The notes beneath the pieces are model-generated. The model ran no database searches. It had not been told where the DNA came from and worked only from the letters and a program-made list of their open reading frames with translations. Positions 1-64,000 of a stretch of DNA of 64,000 nucleotides are shown here, in pieces (the first letter of the stretch is position 1; each line of letters begins with the position of its first letter). Source of the DNA: Myxococcus stipitatus (GTDB lineage: Bacteria; Myxococcota; Myxococcia; Myxococcales; Myxococcaceae); NCBI RefSeq assembly GCF_021412625.1, contig NZ_JAKCFI010000003.1, forward strand, positions 248,001-312,000, given 5' to 3'. Position numbers and translations under genes: made by a program.

Positions 1-281
1 AACGATGCCAACGTGGTCCATCCGCTGAAGTGCCATGCCTCCGAGCATAGCCCAGCAAGCACCCCACCTGACCGATCCTCACGAGAGAAGCCCGCACGGC
101 CCTCCCATGTGACGCGGCCCACGCACCACCACGAGCGCTGACGCTCGATTCCTCCACCCAGGCCGTACCAGTCCCTCCGCACCTGCCCCATGAGCGCGAG
201 CGGAGAGACTCGGGAGACGACCTCGTGAGACACGGGGACGCTCGACCGCCACGGGAGCCCGCGCGAGACTCCCAGTCCACC

Positions 282-938
282 ATGTCCACGCGCTGGTGGT
301 TCGCGTCCCTCTCCCTGCTGTGCTCCACACCCGTCCTCGCGCACGACGGTGTCACCGTGAGCGTGCGCTGCACGGAGAAGTGCACGGTGTTGCTGGAGGG
401 GAAGCGGGGACGCCGTGTCGACGACGCCACCTGGGAGTTCACCGGAGTCCCTCCCGGCAAGCGGCGCCTGGAGGCGTCAGGGGTCCTGGGCCGTCCGCTC
501 GTCAGCAGCTTCGCGGACATCCCGGACGTCACCGTCGCGAGCATCTACCTCGCGAGCAACAAGCGCATCGTCGTCGAGACAGGCACCACGCCCATGCCCG
601 GCACACCCGAGTGGGCGAAGGGTTCCTCCGCACCACCCGTGACCGACTCGCCCAAGAGCACGGAGACAGCGAAGCCGGGGACCTCCCTCATCCACGTGCG
701 CTGCCCCAGGTCCTGCACCCTCTCCCTGGACGGCGCCCGCAAGGGCTCCGCCGGGACCTCGAGCGTCCGCCTCGAGAACGTGTCCAAGGGCCCCCACGTC
801 CTCGAGGCGAGCTTCACGCTCGGGTCGAAGACGCGGCGCTCCACCCTCGACATCCCCGAGCACAGCGAGGTGTTCGTCACCGTGACGGAAGAGAAGGGCT
901 TCCAGGTGACGAACACACGGACGCTCTCCGCGAAGTAG
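282..938 (+). CDS. Secreted protein with two PEGA-like repeats
   Basis: This 218-residue protein begins with a signal peptide (STRWWFASLSLLCSTPVLA) that puts the start at the ATG at 282; an in-frame GTG at 225 would add a charged leader before it. The mature part holds two copies of one module, at about residues 24-95 and 130-205. Each opens with a short beta strand and a CxxxC pair (RCTEKCTVLLEG and RCPRSCTLSLDG) and ends in a strand-rich segment, like a PEGA surface domain. A Pro/Thr/Ser linker joins them. No catalytic motif is visible, so a structural or binding role in the envelope is an inference. The gene converges on the large surface-protein gene and shares a terminator hairpin with it. 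Confidence 0.75.
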   Translation: MSTRWWFASLSLLCSTPVLAHDGVTVSVRCTEKCTVLLEGKRGRRVDDATWEFTGVPPGKRRLEASGVLGRPLVSSFADIPDVTVASIYLASNKRIVVETGTTPMPGTPEWAKGSSAPPVTDSPKSTETAKPGTSLIHVRCPRSCTLSLDGARKGSAGTSSVRLENVSKGPHVLEASFTLGSKTRRSTLDIPEHSEVFVTVTEEKGFQVTNTRTLSAK

Positions 939-944
939 CCAGGC

Positions 945-974
945 GCCTCCCCACCCGAGCCCGAGTGGAGAGGC
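945..974. terminator. Bidirectional hairpin between convergent genes
   Basis: The arms GCCTC/GAGGC and CCAC/GTGG pair around a 10-base loop with one internal mismatch, in the 46-base gap between two converging stop codons. There is no U-tract on either strand. Confidence 0.55.
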
Positions 975-984
975 ACCTCGCACC

Positions 985-3900
985 TCACCGCGCGGCGCGC
1001 CGCTTCCGCGAGTCGACCGCGAGCATCACCAGCACCAGCAACCCGAACACCGACGTCCCCGTCCCCGAGCTGCTGCAACCACCACCGCCCCCTTCGTTCC
1101 CACCTGACACGGACGGCGCCTCGCAGACCCCCGAGTTGCACGTCTCACCCGAGCCACAGTCCGACGACTGTCGGCACTCCGGCTCCGGCTGCGTCGACGT
1201 GATGGTCACCGAGGTCGTCGCCGTCGCGCCCTCCACGGTGACCTGGACGGTGTTCACGAAAGTGCCCGCCGAGGAACCCGCGGTGAAGAGCCCCGAGCCA
1301 TCCACGGTGCCGCCACCATTCACCACCTTCCACGTGGCCGGATGCGCGGAGACCTCGTTGCCGTACGCATCGAACACCTGGATGCTGAACGCCACCGTGC
1401 CTCCCGCTGGAACCGTGGGGTTCTGCGGCGAGAAGACGATGCGACTCGCGGCCCCCTTCACCACCGCGACGGAGGTCCTCTCCGTCACATCGCCCATGGT
1501 GACCTGGATGGTGTCCGTGAAGGTCCCCAACGTGGTGCCCGCGGTGAACACCCCCGACGCGTCGATGAGGCCTCCACCGTTCACGACCCGCCATGTCGCC
1601 GCAGGCGAGGGGACCTCATTGCCATACGCATCGAACGTCTTCGCGCTGAACATCACGGTCCCTCCAACAGGAACCGTGGGACTCCCTGGAGCAAGGTCGA
1701 TACGGCTCAGGGCACCCGGCGTCACGGTGACGCCCGTCGTCCGAGTCATGCCTCCCACGATGACCTGGACCGTCTCAGGGTACGTCCCCGCCACCGTGCC
1801 CGCGGTGAAGACCCCCGAAGCATCGATGGTGCCGACACCCGTCAGCACCTTCCACGTGGCCGACGACGTGGAGACCGCGTTGTCATACGCGTCGAACGCC
1901 TCCACCTTGAACGCCACCGTGCCCTTCACACCGACGGAGGGGTTCTCCGGCGAGACGACGACACGGATGACGACGCCAGGCACCACGGTGACGGTCGCCT
2001 TGGCCATCACCCCCTGCGCGGTGGCAATCACGCTGTCGACATACGTCCCCGCGACCTTGGGCGCGGTGTAGAGACCGTCCGAGGTGATGCTCCCCGCGCC
2101 CTTGAGCACCGTCCACGTGGGCGTGATGGCGAGCACGTTGCCGTCCGCATCGAGCGCCGTCGCGCTGAAGTGCTGCGTACCCTCGGGTGACAGGGTGGTC
2201 GAGGTCGGCCTGAGCGAAATCCTCGCCAACGGCCCCGGGGTGATGGTGACGTCGACGAAGCCTCGCACCCCGTCCACCGACGCCGTCACCGCGCCCGGGT
2301 ATTTCCCCGCCACGACGCCGGCCGTGAAGACGCCGTTGGCATCGATGGTCCCCGCGGAGGCCGGCGTGACGGTCCACGTCGGGTCCTTCTCCACGCGGTT
2401 GCCCCACTCATCGAACGCCAACGTACCGAAAGCGGCGCTCCCTCGCGTCGGCAACGTGATGAACGTGGTGGGATGCACCTCGACCCGTCGAACGGGTCCC
2501 GGCGTCACGAACACGGTCGCCGCCCTGGAGACATTTCCCATCGAGGCCCGAACGGTATCGACGTAACCATCCGTCCGGGTCCCAGCGGTGAACAGGCCCG
2601 TGGAGCTGATGGTTCCACCCCCCGCGACGACACTCCAGGTGACGGCCCCCGGCACGATGTTGTTCGCGCTGTCACGCCCCACGGCGGTGAACTGCTGGGT
2701 CGATTGGACGCTCACCGTCGCGACGTTCGGCGTCACCTCGATGCGCTGCACCTCACCCGGCTCGACAGTCACCCGGACATAGCCGAACGTGTTGTGGGTT
2801 CCGACCCCGACCCCTTGAGGGTAGGTGCCAGGACGGGTGCCCGCCGTGAAAAGACCACTCGTCGAGATGGTCCCCGCCGGGTCTCTCGTTCCCCACTGGA
2901 AGGTCGCGGGGATGTCGTTGCCACACGCATCCAGGGCGCTCGCGGAGAGCTGCCGCGACTCATTGATACGCAAGGTCAACTGCGCGGGTGTGACGGCGAC
3001 CGACTGGATGCTCCCCAGGGTCAGCGTCACGTCCACCGCCGAGGAGACACCCTTCGTCGTCGCGACCACTGCCCCCGCATGCGTGCCGAGCGAACACCCC
3101 GCCGTGAACTTCCCACTCGCATCGATGCTCCCCGCCGCCTGGGAGGCGGACCAGGTGACGCTCTCACGAGGAAGCTCCAGACCGGCCGCGTCGTACACCT
3201 TGGCGGAGAGCTGGAGCGTTCCCTTGCCAGCCAGCGTGATGGGCGAGGGAGTCACGACGATGGACGCGGGGACGACGGGCACATAGGGGAAGGCACCCAT
3301 GTCCGTCCCGTCCGACGCGGCGTTGCGACACGGAGAGGTCTCGAGGACCGTGAAGTGTTGCGGGCTGACGAAGAGCGGGTCCGCGGAGATGCTCCCGGGC
3401 CCCGGTACGACGTCCGCCGTGTAGTCCCACCGATGGCCCCAGACGTCGTTGTGATGGATGGAGACGTCGGGCGTCGGCACGACGATCACGCCGAAGCTAT
3501 TGTTGGACGCGACGATGTTGTCGCGAATCTCGGCCGTTCCACCGTCACGGGTGGCGACGTTGATGCCCCCCGAGCGGTTGTCGATGATGGTGTTGTGGAC
3601 CAGGGAGGTGGAGACACCCACGAGGTCCAGCGCGAAGGTGAGGTCGGAATTCGCGACACCGTTGGCGCGCACCACGCTGTAGGAGAGGTTCACGTCGCCC
3701 CCCCTGGCCACGATGGCCTGCACGCAACCCTGGATCGTGCCTCTCTCGAAGGAGAACGTGCCTCCGTTGACCTTCACGCACTCACCGGCGTCTTGGATGA
3801 TAGAGTCCGTGAAGGTCGCGTTGGCGCTATCGGAGAGGATGGGACCCCCTCCCGTCACGGTGGCGTGTTCGAACGTGGCGGTGCTGGTATCCCGAAGGAA

Positions 3901-5265
3901 CTGAGTGCCCTGCGCCAGGGTGACGTGTTGGAACGTGGCGACGCTGGTGCCCCGGATCCACTGGCTGCCCGTCAAGGCGACCTGCCGGAACGTGGCGGTC
4001 CCGGCCCCCTCGAGCACCAGGGTCCCTTTCACCTGGGCCTGCTCGAAGCTCGCCGTGCCTCGGATGCCTACCCACAGACCGGTCCCGACATCGATGGTGG
4101 CAGGTGAGTCCTGGGTGCCTTGCACCCTCAACGCGCCGTTGACGTGGAGCTCCACCCGTTGTGGGTCGACGCCTCCTGCGAGCCCATCCGAAGCGGCGAA
4201 GGAGAGGCTGGCACCTGGCGCCAGGGTCAAGGTGACGCCCGGGCTGACGGTGAGATCTCCGCCGAGGACATGGGCGCCCGTCAGCGTCATGTCCGAGAAC
4301 AACACCCCCTGGAGGGGAGCAGGGGTCGGGGCACCCTCGTAGGGGAACGCACCCAGGTCCGACCCATCCGAGCCGGCCTTCCTCGCGGGGGAGCGCTCGG
4401 TGAGCGAGAGGTCGGTGGTACCGACGAAGAGCGGGTTGGCGGTGACGTCTCCCGTCCCCGGAGCGACACCGACATAGTTGGCCTCGGTGTGGCCCCAAAC
4501 GAGGTTGTGATGGGCGAGGGGCGACCGGATGCGCGTCAGGTCCAGACCGAAAGGCCCATTGGACACGATGATGTTGTCGTGGATGTCGAGGGCAACGGTC
4601 GTCAGGACCGACAGGGAAGCATCGATGGCACCCCCAAGGTTGTTGATGAAGGTGTTGTGGCTGAGCGTCACCTCCGCCTTGGAGTTGATCTGAACCGCGG
4701 CACGGACGACGTCACCCGTGCCGTTCCTCTGAATCAGGCTGTAACGAAGGATCGACCGGCCTTGGTTGGCCCACAGCGCGGCGTTGCAATCCTGGATGAC
4801 ACCGTTCTCGAAGGTGGCGGTTCCAGCGACGTTCAACGCGTAGAAGCATTGCTGGATCGTGGAGTGATTGAAGGTCGCGGTGCCTGTCGTTTGAACATCG
4901 ATGCCCTCGAAGCCTCCCGTCATGGTGACGTGGTCGAAGACCAGGGAGCCATGCACTTCGATGGGGTAGGAATTCGATTTGGTGATGCTGATGGGCGCGG
5001 CCTTGGTCCCTGAAGCCACCAGGGCGCCCCTGACCTGGAATTCGAGGTGGTAGGCCTCACTGTTGTACCTGTTGACCACCACGGAGACCCCGGGCTCCAG
5101 CGTCAGGGTCACGCCTTCCGGAATGGTGAAGTCATCCGTGATGACCCAGGGATTCCCCGCCGGGGTCCAGGTGGTGTCGCCAGCCAGGACACCCTTGACG
5201 TCCGTGGCGAGCGCGACGGTGGGCAGCAGAACGAGGAGAAGCCCGAGGAACCTTGATTTGGACAC
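985..5265 (-). CDS. Giant surface protein: duplicated beta-helix, eight Ig-like repeats, MYXO-CTERM-type tail
   Basis: A GTG at 5265 with an AGGA ribosome site seven bases upstream fits the signal peptide (SKSRFLGLLLVLLPTVALA) better than the upstream ATG at 5319. The 1426-residue product has two parallel beta-helix units (about residues 20-305 and 310-640). Each ends with the same anchor-like block (NPLFV or DPLFV, then SPxR or SPCR and GAFPY), so the unit was duplicated. Eight BIG2-like repeats follow (about 645-1365), each with a WxV...GTIDASGVFTAG type signature. A Cys-rich hinge (CRQSSDCGSGETC) leads into a Gly-rich GGCSSS, one hydrophobic helix and terminal Arg/Lys residues. That is the MYXO-CTERM tripartite sorting signal of myxobacterial surface proteins. 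The likely role is a cell-surface stalk or adhesin. The ligand is unknown. Confidence 0.88.
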   Translation of the reverse strand: MSKSRFLGLLLVLLPTVALATDVKGVLAGDTTWTPAGNPWVITDDFTIPEGVTLTLEPGVSVVVNRYNSEAYHLEFQVRGALVASGTKAAPISITKSNSYPIEVHGSLVFDHVTMTGGFEGIDVQTTGTATFNHSTIQQCFYALNVAGTATFENGVIQDCNAALWANQGRSILRYSLIQRNGTGDVVRAAVQINSKAEVTLSHNTFINNLGGAIDASLSVLTTVALDIHDNIIVSNGPFGLDLTRIRSPLAHHNLVWGHTEANYVGVAPGTGDVTANPLFVGTTDLSLTERSPARKAGSDGSDLGAFPYEGAPTPAPLQGVLFSDMTLTGAHVLGGDLTVSPGVTLTLAPGASLSFAASDGLAGGVDPQRVELHVNGALRVQGTQDSPATIDVGTGLWVGIRGTASFEQAQVKGTLVLEGAGTATFRQVALTGSQWIRGTSVATFQHVTLAQGTQFLRDTSTATFEHATVTGGGPILSDSANATFTDSIIQDAGECVKVNGGTFSFERGTIQGCVQAIVARGGDVNLSYSVVRANGVANSDLTFALDLVGVSTSLVHNTIIDNRSGGINVATRDGGTAEIRDNIVASNNSFGVIVVPTPDVSIHHNDVWGHRWDYTADVVPGPGSISADPLFVSPQHFTVLETSPCRNAASDGTDMGAFPYVPVVPASIVVTPSPITLAGKGTLQLSAKVYDAAGLELPRESVTWSASQAAGSIDASGKFTAGCSLGTHAGAVVATTKGVSSAVDVTLTLGSIQSVAVTPAQLTLRINESRQLSASALDACGNDIPATFQWGTRDPAGTISTSGLFTAGTRPGTYPQGVGVGTHNTFGYVRVTVEPGEVQRIEVTPNVATVSVQSTQQFTAVGRDSANNIVPGAVTWSVVAGGGTISSTGLFTAGTRTDGYVDTVRASMGNVSRAATVFVTPGPVRRVEVHPTTFITLPTRGSAAFGTLAFDEWGNRVEKDPTWTVTPASAGTIDANGVFTAGVVAGKYPGAVTASVDGVRGFVDVTITPGPLARISLRPTSTTLSPEGTQHFSATALDADGNVLAITPTWTVLKGAGSITSDGLYTAPKVAGTYVDSVIATAQGVMAKATVTVVPGVVIRVVVSPENPSVGVKGTVAFKVEAFDAYDNAVSTSSATWKVLTGVGTIDASGVFTAGTVAGTYPETVQVIVGGMTRTTGVTVTPGALSRIDLAPGSPTVPVGGTVMFSAKTFDAYGNEVPSPAATWRVVNGGGLIDASGVFTAGTTLGTFTDTIQVTMGDVTERTSVAVVKGAASRIVFSPQNPTVPAGGTVAFSIQVFDAYGNEVSAHPATWKVVNGGGTVDGSGLFTAGSSAGTFVNTVQVTVEGATATTSVTITSTQPEPECRQSSDCGSGETCNSGVCEAPSVSGGNEGGGGGCSSSGTGTSVFGLLVLVMLAVDSRKRRAAR

Positions 5266-5383
5266 GCGTAATCCTGTTTCACGGGCTCGAAGACACCGCT
5301 TCGCCCCTGCGGAGACCAACGGGGGGCAGGGCGAAAAGTCGCGAGCGGGGCCTGAAAGCCTCCACCGGGAAACGAGGATTCGC

Positions 5384-6193
5384 TCAGTCGCCTTCGGCCG
5401 GGTCCTCCGCCTCGGAGGAAGGCCGGTCCGCGAGGGGCGGGTCCATCAGGGCGGCGACCTCGGCGGAGTAGCCGCCCGGGGCGTCGCCGTGGACGATGAG
5501 GGGCGGACGCACGGAGAGGCCGCGGTCCTTGTCGCGCAGGGCGTGGACGAGGAAGCGCGTGGCGGGGGCCTCCGCGCGGGCGTGGATGAAGCGCAGCACG
5601 TGTGGATGGAAGCGGGCCTGGGTGAGCAGGCCCAGGACCTCGGCGGCGCGCGCGGCCGAGTACACGAGGCTGACTCCGCCGCCTGGGGCGAGCGCGTGGC
5701 GCGCGGCGGCGACGACGTCGCGGGCGTCACAGGCGACCTCGGACTTGGAGATGGCGCGCTCGTCGTCCGGGCTGCGGACGCCGGCATCCGCGACGCGGAA
5801 GGGGGGATTCGAGACGACGTGCGCGTAGGCGCCCCCCGTCACGGACTCGCGGATGCGACGCAGGTCGCCCAGGAGGGGGCGCACCTGCCCCTCGCAGGCG
5901 TTGAGCGCCACGGCGCGTGACAGCCGCGCGTGGACGGCGGGCTGGAGCTCCAACGCATCCACCGCGCCAATGCCGAACTGCTTCACCAGGAGGAGGGACA
6001 CGACCCCGCTGCCCGCGCCCAGTTCGAGGAAGGGGCCGGGCGCGCCCGTGTGCTCGGTGGCGGCGAAGTGGGCGAGCAGCACGGCGTCCAGCGTGAAGCG
6101 GTAGCCCGTCCTGCGCTGGAAGACGCGGACACCCGAGGTGCCGATGGAGTCGAGGGTCTCGTCGGGGCCGGGGGGGAGGGGGGATTCAGACAC
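5384..6193 (-). CDS. TrmN6/YfiC-like tRNA adenine-N6 methyltransferase family protein
   Basis: This 269-residue Rossmann-fold methyltransferase has an SAM-binding motif (LELGAGSGVVSLLL, about residue 57), an acidic residue closing the second strand (ALELQP) and the NPPF catalytic motif of N6-adenine and release-factor methyltransferases. The N-terminal pattern RTGYRFTLDAVLLAHF is typical of the TrmN6 family, which modifies A37 of tRNA1(Val) in E. coli. The substrate here is inferred from family only. The start is a GTG seven bases after the stop of the upstream lipoprotein gene, so it appears to be the last gene of a three-gene operon with the two lipoproteins. Confidence 0.8.
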   Translation of the reverse strand: MSESPLPPGPDETLDSIGTSGVRVFQRRTGYRFTLDAVLLAHFAATEHTGAPGPFLELGAGSGVVSLLLVKQFGIGAVDALELQPAVHARLSRAVALNACEGQVRPLLGDLRRIRESVTGGAYAHVVSNPPFRVADAGVRSPDDERAISKSEVACDARDVVAAARHALAPGGGVSLVYSAARAAEVLGLLTQARFHPHVLRFIHARAEAPATRFLVHALRDKDRGLSVRPPLIVHGDAPGGYSAEVAALMDPPLADRPSSEAEDPAEGD

Positions 6194-6200
6194 GATGGAG

Positions 6201-6743
6201 TCAGTAGGGGACGTCGGGAACCGGTTGCGCGGCAGGTGGCGCTTCGGGCCCTGGGAGAGGATCCAGTGGAGGCACGGGGGAGCTCGGGTTCGGCGGAGGC
6301 GCCGGACTCGGAGAGGAGGGCTGCGCGGCCCCAGGCGGCGCTCTCGCCACCACCTTTCCCTGGGCCGTCACCGCATACTCCCGCCACCAGTCGAGGACCC
6401 GACCGCTGGGGCCACCACAACGGTCGAAACGCTGCTCGACCACGACGTAGTAAAGACCCGACTCCGGTTGCTTGAAGACCACGGCGTTCAAGCCCTGCTC
6501 GGGACTGGAGCAGCCTCGGAACAGACGAGGGTCGTCATTGGTCACAATCACCTCACGGATGGCCGCCGCGGCGGCCAGGGCGGCTCCAGCCTCCATCGAT
6601 GGAACGACCAGAGGTGTCGCGGCCTCATCCGGCCATTCGGCCGGCGTGGCGTACGGGGTCCTCCTCACGCATCCCGACACAGCGACCAAGCCCAGGAGCG
6701 CGCACGCGCGAAGCAGTGAGGAGCTCCTCACCGAAAACCGCAT
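6201..6743 (-). CDS. Small lipoprotein with Pro-rich tail
   Basis: The 180-residue product starts with a type II signal peptide and lipobox (LVAVSGC, Cys about residue 25), so it should be lipidated. I chose the ATG at 6743 because an earlier start at 6773 only adds polar residues before the signal. A compact middle region with two further Cys (FRGCSS, DRCGGPSG) is followed by about 50 residues rich in Pro, Ala and Ser, likely a periplasmic spacer. I do not recognise a named family. It lies 39 bases downstream of the JAMM-like lipoprotein gene on the same strand, which suggests the two are made together and may interact. Confidence 0.7.
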   Translation of the reverse strand: MRFSVRSSSLLRACALLGLVAVSGCVRRTPYATPAEWPDEAATPLVVPSMEAGAALAAAAAIREVIVTNDDPRLFRGCSSPEQGLNAVVFKQPESGLYYVVVEQRFDRCGGPSGRVLDWWREYAVTAQGKVVARAPPGAAQPSSPSPAPPPNPSSPVPPLDPLPGPEAPPAAQPVPDVPY

Positions 6744-6782
6744 CCTCTCTCCCGTGCCTGATTCGCTCCGCATCGCTCGCGC

Positions 6783-7529
6783 CTATTCGTCCAGCAACTC
6801 CAGGGGTTCGTTATCGCACCGCAGCGTCCGACTGCGTCGATTATTGGCCGGGGAACACGTCCCGAGCGTCACCCATCCCGACCGCGTCTCGCTCCACTGT
6901 TGAATCTCTCCCGTCGGGAAGTAACGCACGAACAGGCGCCTCCCATCCGCACGCTCGGCGACCAGGGCCGAGGCCATCTCGATGGGCATGTTCTTGAAGA
7001 GAGCCGGCGCGGGATTGCCCGGAATCAATCGGACCTGCGCCATGGCCACGTAGGGCTTGAATACGTCCGTGGGCCAGGCGCTGAGGTCATTCGCGGAAGG
7101 CGGTGCACCGCAAGGGTGGTTGTGGACGTACCCGACGACCCAGACCTGGGCGGATGGATAATCCGCATCCTCGACGCCGAAAAAGGGCGAACACGACTCG
7201 TGTCCTCCCCGCACGGGTTCGCTGACGCGCCATGACAGCGAGTCCTGGTCCCCAGCGACGTAGAGCGTCGAGCAGTACTCCGTGGAGATTCCCACGATGG
7301 GTCTCCTCGAGAGCGGATCGCACACCCTGGCGCCAGGAAGCCCGAGCAGGGCATCCGCGACGTCCCTCAACAGGGAGATGGGAACGGAGGCATCCTCCGT
7401 GGGCATCTCCACCGAGGCCACATCCGACCAGGGTCCCCGGGCGGACTCCGCATCACGTGCCGTGAGGTTCGCCGGGAGCGGCGTCGCACACCCCGCGGCG
7501 ATGGAGAGGATCAGCGCGACACCCCGCAT
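6783..7529 (-). CDS. Lipoprotein with JAB/JAMM-like HxHP...SxxD motif
   Basis: The 248-residue protein starts with a very short lipoprotein signal (MRGVALILSIAAGC). The ATG at 7529 is preferred to one at 7643 because it places this signal at the N terminus. Around residue 145 it carries VGYVHNHPCGAPPSANDLS, which matches the metal-binding HxH(P)...SxxD core of JAB/JAMM proteases. The spacing from the second His to Ser is six residues rather than seven. A Glu that could complete the site may be in GISTEYCS. JAMM enzymes are usually cytoplasmic, for example RadC-like or ubiquitin-type peptidases; an envelope-anchored version is unusual. It could be a protease acting on a secreted substrate or a non-catalytic relative. 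First gene of a probable operon with the next lipoprotein and the methyltransferase. Confidence 0.65.
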   Translation of the reverse strand: MRGVALILSIAAGCATPLPANLTARDAESARGPWSDVASVEMPTEDASVPISLLRDVADALLGLPGARVCDPLSRRPIVGISTEYCSTLYVAGDQDSLSWRVSEPVRGGHESCSPFFGVEDADYPSAQVWVVGYVHNHPCGAPPSANDLSAWPTDVFKPYVAMAQVRLIPGNPAPALFKNMPIEMASALVAERADGRRLFVRYFPTGEIQQWSETRSGWVTLGTCSPANNRRSRTLRCDNEPLELLDE

Positions 7530-7665
7530 GACGATGGCCCCCAGAGAGGATGGAAGGCCTCCTCTCGATGAAGGGACGATAGCGTGAGACACCGACGCTG
7601 GGACGCCCTCTCGGAAAACACGAGGGACGGCGAGCTCACGCACTCGCCGTCCCCCGCCACACGCG

Positions 7666-9552
7666 TTACTGCGCGTACACGACGGTCAGCACCGCGTTCG
7701 TCGAGTCCTTCACGAACAGGTACTGGGTCGCGGTCTGCTCCGCGCGGAAGCGCAGGCGCAGCTGCGTCCTCCCCGTCTTGTTGATGGCCGTCAGGCCCGC
7801 CGCACTGAAATCCGCGGAGGCCTTCGCGCCGCTGGTGAACTTGTCGACGGTCGCCACCTCGCTCGCGGTGGCCGCCGTCGCCCAGTCACCCACCTCCGTG
7901 CCCGCCGCGTTGAACGTGCCGGCCTGCGCGTCGATGACCACCGTGTTCCCCGCGGGCGTCGACCACGGGTCCCCGAGCCCCGACGAGTAGCTCACCGTCA
8001 GGTACGCGCGCGTCACCGCCGCACCGTCCGGCAGGCTCGACGTGTCGAACGACAGGAACGACCGGTTGTACTTCCCATCCGTCCCCCGCCCGAGCGCCAG
8101 GTTCGTCAGCGTGCCCACCGCCGCGCCACCGCCATCCGCGTCCGCCTTCAGGTACCCGTCCTCCGTCGCGATGCTGGTGAACGTCGCCGTGGCCGACGTC
8201 GGCGCGCCGCTGTTGCTCACCGTCACCGCCGTGTCGTTGTCCGTCGCCTGGTTGCCCGCGGCGTCGAACGCGCGCGCCCCCAGCGTGTGCGCCCCGTTCG
8301 CCACCGTCTTGCTGTCCCAGGAGAACTCGTACGGCGCCGCCGTGTCCGTGGCCACCACCGCGCCGTCCACCAGCAGCTCCACCTTCGCCACGCCCACCGC
8401 GTCCGTCGCGCTCACCGCCACCGCCACCGCGCCGCTCACCGTGCTCCCGCTCGCCGGAGACGTCACCGACACCGTCGGCGGCGTGGTGTCCCCACCCGGG
8501 TTGGGGTTGGTGCCGCCATCCACCAGCCCGAAGAACTTCGCCTGGTGGTACACCGCGCAGATGTTCATGTCCGTGACGTACGCCCCCACCGAGCCGCACG
8601 CCGTGCTGCTCCCCGGGAAGCTGTACTGCGCGTCGAACGCCACCGCGTGCCCCAGGCCGGTGATCTCCCACGTCTCCACCAGCGCCTTGCCCGCCGCGTC
8701 GCGGTAGACCTTGTGTGGGAACCCCGCCACCGTCTCCGTCGTGTCCGGCGTCTGGTCGATGCCGTGCACGTTCGTCCACTGCTCCATCGCCTCCGTGCCG
8801 TTCAGCGGACGCACCGTGTAGTCGCTCGTGCCGTACCAGATGGAGACGGGCGGCCGCGCGCCCGCGTAGCCCGCGTACCCGCTGCGCGCCAGGTCCCCCC
8901 ACGCCGCCGGCGTCTTGTCCGTCCCCGGGCTCATGCAGGAGAACGCCGCCGTCGACGACGTGGCGCACTTGTACGGCCCACCCGCGTTGATGGCCCCCGC
9001 GGCGAAGACGTCCGGATACGTGGCCAGCAGCGCCGACGCCAGGTACCCACCCGCGGAGAACCCCGCCACGTACACCCGCGACCCGTCGATGGAGTACGCC
9101 GCCTTCATCGCGTCCACCATCTGCTTGACGGACAGCACCTCGCCCGAGCCGCGCGTGATGTCCCCGGGCTCGAACCAGTTGAAGCAGCTGGCGCCGTTGT
9201 TGCCACCCTGCTGCTGCGGATACACCGCGTAGAACTTGTAGACGTTCGCCGCCGCGGTCCACCCGCTCAGCTCCATGCCCGTCGCCGTCTGCGTACAACC
9301 GTGGAGCACCACCACCAGCGGCGCGTTCGCCGGCATGTCCGTGGGCACGTGCCGATACATCAGCAGGTTGCCCGGGTTCGTGCCGAAGCCCGTCACCTGC
9401 GTGAGCGCGAAATCGGACTCGCCCAACACGGACTCGTCCACCAGCGCCACGTCGCCCTGAGTGCCACAACCCGGCGAGCCCGCGAGCACGAACGCCGCGA
9501 GGGACCACCCTGCGAATCGAAGCGAGCCAAGAAACCGTTGCTGCGAGGTCAT
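7666..9552 (-). CDS. PHB-depolymerase-type secreted esterase with Ig-like and DNRLRE domains
   Basis: The ATG at 9552 has a strong GGGAGG site four bases upstream and opens a signal peptide ending near SPGC, possibly a weak lipobox. Residues about 70-330 form an alpha/beta hydrolase of the PhaZ/Esterase_PHB family, with an HGCTQ oxyanion strand, the nucleophile elbow GFSAGG, an Asp in the IWYGTSDYTV strand and a His in GLGHAV. A Big-type Ig domain follows (PTVSVTSPASGSTVSG onward, about 400-490). A C-terminal DNRLRE/CBM96-like beta domain (RSFLSFDTSSLP, about 500-628) probably binds polymer or carbohydrate. The enzyme likely cleaves extracellular polyester or acylated polysaccharide, which would suit a predatory, polymer-degrading life. 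Substrate choice among these cannot be read from the sequence. Confidence 0.85.
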   Translation of the reverse strand: MTSQQRFLGSLRFAGWSLAAFVLAGSPGCGTQGDVALVDESVLGESDFALTQVTGFGTNPGNLLMYRHVPTDMPANAPLVVVLHGCTQTATGMELSGWTAAANVYKFYAVYPQQQGGNNGASCFNWFEPGDITRGSGEVLSVKQMVDAMKAAYSIDGSRVYVAGFSAGGYLASALLATYPDVFAAGAINAGGPYKCATSSTAAFSCMSPGTDKTPAAWGDLARSGYAGYAGARPPVSIWYGTSDYTVRPLNGTEAMEQWTNVHGIDQTPDTTETVAGFPHKVYRDAAGKALVETWEITGLGHAVAFDAQYSFPGSSTACGSVGAYVTDMNICAVYHQAKFFGLVDGGTNPNPGGDTTPPTVSVTSPASGSTVSGAVAVAVSATDAVGVAKVELLVDGAVVATDTAAPYEFSWDSKTVANGAHTLGARAFDAAGNQATDNDTAVTVSNSGAPTSATATFTSIATEDGYLKADADGGGAAVGTLTNLALGRGTDGKYNRSFLSFDTSSLPDGAAVTRAYLTVSYSSGLGDPWSTPAGNTVVIDAQAGTFNAAGTEVGDWATAATASEVATVDKFTSGAKASADFSAAGLTAINKTGRTQLRLRFRAEQTATQYLFVKDSTNAVLTVVYAQ

Positions 9553-9848
9553 GCTGCCTCCCGGGCCACCATGGGGGATGAGGAGCGGCCGAGGGTCGCA
9601 ACGTGACTCCCCCGCATTGCCCGGACTCAAGGCGCGCCGCGTCGCCCAGGCGATGAAAACTGAACCATGATTCATTTCACGCAGCGCGTCGAAGGCCACC
9701 GCGACCTGAATCACGCGTCAACCCGCGCCCCAGAGGGGAATGGCCTCGCGGGGACGTCCTTCCATGAGCGATGGGACACGACGTCCTCCATCCCCCCGCC
9801 GGCGTCCGACCTTCGCGGAGCGGCGGGAGCGGGGAGGGGACGTGGGCT

Positions 9849-10814
9849 TCAGCGCGCGGGGCGCTCGGCGGCGAGCCGCTCGGCCAGGTCGATGACGCGC
9901 GCCTCGATGCACACGTCGTCCAGCTGGTCGGCTTCCACCAGGCCGGTGGGGCTGGTGACGTTCACCTCGGTCAGGAAGTCGCCGAGCACGTCGATGCCCA
10001 CCAGCAGCAGCCCGCGACGGCGCAGCTCCGGCGCGAGGCGCGCGCAGATCTCTCGGTCTCGGTCGGTGAGCACCGCCTTGCGCGGCGTGCCCCCGGCGGC
10101 CATGTTGCCGCGGTGGTCGTCCCCGGAGGGCACGCGCAGCACGCCGCCCACCGGCTCGCCGTCCACCAGGATGATGCGCTTGTCGCCCAGGCGGCTCTCC
10201 GGGATGTAGGCCTGCGCGACCACCGCCTCGCGGCCTCCCTGGGTGAGCAGCTCCAGCGCGGAGCGCGCGTTGCGGTCCCCGGGGGAGAGGAAGAGGATGC
10301 CCTTGCCGCCGAAGCCGTCGATGGGCTTGATGATGGTGCCCTGGGCGTTCCGGGCGATGAAGTCCAGCAGCACCGGCAGCTCGCGGGAGATGCGCGTGTC
10401 CGGCATCAGGTCCGGGTAGCGCAGGGCGAACAGCTTCTCGTTCGCGTCGCGGATGCCCGCCGGGTCGTTGATGAAGACGGGCGAGCGCTCCGCGCACAGC
10501 TCCACCAGCTGCGTGGCGTGCAGGAACTCCGCGTCCACCGGCGGGTCCTTGCGCATGAAGAGCACGTCCAGTCCGGACAGCGGGCGCGACGCCTCCTCCA
10601 GCACGTCGAAGTGCCGTCCCGGCTCGCGCCGCACGGCGACGCGGCGCATGCGCGCCTCCGCGCACCGGCCATTGAAGCGCAACCACCCCTGCTCGAAGTA
10701 GAGCACCTGGTGGCCGCGCCGGTGCGCCTCCAGCATCAGCGCGAACGTGGAGTCGTGGTCCACCCGCACCGTCTCGAGCGGGTCCATCAGGAAGCCTAGG
10801 GTGAGCGTGGCCAT
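9849..10814 (-). CDS. gshB: Glutathione synthetase
   Basis: The 321-residue protein matches the prokaryotic glutathione synthetase family in length (E. coli GshB has 316) and order: an N-terminal substrate domain beginning LTLGFLMDPLETV, then an ATP-grasp fold with IIKPIDGFGGKGI (nucleotide lysine and Gly-rich loop), KRIILVDGEPVGGVLR, a GNMAAGG loop and the metal-binding end FLTEVNVTSPTG. It joins gamma-glutamylcysteine and glycine using ATP in the cytoplasm. The ATG at 10814 is chosen because the 15 residues before it in the longer reading are not family-like. No gshA is in view, so the gene appears to stand alone. Confidence 0.93.
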   Translation of the reverse strand: MATLTLGFLMDPLETVRVDHDSTFALMLEAHRRGHQVLYFEQGWLRFNGRCAEARMRRVAVRREPGRHFDVLEEASRPLSGLDVLFMRKDPPVDAEFLHATQLVELCAERSPVFINDPAGIRDANEKLFALRYPDLMPDTRISRELPVLLDFIARNAQGTIIKPIDGFGGKGILFLSPGDRNARSALELLTQGGREAVVAQAYIPESRLGDKRIILVDGEPVGGVLRVPSGDDHRGNMAAGGTPRKAVLTDRDREICARLAPELRRRGLLLVGIDVLGDFLTEVNVTSPTGLVEADQLDDVCIEARVIDLAERLAAERPAR

Positions 10815-10888
10815 CGCGGGCGCGAGGATAACCGCCCCCACCCGACCCCGCCCCCTCATTCGAGGGGGCAGGGCGCCAGGCGCCCACT

Positions 10889-12670
10889 TCAGCCCTCCGG
10901 AATATCCTCGAGGCTCAGCCGCAGCCGCTCCGTCTCGCCTGCCTTCACCGGCACGTTCACCACGCGCTGCTTCTTGTCGTCACCGACGACGATGAGCCGG
11001 TGATTGCCCGCCGGAAGCGTGAGGTTGTACACCGCGTTGCGCGGCAGCTTCTTGCGCCCCTTCTTCCCCGCCTGCTCCAGGAACACGTCCGCCATGGGCA
11101 CCACGGCGAAGACGACCTTTCCCTGGCTCGGGCCCTGGGCGCGCGGCGTCGGCTTGTCGTCCTCGTCGGGCGCGTCCTGCCGCGGCCTGGTGGGGGTGGC
11201 CTTGGGGGCCGTCGCCACCTCCGTGCCCGCGTCGCTCCCCGGCTCGCGGAAGATGGGCAGCCCCGACTCGTACACCGGCAGCTGCTCCGGCACCGGCTCC
11301 ACCGTCGCGTCGAGCGCCTTGCTCAGCTTCACCGCGCCGATGCCGCCCCCCACGATGATGGCCAGCATCACCGTGCCCCACAGCAGGTTGGACCAGCGCC
11401 GCTGCGACGGCGTCATCTCGGCCGAGCCCGGTCGGGCGTCGGCCCGCGCCGCGGCCACCTTGCGCGACGGCTTGCGCGGCACCGCCGACAGGTCCTTGGG
11501 CGTGGCCATGTCCTCGCGCACCGGCAGGTACGGCCCGTCGTCGCTGCGCAGCGCGCGCTTGGCGGAGTCCACCATCAACGAGTCGGCCGCCCCGTCCGCG
11601 CTCTCCAGCAGCGCGCGCGTGGCCGCCATCCGCTCCGCGAACAGCTCCCGCATCAGGGACGCGCGGTGCTCGGCGTCCTGGAGCAGCCCGCTCGCCGCCG
11701 CGTCGATGGCCCGCGCCATGTCCCGGCCGTTGGCGAAGCGCTTCTCCCGGCTGCGCTCCAAAGCCTGCATCACCACCTTGGAGACCTGCTCCGACACGTG
11801 CGGCGCGACGTGCGAAGGCCAGGGGATGGGCGCCTCGAGGATCTTCATCATCTCGTCGCGCTCCGTCTTCCCCGCGAACAGGCGCGCGCCCGTGAGCAGC
11901 TCGTGCATCATCACGCCCACGGAGAACAGGTCGCTGCGCCCATCCAGCTTGTCACCGCGCACCTGCTCCGGGGACATGTAGCCGGTGGTGCCCTTCACCG
12001 TCCCCGCGTGGGTGCGCTCCAGGCTGCCCTTCGCCTTGGCGATGCCGAAGTCGAGCAGCTTCACCACCCCGTCGTACGTCACCATGACGTTCTTCTGCGC
12101 CACGTCGCGGTGGATGACCGGGCTGGGCTCCCCGGAGGGCGAGGTGAAGGTGTGCGCGTAGTGCAGCGCCAGGCACAAATCCCGAGCCACCGACAGCACG
12201 AAGCCCACCGACAGCTGCTGCTTGCGCCGCAGGCACGCGCCGGTGATCTGGTTCAGGTTCTGCCCGGCGATGAACTCCATCGCCAGGTACAGGCCGTCGT
12301 CCTCCTGCCCCAGGTCGAACACCTGCGCGATGTTCGGGTGGTTGAAGGCCGCGGTGATGCGCGCCTCGTCGAGGAACATCCGCTCGAACTGCTCGTTGTC
12401 GCGCACGTCCGGGAGGATGCGCTTGATGACCACGTACTTGCGGAAGCCACCCGGACCGGAGGTGAAGCCGAGGAACAGCTCGGCCATGCCACCCACCGAC
12501 AACTGCGTGACGACCTCGTACTTCCCGATGCGCTCGCCCCGATAGAAATCGATGGGAGAACCTCCTCGCCAGCGCCCCGCGACCGGAGCCTCCGCGCGAC
12601 GGAAGATAACAGGCTTGTAGGGCGCGGACGTCCCGTGAGCTTTCCGCCGCACCCGCCGTTTCCCCCGCAT
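10889..12670 (-). CDS. Membrane-anchored Ser/Thr protein kinase with PEGA-like C terminus
   Basis: The 593-residue reading holds a Hanks-type kinase (about residues 48-315) with a Gly loop (LSVGGMAELF), ATP lysine (VVIKRIL), catalytic loop HRDVAQKNVMV, DFGIAK and an activation-segment end GYMSPEQ. One membrane helix lies near residue 425 (LLWGTVMLAIIVGGGIGAV). A periplasmic PEGA-like tail (AVYNLTLPAGNHRLIVV) ends the protein. The catalytic loop has Ala-Gln-Lys where Lys/Ser-Pro-Glu is common, as in the second kinase of this window. The start is uncertain. The first 39 residues are basic and unlike kinase N termini. The best Shine-Dalgarno (GAGGAGG, 12561-12567) sits seven bases before an ATC codon at 12553, directly in front of DFYRGERIGKYEVV. 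Confidence 0.87.
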   Translation of the reverse strand: MRGKRRVRRKAHGTSAPYKPVIFRRAEAPVAGRWRGGSPIDFYRGERIGKYEVVTQLSVGGMAELFLGFTSGPGGFRKYVVIKRILPDVRDNEQFERMFLDEARITAAFNHPNIAQVFDLGQEDDGLYLAMEFIAGQNLNQITGACLRRKQQLSVGFVLSVARDLCLALHYAHTFTSPSGEPSPVIHRDVAQKNVMVTYDGVVKLLDFGIAKAKGSLERTHAGTVKGTTGYMSPEQVRGDKLDGRSDLFSVGVMMHELLTGARLFAGKTERDEMMKILEAPIPWPSHVAPHVSEQVSKVVMQALERSREKRFANGRDMARAIDAAASGLLQDAEHRASLMRELFAERMAATRALLESADGAADSLMVDSAKRALRSDDGPYLPVREDMATPKDLSAVPRKPSRKVAAARADARPGSAEMTPSQRRWSNLLWGTVMLAIIVGGGIGAVKLSKALDATVEPVPEQLPVYESGLPIFREPGSDAGTEVATAPKATPTRPRQDAPDEDDKPTPRAQGPSQGKVVFAVVPMADVFLEQAGKKGRKKLPRNAVYNLTLPAGNHRLIVVGDDKKQRVVNVPVKAGETERLRLSLEDIPEG

Positions 12671-12682
12671 CCACCGCCCACC

Positions 12683-12929
12683 TGTGGATGGCCTGTGGAT
12701 AGCGGGGGTGTCACTGTGGAGAAACGCCGGGGTGGATCATCCCCTGTGGATGCCCGGGGGAAACCGCCAATTTACCCACATGTAGCAGGGAGCGAATTCC
12801 CCAAGGGTTCCAAGAGCTTGCTGACTTGTCCCCAACTCCGCGCGCTCTACTTCTTCCACCATTTGATCAATACCTACATAAGGCTTTTAAGAAGAAGCAG
12901 GGCGCTGTGGGACTCCGGGCTGTGGATTG
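12683..12929. promoter_or_regulatory. Cluster of DnaA-box-like 9-mers with AT-rich stretch
   Basis: Six matches to TGTGGATAA/TTATCCACA with one or two mismatches lie in the gene-free interval upstream of the kinase. They are TGTGGATGG (12683), TGTGGATAG (12694), TGTGGAGAA (12715), TGTGGATGC (12745), TTACCCACA (12772) and TGTGGATTG (12921). Between the last two is a stretch rich in A and T (about 12842-12898), striking in this GC-rich DNA. DnaA boxes next to an unwinding element are the layout of a replication origin, but no dnaA, dnaN, parA or parB lies in the window. A DnaA-titrating or DnaA-regulated promoter is equally possible. Confidence 0.35.
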
Positions 12930-12962
12930 GGCGGACGGCGACGGCGCGACGGGGAGCCCCCC

Positions 12963-13259
12963 TCAGTCCAGCACCGCGCGCAGCCGCTCCAGCAGGCCGG
13001 GGAGGCACGCGAGCAGCTGACGGTCCATGAGCTCCAGGGCGTGCCTGAGCGTCTCCAGGTCCTCCTGGGAGCGTTCCGCGTCCACCATGCGCTGGAGGCT
13101 GCGCAGGCGCTGGTTGCGCAGCACCAGGCGCGTGAGGGTGTCCTCCAGCTCCTCGGAGAGGGCCTCGTCCAGGTGCAGGTCCCGACCGATGAGCTCGCGG
13201 AGCTGCTCCACGAGATAGGTGAGGTCCCAGGATTCCTCGTAGCCCGCTCGGCGCGACAT
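12963..13259 (-). CDS. Small helical protein, unknown function
   Basis: The 98-residue product is almost wholly helical, with dense Leu/Glu/Arg heptad-like spacing (DEALSEELEDTLTRLVLRNQ) from about residue 30 to 95, so a coiled coil or small helical bundle is likely. It has no signal peptide or membrane segment and I recognise no family. It starts 18 bases after the end of the upstream 97-residue gene on the same strand, so the two probably share a transcript. Confidence 0.6.
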   Translation of the reverse strand: MSRRAGYEESWDLTYLVEQLRELIGRDLHLDEALSEELEDTLTRLVLRNQRLRSLQRMVDAERSQEDLETLRHALELMDRQLLACLPGLLERLRAVLD

Positions 13260-13277
13260 CGCTTCACACGCGGGGTG

Positions 13278-13571
13278 CTAGCCCAGCGCCCGGGGCCGCG
13301 AGAGGCTGGCGAGGGTGAGCCTGGCGCGGGTCGGGTCCAGCTCCACGGTGGCGTGGCAGCCGTCCAGGTCCAGCGTCAGCGAATAGGGCTCCGAGGCCGG
13401 CAGCAGGCCGCGTTCCTGGTGCGCCAGCGCGGCCATGCGGAACAGCTCGGAGAGCAGCGCCTGGCGCGCCGGGGCCGCCAAGGCGTCCACCGCGCCCTGG
13501 AGGCCGCGGGGAATCAACACGGTGAAGGCCTGGGATGACGGCTGCGCACTCTCGGAGTCGGCGGAGGTCAT
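13278..13571 (-). CDS. Small cytoplasmic protein, unknown function
   Basis: This 97-residue product begins at MTSADSES (13571); an in-frame ATG 42 bases upstream would add 14 residues. It shows a helical middle (QGAVDALAAPARQALLSELFR) and a strand-rich end in which the segment SLTLDLDGCHATVELD and the following RARLTLASL look like paired beta strands. No family is recognised. It is the first gene of a two-gene unit. A candidate intrinsic terminator lies 83 bases upstream of its start on the same strand, so its mRNA may have an attenuated leader. Confidence 0.55.
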   Translation of the reverse strand: MTSADSESAQPSSQAFTVLIPRGLQGAVDALAAPARQALLSELFRMAALAHQERGLLPASEPYSLTLDLDGCHATVELDPTRARLTLASLSRPRALG

Positions 13572-13653
13572 GGCCGCCGCCGATTGCGAGAACCATACCT
13601 TTCCGGGATCCAACCATTCCGCGCGGTTGGGGCGGGCGAAGCGGACCCACCGG

Positions 13654-13686
13654 AAAAAAGCACAGGGCCCCCGCGACAGTGCCCTG
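13654..13686 (-). terminator. Intrinsic terminator with six-T tract
   Basis: A CAGGGC/GCCCTG stem is followed within three bases by six T on the minus strand. It is one of only two hairpin-plus-U-tract terminators I saw in this GC-rich window. Confidence 0.65.
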
Positions 13687-13745
13687 AAGACACGACACCA
13701 TCACCCGGTGGCGCGAGCGTTCCGTCGTGCATTCAGCTCTTCGCC
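13654..13745 (-). ncRNA. Candidate small RNA or attenuated leader
   Basis: On the minus strand the stretch from about 13745 to 13654 can fold into a hairpin with arms GCACGAC and GTCGTGT, an inner CACC/GGTG stem, and then a classic terminator (arms CAGGGC/GCCCTG at 13681-13686 and 13663-13668, followed by six T at 13659-13654). No gene reads into this terminator: it lies in the divergent spacer between a minus-strand gene starting at 13571 and a plus-strand gene starting at 13937. It is either the end of an independent RNA of about 90 bases or an attenuator in the leader of the downstream small genes. The 5-prime end is a guess. Confidence 0.4.
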
Positions 13746-13936
13746 GGGACTGATACGGCGGAGGCGCGAAAGCGGTGGACGTCCGGCCGCGAGGACCCTC
13801 GGCGGGGATGGGGGGCGACGGGCACGGAACACTCGCGACGCCGGAGGGCGGCTGGAGGACATCGGCCCGGGCCGGGCCCCTCGCGTCCTCGGGAGGCGGG
13901 GGCTATAGGCGAGGACCTGGAGACGGGGAGGCACCC

Positions 13937-16129
13937 ATGGCGCGCGCGACGAGAGCTGGCGGACTGGGGTGGACGGGCATCCTGCTGCTGACGGTGCTGG
14001 CGGCCGGCGGGACGGGCTGCCGGGAGGAGCCCCGGCTCCAGGACGCGCGAGGCCGGCTGCGGTTGTCGGTGGAGCGCCTGGAGTTCCCCACCGCCTACCC
14101 CGGCACGGCACGCGTGGCGGAGGTGCGCATCCACAACGCGGGCCGCGCGCCGCTGGACGTCTCGTGGAGCTCCGTGGACGCGCCCTTCGCCGTGCTGGAC
14201 GTGCTGCCGGCGCGCGTGACGACGGCCGAGGTGCCGGTGCGCGTGCGCTTCGAGCCCACGGCGCCGGGGGCGTTCCAGGCCCTGCTGGTGGGCACCACGT
14301 CGGACGGGGGCCGGGCGGAGGTGACGCTGGTGGGCCAGGCGCAGGCCCCGCCGGAGTGCTTCACGCCGGTGAAGTGCGCCACCTCCACCTTCGACCTCGC
14401 CTCCGAGCGGTGCGTGGAGACGCCGCTGCCGGACGGCACGGCGTGCGACCCGGGCAACGTCTGCGTGCTCGACGCCACGTGCCAGCAGGGCCGGTGCAAG
14501 GGGCGCGAGCGGACGTGTGACGACGGGAACGCGTGCACCACGGACGTGTGCCACGCGCTGGACGGGTGTGGCGCCGTCCCCGCGCCGCCGTGCCCCGGGG
14601 ATGGCGCGTGCCAGGTGGGCACGTGCGACCCGAAGCGGGGCTGCGGCCTGGCCGACGCGCCGGATGGCACCTTCTGTGGCACGGAGCGCGGCTGCGACGT
14701 GGCGGACGTGTGCGTCGAGGGCGCGTGCACGCGGCAGGACCCGCCGGACCGCTTCCTTTGCGCGCCGGCCACCCCGTGCCAGGGCGAGGGCCGCTGCAAG
14801 GGCTCCGTGTGCGAGCAGCCCCCCGCGGTGGCGCTGACGACGGACTGGAGCCTCGACTCGAGCGCGCTGGGGCTGGGCCTGCACGACCTGCTGGTGGGGC
14901 CGCGGGGCGACGTGGCGCTGATGGGCTTCTATACGTCCGCGCTGCTCGACGCGACGTCCCCCACGCCCGCGCGCACGCGGGACGCGGGCCGGCGCTGCAT
15001 GCTGTGGAACGACCGGCTGTTGTGCATGGACCTGCCGAGCGACGGCACCGTGTCCCTGGTGGAGCGCTTCACCGGCGTGCCCCGCTGGACCTTCACCCTG
15101 TCGCGGGAGCGCCCGGACATCGCCGAGCGCACGTTGACGCTGTTCCTGGCGCGGCTGGCGGTGATGGCGCCGGACCGGCTGGCGGCCCTCTTCGAGGCCT
15201 ACCCGGCCGGGCAGTCGCGCGAGACGCTGTGCCGCATGTACTTCCTGGTGGTGCTGGATGCCTTCGGGCAGCTGGTGTCCGCGCGGGAGCTGACCGACCC
15301 GCTGTTGAGCGAGTGCAACCACCCGCACCCCTTCGGCGTCGTGTCGGACGCGGTGGGCGACCTGTACGTCGCCTTCTCGCGGACGCTGAACGTGGGGGCG
15401 CCGCTCCAGCCGGGCGCGCCCACGCTGCTGATGGCCTTCACGTCCGACGGCCTGCCTCGCTGGCGCAGGATGGAAGCGTACAACGGGGGCGAGCTGGCGG
15501 TGGTGGACGGGAGGCTGTTCTCCGAGCGCGGCACGCAGGCCCTCGACACGAAGGACGGCTCGGTGGCGGCGACGCTGCCCCAGGTCTTCGGCCGCGGCGT
15601 GGCCACGCACACCGTGGCGGTGCCGAGCGCGCTGGGAATCTCGGTGGGCCCGGGTGACAGCGGCGCGGGGCCGCTCGCGACGACGCTGGGGGGCTACCGA
15701 CTGCCGGGGCTGGAGCCGGCGTGGACGTACTCGCTGCGGCAGGGGCAGGTGCTGACGTCGAAGGAGATGCGGCTGGCCCGCTGGCCGGACGCCCCGGGCT
15801 TCCCGCCGCGGACGGTGGTGCTGGCCTCGGCGGTGGACTCGCATCGACAGCCCTGGCTGGTGGGCGTGAGCGCGCGCGATGGCCGCGAGGTCTTCCAGTG
15901 CGCGCTCGACGCCCCCTTCTCCACCGGGCCCAACCTGATGGAGCTGGCGCCGGGGGCGCTGCTGACCATGGACAACGCCACCACGTGTGGCGAGTGCGAC
16001 CCGCCGTTCGCGTACAGCCAGGCGAGCTTCCGGCGCTTCCCCATGCCGGGCTTGCTGCCCGCCCCCGAGCCCTGGCCCGGGACGTTCGGCGGCCCCGGCC
16101 ATGACCACCACGAGGGCGCCGACCACTGA
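13937..16129 (+). CDS. Lipoprotein: HYDIN-like domain, Cys-rich repeats, beta-propeller
   Basis: The ATG at 13937 has a GGGGAGG site and starts a lipoprotein signal (LAAGGTGC, Cys about residue 26). The 730-residue product has an Ig-like ASPM/HYDIN-type domain (about 40-135, RVAEVRIHNAGRAPLDV). A run of disintegrin-like Cys-rich repeats follows (about 140-300), with the pattern DG-C-x-T-DVC-x-DGC. A beta-propeller-like region fills the rest (about 300-730), with PQQ-like blade fragments such as GVPRWTF and GLPRWRRM. This layout is common in predicted outer-surface lipoproteins of myxobacteria and suggests a binding scaffold rather than an enzyme. It converges on the next gene with only six bases between stops. 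Confidence 0.75.
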   Translation: MARATRAGGLGWTGILLLTVLAAGGTGCREEPRLQDARGRLRLSVERLEFPTAYPGTARVAEVRIHNAGRAPLDVSWSSVDAPFAVLDVLPARVTTAEVPVRVRFEPTAPGAFQALLVGTTSDGGRAEVTLVGQAQAPPECFTPVKCATSTFDLASERCVETPLPDGTACDPGNVCVLDATCQQGRCKGRERTCDDGNACTTDVCHALDGCGAVPAPPCPGDGACQVGTCDPKRGCGLADAPDGTFCGTERGCDVADVCVEGACTRQDPPDRFLCAPATPCQGEGRCKGSVCEQPPAVALTTDWSLDSSALGLGLHDLLVGPRGDVALMGFYTSALLDATSPTPARTRDAGRRCMLWNDRLLCMDLPSDGTVSLVERFTGVPRWTFTLSRERPDIAERTLTLFLARLAVMAPDRLAALFEAYPAGQSRETLCRMYFLVVLDAFGQLVSARELTDPLLSECNHPHPFGVVSDAVGDLYVAFSRTLNVGAPLQPGAPTLLMAFTSDGLPRWRRMEAYNGGELAVVDGRLFSERGTQALDTKDGSVAATLPQVFGRGVATHTVAVPSALGISVGPGDSGAGPLATTLGGYRLPGLEPAWTYSLRQGQVLTSKEMRLARWPDAPGFPPRTVVLASAVDSHRQPWLVGVSARDGREVFQCALDAPFSTGPNLMELAPGALLTMDNATTCGECDPPFAYSQASFRRFPMPGLLPAPEPWPGTFGGPGHDHHEGADH

Positions 16130-16135
16130 GCGACG

Positions 16136-17617
16136 TCACCCGGGGCCGGCCGTCTGCGTCGGGTGCCAGGCCTGGTAGTGGATGTGTCCCCAGGGGCGCG
16201 CGGGGCGCAAGGTGCCGATGGCGTCCACGCGCCAGGTGCCGTCCGTGGCGGGGAGGATGCGGAACTCCACCCAGGCGCCGAGCCACGGCAGCGGCAGCCC
16301 GTGCCACCGCAGGCCGCGGCCCCTCAACCGGAGGCCCCCGTCGTCGAGCACGGACACGGCCAGCTCCAGCTCGAGCCCGTGCTCGACGAAGACCTCGTAC
16401 AGCCGGCCCTGGCGCACCACGAAGTCGGAGTCGAACACGCGCAGCGCGCCGTCGCAGTACAGCTCCCGGACGAAGTGCATGGAGCCGTCCGCGCGACGGA
16501 AGGTGCGGAAGCGGCCGGGGAAGGCGCGCTCGCCGTGCTCGGGGAGGCCCTGCCCCGTCAGCCACGTGGCCACCCGGGCGAGCACGCGGGCGGCGCGCGA
16601 GCGCAGCGTGACCGAGGCCCGCATCGTCCAGGCGCCCGGGTTGGCGTAGAAGCGCGCGACGCGCGGGTCGACGCGGTGGACCTCGTCACCGAGCGCCGCG
16701 GCCAGCAGGGGCCACGCGTCCGACGGCCCCACGCGCTGGCCCCGGTGGAGCAGCTTCACCCCCCGCCGGTACACGCCGGCCGCCGTCCAGGCGGTGACGA
16801 AGCTCGACACGAGGAGCCACGCCGCGCGGCGCTCGCCCACCAGCCCCCGGACGGCGCCCCAGCGCGGCAGCACCAGCGCGCGCAGGGTGCGCCAGGCGTA
16901 GTGGGACACCAGGCGCTGGCCGGCGTGGACGAGGCGGCGCAGGGACAGGGCCAGCCCTTGCGCCATGGCGCTCTCGCCCGGGACGGCGCCCGCGAGGGCG
17001 GGGTGGTCGAACAGCCTGGCGCCCAGCGTCATCTCGACGTGCTGCGCGAGCAGGCGCCACAGCGGCTCGCCCTCGTGGTGCGCCGCCTCGTCGAGGAAGG
17101 CGGCCTCGTATCCCCGCTCCCGCGCGCGGGCGACGTCCTGCATGTGCGCGTCGATCCACCGCTCGTCGCGAATCTCCAGCGGCAGCCGCTGCTCGCAGGC
17201 GTGGACGTACGCGGCCCAGGCGGGCGTGCGTGGACGGCCCAGGGCGTCCACGGGCATGACGGCCGCACCCAGCCGCGCGAAGGGCTCCGACACGCCCCAG
17301 AAGCGGCCCAGCGCGACGGCGCTCGCGGCGAGCAGGTGCACGCGGGCCATGCGGCACGGGTGCGCGGCGTAGAAGGACTCCAGCAGCGCGAGCGACAGGC
17401 GGCAGGCCCGCTGACGGAAGGCGAAGTCCCGCAGGCCGGAGGCGTCCGCGCCGGGCAGCTCGCGCGCGGCCTCCTCGAGCTCCTCGCGCGTGAGCCGGGC
17501 CTCCAGGGCGGCGCGTTGCTTTCCGGGGCCGAAGAGACGGATGCCTTGGAGACACCCGGTCGCGTGGACTTCGTGAGCCGTCTCCCTCGAGCCCGGGAGC
17601 CCCTCGAGGTGGCTCAT
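16136..17617 (-). CDS. Protein with DUF4166-like C terminus
   Basis: The 493-residue product has a helical N-terminal half (about 1-270) of unknown type. Its C-terminal half (about 300-493, from LGDEVHRVDPRVARFYA) resembles the DUF4166 beta-rich fold: FPGRFRTFRRADGS, a strand series with LYEVFVEHGLELELAVSVLDDGGLRL cut across turns, and the ending RPWGHIHYQ. No enzyme motif is evident. Its ATG overlaps the stop of the upstream SRPBCC membrane-protein gene in an ATGA, so the two are translationally coupled and likely act together, perhaps on lipid-soluble or envelope components. That role is inference. Confidence 0.6.
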   Translation of the reverse strand: MSHLEGLPGSRETAHEVHATGCLQGIRLFGPGKQRAALEARLTREELEEAARELPGADASGLRDFAFRQRACRLSLALLESFYAAHPCRMARVHLLAASAVALGRFWGVSEPFARLGAAVMPVDALGRPRTPAWAAYVHACEQRLPLEIRDERWIDAHMQDVARARERGYEAAFLDEAAHHEGEPLWRLLAQHVEMTLGARLFDHPALAGAVPGESAMAQGLALSLRRLVHAGQRLVSHYAWRTLRALVLPRWGAVRGLVGERRAAWLLVSSFVTAWTAAGVYRRGVKLLHRGQRVGPSDAWPLLAAALGDEVHRVDPRVARFYANPGAWTMRASVTLRSRAARVLARVATWLTGQGLPEHGERAFPGRFRTFRRADGSMHFVRELYCDGALRVFDSDFVVRQGRLYEVFVEHGLELELAVSVLDDGGLRLRGRGLRWHGLPLPWLGAWVEFRILPATDGTWRVDAIGTLRPARPWGHIHYQAWHPTQTAGPG

Positions 17618-18786
17618 GACGAGACCCCCACAAGTTCTCCACAGTCATGCGAGGGGGCCTTGGCCCTGGCGCCGGAGCCGAGCCAGCTTCGAGCCGCGCC
17701 GGGGCGGGGTGGCTTGCCGAGCATGCGCGCGACGAGGAAGAGCGCGAAGCGCCACCGGGCCCGCCGCCGTCGCACGGCGGACTCGTCCCCCGCGCACCAC
17801 TGGCGCAGCGTCTCGAAGCCCCACTCCGTCCCCAGGCGCATGATGGGACGGAAGAGGAGCGCGTCCAACAGGGCGCCCAGCGCGCCGTGGCGCGTCTGGT
17901 AGTCGAAGACCGTCTTGAAGAACGTCCCCTCGGGGCGGCGCTCGTAGAGCCAGATGCCGCGTCCCCGCAGGATGGGACTGAGCGGGTGCTCCGACCCGAA
18001 CTCGAAGCTGGAGCGCGCCAGCGGGGTGTTGGCGAGGTAGCGGCCCCAGCCGGTGATTTCGACGCCGAAGCCCAGCCGCGTGCGGTAGTCCATGAGGCGC
18101 AAGCCCCGGGCGTCGCGCTCCGGCAGGTAGCGGATGGAGGTGAAGCGCACGTCCCAGGCCGTGTGCAGGTCGGGGTCCTGCGTGCGCTCCCAGACGCACT
18201 CGACGGGCGCGGGCAGGAGGACCTCCGCCACGATGCGACGACGCCAAGGCGCGAGCGGCGGGGACGCGCGCCCCGTCCCGGAGGTCCTCCACCGGACCAG
18301 GTCGTGGACGAAGGCGACCAGCGCCCCCAACCCCATGAGGTTCATCGCGGCGCGGAGCGCCACGGGCACCGCGGGTGGCTCCAGGCGCACGCCCGTGGGC
18401 AGCGCGCGGTCCGGCCACACCGCGTGGAAGGTGGCCATGAGGTAGAGGCCGACGAGCACGCTGAGCAGCACGTGCATGAGGTACTCGGCCGGGAAGACGC
18501 CCCCCAGCGCGGCGCGGCTGCGTCGCTCCTCCCAGACGTCCGCGAAGGCGATGAAGACGTCCAGCGCGTAGAGCAGCGCGAGCGCCGCCAGGGCCCCTCC
18601 CTGGGGCCGCAGGTTCGCCACCCAGAGGAACTGGAGGGCGTAGACGAGGTGACGCGCCGTGTGCCAGAGGACCTCGCGCCGGCACTCGGGGCGCTCCATC
18701 AGCCGTCCCCGCACCCCGTGGAAGTAGACGACGTCGAAGGCACCCAGCAGGCCGATGACGAGCAGCAGGTAGAAGGCGACGGTCAT
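17614..18786 (-). CDS. Membrane protein with SRPBCC/START-like domain
   Basis: Starting at 18786 (MTVAFYLLLVIGLLGAFD), the 390-residue product has about four to five transmembrane helices in the first 190 residues. One is preceded by a loop with an HxxxH-like HTARHLVYALQF. A soluble domain follows (about 205-345) that opens RRRIVAEVLLPAPVECVW and continues TAWDVRFTSIRYLPERDARG. This is the polyketide-cyclase/START pattern that encloses hydrophobic ligands. The tail is basic. The gene overlaps the start of the DUF4166-like gene by four bases. A 9-bp inverted repeat lies about 90-130 bases upstream and may be its operator. Function beyond a likely role with hydrophobic molecules at the inner membrane cannot be stated. 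Confidence 0.65.
   Translation of the reverse strand: MTVAFYLLLVIGLLGAFDVVYFHGVRGRLMERPECRREVLWHTARHLVYALQFLWVANLRPQGGALAALALLYALDVFIAFADVWEERRSRAALGGVFPAEYLMHVLLSVLVGLYLMATFHAVWPDRALPTGVRLEPPAVPVALRAAMNLMGLGALVAFVHDLVRWRTSGTGRASPPLAPWRRRIVAEVLLPAPVECVWERTQDPDLHTAWDVRFTSIRYLPERDARGLRLMDYRTRLGFGVEITGWGRYLANTPLARSSFEFGSEHPLSPILRGRGIWLYERRPEGTFFKTVFDYQTRHGALGALLDALLFRPIMRLGTEWGFETLRQWCAGDESAVRRRRARWRFALFLVARMLGKPPRPGAARSWLGSGARAKAPSHDCGELVGVSS
17631..17644. repeat. 14-bp direct repeat, copy 1
   Basis: CAAGTTCTCCACAG occurs here, inside the 3-prime end of the SRPBCC gene, and again exactly at 18938-18951. It contains TTCTCCACA, one base from a DnaA box. Confidence 0.5.
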
Positions 18787-18875
18787 GCCCGCCCGCCTGT
18801 GCAACGGCGCGGCCAGGGGTGGGGAGGGGCCAAGTCCTCGATTCGTCGGGCGCCGCCGCGCTCGGGGGACGGTGA

Positions 18876-18916
18876 CTGTCAACGCGGGTGGACAGCGCGG
18901 TGTGCGCCGTTGACAG
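18876..18916. promoter_or_regulatory. 9-bp inverted repeat upstream of the SRPBCC gene
   Basis: CTGTCAACG (18876-18884) and its exact reverse complement CGTTGACAG (18908-18916) are separated by 23 bases in the region upstream of the start at 18786. The two half-sites are spaced about three helical turns centre to centre, which suits a dimeric regulator. No clear minus-10 box follows. Confidence 0.4.
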
Positions 18917-18937
18917 CGCCGCTCGCGAAGCTCCCCC

Positions 18938-18951
18938 CAAGTTCTCCACAG
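18938..18951. repeat. 14-bp direct repeat, copy 2
   Basis: This is an exact copy of CAAGTTCTCCACAG at 17631-17644, in the non-coding gap between the DUF429 gene and the SRPBCC gene. The two copies bracket most of the SRPBCC gene. Confidence 0.5.
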
Positions 18952-18973
18952 GCCGGTCCGTGTGGCCGACCTC

Positions 18974-19744
18974 TCACGATGCGTCCAGGTGGAGGATGCG
19001 TCCCTCGCGCAGCCCGCCCCGCGCGTCCACGGTGAGCGGGGTTCCCACGACCGTCACCCGCCGCGGCGCGGTCCGCGTCAGCCAGCCGAGCCAGGCGCAC
19101 GCCGCCGCGTCGAGCTGGTCGTGCGTGGGCAGCGCTCCGGTGGGGAAGGTCAGGCCCTGGGCCTCGAGGGCCTCCCGGCGCCACTCACGGCCCTCGCGCG
19201 AGGCCTTCCTGGCGAGTCGCGGCGCTCCGAGCCTCCGCCACACCGCGCCTGGAAAGGCCTCGAACAGGCGGGCCTCGCCCACCGTCGTCGCGTCCACGTC
19301 CAGCAGGGGGACTCCGCCACGCGCGCGCAGCGCGGCGAACAGCAGCACGCTCCCCCGGATGAAGCCGCTGAAGGGGAGGCCCGGCGCGGGCAGCTCGTCC
19401 GGGGTCCGACCAGGGGCTCTCAGCAGGCGCTCCGACTCGCGGACCCGGGCACCCGGCCTGGCCAACGCGTGGGGCCCGTCCACCACGACCACGTCCCGCG
19501 CGCCCACCGGGAACGCGGCCACCAGCGCCTCCGGCGTCAGCCCCCCGTCCACCGTCGGTCCGGGCCAGCGCCGCTGGTCGAAGGTCACTCGACCTCCCAG
19601 GTCCAGTCGGGCTTCATCCACCGCCCGGGGCATTCGGGCATGCGGGTCCGTCAAATCCCAGCCGATGAAGCGCAAGGGCGGCCTCCCACGCGTCACCTGG
19701 CGAGGCCTCCCGCCGCGCCGCCAGGTCGGACGCGCGTGCGTCAT
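18974..19744 (-). CDS. DUF429 family protein (RNase H-like fold)
   Basis: The 256-residue product has the DUF429 arrangement: an opening strand with an acidic residue (LRFIGWDLTDP, about residue 26), an internal VVVVDGPHAL strand with Asp, a Ser/Phe-rich loop (GLPFSGFIRGSVLL), a PLLDVDATTVGEARLFEAFPG segment that matches the family E..P region, and the C-terminal helix HDQLDAAACAWLGW. The family is predicted to be RNase H-like nucleases, but the substrate is not known. Nothing around it points to a mobile element. Confidence 0.7.
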   Translation of the reverse strand: MTHARPTWRRGGRPRQVTRGRPPLRFIGWDLTDPHARMPRAVDEARLDLGGRVTFDQRRWPGPTVDGGLTPEALVAAFPVGARDVVVVDGPHALARPGARVRESERLLRAPGRTPDELPAPGLPFSGFIRGSVLLFAALRARGGVPLLDVDATTVGEARLFEAFPGAVWRRLGAPRLARKASREGREWRREALEAQGLTFPTGALPTHDQLDAAACAWLGWLTRTAPRRVTVVGTPLTVDARGGLREGRILHLDAS

Positions 19745-20207
19745 GAGTCACGCGTCATGTGTCATGGACTGGCACGCGAAGCGCGAGAGAAGAATGGGCC
19801 TCGCTGTCAATCATCCCGCACGGACAAAATGCGAGGCCCTCCCGTACAGGTGGTGAATCGGACCCGCCGAGAGGGGCCCCCGGCATCCGGCCTGTCACGG
19901 CACCCCCCGGAGCACCGACCCTGCGGGTGGACATGCACCGTGTACCCGATATTCTTCCGCCATCGTTGCGTTGAAAGACGTGGACGTGTTCCACCTTGCC
20001 CACGCGAGGCCCGCCCGGGACGCACCCCCTTGGTCCCGGCGCTTGTGTGGAAGGAGTGCGGTTGCCCGGGCGACCTTGGAGGTCCGGCGTGCGGCGGCTC
20101 CGTTGCATCGTGGGGGGTCTGCTCGGGCCCCGGGGGAAGAGACATCCCTGGGGCCCGAGTTACCTCGTTCTCACTGACCTCGCCAAGGTCGTACCCTCAC
20201 CGTGCCT
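19745..20207. other. 463-bp gene-free interval
   Basis: No credible gene is present: readings in this interval are short, Pro/Arg-rich and lack ribosome sites. It holds a 9-bp inverted repeat (GGGCCTCGC at 19796-19804 and GCGAGGCCC at 19831-19839, 26-base loop) just upstream of the DUF429 start. It also holds a strong GC hairpin (20122-20159) that probably terminates the membrane-protein gene ending at 20208. Confidence 0.6.
20122..20159 (-). terminator. GC-rich hairpin downstream of the membrane-protein gene
   Basis: CTCGGGCCCC and GGGGCCCGAG form a perfect 10-bp stem with an 18-base loop, about 50 bases beyond the stop at 20208. No U-tract follows. Confidence 0.5.
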
Positions 20208-21704
20208 TCAGGCATCTTCCTCCGCGAAGGAGAGGATGAGCGCGGGCTCGTCCTCGAGCCGCTTCGCGAGCAGCTCCTCGGCCAGCGCGGGCAGGGGCCA
20301 GCGCTCCAGGGCCGTCTTCTGGAACTGGAGGAGCGCGTCATCCAGCTCCCGCAGCCGCGCCAGCGCCCGCGCCCGCCCGTCCTCGTCGCCCATGGCGTCC
20401 GCGCCGTCGACCATGAGCCGCAGGCCCGTCATCCGCTCCACCCGCGTGGTCTGACGCGCCATCGCCGCGCCAATGGCGTGGGCGACGCGGCCCAGGCGCT
20501 TGCGCTGCGCGGATGACTGGGGGCGGCCATCGCCCAGCAGCCGCTCCCGCAGCAGCCGCGTCCCGTCCTCCCGCAGCCCCCGCGAGGCCACCTCCCACGC
20601 CGTGGCGGGGAGGTCCGGCATCGTCACGTCCTTCAGCAGCTCGCGCGTGCGCCGGTAGTGCTCCTCGAAGGACGTCTCCCGCCACGCCGGCAGCGCCGCC
20701 ACCCGCTCCAACGCGGCGAGGTCCGCCGCGCGCAGGGGCTGCTCGGGGGGGATGTTTCCCAGTACCCGTTGCAGCTGGATTCGCATCGACGTCGGGTGCG
20801 CGGCCGCCAGCGCCACCAGCTTCTCGTGGAAGGTCCGCCGCGCCGTGGCCCGGACGGACTCCGGGAGCACCTCGCCCCTCAGCGTGTCCATCGCCGCCAG
20901 GACGTCATGGGGGTCCTCGAGCCGGGGGAACTGCTGGAGCAGGAACAGGGCCTGGGTCTCGTTGGGCTCGGACATGCTGAGGACCACCAGCCGGCGCACC
21001 TCGTCCGAGGCCACGTCCCGCCAGGCATTCCAGCGCCAGAGGTCCCCCTTCGGGTCGATCTCCGGGAGCGTGGCGCCCGGCAGCAGGCCGCTCTCCCGGA
21101 AGTCGGGGCGCCCCAGCTTCGTCCACGCGTCGCGGAAGCTCGTCAGCGGCGAGGTGCCCGGCTCCCGTCGCCGCTGGCGCAGCGCCTCGAGGAGGTCGAT
21201 TTCGGGGCTCCGCACCAGGACCTTTTCGTCCAGCTCCTCCAGGGCGGCGCTCGCGCTCGCGTCACGGCCTTCCGCCAACGCGAGACAGACCTTGAGGAGG
21301 AGCGCGGGGGGACAGCCGGGATACCAGCGGAAGACCTCGTCCAGGGCCGCGCGCGCTTCCTTCCCATGGCCCTGGTGGGTGGCCCGCGCGGCGGTCTCCA
21401 GGAAGCGCATCGCCGCCCCGTTGCCGCTGTAGCTGGCGAGGCGGGCCTCCTTGCTCCAGTGACGGAAGCGCTTCTGTACCGGGGGCGCCTGCTTCGCGAC
21501 GTCGACGGAGGACCGCTGGTCACCGCGCGGCGCCTGCTCCGACACCTTTACCGGCACCTGTCGTCCGACGCGGAAGTAGAGGGCTCCCCCCGCGGCGAGC
21601 GCCACCACCAGCCCCACGCCGCTCCAGACCGACGCCTTGCGCCCCGCCCTCTCCGCGTTCTCGGAGGAGAGGGAGGGAGGCCGAGCGGGGTTCGGGTCCT
21701 TCAT
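20208..21704 (-). CDS. Single-pass membrane protein with large helical domain
   Basis: From MKDPNPARPP (21704) the 498-residue product has a short cytoplasmic N terminus and one transmembrane helix (about residues 26-46, SGVGLVVALAAGGALYFRVG). A long, mostly helical exported domain follows. Repeated Ala/Leu/Arg helices (ATHQGHGKEARAALDEVFRW and similar) look TPR-like between about 100 and 200. No family or catalytic residue is recognised. It is 143 bases downstream of the GIN-domain gene on the same strand. A scaffold role in the envelope is plausible but unproven. Confidence 0.6.
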   Translation of the reverse strand: MKDPNPARPPSLSSENAERAGRKASVWSGVGLVVALAAGGALYFRVGRQVPVKVSEQAPRGDQRSSVDVAKQAPPVQKRFRHWSKEARLASYSGNGAAMRFLETAARATHQGHGKEARAALDEVFRWYPGCPPALLLKVCLALAEGRDASASAALEELDEKVLVRSPEIDLLEALRQRRREPGTSPLTSFRDAWTKLGRPDFRESGLLPGATLPEIDPKGDLWRWNAWRDVASDEVRRLVVLSMSEPNETQALFLLQQFPRLEDPHDVLAAMDTLRGEVLPESVRATARRTFHEKLVALAAAHPTSMRIQLQRVLGNIPPEQPLRAADLAALERVAALPAWRETSFEEHYRRTRELLKDVTMPDLPATAWEVASRGLREDGTRLLRERLLGDGRPQSSAQRKRLGRVAHAIGAAMARQTTRVERMTGLRLMVDGADAMGDEDGRARALARLRELDDALLQFQKTALERWPLPALAEELLAKRLEDEPALILSFAEEDA

Positions 21705-21847
21705 GGGATGGATGCTCCGACGCGAGGGGGGAGCCTCATTCCAATAGGCCGCCCCACGCCTCGGCAAGGCGGGTCGCGTGAGGACCGGACTGTGTCCTTC
21801 CCCACCCACGCTCCAAGTATGGAGCGGACGTCACGCGCGGACGCGCG

Positions 21848-22585
21848 TCAGGCGTCGTTCCCGAAGAGCACCTCGGTGCCGCCGCTCGCCTGCACCTGCG
21901 TCCGGGGCGGGCGCGAGCCACACTGGATGGTGGAGCCACCCGAGCCCTGGACGGACAGGCTGCTGGAGGGGTTCGCCTCCACGCGCGAGCCGCCGCTGGC
22001 CTCGACCTCCAGCTCTTTCAGTCCCTTCAGGTCCATCGCCTTCACCACGGCGCCACCGCTGGCCTCGACCTCGAGTTCCCTCGCGCGCCCATCCAGCGTG
22101 ACGGTGCCGCCGCCGCTGGCCTCGACCTCCACCTTCGAGGCGTCCACGCCCCGGACCAACAGGGTGGCGCCACCGCTGGCCTGGGCGCCGAACTCGTTCT
22201 CGGACGTCACCTCCGCCTCCACGCGGCTGCCACCGCTGGCTCCGATTTCCTCGAAGTGCGGGTTGGAGACGTAGACGCGGACCTTGCTGCCATTGAAGGA
22301 GTTGCCGTTGAACGGGCCGCCCTTGCGGTCCACCTCCGTGCGCAGCGTCCCGTCCTTGACGACGAAGCGCAGGCGGGACAGCAGCTCCTGGGGGCCCTCC
22401 ACGCGGACGGACTTGGGGCCCACCTTCACCTTGGCCTGGATGCCCTGGCCCACGGAGACGCTGTCGAAGTCGGAGACCTCGCGGACCTCGCCCTTCTGGG
22501 CGGCGTCGTTCGTCGCCTCCGCGTGGGCGGCGCCGCCAGTGAGCAGCAGGAACGGGACGAGCAAGGACATGCGGGCGGTCTTCAT
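21848..22585 (-). CDS. GIN-domain (DUF2807-like) secreted protein
   Basis: The 245-residue product has a signal peptide (SLLVPFLLLTGGAAHAEA) and then a repetitive beta-helix of the GIN/DUF2807 (auto-transporter adhesin head-like) type. FDSVSVGQGIQAKVKVG matches the usual family opening (F..I.v...f.v.i..g). The strands from residue 100 on carry a repeated E(A/I)SGG or ASGG turn about every 19-22 residues (IGASGGSRVE, EASGGGTVT, EASGGAVV, EASGGSRVE, QGSGGSTI, QASGGTEV). That regular turn marks each coil of the solenoid. Members are periplasmic or surface proteins of unknown function. The short C terminus ends the solenoid without an anchor. Confidence 0.82.
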   Translation of the reverse strand: MKTARMSLLVPFLLLTGGAAHAEATNDAAQKGEVREVSDFDSVSVGQGIQAKVKVGPKSVRVEGPQELLSRLRFVVKDGTLRTEVDRKGGPFNGNSFNGSKVRVYVSNPHFEEIGASGGSRVEAEVTSENEFGAQASGGATLLVRGVDASKVEVEASGGGTVTLDGRARELEVEASGGAVVKAMDLKGLKELEVEASGGSRVEANPSSSLSVQGSGGSTIQCGSRPPRTQVQASGGTEVLFGNDA

Positions 22586-22677
22586 GGCGGGCTCCCAGTG
22601 GGGAGGGCCCGGGTGGGCCCTGTCATGCTCCGCCTACGTCCGGACACCGGGGGCGATTGCCTCCCCCCGTGCCGCCG

Positions 22678-25227
22678 CTACTGGGAGAGCATCTCCAGGG
22701 GCATGCGCACGGTGGTGGTCTCACCGGACTTGATGTCCACCGGCAGCGCGAGCGCCTTGCCGCCTTCCGCCATGAGCTTCAGGTTGTGCTTCCCCGGCGG
22801 CAGGCTCACCTTGGAGAGGGGCGTGTCCCCGAGCGACCGGCCGCCCAGGAACACCTTGGCGGTCGGCTCGGTGGACAGCGAGAGGAAGCCCGGCTCGCCC
22901 GAGGCGCCCTGGGACTCCTCCGCCGCGTCCTGGCCACGCGCCTTGCCGCGCCGGGTCGTCGCCACGCGGGACTTCTTGGTGGCCTGCCGGGGCTCGTCGG
23001 CCTCGGGCTCGGAGGGCTCGCCCTGGGCGGTCGCCGGGCCCGGGTCTCCCTCGGGGGCGGGCGTCTCCTCGCCGGGGGACGTGGTGGGGGCCGGCGCCGC
23101 TGGAGCGTCGTCCTGGGCCACCTGGGGTGGAGCCGGGGTGGGCGCGGCCTCGACCGGGCGGGGCACGGGCGGGGGAGTGGGCGCCGGCGTGGGCGTCGTC
23201 CCCGTCGCGCGCGCGGGCGGTGGGGAGCCCGGTGGGGGAGCCTTCGGCTCGTCGTTCGTCAGCGACGACAGCCAGCCGGAGACGAGGCCCTTGTCGAGGC
23301 CCAACGCCACCATCGTCGTCCCCAGGGCGAGCGCGACGAGGACCCCCGCGACGGCCACCATCCAGCCGCCCGAGGAGCTCCGAATCGCGTCGACCCCGGC
23401 CTGCGTCGCCGCGCTGTGGGAGCGGTCGTCGTCGGGCATCGCGTCCCTGCGCCGCGTGTCCTGGAACGTGCGGGCGGGGCGGGTGGTGACCTCCACCTCG
23501 CTGGACGCGGGCAGCTGCGCTTGCGTGCGACGTCGTGCCGGGGCGGCGGGGCGGCGGCCGGCGCCGGCCTGGGAGGCCTCCGAGGGGGCGACAGGCATGC
23601 GCACCATGGCCGTCTGGTCGTGCCGCTCTGGAGGCGCGGGAGGGGGCGGCGCGGCGCGTGGCACGTCCACGCTGCCGCGACCCCGGGACTTCACCTCGGA
23701 GCGGGAGGGCTCCTCCGGTGGAGGGGGCGGCGGCGCACGCTGCGGGACGGCCACCACGGCGCGCACGGTGTGCTCCGGGGGGAGCGCGGCCCTGGCGGGC
23801 TGGGTGCGGGCGGTGTGCGTCAGGTCCGGGTCGGACGAGGTGGAGGACGAGACGGGAGGCGGCGGCCGCACCGAGTCGGAGGTCGCCGCGCGCGCGCCCA
23901 GTCGCTTCTGGGGCGTGGAGAGCACGGCCTTGCGAGACACGGGCTCGGCCTCCACGGGCGGTGGAGGCGGCGTGCTGGCGGCGGGCTGGTGGGTGGTGGT
24001 CGCGCGCCGGGGTGAGGTGGACGCGGCCGACTTCGCCGAGGTGGGCGGCGGGGAGGTGGGCTTCGCCGCGGGCGCTGGGGGAGGGGGGCTGGTGGGCTTC
24101 GGTGGCGGTGGCGTGGACGCGCGCCGGGGAGCGGTGGGCTCCGGAGGTGGGCCGCCATTGGCGGTGGGCGGCTCGCCGTCGCCGCTCAGGGACAGCATGT
24201 GCGCCAGGTTCGTCTCGCCCGTCGTGTCGCCGGACGAGGAGGGCCCGCTCATGAGGAGCTGTCGCGTCTGCTCCCGGCGGTCCGCGAAGAGGCGGCGCAT
24301 CACCTCGGCGCTCTGCTCGGGGTGCCAGATGAGGGGGCCCACCGCGCGCTCCAGGGCGCGGGCGAACTCCAGCGTGGTGGCGTAGCGGTCCTCGCGCTTG
24401 CGCGACAGCGCGCGCAGGACGATGGCGTCCAGCTCCGGCGGCACCTGCTTGTTGGTGCGCGACGGCGCCGCCACCTCGCAGCGCAGCACCGCGTTCATCA
24501 TCGCCTCGGCCTGCTTCGCGTAGAACAACCGCATGCCGGTGAGCAGCTCGTGCAGCACGACGCCCAGGCTGAACAGGTCGCTGCGCGCGTCGAGCGGATC
24601 CCCCATGATCTGCTCGGGCGACATATAGCCGCTGGTGCCCTTCACCATGCCCACCGCGGTGCGGCTGGCGCGCGCCAGGCTCTTGGCGATGCCGAAGTCC
24701 AACAGCTTGGTGACGCCCTCGTACGTCACCATGATGTTCTTCTCCGCCACGTCCCGGTGGATGACGGGCGAGGGGTTGCCGAGCGGATCCGTGAAGGTGT
24801 GCGCGTAGTGCAGCGCCACCGCGGTGTCGCGCACCGACATGAGGCTGAAGCCCATGGGGATGGGGAGGTTGGCCTGGCGGCACGCGCGCGCCACCTCCAC
24901 CAACGTCGCGCCCGGCACGAACTCCATGGCCAGGAAGAGCTCGCCCTCGGCGATGTCCAGGTCGAACACCTGGGCGATGTGCGGGTGGTTGAACGCGGCC
25001 GTCACCTTGGCCTCGTCCAGGAACATCCGGATGAACTCCTCCTCGCCCCGGATGTCCGGCAGGATTTGCTTCAACACCACCAGCTTGCGGAAGCCCGCGA
25101 GCCCACGCTGCGACGCGAGGAAGATCTCCGCCATCCCGCCCGTGGACAGGCGGCTGAGAACCTCGTACTTGCCCAGCGACCGGCCCCTGTTGGCATCCGG
25201 CGAGAGCTGCAGCGTCGTCCCACTCAT
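22678..25227 (-). CDS. Membrane-anchored Ser/Thr protein kinase with PEGA domain
   Basis: The 849-residue protein has a Hanks kinase domain (about 16-290) with [17 protein letters not shown], catalytic loop [18 protein letters not shown] and GYMSPEQI. A very long Pro/Ala/Arg-rich linker (about 340-610) precedes a transmembrane helix ([20 protein letters not shown], about 625). A second Pro-rich spacer leads to a C-terminal PEGA domain (about 775-849, [19 protein letters not shown]). The kinase faces the cytoplasm and PEGA the periplasm, so it may relay envelope signals. It is a close paralogue of the kinase at 10889-12670, sharing HRDVA(E/Q)KN, the helix and the PEGA tail. An imperfect GC hairpin lies just after its stop. 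Confidence 0.92.
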
Positions 25228-25332
25228 CGGAAGACGGTCAATCTACACCGTCACCCGGACGTACGCGAAAGCCAGGGGGGCACAAAATTGCCAGGAATCA
25301 CCACATCGCGTTCTCGACCCGTGAGGGTGGGT

Positions 25333-25731
25333 TCAATCCTCGGACCCGGCGTGTTGCCCGGGTGGGGTGGTGGGGAGCGTGGAGGCCAGGGCGTTGAGCA
25401 GGCGCAGGTCGGAGGCGGACAGGCCGCGCAGCGTGCGACGCAGGTGCTCGAGGGCGGGGGGCTCGGGGCGGACGCGTGGGGGTGGGCGCTTGCGACCCGG
25501 GGGTGTCTCGATGGTGGCGTCGAGGGCGAGCAGGTCGTGCGGTGGGACGCGGAGCACGGTGCACAGGCCGCGCAGCGTGTGGATGCTCGGGAGCATGTGT
25601 CCGCGCTCGAGGCGCGCGTAGACCTCGCGGGCCACGCCCAGCTTCTGGGCGACGTCCGCCTGGGTCAGCCCCAGGCTCCTGCGGGCCGCGCGCGCGGACT
25701 GGCCCAGGTGGATTCCAAGCTCGGTCTTCAT
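25333..25731 (-). CDS. XRE-family transcriptional regulator
   Basis: The start is set at MKTELGIHLG (25731), which gives a 132-residue protein with a helix-turn-helix at residues about 8-62: AARRSLGLTQADVAQKLGV, then REVYARLERGHMLPSIHTL. This is the Cro/C1 pattern (LTQ..VA..LGV....ε.R.ERG...PS..TL). The remaining half has a basic Pro-rich linker and a short helix pair (LEHLRRTLRGLSASDLRLLN), perhaps for dimerisation. Target genes are unknown. The nearest candidates are the membrane protein upstream and the PEGA kinase downstream. Confidence 0.85.
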   Translation of the reverse strand: MKTELGIHLGQSARAARRSLGLTQADVAQKLGVAREVYARLERGHMLPSIHTLRGLCTVLRVPPHDLLALDATIETPPGRKRPPPRVRPEPPALEHLRRTLRGLSASDLRLLNALASTLPTTPPGQHAGSED

Positions 25732-25813
25732 GACGAGGGCCCACCATATTCCGCGCGACGCGCGGGACGCACGCTCCGTGCTGAAAAGCATGCGTCGCAC
25801 GGTATGGGTGGAC

Positions 25814-26260
25814 TCAGGCATGGCCTGGGGACTGGGGGCGCGGCTCGACGAGTCGGCCGCCGAGCCAGGCGCACGGCAGGGCGGTGACGACGAGGGCGAG
25901 GGGGTACCAGGTGGGGCCGAACTCGGGGCCCTTGCCCCAGGTGGCCACGGCGCCCAGGAGCGCGAGCGTCATGCCGATGCCGCCGAGGACGAGGGCATGG
26001 CGCAGGGGCTGGTGGCGCGCCAGCCGGGCGGTGAGGGCGCAGGCGCCGACGGTGAAGACGAGGCGATAGGCCAGGGCGAGGCCGAAGAGGGCGTCGGGCA
26101 TGGGCTGGCCCAGGGGAGGGAAGACGCCGGTGGCGTGGAGCACGGCGTCGGTGGCGGAGGCGAGGACGACGTTGGCGAGGAGCCCGGCGAGGATGGCGCC
26201 GGCGCTGGGGAGCAGGCGGTTGCGGGGGGACTGCGGGTGCATCGTGAGCGCGTGCGTCAT
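25814..26260 (-). CDS. Small four-helix membrane protein
   Basis: The ATG at 26260 has GAGG six bases upstream. The 148-residue product shows four hydrophobic segments: SAGAILAGLLANVVLASATD, FGLALAYRLVFTVGACALTA, HALVLGGIGMTLALLGAVA and YPLALVVTALPCAWLGG. No family is named with confidence. It resembles small integral-membrane proteins of unknown function common in soil bacteria. It reads in the same direction as the XRE regulator 80 bases downstream and may share its transcript. Confidence 0.65.
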   Translation of the reverse strand: MTHALTMHPQSPRNRLLPSAGAILAGLLANVVLASATDAVLHATGVFPPLGQPMPDALFGLALAYRLVFTVGACALTARLARHQPLRHALVLGGIGMTLALLGAVATWGKGPEFGPTWYPLALVVTALPCAWLGGRLVEPRPQSPGHA

Positions 26261-26319
26261 GGCGTGCCTCGGGAGGTGGATGAGTGGGGCTTCACCTCCA
26301 GGTCGGAGCCGGGCGCGAG

Positions 26320-26344
26320 GGCTCGACATGGGCCGTGATTTTTT
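26320..26344 (+). terminator. Hairpin with T6 tract in a divergent spacer
   Basis: GGCTC (26320-26324) pairs with GGGCC (26330-26334, one G-U) around a five-base loop. Four bases later come six T (26339-26344). It lies about 90 bases upstream of the plus-strand gene at 26432, so it could attenuate that gene or block incoming antisense RNA. Confidence 0.35.
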
Positions 26345-26431
26345 CTTGGGGAAGGGTTTCTGGCCGGTTGGACAGAGGGGGTGGGGAGTGCCCAGACTCG
26401 CGGCGGCTGGCGCGGTGGGGAGGGCACGACG

Positions 26432-26788
26432 ATGTCCGTGAAGACGGAGCGGTTCACCTTGGAGAACCTGCGGACGGCGCCCGTCGAGGTGTGGCTGGAG
26501 CCCCTGGGGCTCGTGTTCGATGTCCCGGTGGGTCGGCGCATCGACATCACCTGCTCGGGGCCCGAGATGGATGAGGGGCTCGAAATCGACGAGCACCCCG
26601 ATGGTCACGTGGCCCTCTTCCCCTGGCCGGGAGCTGGTTTCACCGTCGTGCTGAATGGGGAAAAGGTGCACGAGGACTCCGACCTGCGTCCCTTCCCCCT
26701 GCCCGAGGGCGCCACCCTGCGGCAGATGTTCGATGCGCTGTTCGGCTCCTTCGAGGACCGCCGCCAGATGCGGCCGAAGCCCAATTGA
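26432..26788 (+). CDS. Small hypothetical protein
   Basis: The 118-residue acidic protein has no signal or membrane segment. Its first part (FTLENLRTAPVEVWLEPLGL...DVPVGRRIDITCSG) reads like a small beta sandwich. The last 30 residues are helical. An upstream in-frame start at 26381 would add 17 residues without family support. I recognise no family. It precedes the RNase R gene by 196 bases on the same strand but has a small inverted repeat (ACTCC/GGAGT, 26879-26890) in between, so it may be separate. Confidence 0.55.
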   Translation: MSVKTERFTLENLRTAPVEVWLEPLGLVFDVPVGRRIDITCSGPEMDEGLEIDEHPDGHVALFPWPGAGFTVVLNGEKVHEDSDLRPFPLPEGATLRQMFDALFGSFEDRRQMRPKPN

Positions 26789-26984
26789 GAGGGGCCTGGG
26801 CCGTCAGAAGCGTGTCCCGCGCCGCGTCCACCGCGACGTTCGCTCAAAACCTTTCGCGGTCCCTGGCGAGCACAGGCCACTCCACGGAGTCGGCCCCGGG
26901 ACCGTCCCATCACCTCACACTCCGCGCGTCACCGCTGCCCGTCCCCCGGTGGACCTGGGCTAAGACGCGCCCCAAGGCACATCC

Positions 26985-28886
26985 ATGGATACCTCTGCTT
27001 CCGCTTCACCCCGTACCGTCACCGGACGTATCGACGTCCATCCCCGAGGCTTCGGCTTCCTCACCGTGCAGGCCCCCGGGTCGCAGGAGGTGCTGTCCGC
27101 CTTCATCCCGCCGCCGGACCTGAACCCGTTCCTGGCGGGGGACATCGTCACCGGGACGGTGACGGCGGGCGCGGACGGCCGGCTGACGGCGAGCGCCCTG
27201 TCGCTGGTGGAGCGCCACCGCGCGCGCGTCTACGGCGAGGTGGTGTCGCGCAAGGGCACGCAGTACCTGCGCATCGACCGCGAGGTGGCCAACGCGGACT
27301 GGGTGCTCGACGCGGCGGGCACGGCGGTGCAGCACGGCGACGCGGTGGTGGCGAACCTGGTCGACGGCAAGTGCGTGCTGGCGTACCGGCTGGAGCCCGG
27401 CGCGGACCGCTCGCTGGAGCGCATCATCGCGCGCCACGGCCTCGAGAAGGAGTTCGCCCCGGAGGTGGTGCAGGAGGCGCGGAGCCTGCGCTCGGTGCCG
27501 CACGCGGTGGGCGCGCGGAGGGATTTGCGCGACGTGCCGACGGTGACGGTGGACGCGCCCTCGACGCGCGACATCGACGACGCGATTTCGGTGCTGCCGG
27601 CGGGGCCGGACGGCGCGCTGCGGCTGCTGGTGTCCATCGCGGACGTGAGCGAGTTCGTGAAGGCGGGGACGCCGCTGGACGCGGAGGCGCGCGCGCGGGC
27701 GACCAGCGTGTACATGGCGGGGCGTGTATTGCCCATGCTCCCGGAGGAGCTGTCCGCGCACTGGTTGAGCCTGGTGCCGGGGGAGGAGCGGCTGTGCCTC
27801 ACGGTGGAGCTGCGCATCGACCCGCAGGGGCGGGTGACGGCGGCGGACGTGTACGAGAGCGTCATCCGTTCGTGGGCGCGGTTGAACTACGACGAGGTGG
27901 CGGCCTTCCTGGACCGGGGCGAGGTGTCCGCGCCCATGGCGCCGGTGAAGGACGTCATGCCCTGGTTCCGGCTGGCGGCGGCGCGGCTGGCGGTGGCGCG
28001 TGGCGCGCGTGGCGGCATGGAGTTCGCGCGAGATGAAGCGCGGTTCACCTTCGACGCGGCGACGGGGGAGCTGTCCGGCCTGGTGAGCGAGCGGCCCACG
28101 TCCGCGCACGGGATGATCGAGCGCTTCATGGTGGCGGCGAACGAGGCCATCGCGACGTGGATGCTGGCGCGCGGGTTGCCGGGGGTGTTCCGGGTGCACG
28201 AGCAGCCGGACCCGTCGCGCGTGGAGGACCTGAACGCGTTCGCGCAGGCGTCGGGGTTCGCGGCGGGGTTCGGGCGGGAGCTGACGCCGTTGGCGCTGGC
28301 GGCGTTCGACCGGCAGATTGCCGGGGCGGCGGCGGAGCCGGCGTTGCGCTCGGTGTTGCGGCGCTCACTGGGTCCGTCGCGGTACACGGTGAAGCCGGGG
28401 CCGCACTTCGGGTTGGCGGCGCCGCTGTATCTGCACTTCACGTCGCCCATCCGTCGGTACGCGGACCTGGCGGTGCACCGGACGTTGAAGGGCTACCTGC
28501 ATGGCCGGCGGGACTACCTGGACGAGGACCCGGCGGTGGAGTCGCTGGCGGTCCACATCAACGGGCGGGCGCGCGCGGCGAATCGCGCGGAGTCGGACCG
28601 TCACCACGTGCTGGAGGCGCGGTGGCTGGCGGGACAGGTGGGCAAGGAGTTCCCGGCGCACGTGGTGCGGGTGAAGCCGTTCGGTCTGGTGGTGCAGCTC
28701 GACGGCATGCTCGTGGAGGGCGTGTTGCCCGCGGAGGGACTGCCTGGGGGGCCGTTCCGCCCGGACGCGCGCGAGCTGTCCCTCGTGGGCAAGCAGAAGA
28801 GCTACCCGGTCGGCATGCCCGTGCGCGTGAAGGTCGCGTCCACGGACGAGCAGCTCGGCCGCGTGGAGTTCGGGTTGGTGGGGTAG
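26985..28886 (+). CDS. rnr: Ribonuclease R-type exoribonuclease
   Basis: The 633-residue product is an RNB-family 3-to-5-prime exoribonuclease. It has an N-terminal cold-shock/OB domain (GRIDVHPRGFGFLTV), a central RNB domain with the four-Asp metal site (VDAPSTRDIDDAISV), an HFTSPIRRYADLAVHR segment, and a C-terminal S1 domain (EFPAHVVRVKPFGLVVQLDG). It is shorter than E. coli RNase R (813 residues), lacking the long N-terminal helix-turn-helix and basic tail. It degrades structured RNA in the cytoplasm. The toxin gene begins 41 bases after its stop. Confidence 0.9.
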   Translation: MDTSASASPRTVTGRIDVHPRGFGFLTVQAPGSQEVLSAFIPPPDLNPFLAGDIVTGTVTAGADGRLTASALSLVERHRARVYGEVVSRKGTQYLRIDREVANADWVLDAAGTAVQHGDAVVANLVDGKCVLAYRLEPGADRSLERIIARHGLEKEFAPEVVQEARSLRSVPHAVGARRDLRDVPTVTVDAPSTRDIDDAISVLPAGPDGALRLLVSIADVSEFVKAGTPLDAEARARATSVYMAGRVLPMLPEELSAHWLSLVPGEERLCLTVELRIDPQGRVTAADVYESVIRSWARLNYDEVAAFLDRGEVSAPMAPVKDVMPWFRLAAARLAVARGARGGMEFARDEARFTFDAATGELSGLVSERPTSAHGMIERFMVAANEAIATWMLARGLPGVFRVHEQPDPSRVEDLNAFAQASGFAAGFGRELTPLALAAFDRQIAGAAAEPALRSVLRRSLGPSRYTVKPGPHFGLAAPLYLHFTSPIRRYADLAVHRTLKGYLHGRRDYLDEDPAVESLAVHINGRARAANRAESDRHHVLEARWLAGQVGKEFPAHVVRVKPFGLVVQLDGMLVEGVLPAEGLPGGPFRPDARELSLVGKQKSYPVGMPVRVKVASTDEQLGRVEFGLVG

Positions 28887-28927
28887 GCGGGGGCTCGTTT
28901 CGAGGAAGATTGTCCGGGGGGAGAACC

Positions 28928-30196
28928 ATGTCGATTCGCTGGGCAGTCGTCCTCTTGGGGACGCTGGTGGCAGGTTGCTCGACGACGCGTGTCGTTCGTC
29001 TCGAGACAGGTCGCGAGTCCCGTGTCGTCTCTCCTCGAGAGGAGCCGGGTACCGGGTTGGGGTATGTGGAACTTGATGAAGAAGAGTTCCACGACGCGGT
29101 GATGTCGCTTGCTCGCGACGTGAGGCCCTTCGCGAATCCGCTGCGAGAAGCCCGCAACCTCTTCGGGGTCCCAGAGCGAAGCGGCGTCTATCTGTACCAG
29201 GGTGGCGTTCCTCGACTTGTTCCCCTGGAGCAGGAGAGAGACCTCGAGGGTCTGCACCTGCTGGAATCCTATGCGGATGATTCACTGACGCGAGCCTACG
29301 GTCAGTGGTGTCAGCGCAAGGGGAGACCTGGAGACTGTCTGCGCCTGCTGACCGAAGGACCTCTGCTGGCCAGCGATGGCAAATACGCGCTCGCCATGGC
29401 CACCGTGACGGCCTCCCTCACGATGTACTTGATGCTCTGGTCCCTTCCGGAGCCGGTATCCAAGGGAGCCGCGACGCTGATGACCGCGGTGGCCATCGCC
29501 TATCTGGGCGTGGACACGGTGTGGCGTCTACTCGATGGGTGGATATCCCTGGTACGTCAGGTCGAGCGGGCCACCACCTTCGAACAGATAAGCGCGGCGG
29601 GCGAGGCCCATGGTGCCGTCCTCGGTGAGAATGCCGCACGTGTCTTCGTGATGCTGGCTACGGCGGCCATCGGAAGCACGGTGGGGCTCGCGGCGAAGGC
29701 GTCCCATCTACCGGGGTCGGCTCAGGCGGCGCTCGTGGTGGAGAGCCAGGCAGGTTTCCGGTACGCGGCGTTGACGGAGGTGCAAGCCGTGGCTGTGGCC
29801 ACGGAAGGATTCACCATCACGCTTGCTCCCAACGCGCTGGCTATGGCCACCGACTCCATGAAGTCGGGTGGAAGCCAGAGTCATCACCTCGCCACCGACA
29901 AGAACGACATCTCCAGAGCGAGAGGTGGCCCCTGGACCCCAGAGTTCAGGCGAATCTTCAAGCGGGCGGGGATGGAGCTGAAGGACCCCGAGAACATCGT
30001 CGATGTTCCAGGCCACAGAGGGCCTCATCCACGGCGGTATCATGAGCTGGTGTTCAGGCGATTGAACGAGGCCGTCGAGGGGTGCCGTAGCGTGGAGTCA
30101 TGTCGCAAGGCCCTGACAGCGGAACTCCAGAAGCTCGCGAGGGAAGCGGTGAAGAAGGGAACGGAGATCCACCGGCTGCTGACCGAGGGCAGGTGA
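28928..30196 (+). CDS. SitA-like lipoprotein toxin with AHH nuclease domain
   Basis: The ATG at 28928 follows a GGGGGAG site. The 422-residue product has a lipobox (GTLVAGCSTT) with Ser at +2, consistent with outer-membrane lipidation. The central part has hydrophobic helices (MTAVAIAYLGVDTVWRLLDG, VFVMLATAAIGSTVGLAA) that could help delivery. Residues about 315-385 carry the AHH-type HNH nuclease pattern: QSHHLATDKN, a helix with WTPEFRRIFKRAGMEL, ENIVDVPGH, then GPHPRRYHELV. Lipoprotein toxins with variable C termini and adjacent immunity genes are the SitA class, which M. xanthus passes between kin cells by TraA-dependent outer-membrane exchange. Whether this one uses that route is inference. 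Base use is visibly less GC-rich at third positions than its neighbours, suggesting transfer. Confidence 0.75.
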   Translation: MSIRWAVVLLGTLVAGCSTTRVVRLETGRESRVVSPREEPGTGLGYVELDEEEFHDAVMSLARDVRPFANPLREARNLFGVPERSGVYLYQGGVPRLVPLEQERDLEGLHLLESYADDSLTRAYGQWCQRKGRPGDCLRLLTEGPLLASDGKYALAMATVTASLTMYLMLWSLPEPVSKGAATLMTAVAIAYLGVDTVWRLLDGWISLVRQVERATTFEQISAAGEAHGAVLGENAARVFVMLATAAIGSTVGLAAKASHLPGSAQAALVVESQAGFRYAALTEVQAVAVATEGFTITLAPNALAMATDSMKSGGSQSHHLATDKNDISRARGGPWTPEFRRIFKRAGMELKDPENIVDVPGHRGPHPRRYHELVFRRLNEAVEGCRSVESCRKALTAELQKLAREAVKKGTEIHRLLTEGR

Positions 30197-30211
30197 GGTG
30201 GGGAGCGAGTC

Positions 30212-30781
30212 ATGACCAAGCGATTCTTCGACCTCTCCGAGGACCAGCAAGAGGGCGCCTGGGACCTCGGAGATCCACGAGATGCACGGGGACAGGAAGT
30301 CGAAGACCCGTGGATGTTCAGGGCAGGGAAGCCCGTGCTCCTCGAGGGTCGCCTCACGGTTCCCGTCGACACACCCGGGCGGAGACTGGACTTCTCCACC
30401 GCGGGCATCGGCGTGACGCCGGTCGTTCACGTTCGCGTGGCCGAACTCTTCACGCAGCTGGCTCCCTCCGACGTGCAGATGCTCCCCGTGGACGTCGAGG
30501 GTCAACCAGACCAGTACGTCATCCTGGTCGCGACCCGGCTCATCCGCTGCATCGATGATGGGGCTTCGAGGGAAGTGAGCTACTGGGGGCCCGAGGATGG
30601 GCGGCCGGACAAACTGGGCCAGTATCGCTCCGTGGCTGGGATGAGAATCGACCCCTCCGCCGTGGAGGATGCCCAGGTGTTCAGGACCTGGGGGTGGAAG
30701 ATCGCGCTCATCGTCTCCGAGGACATCAAGCGAGCCATGGAGCGCGCCAACGTCTCGGGTGCGAGGTTCACGGAAGTCTAG
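30212..30781 (+). CDS. Imm11-type immunity protein
   Basis: The ATG at 30212 follows GGGGAG at six bases and starts 15 bases after the toxin stop. The 189-residue product has no signal peptide. Its pattern fits Imm11 (DUF1629) proteins: AGKPVLLEGRLTVPVD, TPVVHVRVAELFTQL, a Cys in LIRCIDDG and the C-terminal VSEDIKRAMERANVSG. Such proteins sit next to polymorphic toxins and neutralise them in the producing cell's cytoplasm. Here the partner would be the AHH nuclease. It converges on the following gene with nine bases between stops. Confidence 0.75.
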   Translation: MTKRFFDLSEDQQEGAWDLGDPRDARGQEVEDPWMFRAGKPVLLEGRLTVPVDTPGRRLDFSTAGIGVTPVVHVRVAELFTQLAPSDVQMLPVDVEGQPDQYVILVATRLIRCIDDGASREVSYWGPEDGRPDKLGQYRSVAGMRIDPSAVEDAQVFRTWGWKIALIVSEDIKRAMERANVSGARFTEV

Positions 30782-30790
30782 GCACGCGCC

Positions 30791-31531
30791 TCACCCCGCC
30801 AGCGGGAGCCCCTCGGTCTTGTTCATCAGCACGGCGCCGTCCACCCAACCCAGCAGTCCCGTGGAGGACTTCACCAGGTAGACGAAGTCGCGGTAGGCGT
30901 TCCGCCGTGACGCGACGATGGCCCCCGCGAGCACCTGGAGGGTCGAGCCCGCCGCCAGGTTCGCCACCACCTTCTTGTCCGCGCGCCCGTAGGTGATGGG
31001 GAAGGACTCACGCACCTTCGCCTCCACGCTCCCCACGTAATACAGCTCCTGCGGCACCTCGGTGACCCTGCCCGCCTTGGCGTCGTACGTGAACTTGTCA
31101 CGCTGGTTCCAGAACCCCTGCCACTGGTCCGACAGGATGATGCCGTTGCCCTTCACCTCGGTGAGCTTGGGGACGCTGCCCAGCGCCTTCAGCTTCTTGC
31201 CGTCGTAGCTGAAGAGGTCCGTGCGCGCGTCGACGTCCGTGTTCCCCGTGTGCACGGCGATCTCCTTGCGACGGTCGCTCGCGTCCAGGTCCACGACGGT
31301 GAAGCCAGACACCTGGAAGTCCTTCTCGGAGCCTCGGAGCGTGGCCGACCCGACCTTGAGCACGTACGGCGACGCGTCCTCGCCCTCGCGCCACTCGAGC
31401 GACACCGCCTCCTGCTTGCCGTCACCATCCACGTCCACCGTGGCGGACATCACCGGCGCATCGTCACCCGCGTGCGCGAGCGGCGCGGTGAGCAGCGTCA
31501 GGGCGGCCAGGGCGGGGACATGCGTCTTCAT
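30791..31531 (-). CDS. Secreted protein with FG-GAP-like repeats and SH3-like end
   Basis: From MKTHVPALAALTLLTAPLAHA (31531) the 246-residue protein carries a signal peptide. The middle has calcium-loop-like strands (ATVDVDGDGKQEAVSLEW, VVDLDASDRRKEIAVHTG), as in integrin-type FG-GAP repeats. The last 70 residues (SFPITYGRADKKVVANLAAGS, then RDFVYLVKSSTGLLGWVDG) resemble a bacterial SH3 domain. A role in binding periplasmic or surface material is likely. No enzyme motif is seen. It converges on the immunity gene and is read away from the YkgJ gene. Confidence 0.65.
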   Translation of the reverse strand: MKTHVPALAALTLLTAPLAHAGDDAPVMSATVDVDGDGKQEAVSLEWREGEDASPYVLKVGSATLRGSEKDFQVSGFTVVDLDASDRRKEIAVHTGNTDVDARTDLFSYDGKKLKALGSVPKLTEVKGNGIILSDQWQGFWNQRDKFTYDAKAGRVTEVPQELYYVGSVEAKVRESFPITYGRADKKVVANLAAGSTLQVLAGAIVASRRNAYRDFVYLVKSSTGLLGWVDGAVLMNKTEGLPLAG

Positions 31532-31641
31532 GCGAGGAGACCTTGCGTGAGATGAGAGGAGATGGGGCCAGCCCACCGGGAGGAACACGCGGCGCATCGT
31601 ATTCTCCACGTGCGCACCGGCACACCCGGGTTCCGCGTCGT

Positions 31642-32136
31642 TCAACCCCGTCGCCCGAAGCGGCCCCGGAAGCGCGAGTCGAGGAACGCCTCCGCTCGCG
31701 CGTACGCCGCCTGCGCCCGCTCCGACAAGGGCGTCTGCGCGCCCGCTCGCGCCGCGTGTCGCGCGCGCTGCATCACCGAGCGCGGCGCCCCCGGCTCCGC
31801 GGCGGGAAGCTCCCGCTCCACCGCCTCACGCAAGGCGTGGGCCTCGTCCACCACCGCGAGCGCCTCCCCCAGCGACACCTCCTTCTCCTCGAGCGCGGAG
31901 AACAGCTGGCACTGGTAGCGGCGACACCCCGCCGGACGCTCCCCGTACGCGGTGCACGTCCGCCCCTCCAACGCCGCGCAGTGCTGCACCAGCGCCGGAC
32001 TCCCGTCCGCCCGCTGGCCCACCGGCACGCCCCTCCGCTGGAGCGCCGTGACCTCGCCAGGTTGCAGGGAAACGTGGGTGAAGAGCGTACCGTCACAGCA
32101 CATGCCGCAGTGGAGACAGAGCGTGGAGAGGGGCAT
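31642..32136 (-). CDS. YkgJ-type cysteine-cluster protein
   Basis: The 164-residue product has the N-terminal Cys cluster (CLHCGMCCDG) and later Cys residues (QHCAALEGRTCTAYGERPAGCRRYQC, shown here only as spacing C-x7-C-x8-C-x4-C) that bind a metal or Fe-S cluster in YkgJ/UPF0153 proteins. The rest is an acidic helical tail. The family is common in bacteria, and its biochemical role is not settled. The start is at MPLSTLCLHC because the cluster normally lies at the very N terminus. It sits 110 bases upstream of the FG-GAP-like gene on the same strand. Confidence 0.8.
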   Translation of the reverse strand: MPLSTLCLHCGMCCDGTLFTHVSLQPGEVTALQRRGVPVGQRADGSPALVQHCAALEGRTCTAYGERPAGCRRYQCQLFSALEEKEVSLGEALAVVDEAHALREAVERELPAAEPGAPRSVMQRARHAARAGAQTPLSERAQAAYARAEAFLDSRFRGRFGRRG

Positions 32137-32699
32137 GCGGGCCTCGGGAAGCAGGAGAGGAAGCTGTTGTCCCTAACCCGTCCGGAGGTGTCGTTCCATC
32201 GCGGCGAGGTGGGGAAGGGTGGCCTGTCCTCCCGCATGCGGGACATCCACGAGAGCATTCCCGCGCCGCGCGAGGCCACCCCGTACCGGTCGGGTGGAGA
32301 GCGCTCACGAGTCGACGATGGACCGTCCCCGGAGGGAGGGGAGACGTGGCCCACACGCGGGTCGACACGACCCCGGAGGCCCGAAGCCCCTGTCTCCCTC
32401 ACACGCGGCGCCTGCCCCGCCGGGGCGGTGGACATGGCCCGCATCCGCCCGGGACGGAACGCGCTCCGCCGCCAGTCCAACCACTGTCACCCTCGAGGGC
32501 GCGGGATTGCCCTTACGTCCAAGGGGCGTCGCACCTCGGATGTCAGTGCAACGCGCCTGTACTGGCGAACAAGTTTCCCAGCCCCCGGCGATGGTCACGC
32601 TATATGAACCCTGGTTCACCTATGTCGTATCCGTACCGGGGGACTGCTTCCTTCTGCCCGAAGTCGTACAATCGGCCCCCTTCACACAACGGAGCTGGC
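32137..32699. other. 563-bp divergent regulatory interval
   Basis: This interval separates the YkgJ gene (minus) from the PilZ-like fusion gene (plus). Long readings in it lack ribosome sites and family features. The stretch from about 32590 to 32640 is less GC-rich than its surroundings and includes the palindrome at 32605-32618, so it probably holds the promoter of the plus-strand gene. Confidence 0.55.
32605..32618. promoter_or_regulatory. Palindrome upstream of the PilZ-like fusion gene
   Basis: TGAACC and GGTTCA form a perfect inverted repeat with a two-base centre about 80 bases upstream of the start at 32700, a typical size and place for a repressor site. Confidence 0.4.
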
Positions 32700-34748
32700 A
32701 TGCAGGCGGACACACGTGACGGTACGCGCGGCCGGGATTCGGTGCTGGGCTACCGGATGGGGACGGAGCTGACCGCGGTGGCTTCGTTCGGCGAGCGCAA
32801 CGCACCGGGTCGACTCGTGCAGCTCTCGCTCGAGCACATGACGCTGCACCTGGACGCGCACGCGCTGCCGCCGCTGCCGGGGCAGGTCGCGTCGGTGGTG
32901 CTCGGTCAGGGGGAGCGCTGGGCCACCTCGCTCGACGCGGAGGTGATGGAGGTCCGCGGCGCGCGGCCGGAGGTCAGCTTGCGCTTCGTGTCACCGCCGC
33001 TCGACGCGGGACGTCGAATCGTCTCCGTGCTGGAGGCGCTGCGCGACAACGGCCTGTTGCTCCCCCCGGAGACGCGGCCGGTGTGGAAGGAGCGCATCGA
33101 CCGGCCCGAACGCGTGGCGCGCATCTGCGAGGCGCTGGCGGGGCGACAGGCGCGCGGCGTGGCGCGCGGGGCGGACGGCCGGCGCGTCGGCGTGTCGGCG
33201 GTGTCCTTCGACGCGCTCGCGGACCGCATGGAGTGGCGCCTGGAGGATGGCCCCATGCCGCCCGGTCCCCTCACGCTGGAGGTCTTCGGCTACAGCAGCG
33301 TGGTGCACGCGTCGGTGATGGACGCGCGGCAGGAGGGCGAGCGGGTGGTGATGTCCGTGCCCACGGAGCTGGTGCGCTACCGCCACCGCTGGCTGCGCCG
33401 CGCCCCGCCCTCCAGTCCGTGTGTCCTCTCCTTCGACCACCCGCTGTGGCCGCAGGTGCACGTGCGCCGCCCCGTGCTGGACCTGTCCTACGAGGGCCTG
33501 GCCTTCATGACGGAGCCGGACGAGGACCTGCTGTACCCGGGCCTGCGTCAGCCGGTGCTGGAGGTGGCCATGGAGGGTCTGCCTCCCGTGCGGCTGCGCG
33601 CCGAGGTGCGCAACATCTCCAGCACGGCGGCGGGCCGTCGCTGCGGCATGTCCGTGCGCCCGCTGGACGCGGAAGGGGCCCGGGCGTGGCGCGCGCTGGT
33701 GGAGGCGCAGATGCACCCGTCCACCCGCGTTGAGGGTGACTGGAGCGAGGCCACGTGGAAGCTCCTGGAGGGCTCCGGCTACTTCGGCCTGCCGGGCAAG
33801 TCGCCCGAGGACTTCACCGAGGAGCGCCCCTGGTTCGACGCCACCCAGGAGCGCCTGGAGGGCCGCACGCGCCTGGGCTACCGCGTGGTGCGCCCGGCGG
33901 GTGAGTCGCTGGAGGCCACGCTGTCGGTGGTGAAGCCCTTCGAGGGCACGTGGATGGCGCACCAGCTGGCGCGGCAGCACGTGCCGGGCATGCGCTCGTC
34001 GGCGCGCGAGGCGCTGCGCGACATCTACCTGCGCGGCTACGAGCCCACCCAGGTGGACCCGGACGTGAAGTGGCTCATCGCCTTCTGCGAGGCGAGCGTG
34101 CGCTGGGTGCGCTTCACCAAGTTCGACTTCGCGCGCTGGTACGAGCACACCGGCCAGGCGTGCCTCGTCCCCTTCCGGCTGATGGAGGCGGAGGTGGAGC
34201 GCGACTGGGTGCTGCCGCCGGACGTGGAGGTGGCCGAGCCCACCGACGCCGAGCGCGCCCGCTTCTTCCAGGAGCTGGAGCGCACGCGCCCCGTCGCCTA
34301 CCGCGAGGCGTTGGACCTGGTGCCCGAGCGCTTCGAGCTGTCGCGCGTGAGCACCCGCTGGAAGGAGGCGGGCCTGGACCGCGCCAGGGCGCTGCGCGTG
34401 GCCCGCGTGGACGGCAAGCCCGTGGCGGTGGCGGTGTTCGAGTCCGCGCAGCCGGGCCTCAACCTCTTCAACGTGCTGGACGGCGTGCGCGTCGTGACGC
34501 TGGTGGATGACGCGAGGCCGGAGGTGCAGCGCGCCATGCTCGCGCTGCTCGGCCACGCGGCCCAGTGGTACCGCGCGCTGGGGCGTCGGGTGTTCGTCCA
34601 CTACGTGGAGTCGACGTGCGTGGAGTACGTGGAGCAGGCCGCGCTCGCGGACCTGGGGGATGGCCGGCTGTGGGTCATCTCCGCCAGCCTGCTGCCGGAG
34701 TTCCTCGAGCACCTGTGCGAGGCCACCACGCCCCGCTCGGGGGCCTGA
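32700..34748 (+). CDS. PilZ-like domains fused to GNAT-like domain
   Basis: The ATG at 32700 follows GGAG at five bases. The 682-residue product has two PilZ-like units in its first 330 residues (QLSLEHMTLHLDA and VLDLSYEGLAFMTE stand where the D/NxSxxG ligand strand is expected). The usual RxxxR element before them is only partly visible (RYRHRWLRR). The second half (about 345-680) has an N-acyltransferase look: HQLARQHVPGM, RALRVARVDGKPVAVAVFE, FVHYVESTCVEYV. Myxobacteria use PilZ proteins for c-di-GMP control of motility and exopolysaccharide. If the ligand site works, an acyl transfer would be gated by c-di-GMP, but this is inference. Confidence 0.55.
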   Translation: MQADTRDGTRGRDSVLGYRMGTELTAVASFGERNAPGRLVQLSLEHMTLHLDAHALPPLPGQVASVVLGQGERWATSLDAEVMEVRGARPEVSLRFVSPPLDAGRRIVSVLEALRDNGLLLPPETRPVWKERIDRPERVARICEALAGRQARGVARGADGRRVGVSAVSFDALADRMEWRLEDGPMPPGPLTLEVFGYSSVVHASVMDARQEGERVVMSVPTELVRYRHRWLRRAPPSSPCVLSFDHPLWPQVHVRRPVLDLSYEGLAFMTEPDEDLLYPGLRQPVLEVAMEGLPPVRLRAEVRNISSTAAGRRCGMSVRPLDAEGARAWRALVEAQMHPSTRVEGDWSEATWKLLEGSGYFGLPGKSPEDFTEERPWFDATQERLEGRTRLGYRVVRPAGESLEATLSVVKPFEGTWMAHQLARQHVPGMRSSAREALRDIYLRGYEPTQVDPDVKWLIAFCEASVRWVRFTKFDFARWYEHTGQACLVPFRLMEAEVERDWVLPPDVEVAEPTDAERARFFQELERTRPVAYREALDLVPERFELSRVSTRWKEAGLDRARALRVARVDGKPVAVAVFESAQPGLNLFNVLDGVRVVTLVDDARPEVQRAMLALLGHAAQWYRALGRRVFVHYVESTCVEYVEQAALADLGDGRLWVISASLLPEFLEHLCEATTPRSGA

Positions 34749-34765
34749 GGCCCCGGGGCGTGGCC

Positions 34766-34796
34766 GGCCGGGTGGCCTCGATGGCGCCACCCGGCC
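34766..34796. terminator. Bidirectional 11-bp hairpin
   Basis: GGCCGGGTGGC (34766-34776) and GCCACCCGGCC (34786-34796) pair perfectly around nine bases in the gap between the converging PilZ-like fusion and metalloprotease genes. There is no U-tract. Confidence 0.65.
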
Positions 34797-34815
34797 CGCG
34801 CCCGCGTGGAGCGGA

Positions 34816-37788
34816 CTACAGCTTCGCCGCCTGCAGGTAGTACGTCACGCCGCCCACCTGCGGGAAGCGCTGCGCGGACGAGGCGTCCTCGAGCACGACG
34901 CCGAAGGTGTACGCCGAGAAGACGTCCGACGTCTGGCCGCCGGTGAAGCGGTCATCCTTGAACGTGAAGCCCACCTTGAACTCGCGCAGCGGCTCCAACT
35001 TCACGCCGATGTAGGCGCGCGTCGGGTCGACGACGCGCAGCTGCGTCTCGCTCACGCGCTCGATGCCCTCCGCCTTGCCGCCGGAGGCCAGCCACAGCTG
35101 GGTGAGCTCCTGGCCCAGGTCCACGGTGATGCTGCCGCGCGAGATGAACGCCTCCTTCGTCGCGCCGGGCTGCTCCGCGAAGCGCACGCGGAACTCACGC
35201 GCCTCGGCCAGCGTGCTGCGCAGGATGAACGTGGCGTTGACGAAGCCGAAGGGCAGCAGGTTCACCACGTTGGTGTTGCGCCAGATGACGTTGTTGTTCT
35301 GCCGCGTGTTGTAGTTGGGGTCGCCCATCTCCGTGAACGTCATCGGGTCCGCGGGCGTCACCAGCCGCGCCAGCAGGCAGTAGTGGCCCACCGCGGGCGG
35401 GCTCCACGTCACCACCACCTCCGTGTCCGTGCCGCCCGGCAGGTACACCACCGTCGCCTGGCCAATCTCCGTCCAGCCCAGCGGCCACGACGTGCTGGTG
35501 GCGGCGCTGGTGCCATACAGCTTCACCACCACGTTGTGCGCGTCCACCGTGCTCCGGTTGCGCACCTTCACGTGGACGTAGTTGGGCTGGCCGAACTCCG
35601 GGTTCTGGTGCGGCCCGTTGACGGGCGAGTTGCGCACCCAGATGTCCTCGCTCTCCCACATGGGGTTGGCCGCGGTGGCGGGGTCCGGCTCCAGGCCGGT
35701 GTCCCACGGCTTGTCCTTGCCCCACACGTCCGTGCGGCAGGCGGCGGGCACCGCGAAGCCGTTGACGGGCGCGGTGCTGTTGGGGCCCACGGGGTTGGCG
35801 TCCACGCCCAGGCCGAACGCGGCGAACGACGTCCACAGCCGGCACACGTCCTCTCCACCGTGCAGCGTGGTGGCCGCGGCGATGATGCCGTCGCGCACCT
35901 GCGTGAAGGTGGGGCTGCACGCGGTGTTCTTCAGGCCCTCCGTGTAATACAGCAGCATGCGGTTGTTACCCGCGCTGCCCATGGCGTTGTAGAGGTTGGT
36001 GCTGAAGCCCCAGCGGTCCACGAGCGACCAGTACGCCTCCCACAGGGCCTGCGCGAAGACGGAGCCCACGCCGTGGGGGACGGCCATGCCGTTGATGCTG
36101 GCGTACGTCCACGTGTTGATGGTGGGGTCCGTGCTGTAGCGCTGGGTGCGGATGCCCGGCCCGTTGACGGGCTGGTTGAGCGCGTAGGTGCCCACGCCCC
36201 GCCCCTGCGGCCCGGTGTGCGACGGCAGCGCGGTGTACACCAGCGAGAGGAAGTCGCTGAGGCCCTCGCCCGGCTGCTGGGCGTTGCCCAGGCACGACAC
36301 GTTGCTGGGGCCGCCGACGAGGCGGTTGGAGATGCCGTGGCCGTACTCGTGCGCGATGATGCCGCTGTCCAGGTCACCGTCCTTGTTCGGCACGACGGTG
36401 TTCCAGTTGTACATCTGCATGCGGGGACGGCTGCCGTCCGGCGGCGTGAAGAAGTTGGCGTTGTTCATGCCACTTCCGTCCTGCGCCTCGGCGCGGACGT
36501 CGTCCGAACCCAGGCCGGGGTTGCCGTAGTTGTTGACCTGGAAGTTGCCGCCCACCTCGTCGAAGCCGTACTGGTACTGCACGTCGTGCAGGATGTTGTT
36601 CCAGTAGAAGAGGTTGGTGACGGCGGCCGGGATGTACGTGCTGGGCGCGCCCGACAGGTTGATGGCGAAGTTGCAGTTGATGGACACGCCACAGTCCGGC
36701 TCCACCGCGGGCGGCAGGCCGTCGTTGTTGCTGTCCTCGTAGGCGTGGACGTTGTTGCCGCGCAGCAGGGTGAACTCCGCGCCGGCGACGCCGTTGGTGT
36801 CGTGCCAGCCGAAGGGCGACGCGATGGGGTTGGCGGGGTTGAGCAGGGTGGCGCGGCCGTCCGCGGGCGGCAGCGGCGTGGTGTGGTTGGGGCTCTCCAC
36901 CGGCTGCGGGTAGACCTTGTACGTGTCCGACGCCACCCAGTCGAAGCGCGTCCAGACCTCGCCCGTGCCGGCGTCCACGGTGAAGTCATACGCGTGCGCG
37001 CCGTCGAGCGTGTGCACCTGGAGGTTCCACACCAGGCGCGCCTCGCCCACGCGCACCGGCAGCACCATCAGCTGCGCCTCGATGGGCTCGGTGGACAGGC
37101 CCGCGTGCTCCACGCGCGTCTTCTGGCGGGGTCCATCCTCCCTGCCCAGCTCGCGCGGCGCCGTGGCCAGCCTCACGCCCAGGTGCCTCGCCACGCCCGC
37201 CACCGCCTCGGCGGCGCCCAGGCGCGGCTGGACGCTGGCGAGCGTGCGGCCCAGCGCGGGCAGGAAGTCGCTGTGCACGCTGATGACGCGACCCTCGCCA
37301 TCCACGTGCACCTGGAGCTGGCCGTTGTAGACGGCCACGCCCTGGTGCGTCTGGCGCAGGTAGAGGTGCGTCACGCCGCTCTGCCGCGAGTACACGCGGT
37401 CGGTGACCTCCAGGTTGCCCAGGTCCTCCAACTCCAGGCCCAGCAGCTCGCGCTGCGTCTGCACGAAGTCCAGCGCGATGACGAGCGCGTCCCCCGGGCG
37501 CGGGCCGGACAGCGCCCCCACCGGGTTGGTCAACGAACGCAGCACCCCCGTGGACGCGTCGTGCTCCAGGCGCAGCTCCGGCACGCGGCGGCGCAGCGAG
37601 GCCTCCTTGTCGCGCTGCAACGCGCTCGGCTCCTTGCGGACGCCCGCGTTGAAGGCGATGCGCGCATCCAGGTTCCGCGGACCTTCCGACGGGGACCGGG
37701 GCGCGCTGCCGAACGCCGTGGAGGCGCTCAGCGCTCCCACGAGGACCAGCGCCTGGGTCAGGCGACGGCGGTAGTGACGTTGTGACAT
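34816..37788 (-). CDS. Secreted M36 (fungalysin) metalloprotease
   Basis: The ATG at 37788 follows GGAG and opens a signal peptide (RLTQALVLVGALSASTAFG). The 990-residue preproprotein has an FTP propeptide region (about 60-260), a fungalysin catalytic domain with the zinc site IIAHEYGHGISNRL near residue 480 and the third ligand in GEGLSDF, and a C-terminal CARDB/Ig-like part (about 700-990). The M36 family are secreted endopeptidases of fungi and of predatory or proteolytic bacteria, active outside the cell after removal of the propeptide. This fits prey or protein digestion by a myxobacterium. Confidence 0.93.
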   Translation of the reverse strand: MSQRHYRRRLTQALVLVGALSASTAFGSAPRSPSEGPRNLDARIAFNAGVRKEPSALQRDKEASLRRRVPELRLEHDASTGVLRSLTNPVGALSGPRPGDALVIALDFVQTQRELLGLELEDLGNLEVTDRVYSRQSGVTHLYLRQTHQGVAVYNGQLQVHVDGEGRVISVHSDFLPALGRTLASVQPRLGAAEAVAGVARHLGVRLATAPRELGREDGPRQKTRVEHAGLSTEPIEAQLMVLPVRVGEARLVWNLQVHTLDGAHAYDFTVDAGTGEVWTRFDWVASDTYKVYPQPVESPNHTTPLPPADGRATLLNPANPIASPFGWHDTNGVAGAEFTLLRGNNVHAYEDSNNDGLPPAVEPDCGVSINCNFAINLSGAPSTYIPAAVTNLFYWNNILHDVQYQYGFDEVGGNFQVNNYGNPGLGSDDVRAEAQDGSGMNNANFFTPPDGSRPRMQMYNWNTVVPNKDGDLDSGIIAHEYGHGISNRLVGGPSNVSCLGNAQQPGEGLSDFLSLVYTALPSHTGPQGRGVGTYALNQPVNGPGIRTQRYSTDPTINTWTYASINGMAVPHGVGSVFAQALWEAYWSLVDRWGFSTNLYNAMGSAGNNRMLLYYTEGLKNTACSPTFTQVRDGIIAAATTLHGGEDVCRLWTSFAAFGLGVDANPVGPNSTAPVNGFAVPAACRTDVWGKDKPWDTGLEPDPATAANPMWESEDIWVRNSPVNGPHQNPEFGQPNYVHVKVRNRSTVDAHNVVVKLYGTSAATSTSWPLGWTEIGQATVVYLPGGTDTEVVVTWSPPAVGHYCLLARLVTPADPMTFTEMGDPNYNTRQNNNVIWRNTNVVNLLPFGFVNATFILRSTLAEAREFRVRFAEQPGATKEAFISRGSITVDLGQELTQLWLASGGKAEGIERVSETQLRVVDPTRAYIGVKLEPLREFKVGFTFKDDRFTGGQTSDVFSAYTFGVVLEDASSAQRFPQVGGVTYYLQAAKL

Positions 37789-38023
37789 GTAGGCTCCAAG
37801 CTCGGTGTGGCGTGTGCGCCGGCGTGCCGCGTGCCGGCGGAGGCCCCTTGAGCAGTGGTCGTGCCAGTCATGTCTTCCGGGCAATGATAGACTTCTTAGT
37901 AACTCCCGGCGCTACACGGACCCCCCATTTCGTGGCGCGAAAGGTTACCGAGCAGCCTCTGCGCCGTGTAACCCCTTGTTATTGCTGACCTGGAGAAGTC
38001 CTCCCGGGCTGGATGCGGGGACT

Positions 38024-39010
38024 TCAGACGGCCTCGTCCTCCTCGGGGTCGGGGTAGGACTCGAGGTCCTCGTCCTCCTCCGGGGCGTGGGCCGCGTGGC
38101 CGTGCTTCTTGCCCTTGCCGTCGCCGCCGAGGTCCGCGTCGGGGCCGGTGACGTACCACTGGCGACCCTGCTGGATGCGGCGCAGCACGCCCTCCTGCTC
38201 CAGCGCGGCGAGCAGCTTGGCGAAGGTGGGGAAGCCGTACTCGCTCTCGTCGAAATCCGGCTCCTTGCGGACGATGGTCTCCTTGATGAGCGAGGGATTG
38301 ACGGGGCCGGTGGCTCGCGCGAGCAGGTTGCGCACCACCTCGCGGGCAATGGCCGGCACCTCCGTCTTGCTGCCGTGCGACTTGCCGCTGGCGGCCTGCG
38401 CGGCCGCGGCCTCCGACTTGCCTCCGCGGGTGGACGTGCCCTCGCGCCCGTGACGGCCGCGCTTGCCGTGCCCCGCCTCCTCGGCCGCGCCGTGGCGGGC
38501 CTTGTCGGCCTTGTCCCCCTTCTCCCCCTTCTCCGAGGAGCGCTGGCGCGTGCGCAGGTAGATGAACTCGTCGCACGCGTTGACGAACAGGGGCGAGGTG
38601 GACTCCTTCACCGCCAGGCCGATGACGGTGCGGCCGTTCTCGCGCAGCTTGTAGGCGAGCGGACAGAAGTCGCTGTCGCCGGAGGCGATGACGAAGGTGT
38701 CGATGCTCTCTCGCGCGTAGCACAGCTCCAGCGCGTCGATGACCAGGCGCATGTCCGCGCCGTTCTTCCCCGCGCGCGTCGAGGGCGGCACGTCGACCAG
38801 CTCCACGCCGAACCGGTGCAGCCCCAGCTTCGCCTCGCTGAAGCGGGACCAGTCGCAGTAGGCGCGGCGGAAGACGACCTTGCCCTTCTCCAGCAGCCGG
38901 TCGAGCGAGGGCTGGAGGTCGAAGTTGGCCGCGCTGATGCCGGTGTTGGTGACGAGGTTCTCGAAGTCGAGGAAGAGAGCGATGCGGTGCTCGTTGGTGC
39001 GACCGTTCAC
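38024..39010 (-). CDS. NYN-domain protein with LOTUS/OST-HTH end
   Basis: A GTG at 39010 opens a 328-residue protein. Residues 8-150 form a PIN-like NYN domain with the acidic residues of the metal site in LFLDFENL, GADMRLVIDAL and SGDSDFCPL. A Lys/Arg/Gly/Ala-rich flexible linker (about 170-215) is followed by a LOTUS/OST-HTH winged helix (about 216-285: FPTFAKLLAALEQEGVLRR). NYN domains are predicted nucleases and LOTUS domains bind RNA, so this may be an RNA-directed nuclease. An acidic tail ends the protein. Cyanobacterial LabA is a relative by domain, but the target here is unknown. Confidence 0.88.
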   Translation of the reverse strand: MNGRTNEHRIALFLDFENLVTNTGISAANFDLQPSLDRLLEKGKVVFRRAYCDWSRFSEAKLGLHRFGVELVDVPPSTRAGKNGADMRLVIDALELCYARESIDTFVIASGDSDFCPLAYKLRENGRTVIGLAVKESTSPLFVNACDEFIYLRTRQRSSEKGEKGDKADKARHGAAEEAGHGKRGRHGREGTSTRGGKSEAAAAQAASGKSHGSKTEVPAIAREVVRNLLARATGPVNPSLIKETIVRKEPDFDESEYGFPTFAKLLAALEQEGVLRRIQQGRQWYVTGPDADLGGDGKGKKHGHAAHAPEEDEDLESYPDPEEDEAV

Positions 39011-39290
39011 GGGCGGCCTCTGCGGTGTGGGTGTCGCCGCGGCGCGCGGCGGGACGGGAAGGGTTGCGGCGCGCGCCCTCCCGGGAGGGGAGGGTCGGCC
39101 GGGCTCTCGCGCACCCTAGCCTGTTCCCATCGACATGGCGCGGGCACGTTCACCGGCTGAACACTCCGGTACCGGGAGCGTCGGCCCGCCGCGCCGCGTG
39201 CTGCCCGGGGCGCGGTTCAGGCGTGGGCGCCGCGTCGTTGCCTAGCTTCGGCGGAAACGGGTCCAAGGACCCCCACCCGGAGCACGAGCC

Positions 39291-39758
39291 ATGACATGGA
39301 TGATTCCCCCTCGCTGCCGCGCCTTCGTCCGGGCCGCGCCAGTGGTCGCGGCGCTGTCGGTGCCAGCCCTCTCCGCAGCGAATCGGCCGGAACAACCCAC
39401 GGTGGAGACGAAGGTCATCAACAGCGGAGACCTGACGGGCAACCGCGCGGGTGACGTCCCGCAGGCGGGCATCGATGGCGCCATGCGCGCCGCGGACGTG
39501 GGGCTGCATGGCGCCGGGGGAATCCCCACGCGCGCCGTCCAGCCGGACGACGAGCGGATCCAGAAGCTGTCCGGCAGGGTGGTGGAGTCCAATGGCCAGG
39601 TGCTCTACGTGCTGACGCAGCCAGGAGCGGTGGTGCCGCTCGACCTGAGTGCCCTGCCGCTGCGCGAGATGCCCAGGCAGGGCGACCAGGTGATGGCCAC
39701 CTACCAGGTGGAGAACCGCGTGGAGAACGTCGCCCTGTCGCTGTCGGGACGGAGCTGA
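39291..39758 (+). CDS. Small secreted protein
   Basis: The ATG at 39291 follows GGAG eight bases upstream. The 155-residue product has a signal peptide (about residues 1-30, ending ALSAAN). The mature part is mostly beta and Pro/Gly-rich, with a C-terminal half (LSGRVVESNGQVLYVLTQPG, then PRQGDQVMATYQVEN) that reads as a small OB- or SH3-like barrel. No family is recognised. It converges on the aldolase gene across a hairpin terminator. Confidence 0.65.
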   Translation: MTWMIPPRCRAFVRAAPVVAALSVPALSAANRPEQPTVETKVINSGDLTGNRAGDVPQAGIDGAMRAADVGLHGAGGIPTRAVQPDDERIQKLSGRVVESNGQVLYVLTQPGAVVPLDLSALPLREMPRQGDQVMATYQVENRVENVALSLSGRS

Positions 39759-39795
39759 GGTCCGCGCTCGCGCGAGGAGCCGACCGACCCGGGGA

Positions 39796-39815
39796 GCCGC
39801 GCCGCGACGCGCGGC
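39796..39815. terminator. Bidirectional hairpin between convergent genes
   Basis: GCCGCGC (39796-39802) and GCGCGGC (39809-39815) pair around six bases in the gap between the secreted-protein gene and the aldolase gene. There is no U-tract. Confidence 0.5.
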
Positions 39816-39841
39816 CCTCCCGGGCGGAGCCCGCCGGATGA

Positions 39842-40945
39842 CTACTTCTTCTTCGCCTGCTTGAACTGGTTGGCCGAGTCCGGGCGGGCCGCGTCGCCGT
39901 ACTTGCCGGCCTCGTAGTCCTTCGCCATCTGGTCCAGCGTGACGAGCGGCACCTTCTTCGCGTGGCCCGCCTGGCCGAACTGCTTCATGCGCTCCTCGCA
40001 CACCTGCTGCATCGCCGCGCGGGCGGGCGTCAGGTAGAAGCGCGGGTCGAACTCCTCCGGCTTGGAGGTGAAGGCCTTGCGGATGGCGCCGGTGATGGCG
40101 AGCCGGTTGTCCGTGTCGACGTTGATCTTCCGCACGCCCGCGCGGATGCCGCGCTGGATCTCCTCCACCGGCACGCCGTAGGTCTCCTTGATGCGGCCGC
40201 CGTTGGCGTTGATGATGTCGCACAGCTCCTTGGGGACGGAGCTGGAGCCGTGCATCACCAGGTGGGTGTTGGGGATGCGGCGGTGGATCTCCTCGATGCG
40301 GCTCATGGCGAGCACGTCGCCGCTGGGCTTGCGGGAGAACTTGTAGGCGCCGTGGCTGGTGCCCATGGCCACCGCCAGCGCGTCGATGCCGGTGCGCTGC
40401 ACGAAGTCCACGGCCTGGTCCGGGTCGGTGAGCAGCTGGTCCAGCGTCAGCTTGCCCTCGGCGCCGTGGCCGTCCTCCTTCTCGCCCATGCCGTGCTCCA
40501 GCGACCCGAGCACGCCCAGCTCACCCTCCACGGACACGCCGAAGCGGTGGGCCACGTTCACCACCTCGCGGGTGACGGCCACGTTGTACTCGTAGCTGGC
40601 GGGCGTCTTGCCGTCGTCCTCCAGCGAGCCGTCCATCATCACGCTGGTGAAGCCCATGCGGATGGCGCTGATGCAGGTGTCCGGCGAGTTGCCGTGGTCC
40701 TGGTGCATCACGATGGGGATTTCCGGATACAGCTCCACCGCCGCCTGCATCAGGTTCCGGAGGAACAGGTCGTTGGTGTACTTCCGCGCCCCGCGCGACG
40801 CCTGGATGATGGCCGGGCTCTGGGTGGCCCGGGCGGCCTCCATGATGGCCTGGATCTGCTCCATGTTGTTGACGTTGAGCGCGGCGACCCCGAAGTTGTT
40901 GGCGGCGGCGTAGTCGAGCAGGGGACGCAGGGCGATGAGCGGCAT
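39842..40945 (-). CDS. fba: Class II fructose-bisphosphate aldolase
   Basis: The 367-residue protein starts [20 protein letters not shown], typical of the class II aldolase family. It carries the zinc site and active-site loops [35 protein letters not shown] and NVDTDNRLA. It interconverts fructose 1,6-bisphosphate with dihydroxyacetone phosphate and glyceraldehyde 3-phosphate, for glycolysis and gluconeogenesis, in the cytoplasm. It reads in the same direction as the HAD gene upstream at 41061-41843... which lies 115 bases away. All key residues are present. Confidence 0.95.
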
Positions 40946-41060
40946 GACTGTGTCTCTCCGTGGCGAATGGATGGGAAGGTAAGGTGCAGCGCCCAGTTAG
41001 CACGGACGCGCCAGCCAAAGCCGCCAAAAGCTCGCCGGGCGCGTTCCCCACCCGACGCTG

Positions 41061-41843
41061 TCAGCGGCCGGTCACCGGGTGCAACTGGACCAACGCCGGC
41101 AGGCTGGAGGCGCGCTCCACCAGCCTCGGCTTGGGGCGGACGGCCACCGGCACCCGGGAGGCGGCCAGCAGCTCCAGGTCGAACACGTTGTCCCCGAAGG
41201 CCGCGTACAGGGGCCGCGCCGTCCGGGCCCTCAGGCACGCCACCTTGCCGGGGCCATAAGGAATGGGCGGCACCACGTCCGCCAGCACCGTGACGCCGTC
41301 GTCCTGGGGGGTGCTCGCCACCACGTTCTCCGGGGGGAAGCCCACCACGCGGGCCGCCGCCTCCACCACCGCGCGCGGCGAGGCGCTCACCACGTAACAG
41401 GGGATGTCGTGCGCCCGGGCCCACTCCAGCACGCGCCAGACCTCCGGGTGGACGCGGTCGCCTACCCGGTGTGACTCCACCACGCCCCGGGCGAAGGCCC
41501 GCGCGGCCTCCACCTCCCAGCCCGCGAACAGCCAGGTGGCCATCTCGCAGATGTCGCGCTCCGGGACACGACCCTCCCGGAAGGCGGAGAAGAGGCGCCG
41601 TGCCAGCGCGGCGCCGGTGTCGCCCGGCTCCACCGGGACGCCATGCAGGGGCGCCATGTGCCGCAGCCGGGCCAGGGCCGGCTCGCGCACGCCGTCGCGC
41701 TCCGTCACGGACATGAACAGGTCGTCACCGACGTCACCGCTCCACAGCGTGCCGTCCCCATCGAACGCGAGCATGCCCCCGGGGGTGTGCTCCAACTCAC
41801 GGGCGATGCGCTCCAGCGTCTGCTCCACGTGCTCCATCTTCAT
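41061..41843 (-). CDS. HAD-family phosphatase, SerB-like
   Basis: The ATG at 41843 follows AGGA. The 260-residue protein has the HAD motifs in order: FDGDGTLWSGD (nucleophile and acid Asp, about residue 28), VSASP (motif II, about 152), a conserved Lys (GPGKVACL) and FGDNVFDLELL (motif IV). A helical cap lies between motif I and II. This is the layout of phosphoserine-phosphatase-like HAD enzymes, but the cap does not identify the substrate. It lies 226 bases downstream of the ABC importer operon, past a candidate hairpin, so it may be separate from it. Confidence 0.8.
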   Translation of the reverse strand: MKMEHVEQTLERIARELEHTPGGMLAFDGDGTLWSGDVGDDLFMSVTERDGVREPALARLRHMAPLHGVPVEPGDTGAALARRLFSAFREGRVPERDICEMATWLFAGWEVEAARAFARGVVESHRVGDRVHPEVWRVLEWARAHDIPCYVVSASPRAVVEAAARVVGFPPENVVASTPQDDGVTVLADVVPPIPYGPGKVACLRARTARPLYAAFGDNVFDLELLAASRVPVAVRPKPRLVERASSLPALVQLHPVTGR

Positions 41844-41922
41844 GGCGCCATCCTGACCGGCGCGGGAGGGGACGACCAGCGCCTCGCGGAGGACCGGCCG
41901 CCGCGCGCGCCCGTCCGCCCGC

Positions 41923-41948
41923 CCGTGTCGCGGGCATCCGGGACACGG
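41923..41948 (-). terminator. Candidate hairpin after the ABC importer operon
   Basis: CCGTGTC (41923-41929) and GACACGG (41942-41948) pair around 12 bases about 120 bases past the stop of the substrate-binding gene. No U-tract. Confidence 0.35.
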
Positions 41949-42069
41949 CCTGGCGTGGACCTCCGGACGTGGAGCGGGACGGGCGCTCGTGGCGAGCGGA
42001 GGGTCCCTCGCGTGCGGGGAGCACATGGGCCCTTCGCGAGCTCCCGGTCACGGCGTGGACACCCGCCGT

Positions 42070-43095
42070 TCACTTCGCGGCGCCGCCCTGGGCCTCCTTC
42101 AGCGCGCCCAGGTCGACGATGCCCTCGATGTCGGCGGAGGGGATGAAGCCCACGTCCTTGGCGTGCTGGGCGGCGGTGGCGAGCGCGGCGGGGAGCGGGT
42201 CCAGGCTCGGCTGCAGGTGGGTGAAGGCGCCCTGGAGGATGGGCGGCGCCAGGGGCTTGTGGGTGAGCTGACCGAAGGCGGCGTTGGCCGCGGAGGCGAA
42301 GCCGGCCGGGTCCTGCTTCCAGCGCTCGGTGAGCTTCACGTGCGCGCGCAGCAGGGCGACGAGGCGCGGGCGCTGCGTCTCCAGCACCTTGCGCGTCGTC
42401 ACGATGACGGTGGTGGGGAAGCGCCCGTCCGGCCAGAGCGTCTTCTCGTCCACCAGCACCTGTCCGCCGCCCTCGGGCTCCAGGAGCATGCGCGTGCCCC
42501 AGGGCTCGGGCACCCACGCGCCCTCGATGCCGCCGCGCAGGTACTGCACGAGGATGTCCGAATTGGTCAAAGGGACGATCTGCACGTCCCCTGAACCGTC
42601 GATGTTGGTGCTCAGCCCCTGTTGCTTCAACCAGTAGCGCAGGGCGATGTCCTGGGTGTTGCCCAGCTGCGGGGTCGCCACCTTCTTGCCCTTCAGCTCC
42701 GCGGCGGACTTCGCCGTGCGCGTCACCAGCATGGCGCCGCCGTCCACCGCGCCCGCGATGATGCGCAGCTCCTTGCCCGCCTTGAGGTACGTGTTGATGG
42801 CGGGGCCCGTGCCCACGTACGACACGTCCAGCGAACCGGCCACGAGCGCCTCCATGGCGGCGGGGCCGGCGTTGAATTGCTTCACCTCCAGCTTCCCCAC
42901 GCCGGGCTCGGCCGCGAAGGCGCCCTCCGCGTTGCCCACCAGGGCCTGCGCGTGGGTGATGTTGGGGAAGAAGCCCAGCCTCAGGGGCGCATTGGCGGCG
43001 TGGGAGGAGGACTCCCGCTTGCAACCGGTGCCGAGCAGGGCGAGGCCCGCGAGCACGAGGACACACACGGAACGGAGGGCGCGCATACGGTTCAC
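42070..43095 (-). CDS. NMT1/SsuA-type ABC substrate-binding lipoprotein
   Basis: The 341-residue protein has a lipobox (LALLGTGC, Cys about residue 25), so in this Gram-negative it would be membrane-tethered. The fold is the NMT1/TauA/SsuA periplasmic-binding type: LRLGFFPNITHAQALVG, GTGPAINTYLKAG, VDGGAMLVTRTA, KKVATPQLGNTQDIALRYWL and GIEGAWVPEPWG. The family binds nitrate, sulfonates, taurine or thiamine precursors; the ligand cannot be read here. It is the last gene of a three-gene operon with its ATPase and permease. Confidence 0.88.
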   Translation of the reverse strand: MNRMRALRSVCVLVLAGLALLGTGCKRESSSHAANAPLRLGFFPNITHAQALVGNAEGAFAAEPGVGKLEVKQFNAGPAAMEALVAGSLDVSYVGTGPAINTYLKAGKELRIIAGAVDGGAMLVTRTAKSAAELKGKKVATPQLGNTQDIALRYWLKQQGLSTNIDGSGDVQIVPLTNSDILVQYLRGGIEGAWVPEPWGTRMLLEPEGGGQVLVDEKTLWPDGRFPTTVIVTTRKVLETQRPRLVALLRAHVKLTERWKQDPAGFASAANAAFGQLTHKPLAPPILQGAFTHLQPSLDPLPAALATAAQHAKDVGFIPSADIEGIVDLGALKEAQGGAAK

Positions 43096-43166
43096 AGGAG
43101 AGGGACGACGACGACGGTTGGCAACCCGGCGCGGCGCGAAGCGTCAGCCGCTTCACGTCGCGCGCT

Positions 43167-43946
43167 TCACATCGCGCCCTCGAGCCCCCAGCGGCGGCGC
43201 AGCCGCACCTCCACCGTCTGGAAGAGGACACGGTCCACGGTGATGCCGATGAGGATGATGGCCACCATGACGGCCATCACCTGGGGCACGTCCATCAGCT
43301 CGCGGCCGATGGTGAGCAGCTGGCCCAGGCCGCCGGAGACGAACAACAGTTCGCCGGCCAGCAGCGCGCGCCACGCGAAGCTCCACCCCAGCTTGAGGCC
43401 GGTGACGATGCCGGGCAGCGCCGCGGGCAGCAGCACGCCGAACTGGAAGCGCATGCCCTTGACGCCCAGGGTGCTGGCCACGCGCAGCAGCTGCGGGTCC
43501 ACGCCGTTGACGGCGTCCTCGGTGGCGATGGCGATGCCCAGCACGCTGCCCATGACGACGACGAAGAGGATGGCCGCGTCCGTCAGGCCGAACCACAAGA
43601 GCGCCAGGGGCAGCCAGCAGATGGAGGGCAGCGCCTGCAACCCCATCACCACGGGCTTCACCGCGTTGCGGAAGAAGGCCAGCCGCGCTATCAGCAGCCC
43701 CAGGGGGATGCCGATGGCCACCGATATCAGGTAGGCCCGCGCCAGCCGCCCCAGCGAGCGCAGCGTGGCCTCCCACAGGCGCCCATCCGCGGCCATGCGG
43801 CCCAGGCTCTCCGCCACGGTGACGGGGCCGGGGAACAGGTGCGGGGACCAGATGCGCAGCCGCGACAGGCCCTCCCAGGCGGCGAGCAGCAGCAGCACGA
43901 GCCCCAGCTTCTGCGCGTGGCTCTTCCAGCGTCCTTCACGCTTCAT
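43167..43946 (-). CDS. ABC transporter permease (SsuC/TauC-like)
   Basis: Starting at 43946 (MKREGRWKSHAQKLGL), the 259-residue protein has six transmembrane helices and the binding-protein-dependent permease motif at about residue 165 (EDAVNGVDPQLLRVASTLGV) that docks the ATPase. It follows the ATPase stop by eight bases. A TauC/SsuC permease of a nitrate/sulfonate/taurine-type importer in the inner membrane. Confidence 0.9.
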   Translation of the reverse strand: MKREGRWKSHAQKLGLVLLLLAAWEGLSRLRIWSPHLFPGPVTVAESLGRMAADGRLWEATLRSLGRLARAYLISVAIGIPLGLLIARLAFFRNAVKPVVMGLQALPSICWLPLALLWFGLTDAAILFVVVMGSVLGIAIATEDAVNGVDPQLLRVASTLGVKGMRFQFGVLLPAALPGIVTGLKLGWSFAWRALLAGELLFVSGGLGQLLTIGRELMDVPQVMAVMVAIILIGITVDRVLFQTVEVRLRRRWGLEGAM

Positions 43947-43954
43947 GGCGCACC

Positions 43955-44863
43955 TCACGGACCGCGGACGGACTCCGTCACGGAGTGCACGGTGGGAGGG
44001 GACGGGCGGGGCGGCACGCGGACGGGGGGCGGCTCCGGGGGCTTCGAGCCCTGCTCCACCTCGCGCAAGAGCCCCTGGACGTGGCGCACCATCTCCATGA
44101 GGGCGGCGTCGTCCGGGTGGCGGGGCATGGGCAGGTGCACCTCGAGGTCCCGGACGATGCGCCCGGGGCGCGGCGCCATGAGGACGACGCGCGTGCCGAG
44201 CATCAACGCCTCGTGGACGTCGTGCGTGACGAACACCACCGTCTTGTGCGTGCGCATCCAGATGGACTGGAGGAACTCCTGCATGTGGATGCGCGTCTGC
44301 GCGTCGAGCGAGCCGAAGGGCTCGTCCATGAGAAGCACGGCGGGGTCCACGGACAGCGCGCGGGCGAGGCTGGCGCGCATCTTCATGCCGCCGGAGAGCT
44401 GGTGGGGCAGGGCGTCCTCGAAGCCCTGGAGCTGGACGCGGCGGATGTACTGCTCCGCGCGGGCCTTGCGCTCCCCGCGCGGCACGCCTCGCGCCGCCAG
44501 GGCGAAGGTGACGTTCCCTCGCACGGACAGCCACGGGAAGAGGGCGGCCTCCTGGAACATGAGGAGGCGGTCCGGCCCGGGGCCGGTGATGCGCCGGCCG
44601 TCGATGGACACCGCGCCGCCGGTGGGCTTCACCTGCCCGGCGAGCGCGTAGAGCAGCGTGGACTTGCCGCAGCCGGAGGGGCCGAGGAGGCAGACGAACT
44701 CGCCCGAGCGGACGTTGAGGTCCACGTCCTTCAGCGCGACGACCTTGTTGCCGTAGCGGTGGCCCAGCTGGCTGACGGAAATCTTCGCGCGGTCGGCCTC
44801 CACGTGGGCCGGCCGCAGCAGGCGCAGCGAGCTTCGCCATCGGCCGAGGAGCGCACGCAGCAT
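43955..44863 (-). CDS. ABC transporter ATPase (SsuB/TauB-like)
   Basis: The 302-residue protein is set to start at MLRALLGRW (44863). It has Walker A GPSGCGKST, a Q-loop region (LLMFQEAALFPWLSV), signature LSGGMKMRASLARAL, Walker B AVLLMDEPFGSLD and an H-loop (VVFVTHDVHEAL). About 25 residues precede the canonical start of the domain. The C-terminal Pro-rich tail is unlike the family. It is the first gene of the importer operon and powers uptake from the cytoplasmic face. Confidence 0.92.
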   Translation of the reverse strand: MLRALLGRWRSSLRLLRPAHVEADRAKISVSQLGHRYGNKVVALKDVDLNVRSGEFVCLLGPSGCGKSTLLYALAGQVKPTGGAVSIDGRRITGPGPDRLLMFQEAALFPWLSVRGNVTFALAARGVPRGERKARAEQYIRRVQLQGFEDALPHQLSGGMKMRASLARALSVDPAVLLMDEPFGSLDAQTRIHMQEFLQSIWMRTHKTVVFVTHDVHEALMLGTRVVLMAPRPGRIVRDLEVHLPMPRHPDDAALMEMVRHVQGLLREVEQGSKPPEPPPVRVPPRPSPPTVHSVTESVRGP

Positions 44864-44877
44864 CGGCCACAAGCTAG

Positions 44878-44887
44878 GCACATGTGC
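44878..44887. promoter_or_regulatory. Palindrome just upstream of the ABC operon
   Basis: GCACATGTGC is a perfect 10-base palindrome 15 bases upstream of the ATPase start, suited to a repressor acting on the importer. It may also cover the ribosome site region. Confidence 0.3.
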
Positions 44888-45102
44888 GCTGGACGGAAGT
44901 GGGGGGCGGCCGAGAGCCAGGCGCCTGGCGCCCTGTCTCCCCTCCAACGTCCACTGCGAGTCATTGGCCGGGCCGTGGCCCTCCGCGTGTGGGGCCGCGC
45001 CTCACGTGACTCCTGTACGTCGGAACGATAGGGACGCCCCGGTGAGGGGGATTCCAGCGTCCGGCCGTCCGCCCTGGACCGGAGGGCAGCGCGCCCGCCG
45101 CG

Positions 45103-45681
45103 TCAGGCGAGGCCGAGCACCCGCTCCGTCTGGCGGTGCTTGCGCGAGCGCAGGGCGAGCCACGCGCTGAAGACGAGCAGCGCCACGCCCACGCCGGTGA
45201 ACGAGCCGCCCACGCGCAGCGAAGCGCGCCGGTCGTCCCGCGTCATCTCCAGCGGTCCGGCCGTGGGCGCCGCGAGGTAGCGCTCCACCTGCTCCTTCAC
45301 CGCCGTCGCCTCCGACTCCTGTGTCGCCCATTGCGCGAAGAGGGCCAGCTTCCCGTTCGACTTCGTGTGCAGCTCCGGGCGGAAGATGGGCACGGGGTTG
45401 CGCCGCGCGCTGCGGCTGCGCTCCACCTTCACCGCGGTGATGTCCTCCGGCGCCAGCCGCGCCACCTCCTCGCGCGTCAGCCACCCGGAGCGCGTCAGCG
45501 CGCAGGGGCCGCCGGGCTCGCAGCGCAGGTCCACGCGGGACTTCACGTCCAAGAGCCACAGGCCGAGCACCAGGAAGGGCAGCGCGAGGATGAGGAAGGC
45601 CACCGCGCCAATGGCCGTGGAGCGGCTGGGACGGGGCGGAGTGTCGTCGGTGGACGGTTCGGGAGGGGTGGGCTCGCTCAC
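45103..45681 (-). CDS. Two-helix membrane protein
   Basis: The 192-residue product has a Pro/Thr/Ser-rich cytoplasmic start, a first transmembrane helix (about residues 23-45, AIGAVAFLILALPFLVLGLW) and an exported domain with a Cys pair (DLRCEPGGPCALT). A second helix follows near residue 165 (GVGVALLVFSAWLAL), then a basic end. The exported part has a strand-rich look (APEDITAVKVERSR). No family is recognised. It diverges from the glucose dehydrogenase gene across 180 bases. Confidence 0.65.
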   Translation of the reverse strand: MSEPTPPEPSTDDTPPRPSRSTAIGAVAFLILALPFLVLGLWLLDVKSRVDLRCEPGGPCALTRSGWLTREEVARLAPEDITAVKVERSRSARRNPVPIFRPELHTKSNGKLALFAQWATQESEATAVKEQVERYLAAPTAGPLEMTRDDRRASLRVGGSFTGVGVALLVFSAWLALRSRKHRQTERVLGLA

Positions 45682-45860
45682 GGAGTCTCCTCATAGACCT
45701 CCGCGCCCCCGGCTGGCAGCGCTTTCGTGTCGCACCCGGGAGAGGACCTCGGGGGGCCGGGCGGGCAGGCGCCGTGTGTCCTCCACGGCCGGCCCCTGGT
45801 GTCCCACGCGGGCGGTGGACACCTCACCCTGGACCCGTCTCTCCCGCGCAGGAGCCGCTC

Positions 45861-46952
45861 ATGAAGGCCGTCGCCGTCTTTCCCGGGAAGCGCCAGGTGC
45901 GCGTCATCGACGACGCGCCCGAGCCCCGGCTCCAGTCACCGACCCAGGTGAAGGTGCGCACGCACGAGGTGGGCGTGTGCGGGACGGACAAGGACATCGT
46001 CCAGTTCGCCTATGGCGCGCCGCCGCTGGGCTCGGACTACCTCATCCCCGGCCACGAGTGCCTGGGCCAGGTGGTGGAGGTCGGCTCGGCCGTGCGGGGC
46101 CTGAAGAAGGGGGACTGGGTGGTGCCGCGCGTGCGCCGCCCCTGCCCGCATGCGGTGTGTCCCGCGTGTCGCCACGGGCACCCGGACTTCTGCATCACCG
46201 GCGACTACACGGAGCGGGGCATCAAGGAGGCGCACGGCTTCGCCTCGCAGTTCTTCGTGGAGGACGTGGCCTACCTGCACCGCGCCTCGGACGAGCTGCG
46301 TGGGGTGGCGGTGCTCACCGAGCCGCTCACCATCGCGGAGAAGGGCCTGCGCGAGGTGGACCGCATCCAGGAGCGACTGCCGTGGAAGATGGAGGCGGGG
46401 CGCGCGGTGGTGCTGGGAGCGGGGCCCGTGGGGCAGCTCGGCACGCTCGCGCTGCTGCGGCGGGGCTATGCCACGTCCGTCTACTCGCACTCGCGCAAGC
46501 CCAACCCGAAGGCGGAGGCGAACGAAGCGGCGGGCGCGCCGTACTACTCCACCCAGGACATCACTCCACAGGAGCTGGTGCGGCGGGTGGGGCCGGCGGA
46601 CCTCTTCTACGAGGCGACGGGCTCCGCCTCCGCGACGCTCAAGGCGCTCGAGGCGCTGGGGGACAACGGCATCCTCGTGCTCACCGGCGTGCCGGCGCGC
46701 CCGGAGCCGCTGTCGATGGATGGCGCCGCGCTGCTCAAGCAGCTGGTGCTGCGCAATCAAGTGGTGCTGGGCACGGTGAACGCGGCGGACGCGGACTTCG
46801 AGGTGGCGCTGGAGGACCTGGCCCGCTTCCGCGCGCGCTGGCCCGGGGGCCTGGAGCGGCTCATCACCGGGCGCCATCCCCCGGAGGACTACTTCGAGGT
46901 GGCGACGGACAAGAAGGGCGGCGCCATCAAGAACATCATCTCCTTCTCGTGA
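45861..46952 (+). CDS. gdh: Zinc-type glucose 1-dehydrogenase
   Basis: The ATG at 45861 follows AGGAG. The 363-residue MDR-family protein has the catalytic zinc ligands in GVCGTDKDI and PGHECLGQV, a four-Cys structural-zinc lobe (RRPCPHAVCPACRHGHPDFC pattern) and the nucleotide motif VVLGAGPVGQLGTLALL at about residue 178. This arrangement is that of glucose 1-dehydrogenases (GlcDH) that oxidise glucose to gluconolactone with NAD(P). Its neighbour 12 bases downstream is a GH15 enzyme that should release glucose, which supports the assignment. Confidence 0.88.
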   Translation: MKAVAVFPGKRQVRVIDDAPEPRLQSPTQVKVRTHEVGVCGTDKDIVQFAYGAPPLGSDYLIPGHECLGQVVEVGSAVRGLKKGDWVVPRVRRPCPHAVCPACRHGHPDFCITGDYTERGIKEAHGFASQFFVEDVAYLHRASDELRGVAVLTEPLTIAEKGLREVDRIQERLPWKMEAGRAVVLGAGPVGQLGTLALLRRGYATSVYSHSRKPNPKAEANEAAGAPYYSTQDITPQELVRRVGPADLFYEATGSASATLKALEALGDNGILVLTGVPARPEPLSMDGAALLKQLVLRNQVVLGTVNAADADFEVALEDLARFRARWPGGLERLITGRHPPEDYFEVATDKKGGAIKNIISFS

Positions 46953-46964
46953 GGCGAGGCCTTC

Positions 46965-48827
46965 ATGGTGTCAGGACGACAGGCGGTCGCGGGGCGGTCG
47001 GTGCCCATCGAGGACCACGGCGTCATCGGCGACCTTCGCACGGTGGCGTTGGTGGGCAACGAGGGCACGCTCGACTGGATGTGCTACCCGTACTTCGACA
47101 GCCCCAGCGTCTTCGCCGCGCTGCTGGACCCGGACAAGGGGGGGCACTGGCGCATCCATCCCCTCCATGATGGCGTGTTCCGCAAGCAGTTCTACTGGCC
47201 GGACACCAACGTGCTGGTGACGCGCTTCTACACGCCGGACGGCGTGGGAGAGCTCATCGACTTCATGCCCATGGAGCGGCGGGGCGAGAAGGAGGGCGAG
47301 GTGCGCGAGGTGCTGCGCCGGGTACGCGTGGTGCGCGGCGAGCTGCCCTTCGAGATGGAGTGCCTGCCCGCCTTCAACTACGCGCGGGACACGCACACCA
47401 CGCACCTCATCTCCGGGGGCGCGGCCTTCGAGTCGAAGATGCTCCAGATGACGCTGTCGTCCTCCGTGAAGCTGGAGCGGGTGGAGCGCGGCGTCACCGC
47501 CCGCTTCGTGCTGAAGGAGAACGAGTCCGCCATCTTCAGCCTGCGCGAGGGACGGCGCCTGTCGTGCGAGGACCTGGTGCACAGCCACGAGTCCGCGGAG
47601 GTGCTCTTCCGCGACACGGTGGACTACTGGCGCCACTGGCTGTCCAACTGTCAGTACACGGGCCGCTGGCGGGAGACGGTGCAGCGCTCCGCCCTGGCGC
47701 TGAAGCTGATGACGTTCTCCCCCACGGGCGCCATCGTCGCCGCGCCCACGTGCAGCCTGCCCGAGTCGCCCGGCGGCACCCGCAACTGGGACTACCGCTT
47801 CTGCTGGCTGCGCGACGCGGCCTTCACCGTCTACGCGTTCCTGCGCATCGGCTTCAAGAAGGAGGCCGCGGCCTTCATGCGCTGGGTGGAGGCGCGGTGC
47901 GCGGAGAGCGGCGACGGGCCGCTGCCGTTGATGTTCTCGTTGGACGGCCGCCGCGTCCCGGACGAGGTGGAGCTGACGCACCTGTGCGGCTACGGCGGCG
48001 CGCGGCCGGTGCGCATCGGCAACGCGGCGGCGGACCAGCTCCAGATGGACATCTACGGCGAGCTGATGGACTCGGTGTACCTGTCCAACAAGTACGCGGC
48101 GCCCATCTCCTTCGACTTCTGGCGCCACCTGCGGCGGTTGGTGGACTGGGTGTGCGAGCACTGGATGGATGAGGACGAGGGCATCTGGGAGGTGCGCGGG
48201 GGGCGGCGGCACTTCGTGTACTCGAAGCTGATGTGCTGGGTGGCGGTGGACCGGGCCATCCGGCTGGCAGACAAGCGCAGCTTCCCGGCGGACCGGCCGC
48301 GGTGGCTGGCGGTGCGCGACACCATCTTCGAGGACATCATGTCCAAGGGCTGGAGCGAGAAGCGCGGCAGCTTCATCCAGGCGTACGGCAAGGACACGCT
48401 GGACGCGGCGAATCTGCTGATGCCGCTGGTGTTCTTCCTGTCGCCGGTGGACCCGCGCATGCTCTCCACGCTGGACCACATGCGCCAGCCGCCGTCGAAG
48501 GGCGGCCTGACGTCCGACGGGCTCGTCTTCCGCTACGACGTGGAGGCGACGCTGGACGGCATCGCCGGCAGCGAGGGCACCTTCAACCTGTGCAGCTTCT
48601 GGCTGGTGGAGGCGATGACGCGCGCCAACAGCGCCAGGCCGGACCTGCTGGAGGAGGCACGCCTCACCTTCGAGCGCATGCTGGGCTACGCCAACCACGT
48701 GGGCCTCTACGCGGAGCAGACGGGCATGTCCGGCGAGGCGCTGGGCAACTTCCCCCAGGCGCTCACCCACCTGTCCCTCATCAGCTCCGCGTACAACCTG
48801 GACCGCACGCTGGGACGCAAGGACTAG
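46965..48827 (+). CDS. GH15 family glucosidase
   Basis: The 620-residue protein belongs to GH15 (glucoamylase/trehalase-like). It has an N-terminal beta domain with [20 protein letters not shown] and [19 protein letters not shown], then an (alpha/alpha)6 domain with [20 protein letters not shown] and [20 protein letters not shown]. Glu residues of the catalytic pair fit EGIWEVRG and the C-terminal [15 protein letters not shown]. It has no signal peptide, so it likely acts in the cytoplasm on trehalose or maltodextrin. It follows the glucose dehydrogenase by 12 bases, so a two-gene glucose-producing and glucose-oxidising operon is likely. Confidence 0.92.
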
Positions 48828-48831
48828 GGAC

Positions 48832-50874
48832 TCATGTCCCCACGTACTCGGGCCACGCGCCCGGGGTCGGCAGGCCGAGCACCCGGACGCCCAGGTCGCC
48901 GCCCCGGCGCACCACCACGTCCAGCCCGGTGAGCAGGCGCGGGTCGTCCGCGAAGTGGCGGCGCTTGCGCTCCACCAGCATCTCGAAGTCGCGGCCCATG
49001 GTCTCGCGGTCCTCCTTTGGGAGTCTCCGGAGGGTGGCGCGTGCCCGCTCCACCCAGCCCTTGTGCGGCTCCCACGTGTCCTGGACCACGGCGTTCCACG
49101 CGCTGAGCGCCAGCGCCAGGACGACGAACAGCTCCTCCTGCGGGTCGGGGGAGCGCTGGACCTGTGTGACGAGGTCCTTGGCGAAGTCGAGCAGCGTCTC
49201 CGACACCTTGCGCGTGGGCAGCTTCTTCTTTGTTTTGTGCAGGTGACGCGGACTCGCCTCGACCACGTCCTCGAACGGTACCTTGCCGATGTAGCTGCCG
49301 GTGAGCAGGGGCAGGGGGACTTCCGCGTGGACCTGGACCCGCGCGCCTTGCTCGCGCAGCTCCACGCTCACTTCCTCCTCCTCCGGGCGTGCTTCGGCGA
49401 GCGCGAGGGCCGTGGCGGTCGTCAGCAGCACCTCCTCGAAGGTCGCGGGGCGCGGGGCGTTGCGCTGCATGCGCAGCAGGTCGGGGACGAAGGCCAGGCC
49501 GGTGACTTCCTGGACGCACTTCGCGACCCAGGCGGGTTCGTCCTCCAGCGTCAGACCCAGGGAGTCGGGGATGAGCTTGTCCATGTGCGAGGGCTGGTCC
49601 ACCAGCCCCGCCATGCGCTCCATCGTGCCGACGCGGTCGAAGACGACGAAGCCCACCTCGTGGCCTCCGCCGCCCATGACGGACACCTCACGTCGCCCCT
49701 CGACGCCCCCGGAGAAGGAGAACGGGAACACCTCCTCGTTGCTCCAGAGGTCCCAGGGCGCGGCCCGGATGAGTCGGGAGAGGGCCTGCAGGAGGGCATC
49801 GATGGCCTCGGGAGGGATGCCCCGTGGCGCCATGGTGCCCCAATGCAGGTGCAGGGCGAGCGCCGCGCGGACGATGGACACCGAGGTCGGCATGGTGCGT
49901 GACACCAGCCCCAGACCCTGGCCCGCGCGAGCGAGCTTGCTCTCGCAGTACAACGTGAGCCCCTTCAGCTCACGCGCGATGGCGGCCAGCCCTTCCGCGT
50001 CCCGCTTCGCCGATGCGGGGGGCGGAAGGGGGCCCTCCGCGGGCACCCCCACGTAGAAATGGAAGCGACCGTCCTTCACGGTGTCGATGGGACCCAGCTT
50101 GAACACGTACGCGGAGCCGGGCTCCAGCTTCTCGTCGGTCCGGGGTTTCTTGCGAGGACGCTTGAGCGCCGCGTCCTGGAACGCCCGACGTCGCGGCGGG
50201 GGGAGCACGTCCTCGGGGAGCTCGTCGAACAACTCCGCCAGGGAGGAGAGCTCCAGGGGACGGTCCGACAGCTCCATCATCGCGCGGAAGAGCCGGGGCG
50301 CCAGGCGGCGCAGCCGGCGACGCTGTTCGGAAGGTTCGACGGAGGCGGCCAGCGTCTTCTTCTCACCGCGGGCGACGTCGAGGAGTGGCGTGAGCTGGGG
50401 TGGAAGGACGGGGACGATGCCTCCGGTCAACTCCAGGTGGTCCTCGACGGGCATGGCCCAGGTCAGCATCACGTCACCTGGCTCCACCTGGGTGGTGAGG
50501 CTGCGCTCGCGGACCTCCAGCACCTCGTCGAGGAGCAGGTCCCTCAAGCGCAGGCCCTGGTTCAGCCGTACCTCCAGGATTTCGAACACCGAACACCAGG
50601 AGTCCGCCAGGGACTGGAGGATGAGCCGCTCCGAGCGTGGCAGATTCCGTCCCTCCTTCTGGAGCCGCCGCGCCGCGGCCGTGAGGCCCTCCGCGTCCTC
50701 CTTCCCGTGCAGCCGCCAGGCGAGCAGCGACGCGTCCATCCATGGGAAGCGGTGAGGGTCCCATTGCTTCGGAAAGTCCTCGCGAGCCCGTCGGTCCTCG
50801 TCCGGGTTCGATTCGGCGAAGGCGGTCAGCGCCGCGAGCCCCTGGGCGAAGGTGCGGGAGGTCCAGGTCGTCAT
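48832..50874 (-). CDS. Large protein with DUF7309/DUF6930-like domain
   Basis: The 680-residue cytoplasmic product has no signal or membrane segment. Its central part (about residues 340-440: LIRAAPWDLWSNEEVFPF, then VSVMGGGGHEVGFVVFD) matches the DUF7309/DUF6930 type of domain. The N-terminal region has helical repeats with Arg/Leu-rich stretches. The C-terminal part (RKVSETLLDFAKDLVTQVQ) is helical. These domains are of unknown function and often occur in large proteins with SEC-C motifs. It converges on the GH15 gene with four bases between stops. Confidence 0.55.
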   Translation of the reverse strand: MTTWTSRTFAQGLAALTAFAESNPDEDRRAREDFPKQWDPHRFPWMDASLLAWRLHGKEDAEGLTAAARRLQKEGRNLPRSERLILQSLADSWCSVFEILEVRLNQGLRLRDLLLDEVLEVRERSLTTQVEPGDVMLTWAMPVEDHLELTGGIVPVLPPQLTPLLDVARGEKKTLAASVEPSEQRRRLRRLAPRLFRAMMELSDRPLELSSLAELFDELPEDVLPPPRRRAFQDAALKRPRKKPRTDEKLEPGSAYVFKLGPIDTVKDGRFHFYVGVPAEGPLPPPASAKRDAEGLAAIARELKGLTLYCESKLARAGQGLGLVSRTMPTSVSIVRAALALHLHWGTMAPRGIPPEAIDALLQALSRLIRAAPWDLWSNEEVFPFSFSGGVEGRREVSVMGGGGHEVGFVVFDRVGTMERMAGLVDQPSHMDKLIPDSLGLTLEDEPAWVAKCVQEVTGLAFVPDLLRMQRNAPRPATFEEVLLTTATALALAEARPEEEEVSVELREQGARVQVHAEVPLPLLTGSYIGKVPFEDVVEASPRHLHKTKKKLPTRKVSETLLDFAKDLVTQVQRSPDPQEELFVVLALALSAWNAVVQDTWEPHKGWVERARATLRRLPKEDRETMGRDFEMLVERKRRHFADDPRLLTGLDVVVRRGGDLGVRVLGLPTPGAWPEYVGT

Positions 50875-51022
50875 GAGGGCACCCTAGGGATGGGGGAGCT
50901 CCCTGGCCATGGCTTTGTTTCGAGGGGAGAAGCGGCTGTCTGACGTTGGAGGTCCGGCAGGAGGGAGGCCCTGTCAGCCGTCGCGCGCCGCCCGCGTCCG
51001 CGCCGCGCACGGAGGACGGGCC

Positions 51023-51577
51023 ATGGGAGCTCCACGCAATCCGAAGCGGGCCGACGAGCCCTGGAACCCGCGGCGCCTGCTCATCGGCGAGGCGGAGGTG
51101 CGCGCGCTCGCGCCGTGGGTGACGGTGTCGGGCGGTTGGGCGTGGCACTTCATGGCCCCACCCCATGAGGAGCTGAAGCGCTTCCACGACCACAAGGACC
51201 TCGACCTCTTCGTGGAGCCCGCGCGCTTCCCGGAGCTGGTGCCCGTGCTCACCGCGCGCGGCTACCGACACGTCTGGACGCGCTACGACGCCACGTCCAC
51301 GCACTTCTACCGGTACGAGCGCCATGACGCCGACGGCAAGGTCGTCCTCGACGTCTTCGCGCGCCGGGTGCCCTCGGTGGAGACGCAGGGCGTGCGCGTG
51401 GTGGAGCCGTCGACGCTGCTCTCCTTCTACGGGGACGGCCGTGGCGCGGAGGAGGGAGTGTCCGTCGCCGCCGCGCGCCGGCTGCTCGCGCGGGGGCTCA
51501 GCCCCATTGGCCGCGAGGAACTGGTCACCCGCCCGGGCCGGAGATGGTGGAACCACCGGGGACGCGGCGCCGCGTGA
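51023..51577 (+). CDS. Nucleotidyltransferase-like protein
   Basis: From MGAPRNPKRADEPW (51023) the 184-residue product has the nucleotidyltransferase pattern: VTVSGGWAWHFM (GGxA-like), then HDHKDLDLFVEPARF with the Asp pair of a DxD metal site, and further acidic strand VVLDVFARRVP. This is like minimal nucleotidyltransferases of the aminoglycoside-modifying type and of unknown substrate. No signal. Its 3-prime end forms one arm of the strong hairpin at 51556-51592. Confidence 0.65.
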   Translation: MGAPRNPKRADEPWNPRRLLIGEAEVRALAPWVTVSGGWAWHFMAPPHEELKRFHDHKDLDLFVEPARFPELVPVLTARGYRHVWTRYDATSTHFYRYERHDADGKVVLDVFARRVPSVETQGVRVVEPSTLLSFYGDGRGAEEGVSVAAARRLLARGLSPIGREELVTRPGRRWWNHRGRGAA

Positions 51578-51592
51578 GGGCCGCGTCCCCGG
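51556..51592. terminator. Bidirectional 13-bp hairpin between convergent genes
   Basis: CCGGGGACGCGGC (51556-51568) and GCCGCGTCCCCGG (51580-51592) pair perfectly around 11 bases. One arm lies in the last codons of the nucleotidyltransferase gene. No U-tract. Confidence 0.7.
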
Positions 51593-51604
51593 ATGGCCTC
51601 CGAA

Positions 51605-52039
51605 TCACTGCACGGTGAAGTGGAAGTTGTCGCCGTAGTTCGAATCCCACGCCTGGCAGCCCCAGCGGTTGGTGTTCTCGAACCAGACGGACAGGTCGCC
51701 CCGCGCGCCGAGCGGAATCGATGGCGCGGGCGGGTTGGGCGTGGACGAGAAACCCGCCACCCAGAAGCTCTGCACCGGGCCTCCGTTGAACTGGTAGTAG
51801 CCCGTGATCGTCCACCCCGGCGTGGTGGCGTTGATGTTGCCCCGGCACTGCGTGAGGCGATTCACGTCGTACACCACGCTCGCGGTGCCGCCGTAGGGCA
51901 GCGGGGTGGGGGACGCGGAGACGCTCCACCCCTGGGCCGGGCCCTTGAAGGTGAGGTTCGGGGTGGACTGCGACACCGCCACCGAGGCGATGAGCAGCAC
52001 GACGGCGGACGGCAACCAGCGGACATGACGACGGAGCAA
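51605..52039 (-). CDS. Small secreted beta protein, DUF6209-like
   Basis: A TTG at 52039 with AGGAG seven bases upstream is the best start; it opens a signal peptide (LLRRHVRWLPSAVVLLIASVA). The alternative ATG at 52117 adds a charged leader. The 144-residue protein is beta-rich with conserved-looking blocks (YDVNRLTQCRGNINA, WTITGYYQFNGGPVQSFWV, SVWFENTNRWGCQAWDSN) and two Cys that could pair. The pattern fits the DUF6209 family known from myxobacteria; no function is known. It is secreted. Confidence 0.7.
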   Translation of the reverse strand: MLRRHVRWLPSAVVLLIASVAVSQSTPNLTFKGPAQGWSVSASPTPLPYGGTASVVYDVNRLTQCRGNINATTPGWTITGYYQFNGGPVQSFWVAGFSSTPNPPAPSIPLGARGDLSVWFENTNRWGCQAWDSNYGDNFHFTVQ

Positions 52040-52187
52040 GGTGGGACTCCTGGTCGAGAGGGAACGACACCGGGGATACGCGTGGAGGAGCCTGCGCGGG
52101 CCGCGGCCCTCTTTCACGCGGCTTTGCGCGGCCAGCCGGCCCGGAGTCTTCTACAGTCCGGTCCGCCCACTCCTTACGCTCCGCGCC

Positions 52188-53327
52188 ATGTCCAACCTCC
52201 GACCTTCCTTCTACCGTCTGGCCGTCCGCGTCGATGCCACCTATGACGCGATGAGCCGGCGGCTGCGTCGGTCCCTGGGCGTCGCGCCGCCGCTGCGCAT
52301 CCTCCCGTACCGGGGCTACGGCACCGCCGCGCGCGCCGTCATCAAGGCCCGCGTGCTGGAGGACCGGAACATCCGCCCGCAGCAGCAGCGGCACACGTTG
52401 GTGAGCAGCGCCGTCGCCTCCTACAAGCGGTACATGACGCGCGAAATCCCCGGCGCCCACGTCGCCGTGCGCTGGGGGGACAAGCGCTGGGAGGGCACCA
52501 CCGACGAGGAGGGCTTCCTGGAGCTGTGGGTGGCGCCGCCGGAGGGCGTGCGCTCGGGCTGGCACATGGTGGAGCTGGAGCTGTTGTCCCCGGAGCCGGA
52601 GGGCGTGCCCCGCGTGGCGGCGCCGGTGCGCGTGGCCGGTCCCAACGCGGAGTACGGCGTCATCAGCGACATCGACGACACCGTCATCGTCACCGGCGTG
52701 ACGGACCTGCTCAAGCGCGCCTGGGCGCTGTTCCTCACCGAGCACCGCGTGCGCCTGCCCTTCCCGGGCGTGGACGCCTTCTACGCGGCCCTCCAGGCCG
52801 GCGGCGGCGGCGGCGCGGACAACCCCATCTTCTACGTGTCCAGCAGCCCGTGGAACCTCTACGAGCACCTGGACGAGTTCCTCGCCCTGCACAAAATCCC
52901 CACCGGGCCCCTGCTGCTGCGCGACTGGGGCCTGTCCAGCCAGGGCTTCGCGCCCGGCGGTGGCCACGGCCACAAGCTGGAGAAGATTCGCGGGCTGCTC
53001 ACGAACCTGGAGCACCTGCCCTTCATCCTCATCGGCGACAGCGGCCAGGAGGACGCGGAGCACTACCGCACCATCGTCCGCGAGTTCCCCGGCCGCGTGC
53101 TGTGCGTCTACATCCGCAACGTGCCCGGCCACCCCCGCCGCGCCCGCGAGCTGTCCCTCATCGCCGAGGACATCCGCGCCGCCGGCAGCCAGCTGCTCGC
53201 CGTGGACGACACCACGACCGCCGCCCGCCACGCCGCCCGCGCCGGCTGGATTCAGTGGAAGGAGGTCCTCGAGGTCGAGGCCCACCGCCGCGAGGACCTC
53301 CCTCCCCAGGAGCCCGGCGCCGAGTAG
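52188..53327 (+). CDS. App1-like phosphatase (DUF2183)
   Basis: Starting at 52188 (MSNLRPSFYRLA), the 379-residue product has an N-terminal beta region (about 60-150) and a HAD-like C-terminal domain. The active-site pair is in YGVISDIDDTVIVTG (about residue 157), and downstream motifs read FYVSSSPWNLY and LIGDSGQEDAEHY. This is the App1/DUF2183 fold, which in yeast is a phosphatidate phosphatase. Here a lipid-phosphate role is inferred. No signal peptide is evident. Confidence 0.85.
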   Translation: MSNLRPSFYRLAVRVDATYDAMSRRLRRSLGVAPPLRILPYRGYGTAARAVIKARVLEDRNIRPQQQRHTLVSSAVASYKRYMTREIPGAHVAVRWGDKRWEGTTDEEGFLELWVAPPEGVRSGWHMVELELLSPEPEGVPRVAAPVRVAGPNAEYGVISDIDDTVIVTGVTDLLKRAWALFLTEHRVRLPFPGVDAFYAALQAGGGGGADNPIFYVSSSPWNLYEHLDEFLALHKIPTGPLLLRDWGLSSQGFAPGGGHGHKLEKIRGLLTNLEHLPFILIGDSGQEDAEHYRTIVREFPGRVLCVYIRNVPGHPRRARELSLIAEDIRAAGSQLLAVDDTTTAARHAARAGWIQWKEVLEVEAHRREDLPPQEPGAE

Positions 53328-53746
53328 GGAACTGGAAGTTCGGATTCAGATATTACGGAAAAATCACGACACGGCTTGAATTCAGGGCTCGGGTTGTGGC
53401 ACAGGCGCGCCCGATTCACGGGTTGTCCCTGTTTCCACACACCCTGAAGGAAGCGAGTGAAGCGTGGCCCCCTGGTGCATTGGTTTCTGTGGGCGCTCTC
53501 CGCGCTGGCGGCTGGCGCGAGCGGCTCGTCGGGCGCGGAGGTCGTCGGTGCGGTCGCTGGTGAGGGCGCGCCGGCGCTCCCGCGTCCGGAGCCTTCACGC
53601 CCGCACGGCGACGCTGTGGACGGTGCGGCCCTCGTCGGCGCGGTGAGGGCTGGGGGCCCGGGGAGTGACGGGGCGCGCGAGGCCGCCCCGGAGGAGTGGA
53701 GCCCCGGAGAGGGGGCCCCGGCGCCACGCTCCGGGACGGCGGGGCT
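53328..53746. other. 419-bp gene-free interval with strong hairpins
   Basis: The first 80 bases are unusually AT-rich (53330-53400). A GTG-started reading from 53457 has a signal-peptide-like start but runs through the terminator hairpin and into the glycosyltransferase gene on the other strand, so I do not call it. The last 50 bases are a stable hairpin that likely ends the glycosyltransferase mRNA. Confidence 0.55.
53700..53746 (-). terminator. Nested hairpin at the end of the glycosyltransferase gene
   Basis: AGCCCCG (53700-53706) pairs with CGGGGCT (53740-53746), immediately after the stop at 53747. A second pair, CCCGGAG (53703-53709) and CTCCGGG (53729-53735), overlaps it, so the RNA could fold in either way. 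No U-tract. Confidence 0.6.
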
Positions 53747-56617
53747 TCAGTGGGCCACGCGCCGCAGGGGCTGGGCCTGGGATTGGGGCTGGGGCTCGGG
53801 GAAGAGCAGCTCCAGCGTCTCGCGGGCGTAGCGCTCGCGGCCGTAGTAGGTGCTCGCCTGCCGCATGCGCTCGGCGCGGGCGCGGGCCAGCTCGGGGTCG
53901 GCCAGCATCTGCTCCAGGGCGGCCACGTAGTCGGCGGCCTCGGACTGCTGGTGGATGTGCCAGGACAGCTCCGCCGGCAGCACGTCCGGGATGGAGGTGT
54001 TCGCGATGGAGGCCACCACGGGGAGGCCCGCGGCCATGGCCTCGTAGATGACGAGCGGGATGCCCTCGTAGCGCGACGTCATCATCAGGCAGTCCGCGGC
54101 GCGGTACTGCGGCACCGGGTCGTTCACCGCGGCCTGGAGCGTCACCACGTCGGACAGCCGGTGCTCGGCGATGAAGGCGCGCAGCGCGGGCTCCTCCGGA
54201 CCGCTGCCGACCAGGTGGAAGCCCAGCTTGTCCGCGCCATGCCGCTCCTTCCAGAGCCGGGCCACGCGCAGGCACATGAGCGGGTCCTTCTCCTCCGCGA
54301 GCCTGCCCAGCCACAGCACGCGCGGGCGCTCGCCGGGCGCGAAGCGCTCGCGGTGCGCCGCGCCGAAGCGCTCCGTGTCCACGCCCAGCGGGACGAGGCG
54401 CACCTTGGTCGGCGAGACGAAGACCTCCTCGGTGAAGCGCGTCGCCGTCTCCCGGCTGATGCTGGCGTAGGCGTCGATGAAGGCGTCGTAGCGCGTCGCG
54501 GAGTACGGGCAGTGGCCGAACCACTCACCCGTGACGGGGTCGCAGGGGAAGGTGTGCGCCTGGGAGATGACGCGCAGCTCCGGGCGCTGCTCGCGCAGGA
54601 GCGGCAGCGCGTCGAAGCCCTCCTTGCTGTTGGCCACCAGGACCGCGCCCACGTTCAGCCGCTCCACCAGGGAGGCGATGAGGGGGCTCGCGTCGCGCGG
54701 CGGCCGACCGTCCACGCTGAACACGCCGTCCACGCACGCGAGCACCTCGTCCGCCCAGGCCATGGGCACGGAGCGGGCGTCGTTGATGGTGGCGAGGACG
54801 TAGCGGCGCTGCCTGGGGGCGATGCGGTGCAGGCCCTGGAGCAGGTCCACCACCGCGCGCTCGACGCCGCCGTGGACCATCCACGACACCATGACGAGCA
54901 GCGCCGGCGTGTCCGCGCCCGCCAGGGGGCCCTCCTCGAAGCGGGGCTTCTGGGTGAGCGCGCGGTAGAGCGCATTGCGCTGCCGCGAGACGTGCAGACG
55001 CCAGGGCGCGAACGGCCCCGCGCGCACGCTCCGGGGCGCGCTGGCGTGGAGCTCCGTCGCCCCGGCCGGCAGCGCCTGTGCTGGCATGGGCGCGCTCTCC
55101 CCCAGCCACTGCGCGCGCAGCCGCCGCGCGGAGGTGGAGGACAGCAGCTTGTCGTGCGCGTTCGCGCCAATGGCGCCCCGCAGCAGCTTGCTGGCGCCTC
55201 GCCCCATCAGCGAGAAGCTCTCGCGCAACATGCGCTTGCGCTCGGTGAGTACCTGGGCACCGCCGTGCGCGGGGACGAGGGATGGCGCGAGCGGGAGGGG
55301 GCAGGGCAGTCCCTCACCCGGCTCCCGGGAGGGGCCCACCACCATGTAGAGGGCGGCGCCGGGCGCGAGCTGGCGCATGTGCTGCTCGAGGTCCTCGAGC
55401 AGCCCGTCCTCGCCGCGCGCCAGGGGCGGACCCTCCAGCATGCGCAGCGGGTCCACCGCGAAGCCCACGCAGCGCATTCCCGCGTCACGCACCTCGTGCT
55501 CCTTGACGAGGAAGCCCGGGTAGGCCTCGCCCGCGTCGGCGGTGACGAGCCACAGCAGGGGAGGGCGCCCGTCCTCCAGCACCCGCGCCACCTTCTCCAA
55601 CAGGAAGCGGTCCGCGCCCAGCGCCGCGCCGAGCGCGTCGTCGTCCACGCTCACCAGCATCCGCGCGAAGTCCGGCCCGGGGCGCTGGAAGGCGGCGAAG
55701 CCTCCCTCGCGGGTGACCCGGTTCGTCTCGTCCACCACCTGGAAGTCGCGCAGCGTCTGCCGCTCCAGCTCCGGGCGCAGGCGCGTGCTGGTGGCGGCGA
55801 TGGCCAGGTACGGGTCGTACCGGCGCTTGAGCTGCGTCAGCCGCTCCTCGTCCCCGTAGAGCGCGGCCCGCTCGTGGTGGAGCTGGTCGATGAGCTGGGC
55901 GCGCTTGGAGTTGGACTCCGACAGCATGCTGTAGCCCCAGCGCCGGTAGCGGAAGACGACGTGCTCCAGGCTCCGCGCCAGATGTCCCCGCTCCACGCAC
56001 GCGTGGATGAAGAACTCCCAGTCCTCGTACCCCTGGCGCATCCGCTCGTTGTAGAAGACGCCCGAGTCGAAGACGGTCCGCCGGATGGCGGAGCTGCAGA
56101 TGAGGTCGTTGCCCCACAGCAGCCGCCACGGATTGAAGGGCGGGCACTCCCAGAGCAGGTCCTCGTGGCCGAAGTGGGTGAGGTCCGGGTACCAGACGTC
56201 CACCTCCGGAGAGGTCATCACGGCCCGCGAATAGGTGGCGATCGCCTCCGGCAACAGCATGTCGTCCGCGTCCAGGGGGAGGATCCAATCCCCGGTGGAC
56301 GCGCGGATGCCGGTGTTGCGCGCGCCGGACAGCCCGCGGTTCTCCTGGCGGATGAGGCGTACCCCATCCACGCACAGCTCCTGCATCCTGCGCACGGAGA
56401 ACTCATCCGTGGAGCCGTCGTCCACGACGATGATTTCGTGGGGCGCGAGCGTCTGCGCGCGGAGGCTTGCCAGGCACTCGGCGAGGAACGCCCCCTGGTT
56501 GTAGCAGGGGATGACGACACTGAAGCGAGGCGCGGCGACGGGCTTCACGGAGGCACTGGCGAGCCCTTCGCGCACCTCCGGACCCTTGGTGGCGCCCTGG
56601 ATCGGTTTCACGGTCAT
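53747..56617 (-). CDS. Bifunctional GT2-GT4 glycosyltransferase
   Basis: The 956-residue protein carries an N-terminal GT-A (GT2) domain (about 30-260) with VVIPCYNQ, VVDDGSTD, the metal DxD in LPLDADDML (Asp 116 and 118) and the catalytic ED in GYEDWEF (198-199). A C-terminal GT-B (GT4) domain (about 590-950) has HGGVERAVVDLL, LGVDTERF, VLWLGRLAEEKDPL and SRYEGIPLVIYEAM (E-x7-E). A linker of about 300 residues joins them. It likely adds two sugars in succession to a lipid or polymer in the cytoplasm, for surface polysaccharide. An upstream GTG at 56635 adds six residues; the ATG at 56617 has GGGAAG ten bases before. It is the second gene of a tandem pair. Confidence 0.9.
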   Translation of the reverse strand: MTVKPIQGATKGPEVREGLASASVKPVAAPRFSVVIPCYNQGAFLAECLASLRAQTLAPHEIIVVDDGSTDEFSVRRMQELCVDGVRLIRQENRGLSGARNTGIRASTGDWILPLDADDMLLPEAIATYSRAVMTSPEVDVWYPDLTHFGHEDLLWECPPFNPWRLLWGNDLICSSAIRRTVFDSGVFYNERMRQGYEDWEFFIHACVERGHLARSLEHVVFRYRRWGYSMLSESNSKRAQLIDQLHHERAALYGDEERLTQLKRRYDPYLAIAATSTRLRPELERQTLRDFQVVDETNRVTREGGFAAFQRPGPDFARMLVSVDDDALGAALGADRFLLEKVARVLEDGRPPLLWLVTADAGEAYPGFLVKEHEVRDAGMRCVGFAVDPLRMLEGPPLARGEDGLLEDLEQHMRQLAPGAALYMVVGPSREPGEGLPCPLPLAPSLVPAHGGAQVLTERKRMLRESFSLMGRGASKLLRGAIGANAHDKLLSSTSARRLRAQWLGESAPMPAQALPAGATELHASAPRSVRAGPFAPWRLHVSRQRNALYRALTQKPRFEEGPLAGADTPALLVMVSWMVHGGVERAVVDLLQGLHRIAPRQRRYVLATINDARSVPMAWADEVLACVDGVFSVDGRPPRDASPLIASLVERLNVGAVLVANSKEGFDALPLLREQRPELRVISQAHTFPCDPVTGEWFGHCPYSATRYDAFIDAYASISRETATRFTEEVFVSPTKVRLVPLGVDTERFGAAHRERFAPGERPRVLWLGRLAEEKDPLMCLRVARLWKERHGADKLGFHLVGSGPEEPALRAFIAEHRLSDVVTLQAAVNDPVPQYRAADCLMMTSRYEGIPLVIYEAMAAGLPVVASIANTSIPDVLPAELSWHIHQQSEAADYVAALEQMLADPELARARAERMRQASTYYGRERYARETLELLFPEPQPQSQAQPLRRVAH

Positions 56618-56651
56618 TGTCGTGTTGCTTCCCACTCGAGGAGGCGGCGCG

Positions 56652-59363
56652 CTAGCGCATCGATTGGATTACCGGCGGAGGTGTCAACAGCTCCAGCAGA
56701 TGACGTGTCGCCGGCTCCCATGTCGCGGAGAACGCGCGTGCCCCCTCGGCCTTCACGCGTGTCGTTTCCCGGACATCCAGCATGTACTCCAGGGCCCTCA
56801 CGTAGTCGACGGCGCGCGAGGGATTCTCCAGCACCCAGGCCAGCTGGGCCGTCAGCTCCGGGGACATGCCCGGCGCCTTGGACGAGGCGATGACGGGCAC
56901 TCCCGCCGCCATGGCCTCCAACACCAGCAACGGCTGTTCGGGCGGAGGCGTGGGGAGGATGACCGCGTCCGCGTCCGCGAACAGCGACGACCAGTCTCCC
57001 GTCACCTTCGTCCGCCACGACACCCGGTCGAGCAGGTGCCGGCTCTCGAGCGCGCGAGGCAGCCAGCCCCGCTCCTCGGCGGGCGTGACGACGATGAAAT
57101 GGGGGCCCTTGTGCGCGTGGCGCTGGTGCCACAGCTGCATCAGCTCCAACAGCAGCAGCTGCGTGCCGTCGTCGACGACCGTGGGCGTGTACCACAGCAG
57201 GTGGGGCGTGGCGTCCTCCGCGAGCACCCGGGCACGCCGGGCCTCCGCGCGTGGCACCTCCACCACCGGCGGCACGACGTGGACCTTGGAGGCGGACACG
57301 TAGAAGTCGCGCGCGAGCTGCTCGGCGGTGAGGTGGGACGTGACGGCGTAGGCGTCGAGCAGGTTGTTGAAGCGACCCGCCACGTGCGCGCAGGGCGCCA
57401 CCGGGCCGTCCTGGCTCACGGGCATCTGGATGCCGTGGGACTGGGCGACGAGGCGCAGCCGGCGCGGCAGCTTGCGCAGCGCGGGAATCGCGTCGTAGCC
57501 GATGCGGCTGTCGGCGATCAGCACCGCGCCCACGCCCAGCTGCGCGGCCAGGCGCGCGACGTCCTCGGGCTTGGGGTGGGACTCGAGCGACGCCAGGCAC
57601 CAGGCGCTCGCCACGTGCGGCAGCAGGTCCGCCGCCAGCGCGTTGCCGGCTCCCTCCTCCCGCGTGACGAGCACGTGCAGCCGCCGGTGGGGCTCCAGGC
57701 GCGCCAGCTCCCGCACGAGCCGCGCGCGGGACTGGCCCACCCGGGAGCTCGCCAGCGAGGGGAGGACGACGAGCACGGCCCCCGCGTCCGGCGCGAGCGC
57801 CGGCGCGAAGCGTGGGGCCTGCTCGAACGCCCAGAGGTGCAGCTCCCGCATGCGCGGCTCCCCGAGCCGCGCGCTGGACAGGGGCCCCGGCCAGCTCGGC
57901 GCCACCACGGGCGCGGGCCGGGCGCCCTCGGCCAGCCGCGCGCGCAGCGCATCGCCCAGCCGCGAGTGCAGCAGCCGCGAGTGGACGTCGGGGCTCAGCG
58001 TGGCCTGGGACAGCCGCGCCGCGCTCTTGCCCAGCAGGCGCATCCCCAAAAGCAACTGCTCCTGGCGCCCGGTGTTCGAGGGCACCGCGGCGGACGGCTC
58101 CGCCGGAATCGTCTCCAGGAAGACCTCCGGCAGGGCCACGCCCTCGGAGGGAGACTGGTGGGTGCCCACCACGAGCGTGAGCGTGGCCTGGGGCGCGAGC
58201 CGCTCCACGTGGTGCGCCAGGTCCGCCAGCGCGTTGTCCCCACGCTGCGGAATCGCGGGCGCGTCCACCAGGGCTCGCGGCGACAGGCAGTAGCCCACGC
58301 AGCGCACCGACGGCGCGCGCGCCTCCGGGCCGGTGAGCACCGCGCCCGGCCACGCCATGTCCGCCGGCGTGGTGACGAGCCACATCAGCGCCGCCGGGTG
58401 GTGGTGGAGCGTCCGCGCCACCTTCTCCAGCAGGAAGTCGTCCGCGCGCGCCGCCAGCGCCAGCGCCGTGTCCTCCAGGCTCACCAGCGCCCGCGCGCAG
58501 CGCACGTCCTGGAACACGCCCAACCCTTCTCCACCCGAGGCCCGGCCCGTGTCGTCCACCACGAGGAAGTCCTGGAAGTGCTGGTTGCCCAGCGCGTGTG
58601 CGAGGACCTGGCTCTGCGTCGCCACGCCCAGGTAGGGCGCGTGCTGGCGCTTCACGCGCGTCAGCGCCTCGGCGTCCTGCAGGAAGGGGTGCTCGCGCGA
58701 CAGCGCTTCCGCCCGCGCCGCGCGCAGCGTCCGCGCCTGGAACCGGTCATGTCCCCACACGCGGTAGCGCAGCGCGGGGGCCTCCAGGTTCCTCGCCACG
58801 AAGCCGTGCTCCACGCAGGCGTGGATGAGCAGCTCCCAGGCCCCACCGTCCTCGCGCGCCTGCTCGTCGTAGAGCACGCCCGAGTCGAACACGGCGCGCC
58901 GCACCGCGGCGCCGTAGTGTTCCGGCGCCTCCAAGAGCTGACGCCAGGCGTTGAAGCACGGGCGCTGACGCGGGCCCTGCTCCAGGCCCATGAACTCCGC
59001 GTCCGGCAGCCACACGTCCACCTCGGGCGCGCCCGCGATGGCGCGCGCGTAGGTGGCCAGCGCCTCCGGCGGCAGCTCGTCCATGACATCCAGCGGCACC
59101 ACCCACTCGCCGGTGGCCGCGCGAATGCCCGTGTTGCGCGCGCCCGCCAGCCCCCGGTGCTCCTGCCGCACCAGCCGCACGCCCTCCACGCATTGCTCCT
59201 CCAACGCGCGCAGGGTGGCCGCGTCCGTGGAGCCATCGTCGACGACGATGATTTCACGCGGCGGGAGCGTCTGCGCGCGCAGGCTGCGCAGGCACGCGGC
59301 GAGGAAGGTGCCCTGATTGAAGCAGGGCACGACGATGCTGAAGCGAGGTGACGAGGCAGGCAT
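56652..59363 (-). CDS. Degenerate GT2-GT4 protein, tandem paralogue
   Basis: The 903-residue protein has the same two-domain layout as its neighbour (VVPCFNQ, VVDDGSTD and GLAGARNTGIRAATGEW kept). The active-site motifs are changed. The DxD region reads PLDVMDELP (Asp 92, Val, Met) and the ED base is replaced by GGAWEL. In the GT4 half the E-x7-E reads TPPPEQPLLVLEAM, losing the first Glu, and the GRL-EEKD segment is replaced by YTPTVVDDGTQ. I read it as a likely pseudoenzyme that may bind nucleotide or partner its active neighbour. The gene is upstream in the operon, 34 bases before it. Confidence 0.85.
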   Translation of the reverse strand: MPASSPRFSIVVPCFNQGTFLAACLRSLRAQTLPPREIIVVDDGSTDAATLRALEEQCVEGVRLVRQEHRGLAGARNTGIRAATGEWVVPLDVMDELPPEALATYARAIAGAPEVDVWLPDAEFMGLEQGPRQRPCFNAWRQLLEAPEHYGAAVRRAVFDSGVLYDEQAREDGGAWELLIHACVEHGFVARNLEAPALRYRVWGHDRFQARTLRAARAEALSREHPFLQDAEALTRVKRQHAPYLGVATQSQVLAHALGNQHFQDFLVVDDTGRASGGEGLGVFQDVRCARALVSLEDTALALAARADDFLLEKVARTLHHHPAALMWLVTTPADMAWPGAVLTGPEARAPSVRCVGYCLSPRALVDAPAIPQRGDNALADLAHHVERLAPQATLTLVVGTHQSPSEGVALPEVFLETIPAEPSAAVPSNTGRQEQLLLGMRLLGKSAARLSQATLSPDVHSRLLHSRLGDALRARLAEGARPAPVVAPSWPGPLSSARLGEPRMRELHLWAFEQAPRFAPALAPDAGAVLVVLPSLASSRVGQSRARLVRELARLEPHRRLHVLVTREEGAGNALAADLLPHVASAWCLASLESHPKPEDVARLAAQLGVGAVLIADSRIGYDAIPALRKLPRRLRLVAQSHGIQMPVSQDGPVAPCAHVAGRFNNLLDAYAVTSHLTAEQLARDFYVSASKVHVVPPVVEVPRAEARRARVLAEDATPHLLWYTPTVVDDGTQLLLLELMQLWHQRHAHKGPHFIVVTPAEERGWLPRALESRHLLDRVSWRTKVTGDWSSLFADADAVILPTPPPEQPLLVLEAMAAGVPVIASSKAPGMSPELTAQLAWVLENPSRAVDYVRALEYMLDVRETTRVKAEGARAFSATWEPATRHLLELLTPPPVIQSMR

Positions 59364-59367
59364 CGGA

Positions 59368-59386
59368 GAGGTGACGCTGTTACCTC
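59368..59386. promoter_or_regulatory. Imperfect inverted repeat at the start of the glycosyltransferase operon
   Basis: GAGGTGAC (59368-59375) and GTTACCTC (59379-59386) pair with one mismatch around three bases, five bases before the start codon at 59363. It may hide the ribosome site or bind a regulator. Confidence 0.35.
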
Positions 59387-59498
59387 ACCCCCCTCGAGGT
59401 CCGCAAGCCACGCCAGTCCCAGTGACTCCCTCGAACTTCGCTCTGCTCAACTAGAATCAAAAAATCTTGGGGTTCTTGGTAGTCGTGTTGCCTGCCCA

Positions 59499-61658
59499 TC
59501 AAGGGAGCAGGCGCCCCCCCTGGAACTGGGCGAGTCGGGTGCTGCGCTCCATCAGCTCGCCCTGGGCCCAGCGTCGCTCGCCTCCGGGCGGTGGCGTCAG
59601 GCGGCGCCAGTTGCCATCGGCTTGCAATTCCCACGCGTGCGTGTTGTCCGCGAGGTTGCGCTCCAGCGCGTCGCGCACCTGTGTGGCCAGGGTGGGGTCC
59701 TCCACCGGCGCGAGGATTTCCACGCGATGGTCCAGGTTGCGTGGCATCAGGTCCGCGGACCCGATGTAGCAGCGCAGCTCCGCGCCGCGCTCGAAGATGT
59801 AGACGCGCGCGTGCTCCAGGAACCGGCCCAATGTGGACACCACGCGGATGTTTTCCGACACGCCGGGGATGCCCGGGCGCAGGCAGCAGATGCCGCGCAC
59901 GTTCAGCTCCACCCGCACCCCGGCGCGGGACGCGTCGTAGAGGGCGCGGATGATGCCCGGGTCCACCAGCGCGTTCATCTTCATCTGGATGCGGGCGGGG
60001 CGCTCCAGGGTGTGGGCGACGACGGTGCGCTTGATGTGCTCCAGCAGGCCCTCGCGCATGGTGAGCGGCGCCACCAGCAGCTTGCGGAAGCTCTTCGGCC
60101 GGCCGAAGCCGGTGAGGTAGTTGAACAGGTCCGCCACGTCCGCGCCGATGTCCGGGTCCGTGGTGAACAGGCCCATGTCCGTGTAGAGGCGCGCCGTCTT
60201 CGGGTTGTAGTTGCCCGTGCCGATGTGCACGTAGTGCCGCACTCGCTCCCCCTCGCGCCGGACGATGAGGATGGCCTTGGCGTGCGTCTTCAGCGAGGGG
60301 ATGCCGTACACCACGTGCACGCCCGCCTCTTCCAGCGCGTTGGCCCACTTGATGTTGGTGCGCTCGTCGAAGCGCGCCTTGAGCTCCACCATGCACACCG
60401 CCTGCTTCCCGTTCTCCGTGGCGGTGATGAGCGCGGGCACCAGCGGCGAGCTGTCGGACGTGCGGTAGACCGTCTGCTTGATGGCGAGCACGTCCGGGTC
60501 CCCCACCGCCTCCGTCACGAAGCGCTCCACGGACGTGGCGAAGGACTCGTAGGGGTGGTGGACGAGCAGGTCCCCGCGTCGCATCGCCGCCATCACCGTG
60601 CCACCCTCCGGCGAGTCCGTCTCCGGCCGCAGCCGGGGCTGGGTGACGGGCGTCCAGGGCGGGTCCTTCAGCTCCGGGAAGCCCGGCGCGAAGGCGATGG
60701 CCTGCAGGTCCCCCAGGCCCAGCAGCCCCTGCTCCTCGTACACCTGGCGCGGCTCCAGCCCCAGCGCCTCCACCAGCGGCTCGAGCAGCTTGGGGCTCAT
60801 GCCCGCCTGCACCTCCAGGCGGATGACGTCCCCGAAGCGGCGCTGGCGCAGCTCCGTCTCCACCGCCTTGAGCAGGTCCTCCGCGTCCTCGGACACGGTG
60901 AAGTCCGCGTCGCGGGTGACGCGGAACAGGCTCCAGCTGAGCACCTCCATGCCGGGGAACAGGTCCCCCAGGTGCTGCGCGATGACCTCCTCCAGCGGCA
61001 CGAAGACGTTGCCCTTGAGCGGCAGGAAGCGCGGCAGCAGCTCCTTGGGCACCTTCACCCGCGCCACGCTCTCCTCGCCCGCCTCCGGGTCCTTCAGCAG
61101 CACCGCCAGGCTCAGCGACAGGTTGGAGATGTACGGGAAGTGCCGCCCCAGGCCGATGGCCAGCGGCGTGAGCACGGGGAATATCTGCTCGCGGAAGCGC
61201 TGGTCCACCTGGGCCCGCTGCTCCGCGTCCAGCTCCCTCGCGCCGAGGATGCGCAGGCCCTTCTCCGCCAGCGCCGGGCGCAGCAGCTTCTCGAAGATGG
61301 CGCTGTGGCGCTTGCTCTGCTCGAAGATGCCCTCGTGCAGCTTGTCGAGCGTCGCCGTCGGGGACGCGCCGTCCGGCACCAGCCGCGCCACGCCGCCGCG
61401 CACCTGCTCGTGCAGGCGCGCCACGCGAATCATGAAGAACTCGTCCAGGTTGCGCGCGTAGATGGCCACGAACTTCAACCGCTCGAGCAGCGGCTCGTCC
61501 GAGGATTCGGCCAGTTGGAGCACCCGGTCGTTGAAGGCCAACCAGGACAGCTCCCGGTTGAAGAACAACCCCTCGTCCATCTCCACCCCCGCCGGCAGGA
61601 CATCTCGCTCCAAGGGCTTCTGGGTGACGCTGCGTCCCGCGCCGCCTCGCTTCGCCAT
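59499..61658 (-). CDS. ppk1: Polyphosphate kinase
   Basis: The 719-residue protein is full length for the PPK1 family. It begins EGLFFNRELSWLAFNDRVLQ and has RNLDEFFMIRVARL in the N-terminal region. The active-site His block is HIGTGNYNPKTARLYTDMGL (about residue 474) with MKMNALVD, and the second PLD-like half has CYIGSADLMPRNLDHRVE. It makes polyphosphate from ATP at the inner membrane, linked to stress and developmental control in myxobacteria. The start at 61658 has GGAG nine bases upstream. The next gene downstream is the glycosyltransferase pair, 135 bases away. Confidence 0.97.
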   Translation of the reverse strand: MAKRGGAGRSVTQKPLERDVLPAGVEMDEGLFFNRELSWLAFNDRVLQLAESSDEPLLERLKFVAIYARNLDEFFMIRVARLHEQVRGGVARLVPDGASPTATLDKLHEGIFEQSKRHSAIFEKLLRPALAEKGLRILGARELDAEQRAQVDQRFREQIFPVLTPLAIGLGRHFPYISNLSLSLAVLLKDPEAGEESVARVKVPKELLPRFLPLKGNVFVPLEEVIAQHLGDLFPGMEVLSWSLFRVTRDADFTVSEDAEDLLKAVETELRQRRFGDVIRLEVQAGMSPKLLEPLVEALGLEPRQVYEEQGLLGLGDLQAIAFAPGFPELKDPPWTPVTQPRLRPETDSPEGGTVMAAMRRGDLLVHHPYESFATSVERFVTEAVGDPDVLAIKQTVYRTSDSSPLVPALITATENGKQAVCMVELKARFDERTNIKWANALEEAGVHVVYGIPSLKTHAKAILIVRREGERVRHYVHIGTGNYNPKTARLYTDMGLFTTDPDIGADVADLFNYLTGFGRPKSFRKLLVAPLTMREGLLEHIKRTVVAHTLERPARIQMKMNALVDPGIIRALYDASRAGVRVELNVRGICCLRPGIPGVSENIRVVSTLGRFLEHARVYIFERGAELRCYIGSADLMPRNLDHRVEILAPVEDPTLATQVRDALERNLADNTHAWELQADGNWRRLTPPPGGERRWAQGELMERSTRLAQFQGGRLLP

Positions 61659-61840
61659 CTCGCACGACTCCTGGTTGCCTACCCCGGAGGGGCATGTAGC
61701 AGCCCCGCTTCCGTGCGTTTGTGAACTCGCGCGTCACGAAAGCAAGCCGGGCAGCCGCCATCTAAGCCCTGGGAGGGCGCCGGGCAGGCGGGGTTCCACC
61801 GCGTGCGTGGAGTTTCTTGCATCCGCGCTGTTGGAACGGC

Positions 61841-62374
61841 ATGTCAGTCGACGTGAGCCCGACAGAGAACCTTCCGGACGCCTCCCCGGTCGCCGCGCCG
61901 ACGGACCCGCGCAACCTCTTCACCGCCTTCCAGGCGGGCGGCGGCAAGCTGCCCCGGGGACGGTGGACGCTGGCCCTGGTGACGGCGCTGTTCCCGGTGG
62001 TGCTGGGCGTGGGAATCTGGGCGCTCGTCCGCGAGGACGCCACCACCTACCGCGTGCTCACGCCGCACGGCATCAAGTCCGTGCAGGGGGGCATGACGAC
62101 GGAGCAGGTGGTGGCCCTGCTGGGCCGCCCCATGACGCGCGAGACCGACGCGTCCGGCGCGGACTGCTACCGCTACGGCCAGCCGTCCATGGAGAAGGAG
62201 TTCTTCCTCGTCTACGCCGTCTGCTACGAGAGCGGGAAGCTGCGGGACGTGAAGATGCAGAAGTACTCCGCCTGGTCGGTGGACCCGGACCGGGGCACCT
62301 TCGAGGCCCCGGGCGACGCGGTCCCCGGCACCCCACCCGCCGCCCCTTCTTCGGCCACGGCCGGCTCGCGCTAG
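61841..62374 (+). CDS. Single-pass membrane protein with BamE/SmpA-like fold
   Basis: From MSVDVSPTENLPD (61841) the 177-residue product has a disordered start, one transmembrane helix (WTLALVTALFPVVLGVGIWAL, about 42-62) and an exported domain. That domain has the pattern VQGGMTTEQVVALLGRP, then CYRYGQPSMEKEFFLVYAV, seen in BamE/SmpA-like proteins. BamE helps insert outer-membrane proteins, but the domain also occurs in unrelated small proteins, so only the fold is claimed. A Pro/Ala-rich tail ends it. It diverges from ppk1 across 182 bases. Confidence 0.6.
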   Translation: MSVDVSPTENLPDASPVAAPTDPRNLFTAFQAGGGKLPRGRWTLALVTALFPVVLGVGIWALVREDATTYRVLTPHGIKSVQGGMTTEQVVALLGRPMTRETDASGADCYRYGQPSMEKEFFLVYAVCYESGKLRDVKMQKYSAWSVDPDRGTFEAPGDAVPGTPPAAPSSATAGSR

Positions 62375-62494
62375 CCCCCCGCTGGTGGCTGGTGGACGGG
62401 AAGGGGCCCCTCGGCCGGGGCTGCTGACGTCCCGTGGGCGGACCCACATTGTGGGAGGTGGTGCCGGCGGGGCCGGAGGGAGGGGGATGGGCGG

Positions 62495-64000
62495 GTGGGA
62501 CGTCGGTGGACGTTCGCGCGGCGCCGGGTGGCCGGTTTCGTCGCGTCCCTGCTCGTGGCGCTGGCGCTGACGGCGGCGTCGGCCGTGGTGTTGGGGCTGG
62601 TGCGCTCCAGCCACAAGGCGAACCTGCTCGAGCTGTCGCGCGACCTGCTGGAGGTGGAGCGGCTGCGCCGGGCCTTCAGCGACAAGGTGGGCAGCGGGCG
62701 GGGCCAGGCGTTGACGGGGGACTCCCGCTACGCCCGGGAGACGGCCGCCGCGCGCGAGGACTTCATCTCCACCCATGAGCGGCTGGAGCCGCGCCTGATG
62801 GGCGCGCCGGATGCGGAGCTCCTGCGCGCCGTCTTGCGCTCCGAACAGGAGCACGAGCAGGCCGTGCGAGAGCTGCTGGCGGCCCGCGCGGATGGGACGC
62901 CCCGCGACCGGAAGGAGACGCTCGCGGAGGAGCGCGTGGACGTCGCGCGCCTGAAGGCCTTCTCGCTGCTCCAGCGCCTGGCGGCGACCGCCGAGACGCG
63001 GCTGGCCGAGGGGGTCGAGGCCGCGGTGGACGCGGACCGGCGGGTGCTGCTGCTCACGCTGGTGACGGCGGGCCTGGGCCTGGCGCTGGCGAGCGCGCTG
63101 GCGTGGGTGCTCCTGCGGCGGCTCGTCCCGCTGCATGCGAAGGCGGCGGACAGCACGCGCCGCTTCCAGCTGCTCGTGGAGGGCGTGCAGGACTACGCGC
63201 TGCTCCTGCTGGACGCGAAGGGCCGCGTGGCGAGCTGGAACCCGGGGGCCGCCCGCATCACCGGCTATCAGGAGTCCGAGGTCCTCGGCGCGACGCTGGA
63301 CCGCTTCTATCCCCCGGAGCTGGTGGAGCTGGGGGTGCCGGGCAAGGAACTGGAGCGGGCGCGGCGGGACGGGCGGCTGCGCACGGAGGGGTGGCGCACG
63401 CGCAAGGATGGCACCCGCTTCTTCGCGGAGGCGCTCATCAACACGCTGCTCGACGACGAGGGGCGGGTGCAGGGCTTCGCGGAGGTGACGCGCGACATCA
63501 CCGAGCGCCAGCGCACCGAGCGCACCGAACGCCTGTTCGCGGAGGCGGGCCGCGTGTTCCAGCAGCTGCTGGAGCCGGAGCTGACGGTGGCGGAGCTGGC
63601 GCGGATGATGGTCCCGGAGGTGGCGGACGCGTGCATCCTGTACGTCATGGCGCCCTCCGGCGAGCTGCGGCCCCGGGTGGTGAAGCACGTGGTGCCGGAG
63701 AAGCAGGTGTGGCTGTGGGACGCGGTGCGGCGCTACCCGCCGCCCCCGGACGCGCCGCAGGGCATCTGGCAGGTGCTGCGCACCGGGCGCTCCGAGTGGA
63801 CGGAGGACGTGTCCCCGCGGATGCTGGCGCTGGGCACGGAGGACGCGGAGCACTTGCGGCAGATGGAACGCGTGGGCGTGCGCTCCTATCTGGCGGTGCC
63901 GCTGCGCGTGGGGCCGCGCGCCCAGGGCGTGCTGGTGCTGCTCATGTCCTCGCGGGAGCGGCGGTTGACCATGGCGGATCAGGTCTTCGTGGAGGAGCTC
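62495..64000 (+). CDS. PAS/GAF sensor protein, cut by window end
   Basis: A GTG at 62495 with GGAGGGAGGGGG upstream opens MGRRWTFARRRVAGFVAS. The reading stays open through 64000 (502 residues). It has two transmembrane helices (about 13-33 and 185-205) that bracket a helical exported sensor (about 35-185, CHASE3-like four-helix). A PAS domain follows (about 217-340: FQLLVEGVQDYALLLLDAKG, VTRDITERQ). A GAF-like domain then begins (from about 350: ELARMMVPEVADACILYVM) and is unfinished. A histidine kinase or hybrid continuation is expected beyond the window but not seen. Confidence 0.8.
   Translation, partial: MGRRWTFARRRVAGFVASLLVALALTAASAVVLGLVRSSHKANLLELSRDLLEVERLRRAFSDKVGSGRGQALTGDSRYARETAAAREDFISTHERLEPRLMGAPDAELLRAVLRSEQEHEQAVRELLAARADGTPRDRKETLAEERVDVARLKAFSLLQRLAATAETRLAEGVEAAVDADRRVLLLTLVTAGLGLALASALAWVLLRRLVPLHAKAADSTRRFQLLVEGVQDYALLLLDAKGRVASWNPGAARITGYQESEVLGATLDRFYPPELVELGVPGKELERARRDGRLRTEGWRTRKDGTRFFAEALINTLLDDEGRVQGFAEVTRDITERQRTERTERLFAEAGRVFQQLLEPELTVAELARMMVPEVADACILYVMAPSGELRPRVVKHVVPEKQVWLWDAVRRYPPPPDAPQGIWQVLRTGRSEWTEDVSPRMLALGTEDAEHLRQMERVGVRSYLAVPLRVGPRAQGVLVLLMSSRERRLTMADQVFVEEL

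Follow-up and report, generated by a model that had tools for sequence, protein, structure and literature searches.

Two adjacent genes in the window, the whole 64,000-nucleotide stretch of Myxococcus stipitatus DNA that was analysed, encode two-domain glycosyltransferases, and the upstream gene, a product of duplication, has lost the catalytic motifs of both domains while its reading frame is intact. Some of these losses are common to its orthologues and others are lineage-specific, and its constraint is best kept in the N-terminal lobe of the GT4 half. On balance, the upstream product is probably a pseudoenzyme partner of the downstream enzyme, kept as a protein; this reading is favoured over slow decay.

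Tandem genes and their catalytic motifs

Both genes are located on the minus strand behind ppk. Gene 1, the upstream copy (56652..59363), is read from 59363 to 56652 and encodes 903 aa with a single stop codon, at its end, in agreement with the first-pass annotation, which had described an open frame of 903 codons. Gene 2, the downstream copy (53747..56635), encodes 962 aa counted from the GTG at 56635; however, translation more likely starts at the ATG at 56617, since the M. dinghuensis orthologue also begins with MTVKPIQ. The two proteins are 39% identical (363/933, 540 bits) in a near full-length alignment, and Pfam finds a GT2 domain in the N-terminal part and GT4-type domains in the C-terminal part of each, which confirms the like layout and common motifs noted earlier. 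Judged by sequence, gene 1 and gene 2 are paralogues of GT2-middle-GT4 architecture. The Glycos_transf_1 score is 83.4 bits for gene 2 versus 32.2 bits for gene 1.

The GT2 (GT-A) half of gene 1 occupies residues about 6–205 (58749..59348, minus strand). It contains PF00535 at residues 9–119 (92.7 bits against a cut-off of 23.3), and its predicted model resembles 6p61_C (Foldseek, target TM 0.80). The GT4 (GT-B) half, delimited by Pfam and structure comparison, occupies residues about 526–899 (56667..57788, minus strand); its predicted model matches 7qsg_A (VIA-align, Z 26.0, 3.8 Å over 339 residues) as well as TarM, BshA, and PimA entries (Z 23–27). All these fold matches carry the caveat that the input alignment of the gene 1 model includes intact paralogues. 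The middle region (about residues 240–524; 57792..58646, minus strand), defined by alignments and a low-confidence model, has no Pfam match; it can be aligned among the orthologues of both genes and, loosely, with one outside relative. Models predicted from 9 sequences had mean pLDDT values of 57.8 and 58.3, with the middle region mostly under 50. A sequence search of solved structures with gene 1 returned 20 chains with E values of at most 0.01, and the best stretch was never in the GT4 half.

In GT2 glycosyltransferases, DxD is the metal site and ED the general base, while in GT4 enzymes the GR...K site and E-x7-E have catalytic roles. In the GT2 half, the DADD of gene 2 (56261–56272) is replaced by DVMD in gene 1 (residues 92–95; 59079..59090), and YEDW (ED at 56021–56026) by GGAW (residues 173–176; 58836..58847), with both the metal ligand and the base gone. 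In the GT4 half, WLGRLAEEKD (GRLAEEKD at 54284–54307) corresponds to WYTPTVVDDG (residues 724–733; 57165..57194), so that GRLAEEKD is read as TPTVVDDG, and EGIPLVIYE (54041–54067) to PEQPLLVLE (residues 808–816; 56916..56942); the Arg and Lys of GR...K and the first Glu of E-x7-E are gone. The second Glu and DDGSTD are kept. The DVMD, GGAW, and PEQPLLVLE replacements, the DADD, ED, and E-x7-E of the downstream copy, and the DDGSTD of the upstream copy, all reported in the first-pass annotation, are real in the alignment. The GRL-EEKD segment, described there as lost, is indeed gone as a motif, but by substitution, not deletion. All four motifs are canonical in gene 2 of the window and in its M. 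dinghuensis and Myxococcus sp. RHSTA-1-4 orthologues, and gene 2 is predicted by its motifs to be an active bifunctional GT2–GT4 enzyme. Gene 1 has presumably lost its activity, since its catalytic motifs are lost.

Three relatives at other loci of the family (O1–O3) have the same GT2-middle-GT4 architecture but are single genes with intact motifs and other surroundings. O1 aligns over its full length with the gene 2 orthologues, and of the 924 profile positions, O2 matches 2 to 912 and O3 matches 2 to 913. DSDD, YEDW, GRLxxDK, and the E-x7-E pair are present in all three, which read NDGSTD where gene 1 and gene 2 read DDGSTD. Their catalytic residues at all four sites indicate that the upstream copy represents the derived state, in which the motifs were lost. 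A Bacteroides match was rejected as a fused relative: although it covers query residues 31–944, it consists of separate adjacent GT4 and GT2 genes.

Orthologues and the distribution of losses

The tandem pair is present in 3 of the 27 genomes of the genus, between ppk and the APP1-type phosphatase gene, and in all three the eroded copy lies directly upstream of the intact one. A fourth genome has a single gene with a truncated GT4 part, and the remaining 23 have no such gene. The gene 1 orthologues are designated W1 (window species), D1 (M. dinghuensis), and R1 (Myxococcus sp. RHSTA-1-4), and the gene 2 orthologues, accordingly, W2, D2, and R2. W1 and D1 are 72% identical, whereas the overall identity of either with R1 is 46–50%.

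The GT4 site is lost in all three gene 1 orthologues: the GR...K columns contain no Arg or Lys, and Pro stands for the first Glu. The derived PEQ and MSPEL stretches are common to the trio. Loss of the GT2 site is confined to W1 (DVM and GA) and D1 (STL and GA, with nine further codons lost beside the ED site); both motifs of this site are intact in R1. Since the loss of both sites is common to W1 and D1, it predates their split. The replacement residues, whose conservation had been suggested as a check, are conserved in part: GGAW is the same in W1 and D1, and PEQ in all three, but the DxD replacements differ. Thus, the first-pass claim that both active sites are eroded applies to two of the three upstream orthologues. 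Intact motifs in orthologues had been named as grounds for rejecting that proposal, and half of this objection applies: they occur in the R1 GT2 half, although DxD and ED both fall within gene-conversion tracts there, and the GT4 site is lost throughout.

The clade of W1, D1, and R1 has a support of 100 in both the whole-protein tree and the GT4 tree, while the trees of the GT2 half and of the middle region place R1 apart from W1 and D1. The gene 1 trio and the gene 2 trio are fixed for different residues in 23/229 columns of the GT4 C-terminal part, 10/141 of the GT4 N-terminal part, 15/312 of the middle region, and 0/192 of GT2; in these counts and in the domain trees, the end of the N-lobe was assigned to the GT4 C-terminal part. 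The single gene of genome G026 was tried for ordering the losses and rejected as a mosaic, with its GT2, middle, and GT4 N-lobe parts joining different clades.

Constraint on gene 1 and rival explanations

When comparing W1 and D1, no stop codons were observed against 4.3 to 6.9 expected under random placement, and all eight indel runs are multiples of three. A check for frame-breaking mutations found the frame intact in all three orthologues. In a neutral simulation with an equilibrium GC of 0.9, the probability of a stop-free frame was 0.033–0.067, which is not very rare. Amino-acid differences amount to 249 versus 342 or 328 expected for the same substitutions randomly placed. The whole-gene dN/dS varies by model from 0.17 to 0.57 and is below 1 in all models run: 0.174 under GY94-F3x4 (2dlnL against omega 1 = 214.5), 0.186 by Biopython ML, 0.449 and 0.375 at GC 0.7 and 0.8 in an MG94-type fit (2dlnL 56.3 and 80.2; our own approximation, with the likelihood averaged over both directions), and 0.571 by NG86 (bootstrap 0.478–0.699). 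The F3x4 model probably inflates dS because the third-position GC is 0.94 in W1 and 0.96 in D1. A reading of strong purifying selection was rejected after two further models, random placement, and comparisons with non-coding DNA had weakened it.

The dN/dS of gene 1 exceeds that of all eight control genes under F3x4 (0.028–0.127) and of all seven under MG94 (0.081–0.306 at GC 0.7), the seven being a subset of the eight. A ninth control gene (62375, omega 0.843), read in a wrong frame, was left out. The W1–D1 divergence of gene 1 is 19.0%, compared with 18.4–25.2% for neighbouring non-coding DNA: 18.4% in the spacer with a dead gene remnant (overlapping core 21.7%) and 25.2% in the spacer between ppk and gene 1, above the value for gene 1 itself. 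Gene 1 appears to be under some selection, with a constraint that is significant but weak and model-dependent. The earlier suggestion of selection rather than random decay, for which dN/dS had been proposed as a check, holds for the kept frame and the ratio below 1; it does not extend to the catalytic parts, which are relaxed, or to the comparison with control genes and non-coding DNA.

The constraint is unevenly distributed. In the GT4 N-lobe, the dN/dS of gene 1 versus gene 2 is 0.122 versus 0.143, 0.309 versus 0.423, and 0.270 versus 0.361 in three codon models, and amino-acid differences are 0.61–0.63 of random placement in gene 1 versus 0.74 in gene 2. NG86, applied to a shorter stretch with lobe bounds other than those of the codon models and random placement, gave 0.662 versus 0.448, with overlapping intervals that include 1. 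Constraint is relaxed in the GT2 half (p 0.009) and the GT4 C-lobe (p 0.002) of gene 1. The latter, the donor lobe, has been the least constrained part of gene 1 since the W–D split: its three codon positions differ little in divergence (0.246, 0.190, 0.229), and its amino-acid differences are 0.79–0.87 of random placement.

These data can also be explained, with a lower but appreciable probability, by slow decay of a duplicate redundant with gene 2, which loses its sites successively and is turning into a pseudogene; what constraint is left would then reflect co-translation with gene 2 or the need to avoid toxic misfolding. The pile-up of losses (three copies without the GT4 site, two without the GT2 site, the nine-codon deletion in M. 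dinghuensis), the relaxed catalytic lobes, a divergence equal to that of nearby non-coding DNA, control genes that are all tighter, the 23 genomes without such a gene and one more with a truncated gene, and an adjoining lipoprotein gene already reduced to a remnant agree with decay. It accounts poorly for the absence of stops, the in-frame indels, the deficit of amino-acid differences, the omega below 1 in every model, a GT4 N-lobe constrained like that of the intact copy in three models, and a PEQ common to three orthologues.

It seems improbable that gene 1 has acquired another activity, with its changed GT4 pocket (PEQ-x-L-x3-E, MSPEL) binding or converting a different ligand. PEQ and MSPEL are indeed common to orthologues of only 46–50% identity, PEQ lies exactly at the position of the lost Glu, and the distribution of fixed-difference columns points the same way; however, the apparent difference in their density is small, the GT4 C-lobe is the least constrained, the residues in common may be plain inheritance, and Pfam revealed no enzyme family other than glycosyltransferases in gene 1. 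Even the retained DDGSTD and second Glu make it only very slightly credible that gene 1 is a still active glycosyltransferase with non-canonical residues. Some glycosyltransferases have unusual motifs, but here the metal ligand, the base, the Arg and Lys of GR...K, and the first Glu are jointly gone, all of them being present in the three outside relatives.

Possible role and known counterparts

According to the preferred reading, that of a pseudoenzyme partner, gene 1 would derive from a duplicate of a bifunctional GT2–GT4 glycosyltransferase that lost the donor-sugar chemistry of its GT4 half and, on the branch leading to the window species and M. dinghuensis, that of its GT2 half as well. 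Adjacency in all three genomes and known pairs of a glycosyltransferase with a pseudo-glycosyltransferase suggest that its product may be a non-catalytic subunit pairing with the gene 2 product. Given that in GT-B enzymes the acceptor is bound mainly by the N-terminal lobe, this subunit might help hold or position the acceptor glycan. Gene 2 would perform both transfers, possibly for a surface or secreted polysaccharide, as one intact GT2–GT4 relative adjoins nucleotidyltransferase and GtrII-type glucosyltransferase genes. We regard as rather unlikely a further-reaching version, in which the doubly dead protein is an obligate non-catalytic subunit of gene 2 and its GT4 site was rebuilt as a conserved PEQ/MSPEL surface binding the acceptor glycan or a partner.

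GtfA–GtfB of the accessory Sec systems, a complex of an active and an inactive subunit, can serve as an analogue only. Both proteins are GT4-type, to our knowledge the pair has no dead GT2 half, and its function, protein O-glycosylation of serine-rich repeat adhesins, is different. GtfA and GtfB are reported to interact through DUF1975 (PMC6973325). No Pfam match to DUF1975 was found in either product at E up to 1. Another counterpart is the heparan sulfate polymerase EXT1–EXT2, whose domain families differ from the GT2/GT4 pair here. It is described as a heterodimer of homologous two-GT-domain proteins, with EXT2 contributing a GlcA-transferase domain that is a pseudo-domain (PMC9675754). The likeness is a homologous two-domain pair with an inactive domain in one member; the differences are that these are eukaryotic Golgi enzymes and that only one of the two EXT2 domains is labelled inactive. 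Among solved structures, K4 chondroitin polymerase (2z86/2z87) is the best sequence match to the GT2 half; it also has two GT domains per chain, and the GT2 half matches both of them, but it has no GT4 half. We know of no dead sister of two-domain polymerases of this type. A search of open-licence PMC papers on inactive or pseudo-glycosyltransferases or this Myxococcus setting returned nothing on the locus, which does not prove that it is unpublished.

Should the dead copy prove to be a real subunit, the Myxococcus genomes with this locus offer a rare series leading from a two-domain glycosyltransferase to a non-catalytic partner: one site is lost in one species and both in two others, and in one species gene conversion has homogenised the active-site stretches of both copies. 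It would then be testable in soil bacteria in which order the events took place and how sites were rescued or lost. An obligate subunit would be comparable to EXT2, as a bacterial two-domain protein in which both domains have become pseudo-domains, and a living relative would show the intermediate stage (GT4 dead, GT2 alive). If there is only decay, the locus illustrates, modestly but in good resolution, how a duplicate erodes domain by domain.

The surroundings of the pair were also analysed. An Rfam search of 53000–60000 gave no match at the gathering score. No sigma-70-like promoter or terminator-like site was detected in 59300–59700; as myxobacterial promoters may deviate from the sigma-70 pattern, this result does not show that ppk forms an operon with gene 1. 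The polyphosphate kinase gene ppk (59499..61658, minus strand; Pfam and synteny) forms one flank of the site; it lies on the same strand as gene 1, and its stop codon is separated from gene 1 by 135 bases. A lipoprotein gene beside gene 1 is reduced to a remnant in the window species, M. dinghuensis, and RHSTA-1-4. The other flank is the convergent APP1-type phosphatase gene (52041..53327, plus strand, start uncertain; PF09949 and synteny), of which 52119–53324 served as the query in the family search.

Layout and distribution of the locus

Two adjacent glycosyltransferase (GT) genes lie on the minus strand of the window (G000:C3:248001-312000; genome size 10.1 Mb). Gene 1 (59363..56652, 903 aa) begins 135 bases after the stop codon of ppk, which encodes polyphosphate kinase, and is followed by gene 2, which ends at 53747 and starts at 56617 (956 aa) or, less likely, at 56635 (962 aa). 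Next to gene 2, on the opposite strand, is a gene for an APP1-type phosphatase identified by Pfam (App1). Both GT proteins consist of an N-terminal GT2 domain and a C-terminal GT4-type domain according to Pfam, separated by a middle region, roughly 300 residues long, with no Pfam match. They share 39% identity over 933 columns.

With gene 1 as query (E up to 1e-40), four of the 96 genomes of the family gave matches, all within one genus of 27 genomes. Tandem pairs are present in the window genome, Myxococcus dinghuensis and Myxococcus sp. RHSTA-1-4, the last two named from coding sequences exactly identical to database records; genome G026 contains one gene only, which is without the donor-binding lobe of GT4. 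Near the start of the GT4 half of this single gene, a 48-base in-frame tandem repeat of 3.6 copies can be noted (6894-7066 of the extracted G026 locus, L041). A profile search (E up to 1e-60) found matches in 10 of the 147 genomes of the class. Apart from the four loci, three relatives at other loci, in G026, G063 and G099, show the full-length architecture; in G056 the GT2 and GT4 pieces are on different contigs, and in G042, G055 and G141 the match spans GT2 only.

All four loci sit between ppk and App1, with two further ORFs between these genes in G026. In the 23 other genomes of the genus, the five gene queries were unmatched within 6-9 kb beyond ppk (E up to 1e-6), and the App1 gene is present there in 22 of them. 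The App1 tree (one gene, 26 of the 27 genomes of the genus, midpoint root) makes the window species the sister of M. dinghuensis and puts RHSTA-1-4 and G026 in a different clade. Since the carriers are split in this way, the locus is either ancestral and repeatedly lost, or moved from one species to another at the same site.

A remnant of a lipoprotein-type gene is located between gene 2 and App1 (53463-53657 in the window; 12835-13035 and 12816-13215 in the extracted loci L053 and L054). In both M. dinghuensis and the window species, good similarity is limited to its N-terminal portion of about 67 codons; RHSTA-1-4 shows matches to two separate parts, with a stop codon inside one of the alignments. 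At the site of the remnant G026 has an open frame of 424 aa (L041 3854-5128); of the other 23 genomes in the genus, four have a full-length match to this frame and five a partial one. G026 also has a 314 aa frame lying between its App1 and GT genes (L041 5345-6289), a putative ADP-ribosylglycohydrolase-type gene that was matched at the same site in G010 and partly in G002.

Active-site motifs and predicted fold of gene 1

The first-pass annotation described both active sites of gene 1 as eroded, and comparison of the motifs with gene 2 bears this out. In GT2, the metal site is DVMD in gene 1 and DADD in gene 2, and the base site is GGAW and YEDW, respectively. In GT4, gene 1 has TPTVVDDG in place of GRLAEEKD and PEQPLLVLE in place of EGIPLVIYE. 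The DDGSTD motif is retained. The roles of these motifs are known from GT-A and GT-B enzymes. The three full-length relatives at other loci have catalytic residues at all four sites. Judging from these alignments, the losses in gene 1 are real and derived, and both of its active sites are very probably dead.

AlphaFold2 models constructed from an alignment of nine sequences are usable in the GT2 and GT4 halves and poor in the middle region. Structure searches were performed with the gene 1 model only. Residues 526-899 match GT-B structures (7qsg_A, Z 26.0, 3.8 Å over 339 residues; Z 23-27 for the GT-B entries of TarM, BshA and PimA), and the model also matches GT-A enzymes, e.g., 6p61 (target TM 0.80). 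Because the alignment includes intact paralogues, these matches indicate compatibility only: the gene 1 model is compatible with GT-A and GT-B folds, short of proof.

Order of losses and gene conversion

On the whole-protein tree the upstream and the downstream copies of the three species form two groups, each with support of 100; therefore, the duplication seems to predate the split between the window species and RHSTA-1-4. The GT4 tree is concordant (100 for upstream copies, 85 for downstream copies). The GT2 tree is discordant, placing the upstream copy of RHSTA-1-4 beside its downstream copy, and the middle-region tree sets it apart from the other two upstream copies, weakly (58).

The GT4 site is lost in all three upstream copies, which have PEQ and MSPEL in common, and the GT2 site is lost only in those of the window species and M. 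dinghuensis. Conservation of the changed residues, a check proposed in the first-pass annotation, holds for PEQ in all three copies and for GGAW in these two; it fails at the metal site, which is DVM in the window species and STL in M. dinghuensis. The latter copy has also lost nine further codons beside the base site. The upstream copy of RHSTA-1-4 is an orthologue with half of its motifs in place, the GT2 site being intact.

The two RHSTA-1-4 copies (L040 6423-9197 and 9201-11981) are 98-100% identical in DNA over alignment codons 0-120 (40-codon windows) and 98% identical in window 160-200; these windows hold the DxD and ED motifs. Identity falls to 78% in window 120-160, and all windows from codon 400 on are at 39-64%. 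Gene conversion in two tracts over the GT2 active-site stretches is probable, and because these tracts cover it, the intact GT2 site of the upstream copy could be ancestral or restored. As judged from the shared losses, inactivation of both sites predates the split from M. dinghuensis, and gene 1 is therefore more than a single decayed allele.

Selection on gene 1 and its possible role

Random decay and selection as a binding or regulatory partner, the alternative proposed in the first-pass annotation, can be weighed by comparing the window species with M. dinghuensis. The reading frame is intact in all three gene 1 orthologues, and all eight indel runs in this pair are multiples of three. The pair has 249 amino-acid differences, versus 342 or 328 on average (sd about 8) upon random placement of the observed substitutions, and no stops, versus 4.3 or 6.9 expected (stop-free shuffles, 0.016 and 0.002); for gene 2, the same test gave 149 differences versus 249, with 3.8 stops expected. 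The fraction of neutral simulations in which gene 1 stayed stop-free was 0.000-0.003 with an equilibrium GC of 0.7-0.8, but 0.033-0.067 with 0.9. The dN/dS values for gene 1 and gene 2 are 0.174 v 0.107 by GY94-F3x4 (p of equality 0.006), 0.449 v 0.286 and 0.375 v 0.243 by an MG94-type model (GC 0.7 and 0.8), 0.571 v 0.364 by NG86 and 0.186 v 0.119 by Biopython ML. Control genes gave 0.028-0.127 (eight neighbours, F3x4) and 0.081-0.306 (seven of the eight, MG94, GC 0.7); gene 1 exceeds every one of them, whereas gene 2 falls inside their range.

By domain (F3x4, gene 1 v gene 2), gene 1 is relaxed in GT2 (0.198 v 0.073, p 0.009) and in the GT4 C-lobe (0.221 v 0.056, p 0.002), and no difference was found in the middle region (0.149 v 0.124, p 0.52) or the GT4 N-lobe (0.122 v 0.143, p 0.74). 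Under MG94 (GC 0.7) gene 1 is somewhat looser in the middle region (0.456 v 0.312) and not looser in the N-lobe (0.309 v 0.423); NG86 on a shorter N-lobe stretch gave 0.662 v 0.448, and its intervals are wide and overlap. The overall divergence of gene 1, 19.0%, counts against selection; the spacer between gene 2 and App1 diverges by 18.4% (332 columns), the overlapping core of the lipoprotein remnant by 21.7%, and the ppk-gene 1 spacer by 25.2% (135 columns). In the GT4 C-lobe, divergence by codon position (0.246, 0.190, 0.229) is near no periodicity, and the least favourable model gains only 5.7 in likelihood over omega = 1. Taken together, the dN/dS, frame, random-placement and non-coding comparisons indicate that constraint on gene 1 is present but weak, and lowest in the donor-binding lobe of GT4.

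In GT-B enzymes the N-lobe is chiefly responsible for acceptor binding. Given that the constraint remaining on gene 1 is strongest in the GT4 N-lobe and that the eroded copy lies directly upstream of the intact one in all three genomes, we favour a role of gene 1 as a non-catalytic partner of gene 2, a pairing that we only infer; selection for such a role is plausible. One known precedent is GtfA-GtfB, in which GtfB acts as an acceptor-binding chaperone (PMC6973325). Another is EXT1-EXT2, two homologous two-domain proteins that form a heterodimer with one pseudo-domain (PMC9675754). A dead glycosyltransferase paralogue adjoining an active one is a known kind of arrangement; new here are the loss of both active sites in a two-domain protein, a living intermediate and the probable gene conversion over active-site stretches.

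Near the relatives in G063, G099 and G026, 18 of the 42 listed ORFs were scanned in all. Among those scanned, neither a nucleotidyltransferase nor a glycosyltransferase was found near the G026 relative; near that of G099 there was no glycosyltransferase, and an uncharacterised nucleotidyltransferase (PF14907) is located about 4 kb away. In G063 (L103 7964-13433) the intact relative is flanked by a divergent nucleotidyltransferase gene on one side and a GtrII-type glucosyltransferase gene on the other, and these neighbours point to a surface polysaccharide pathway.
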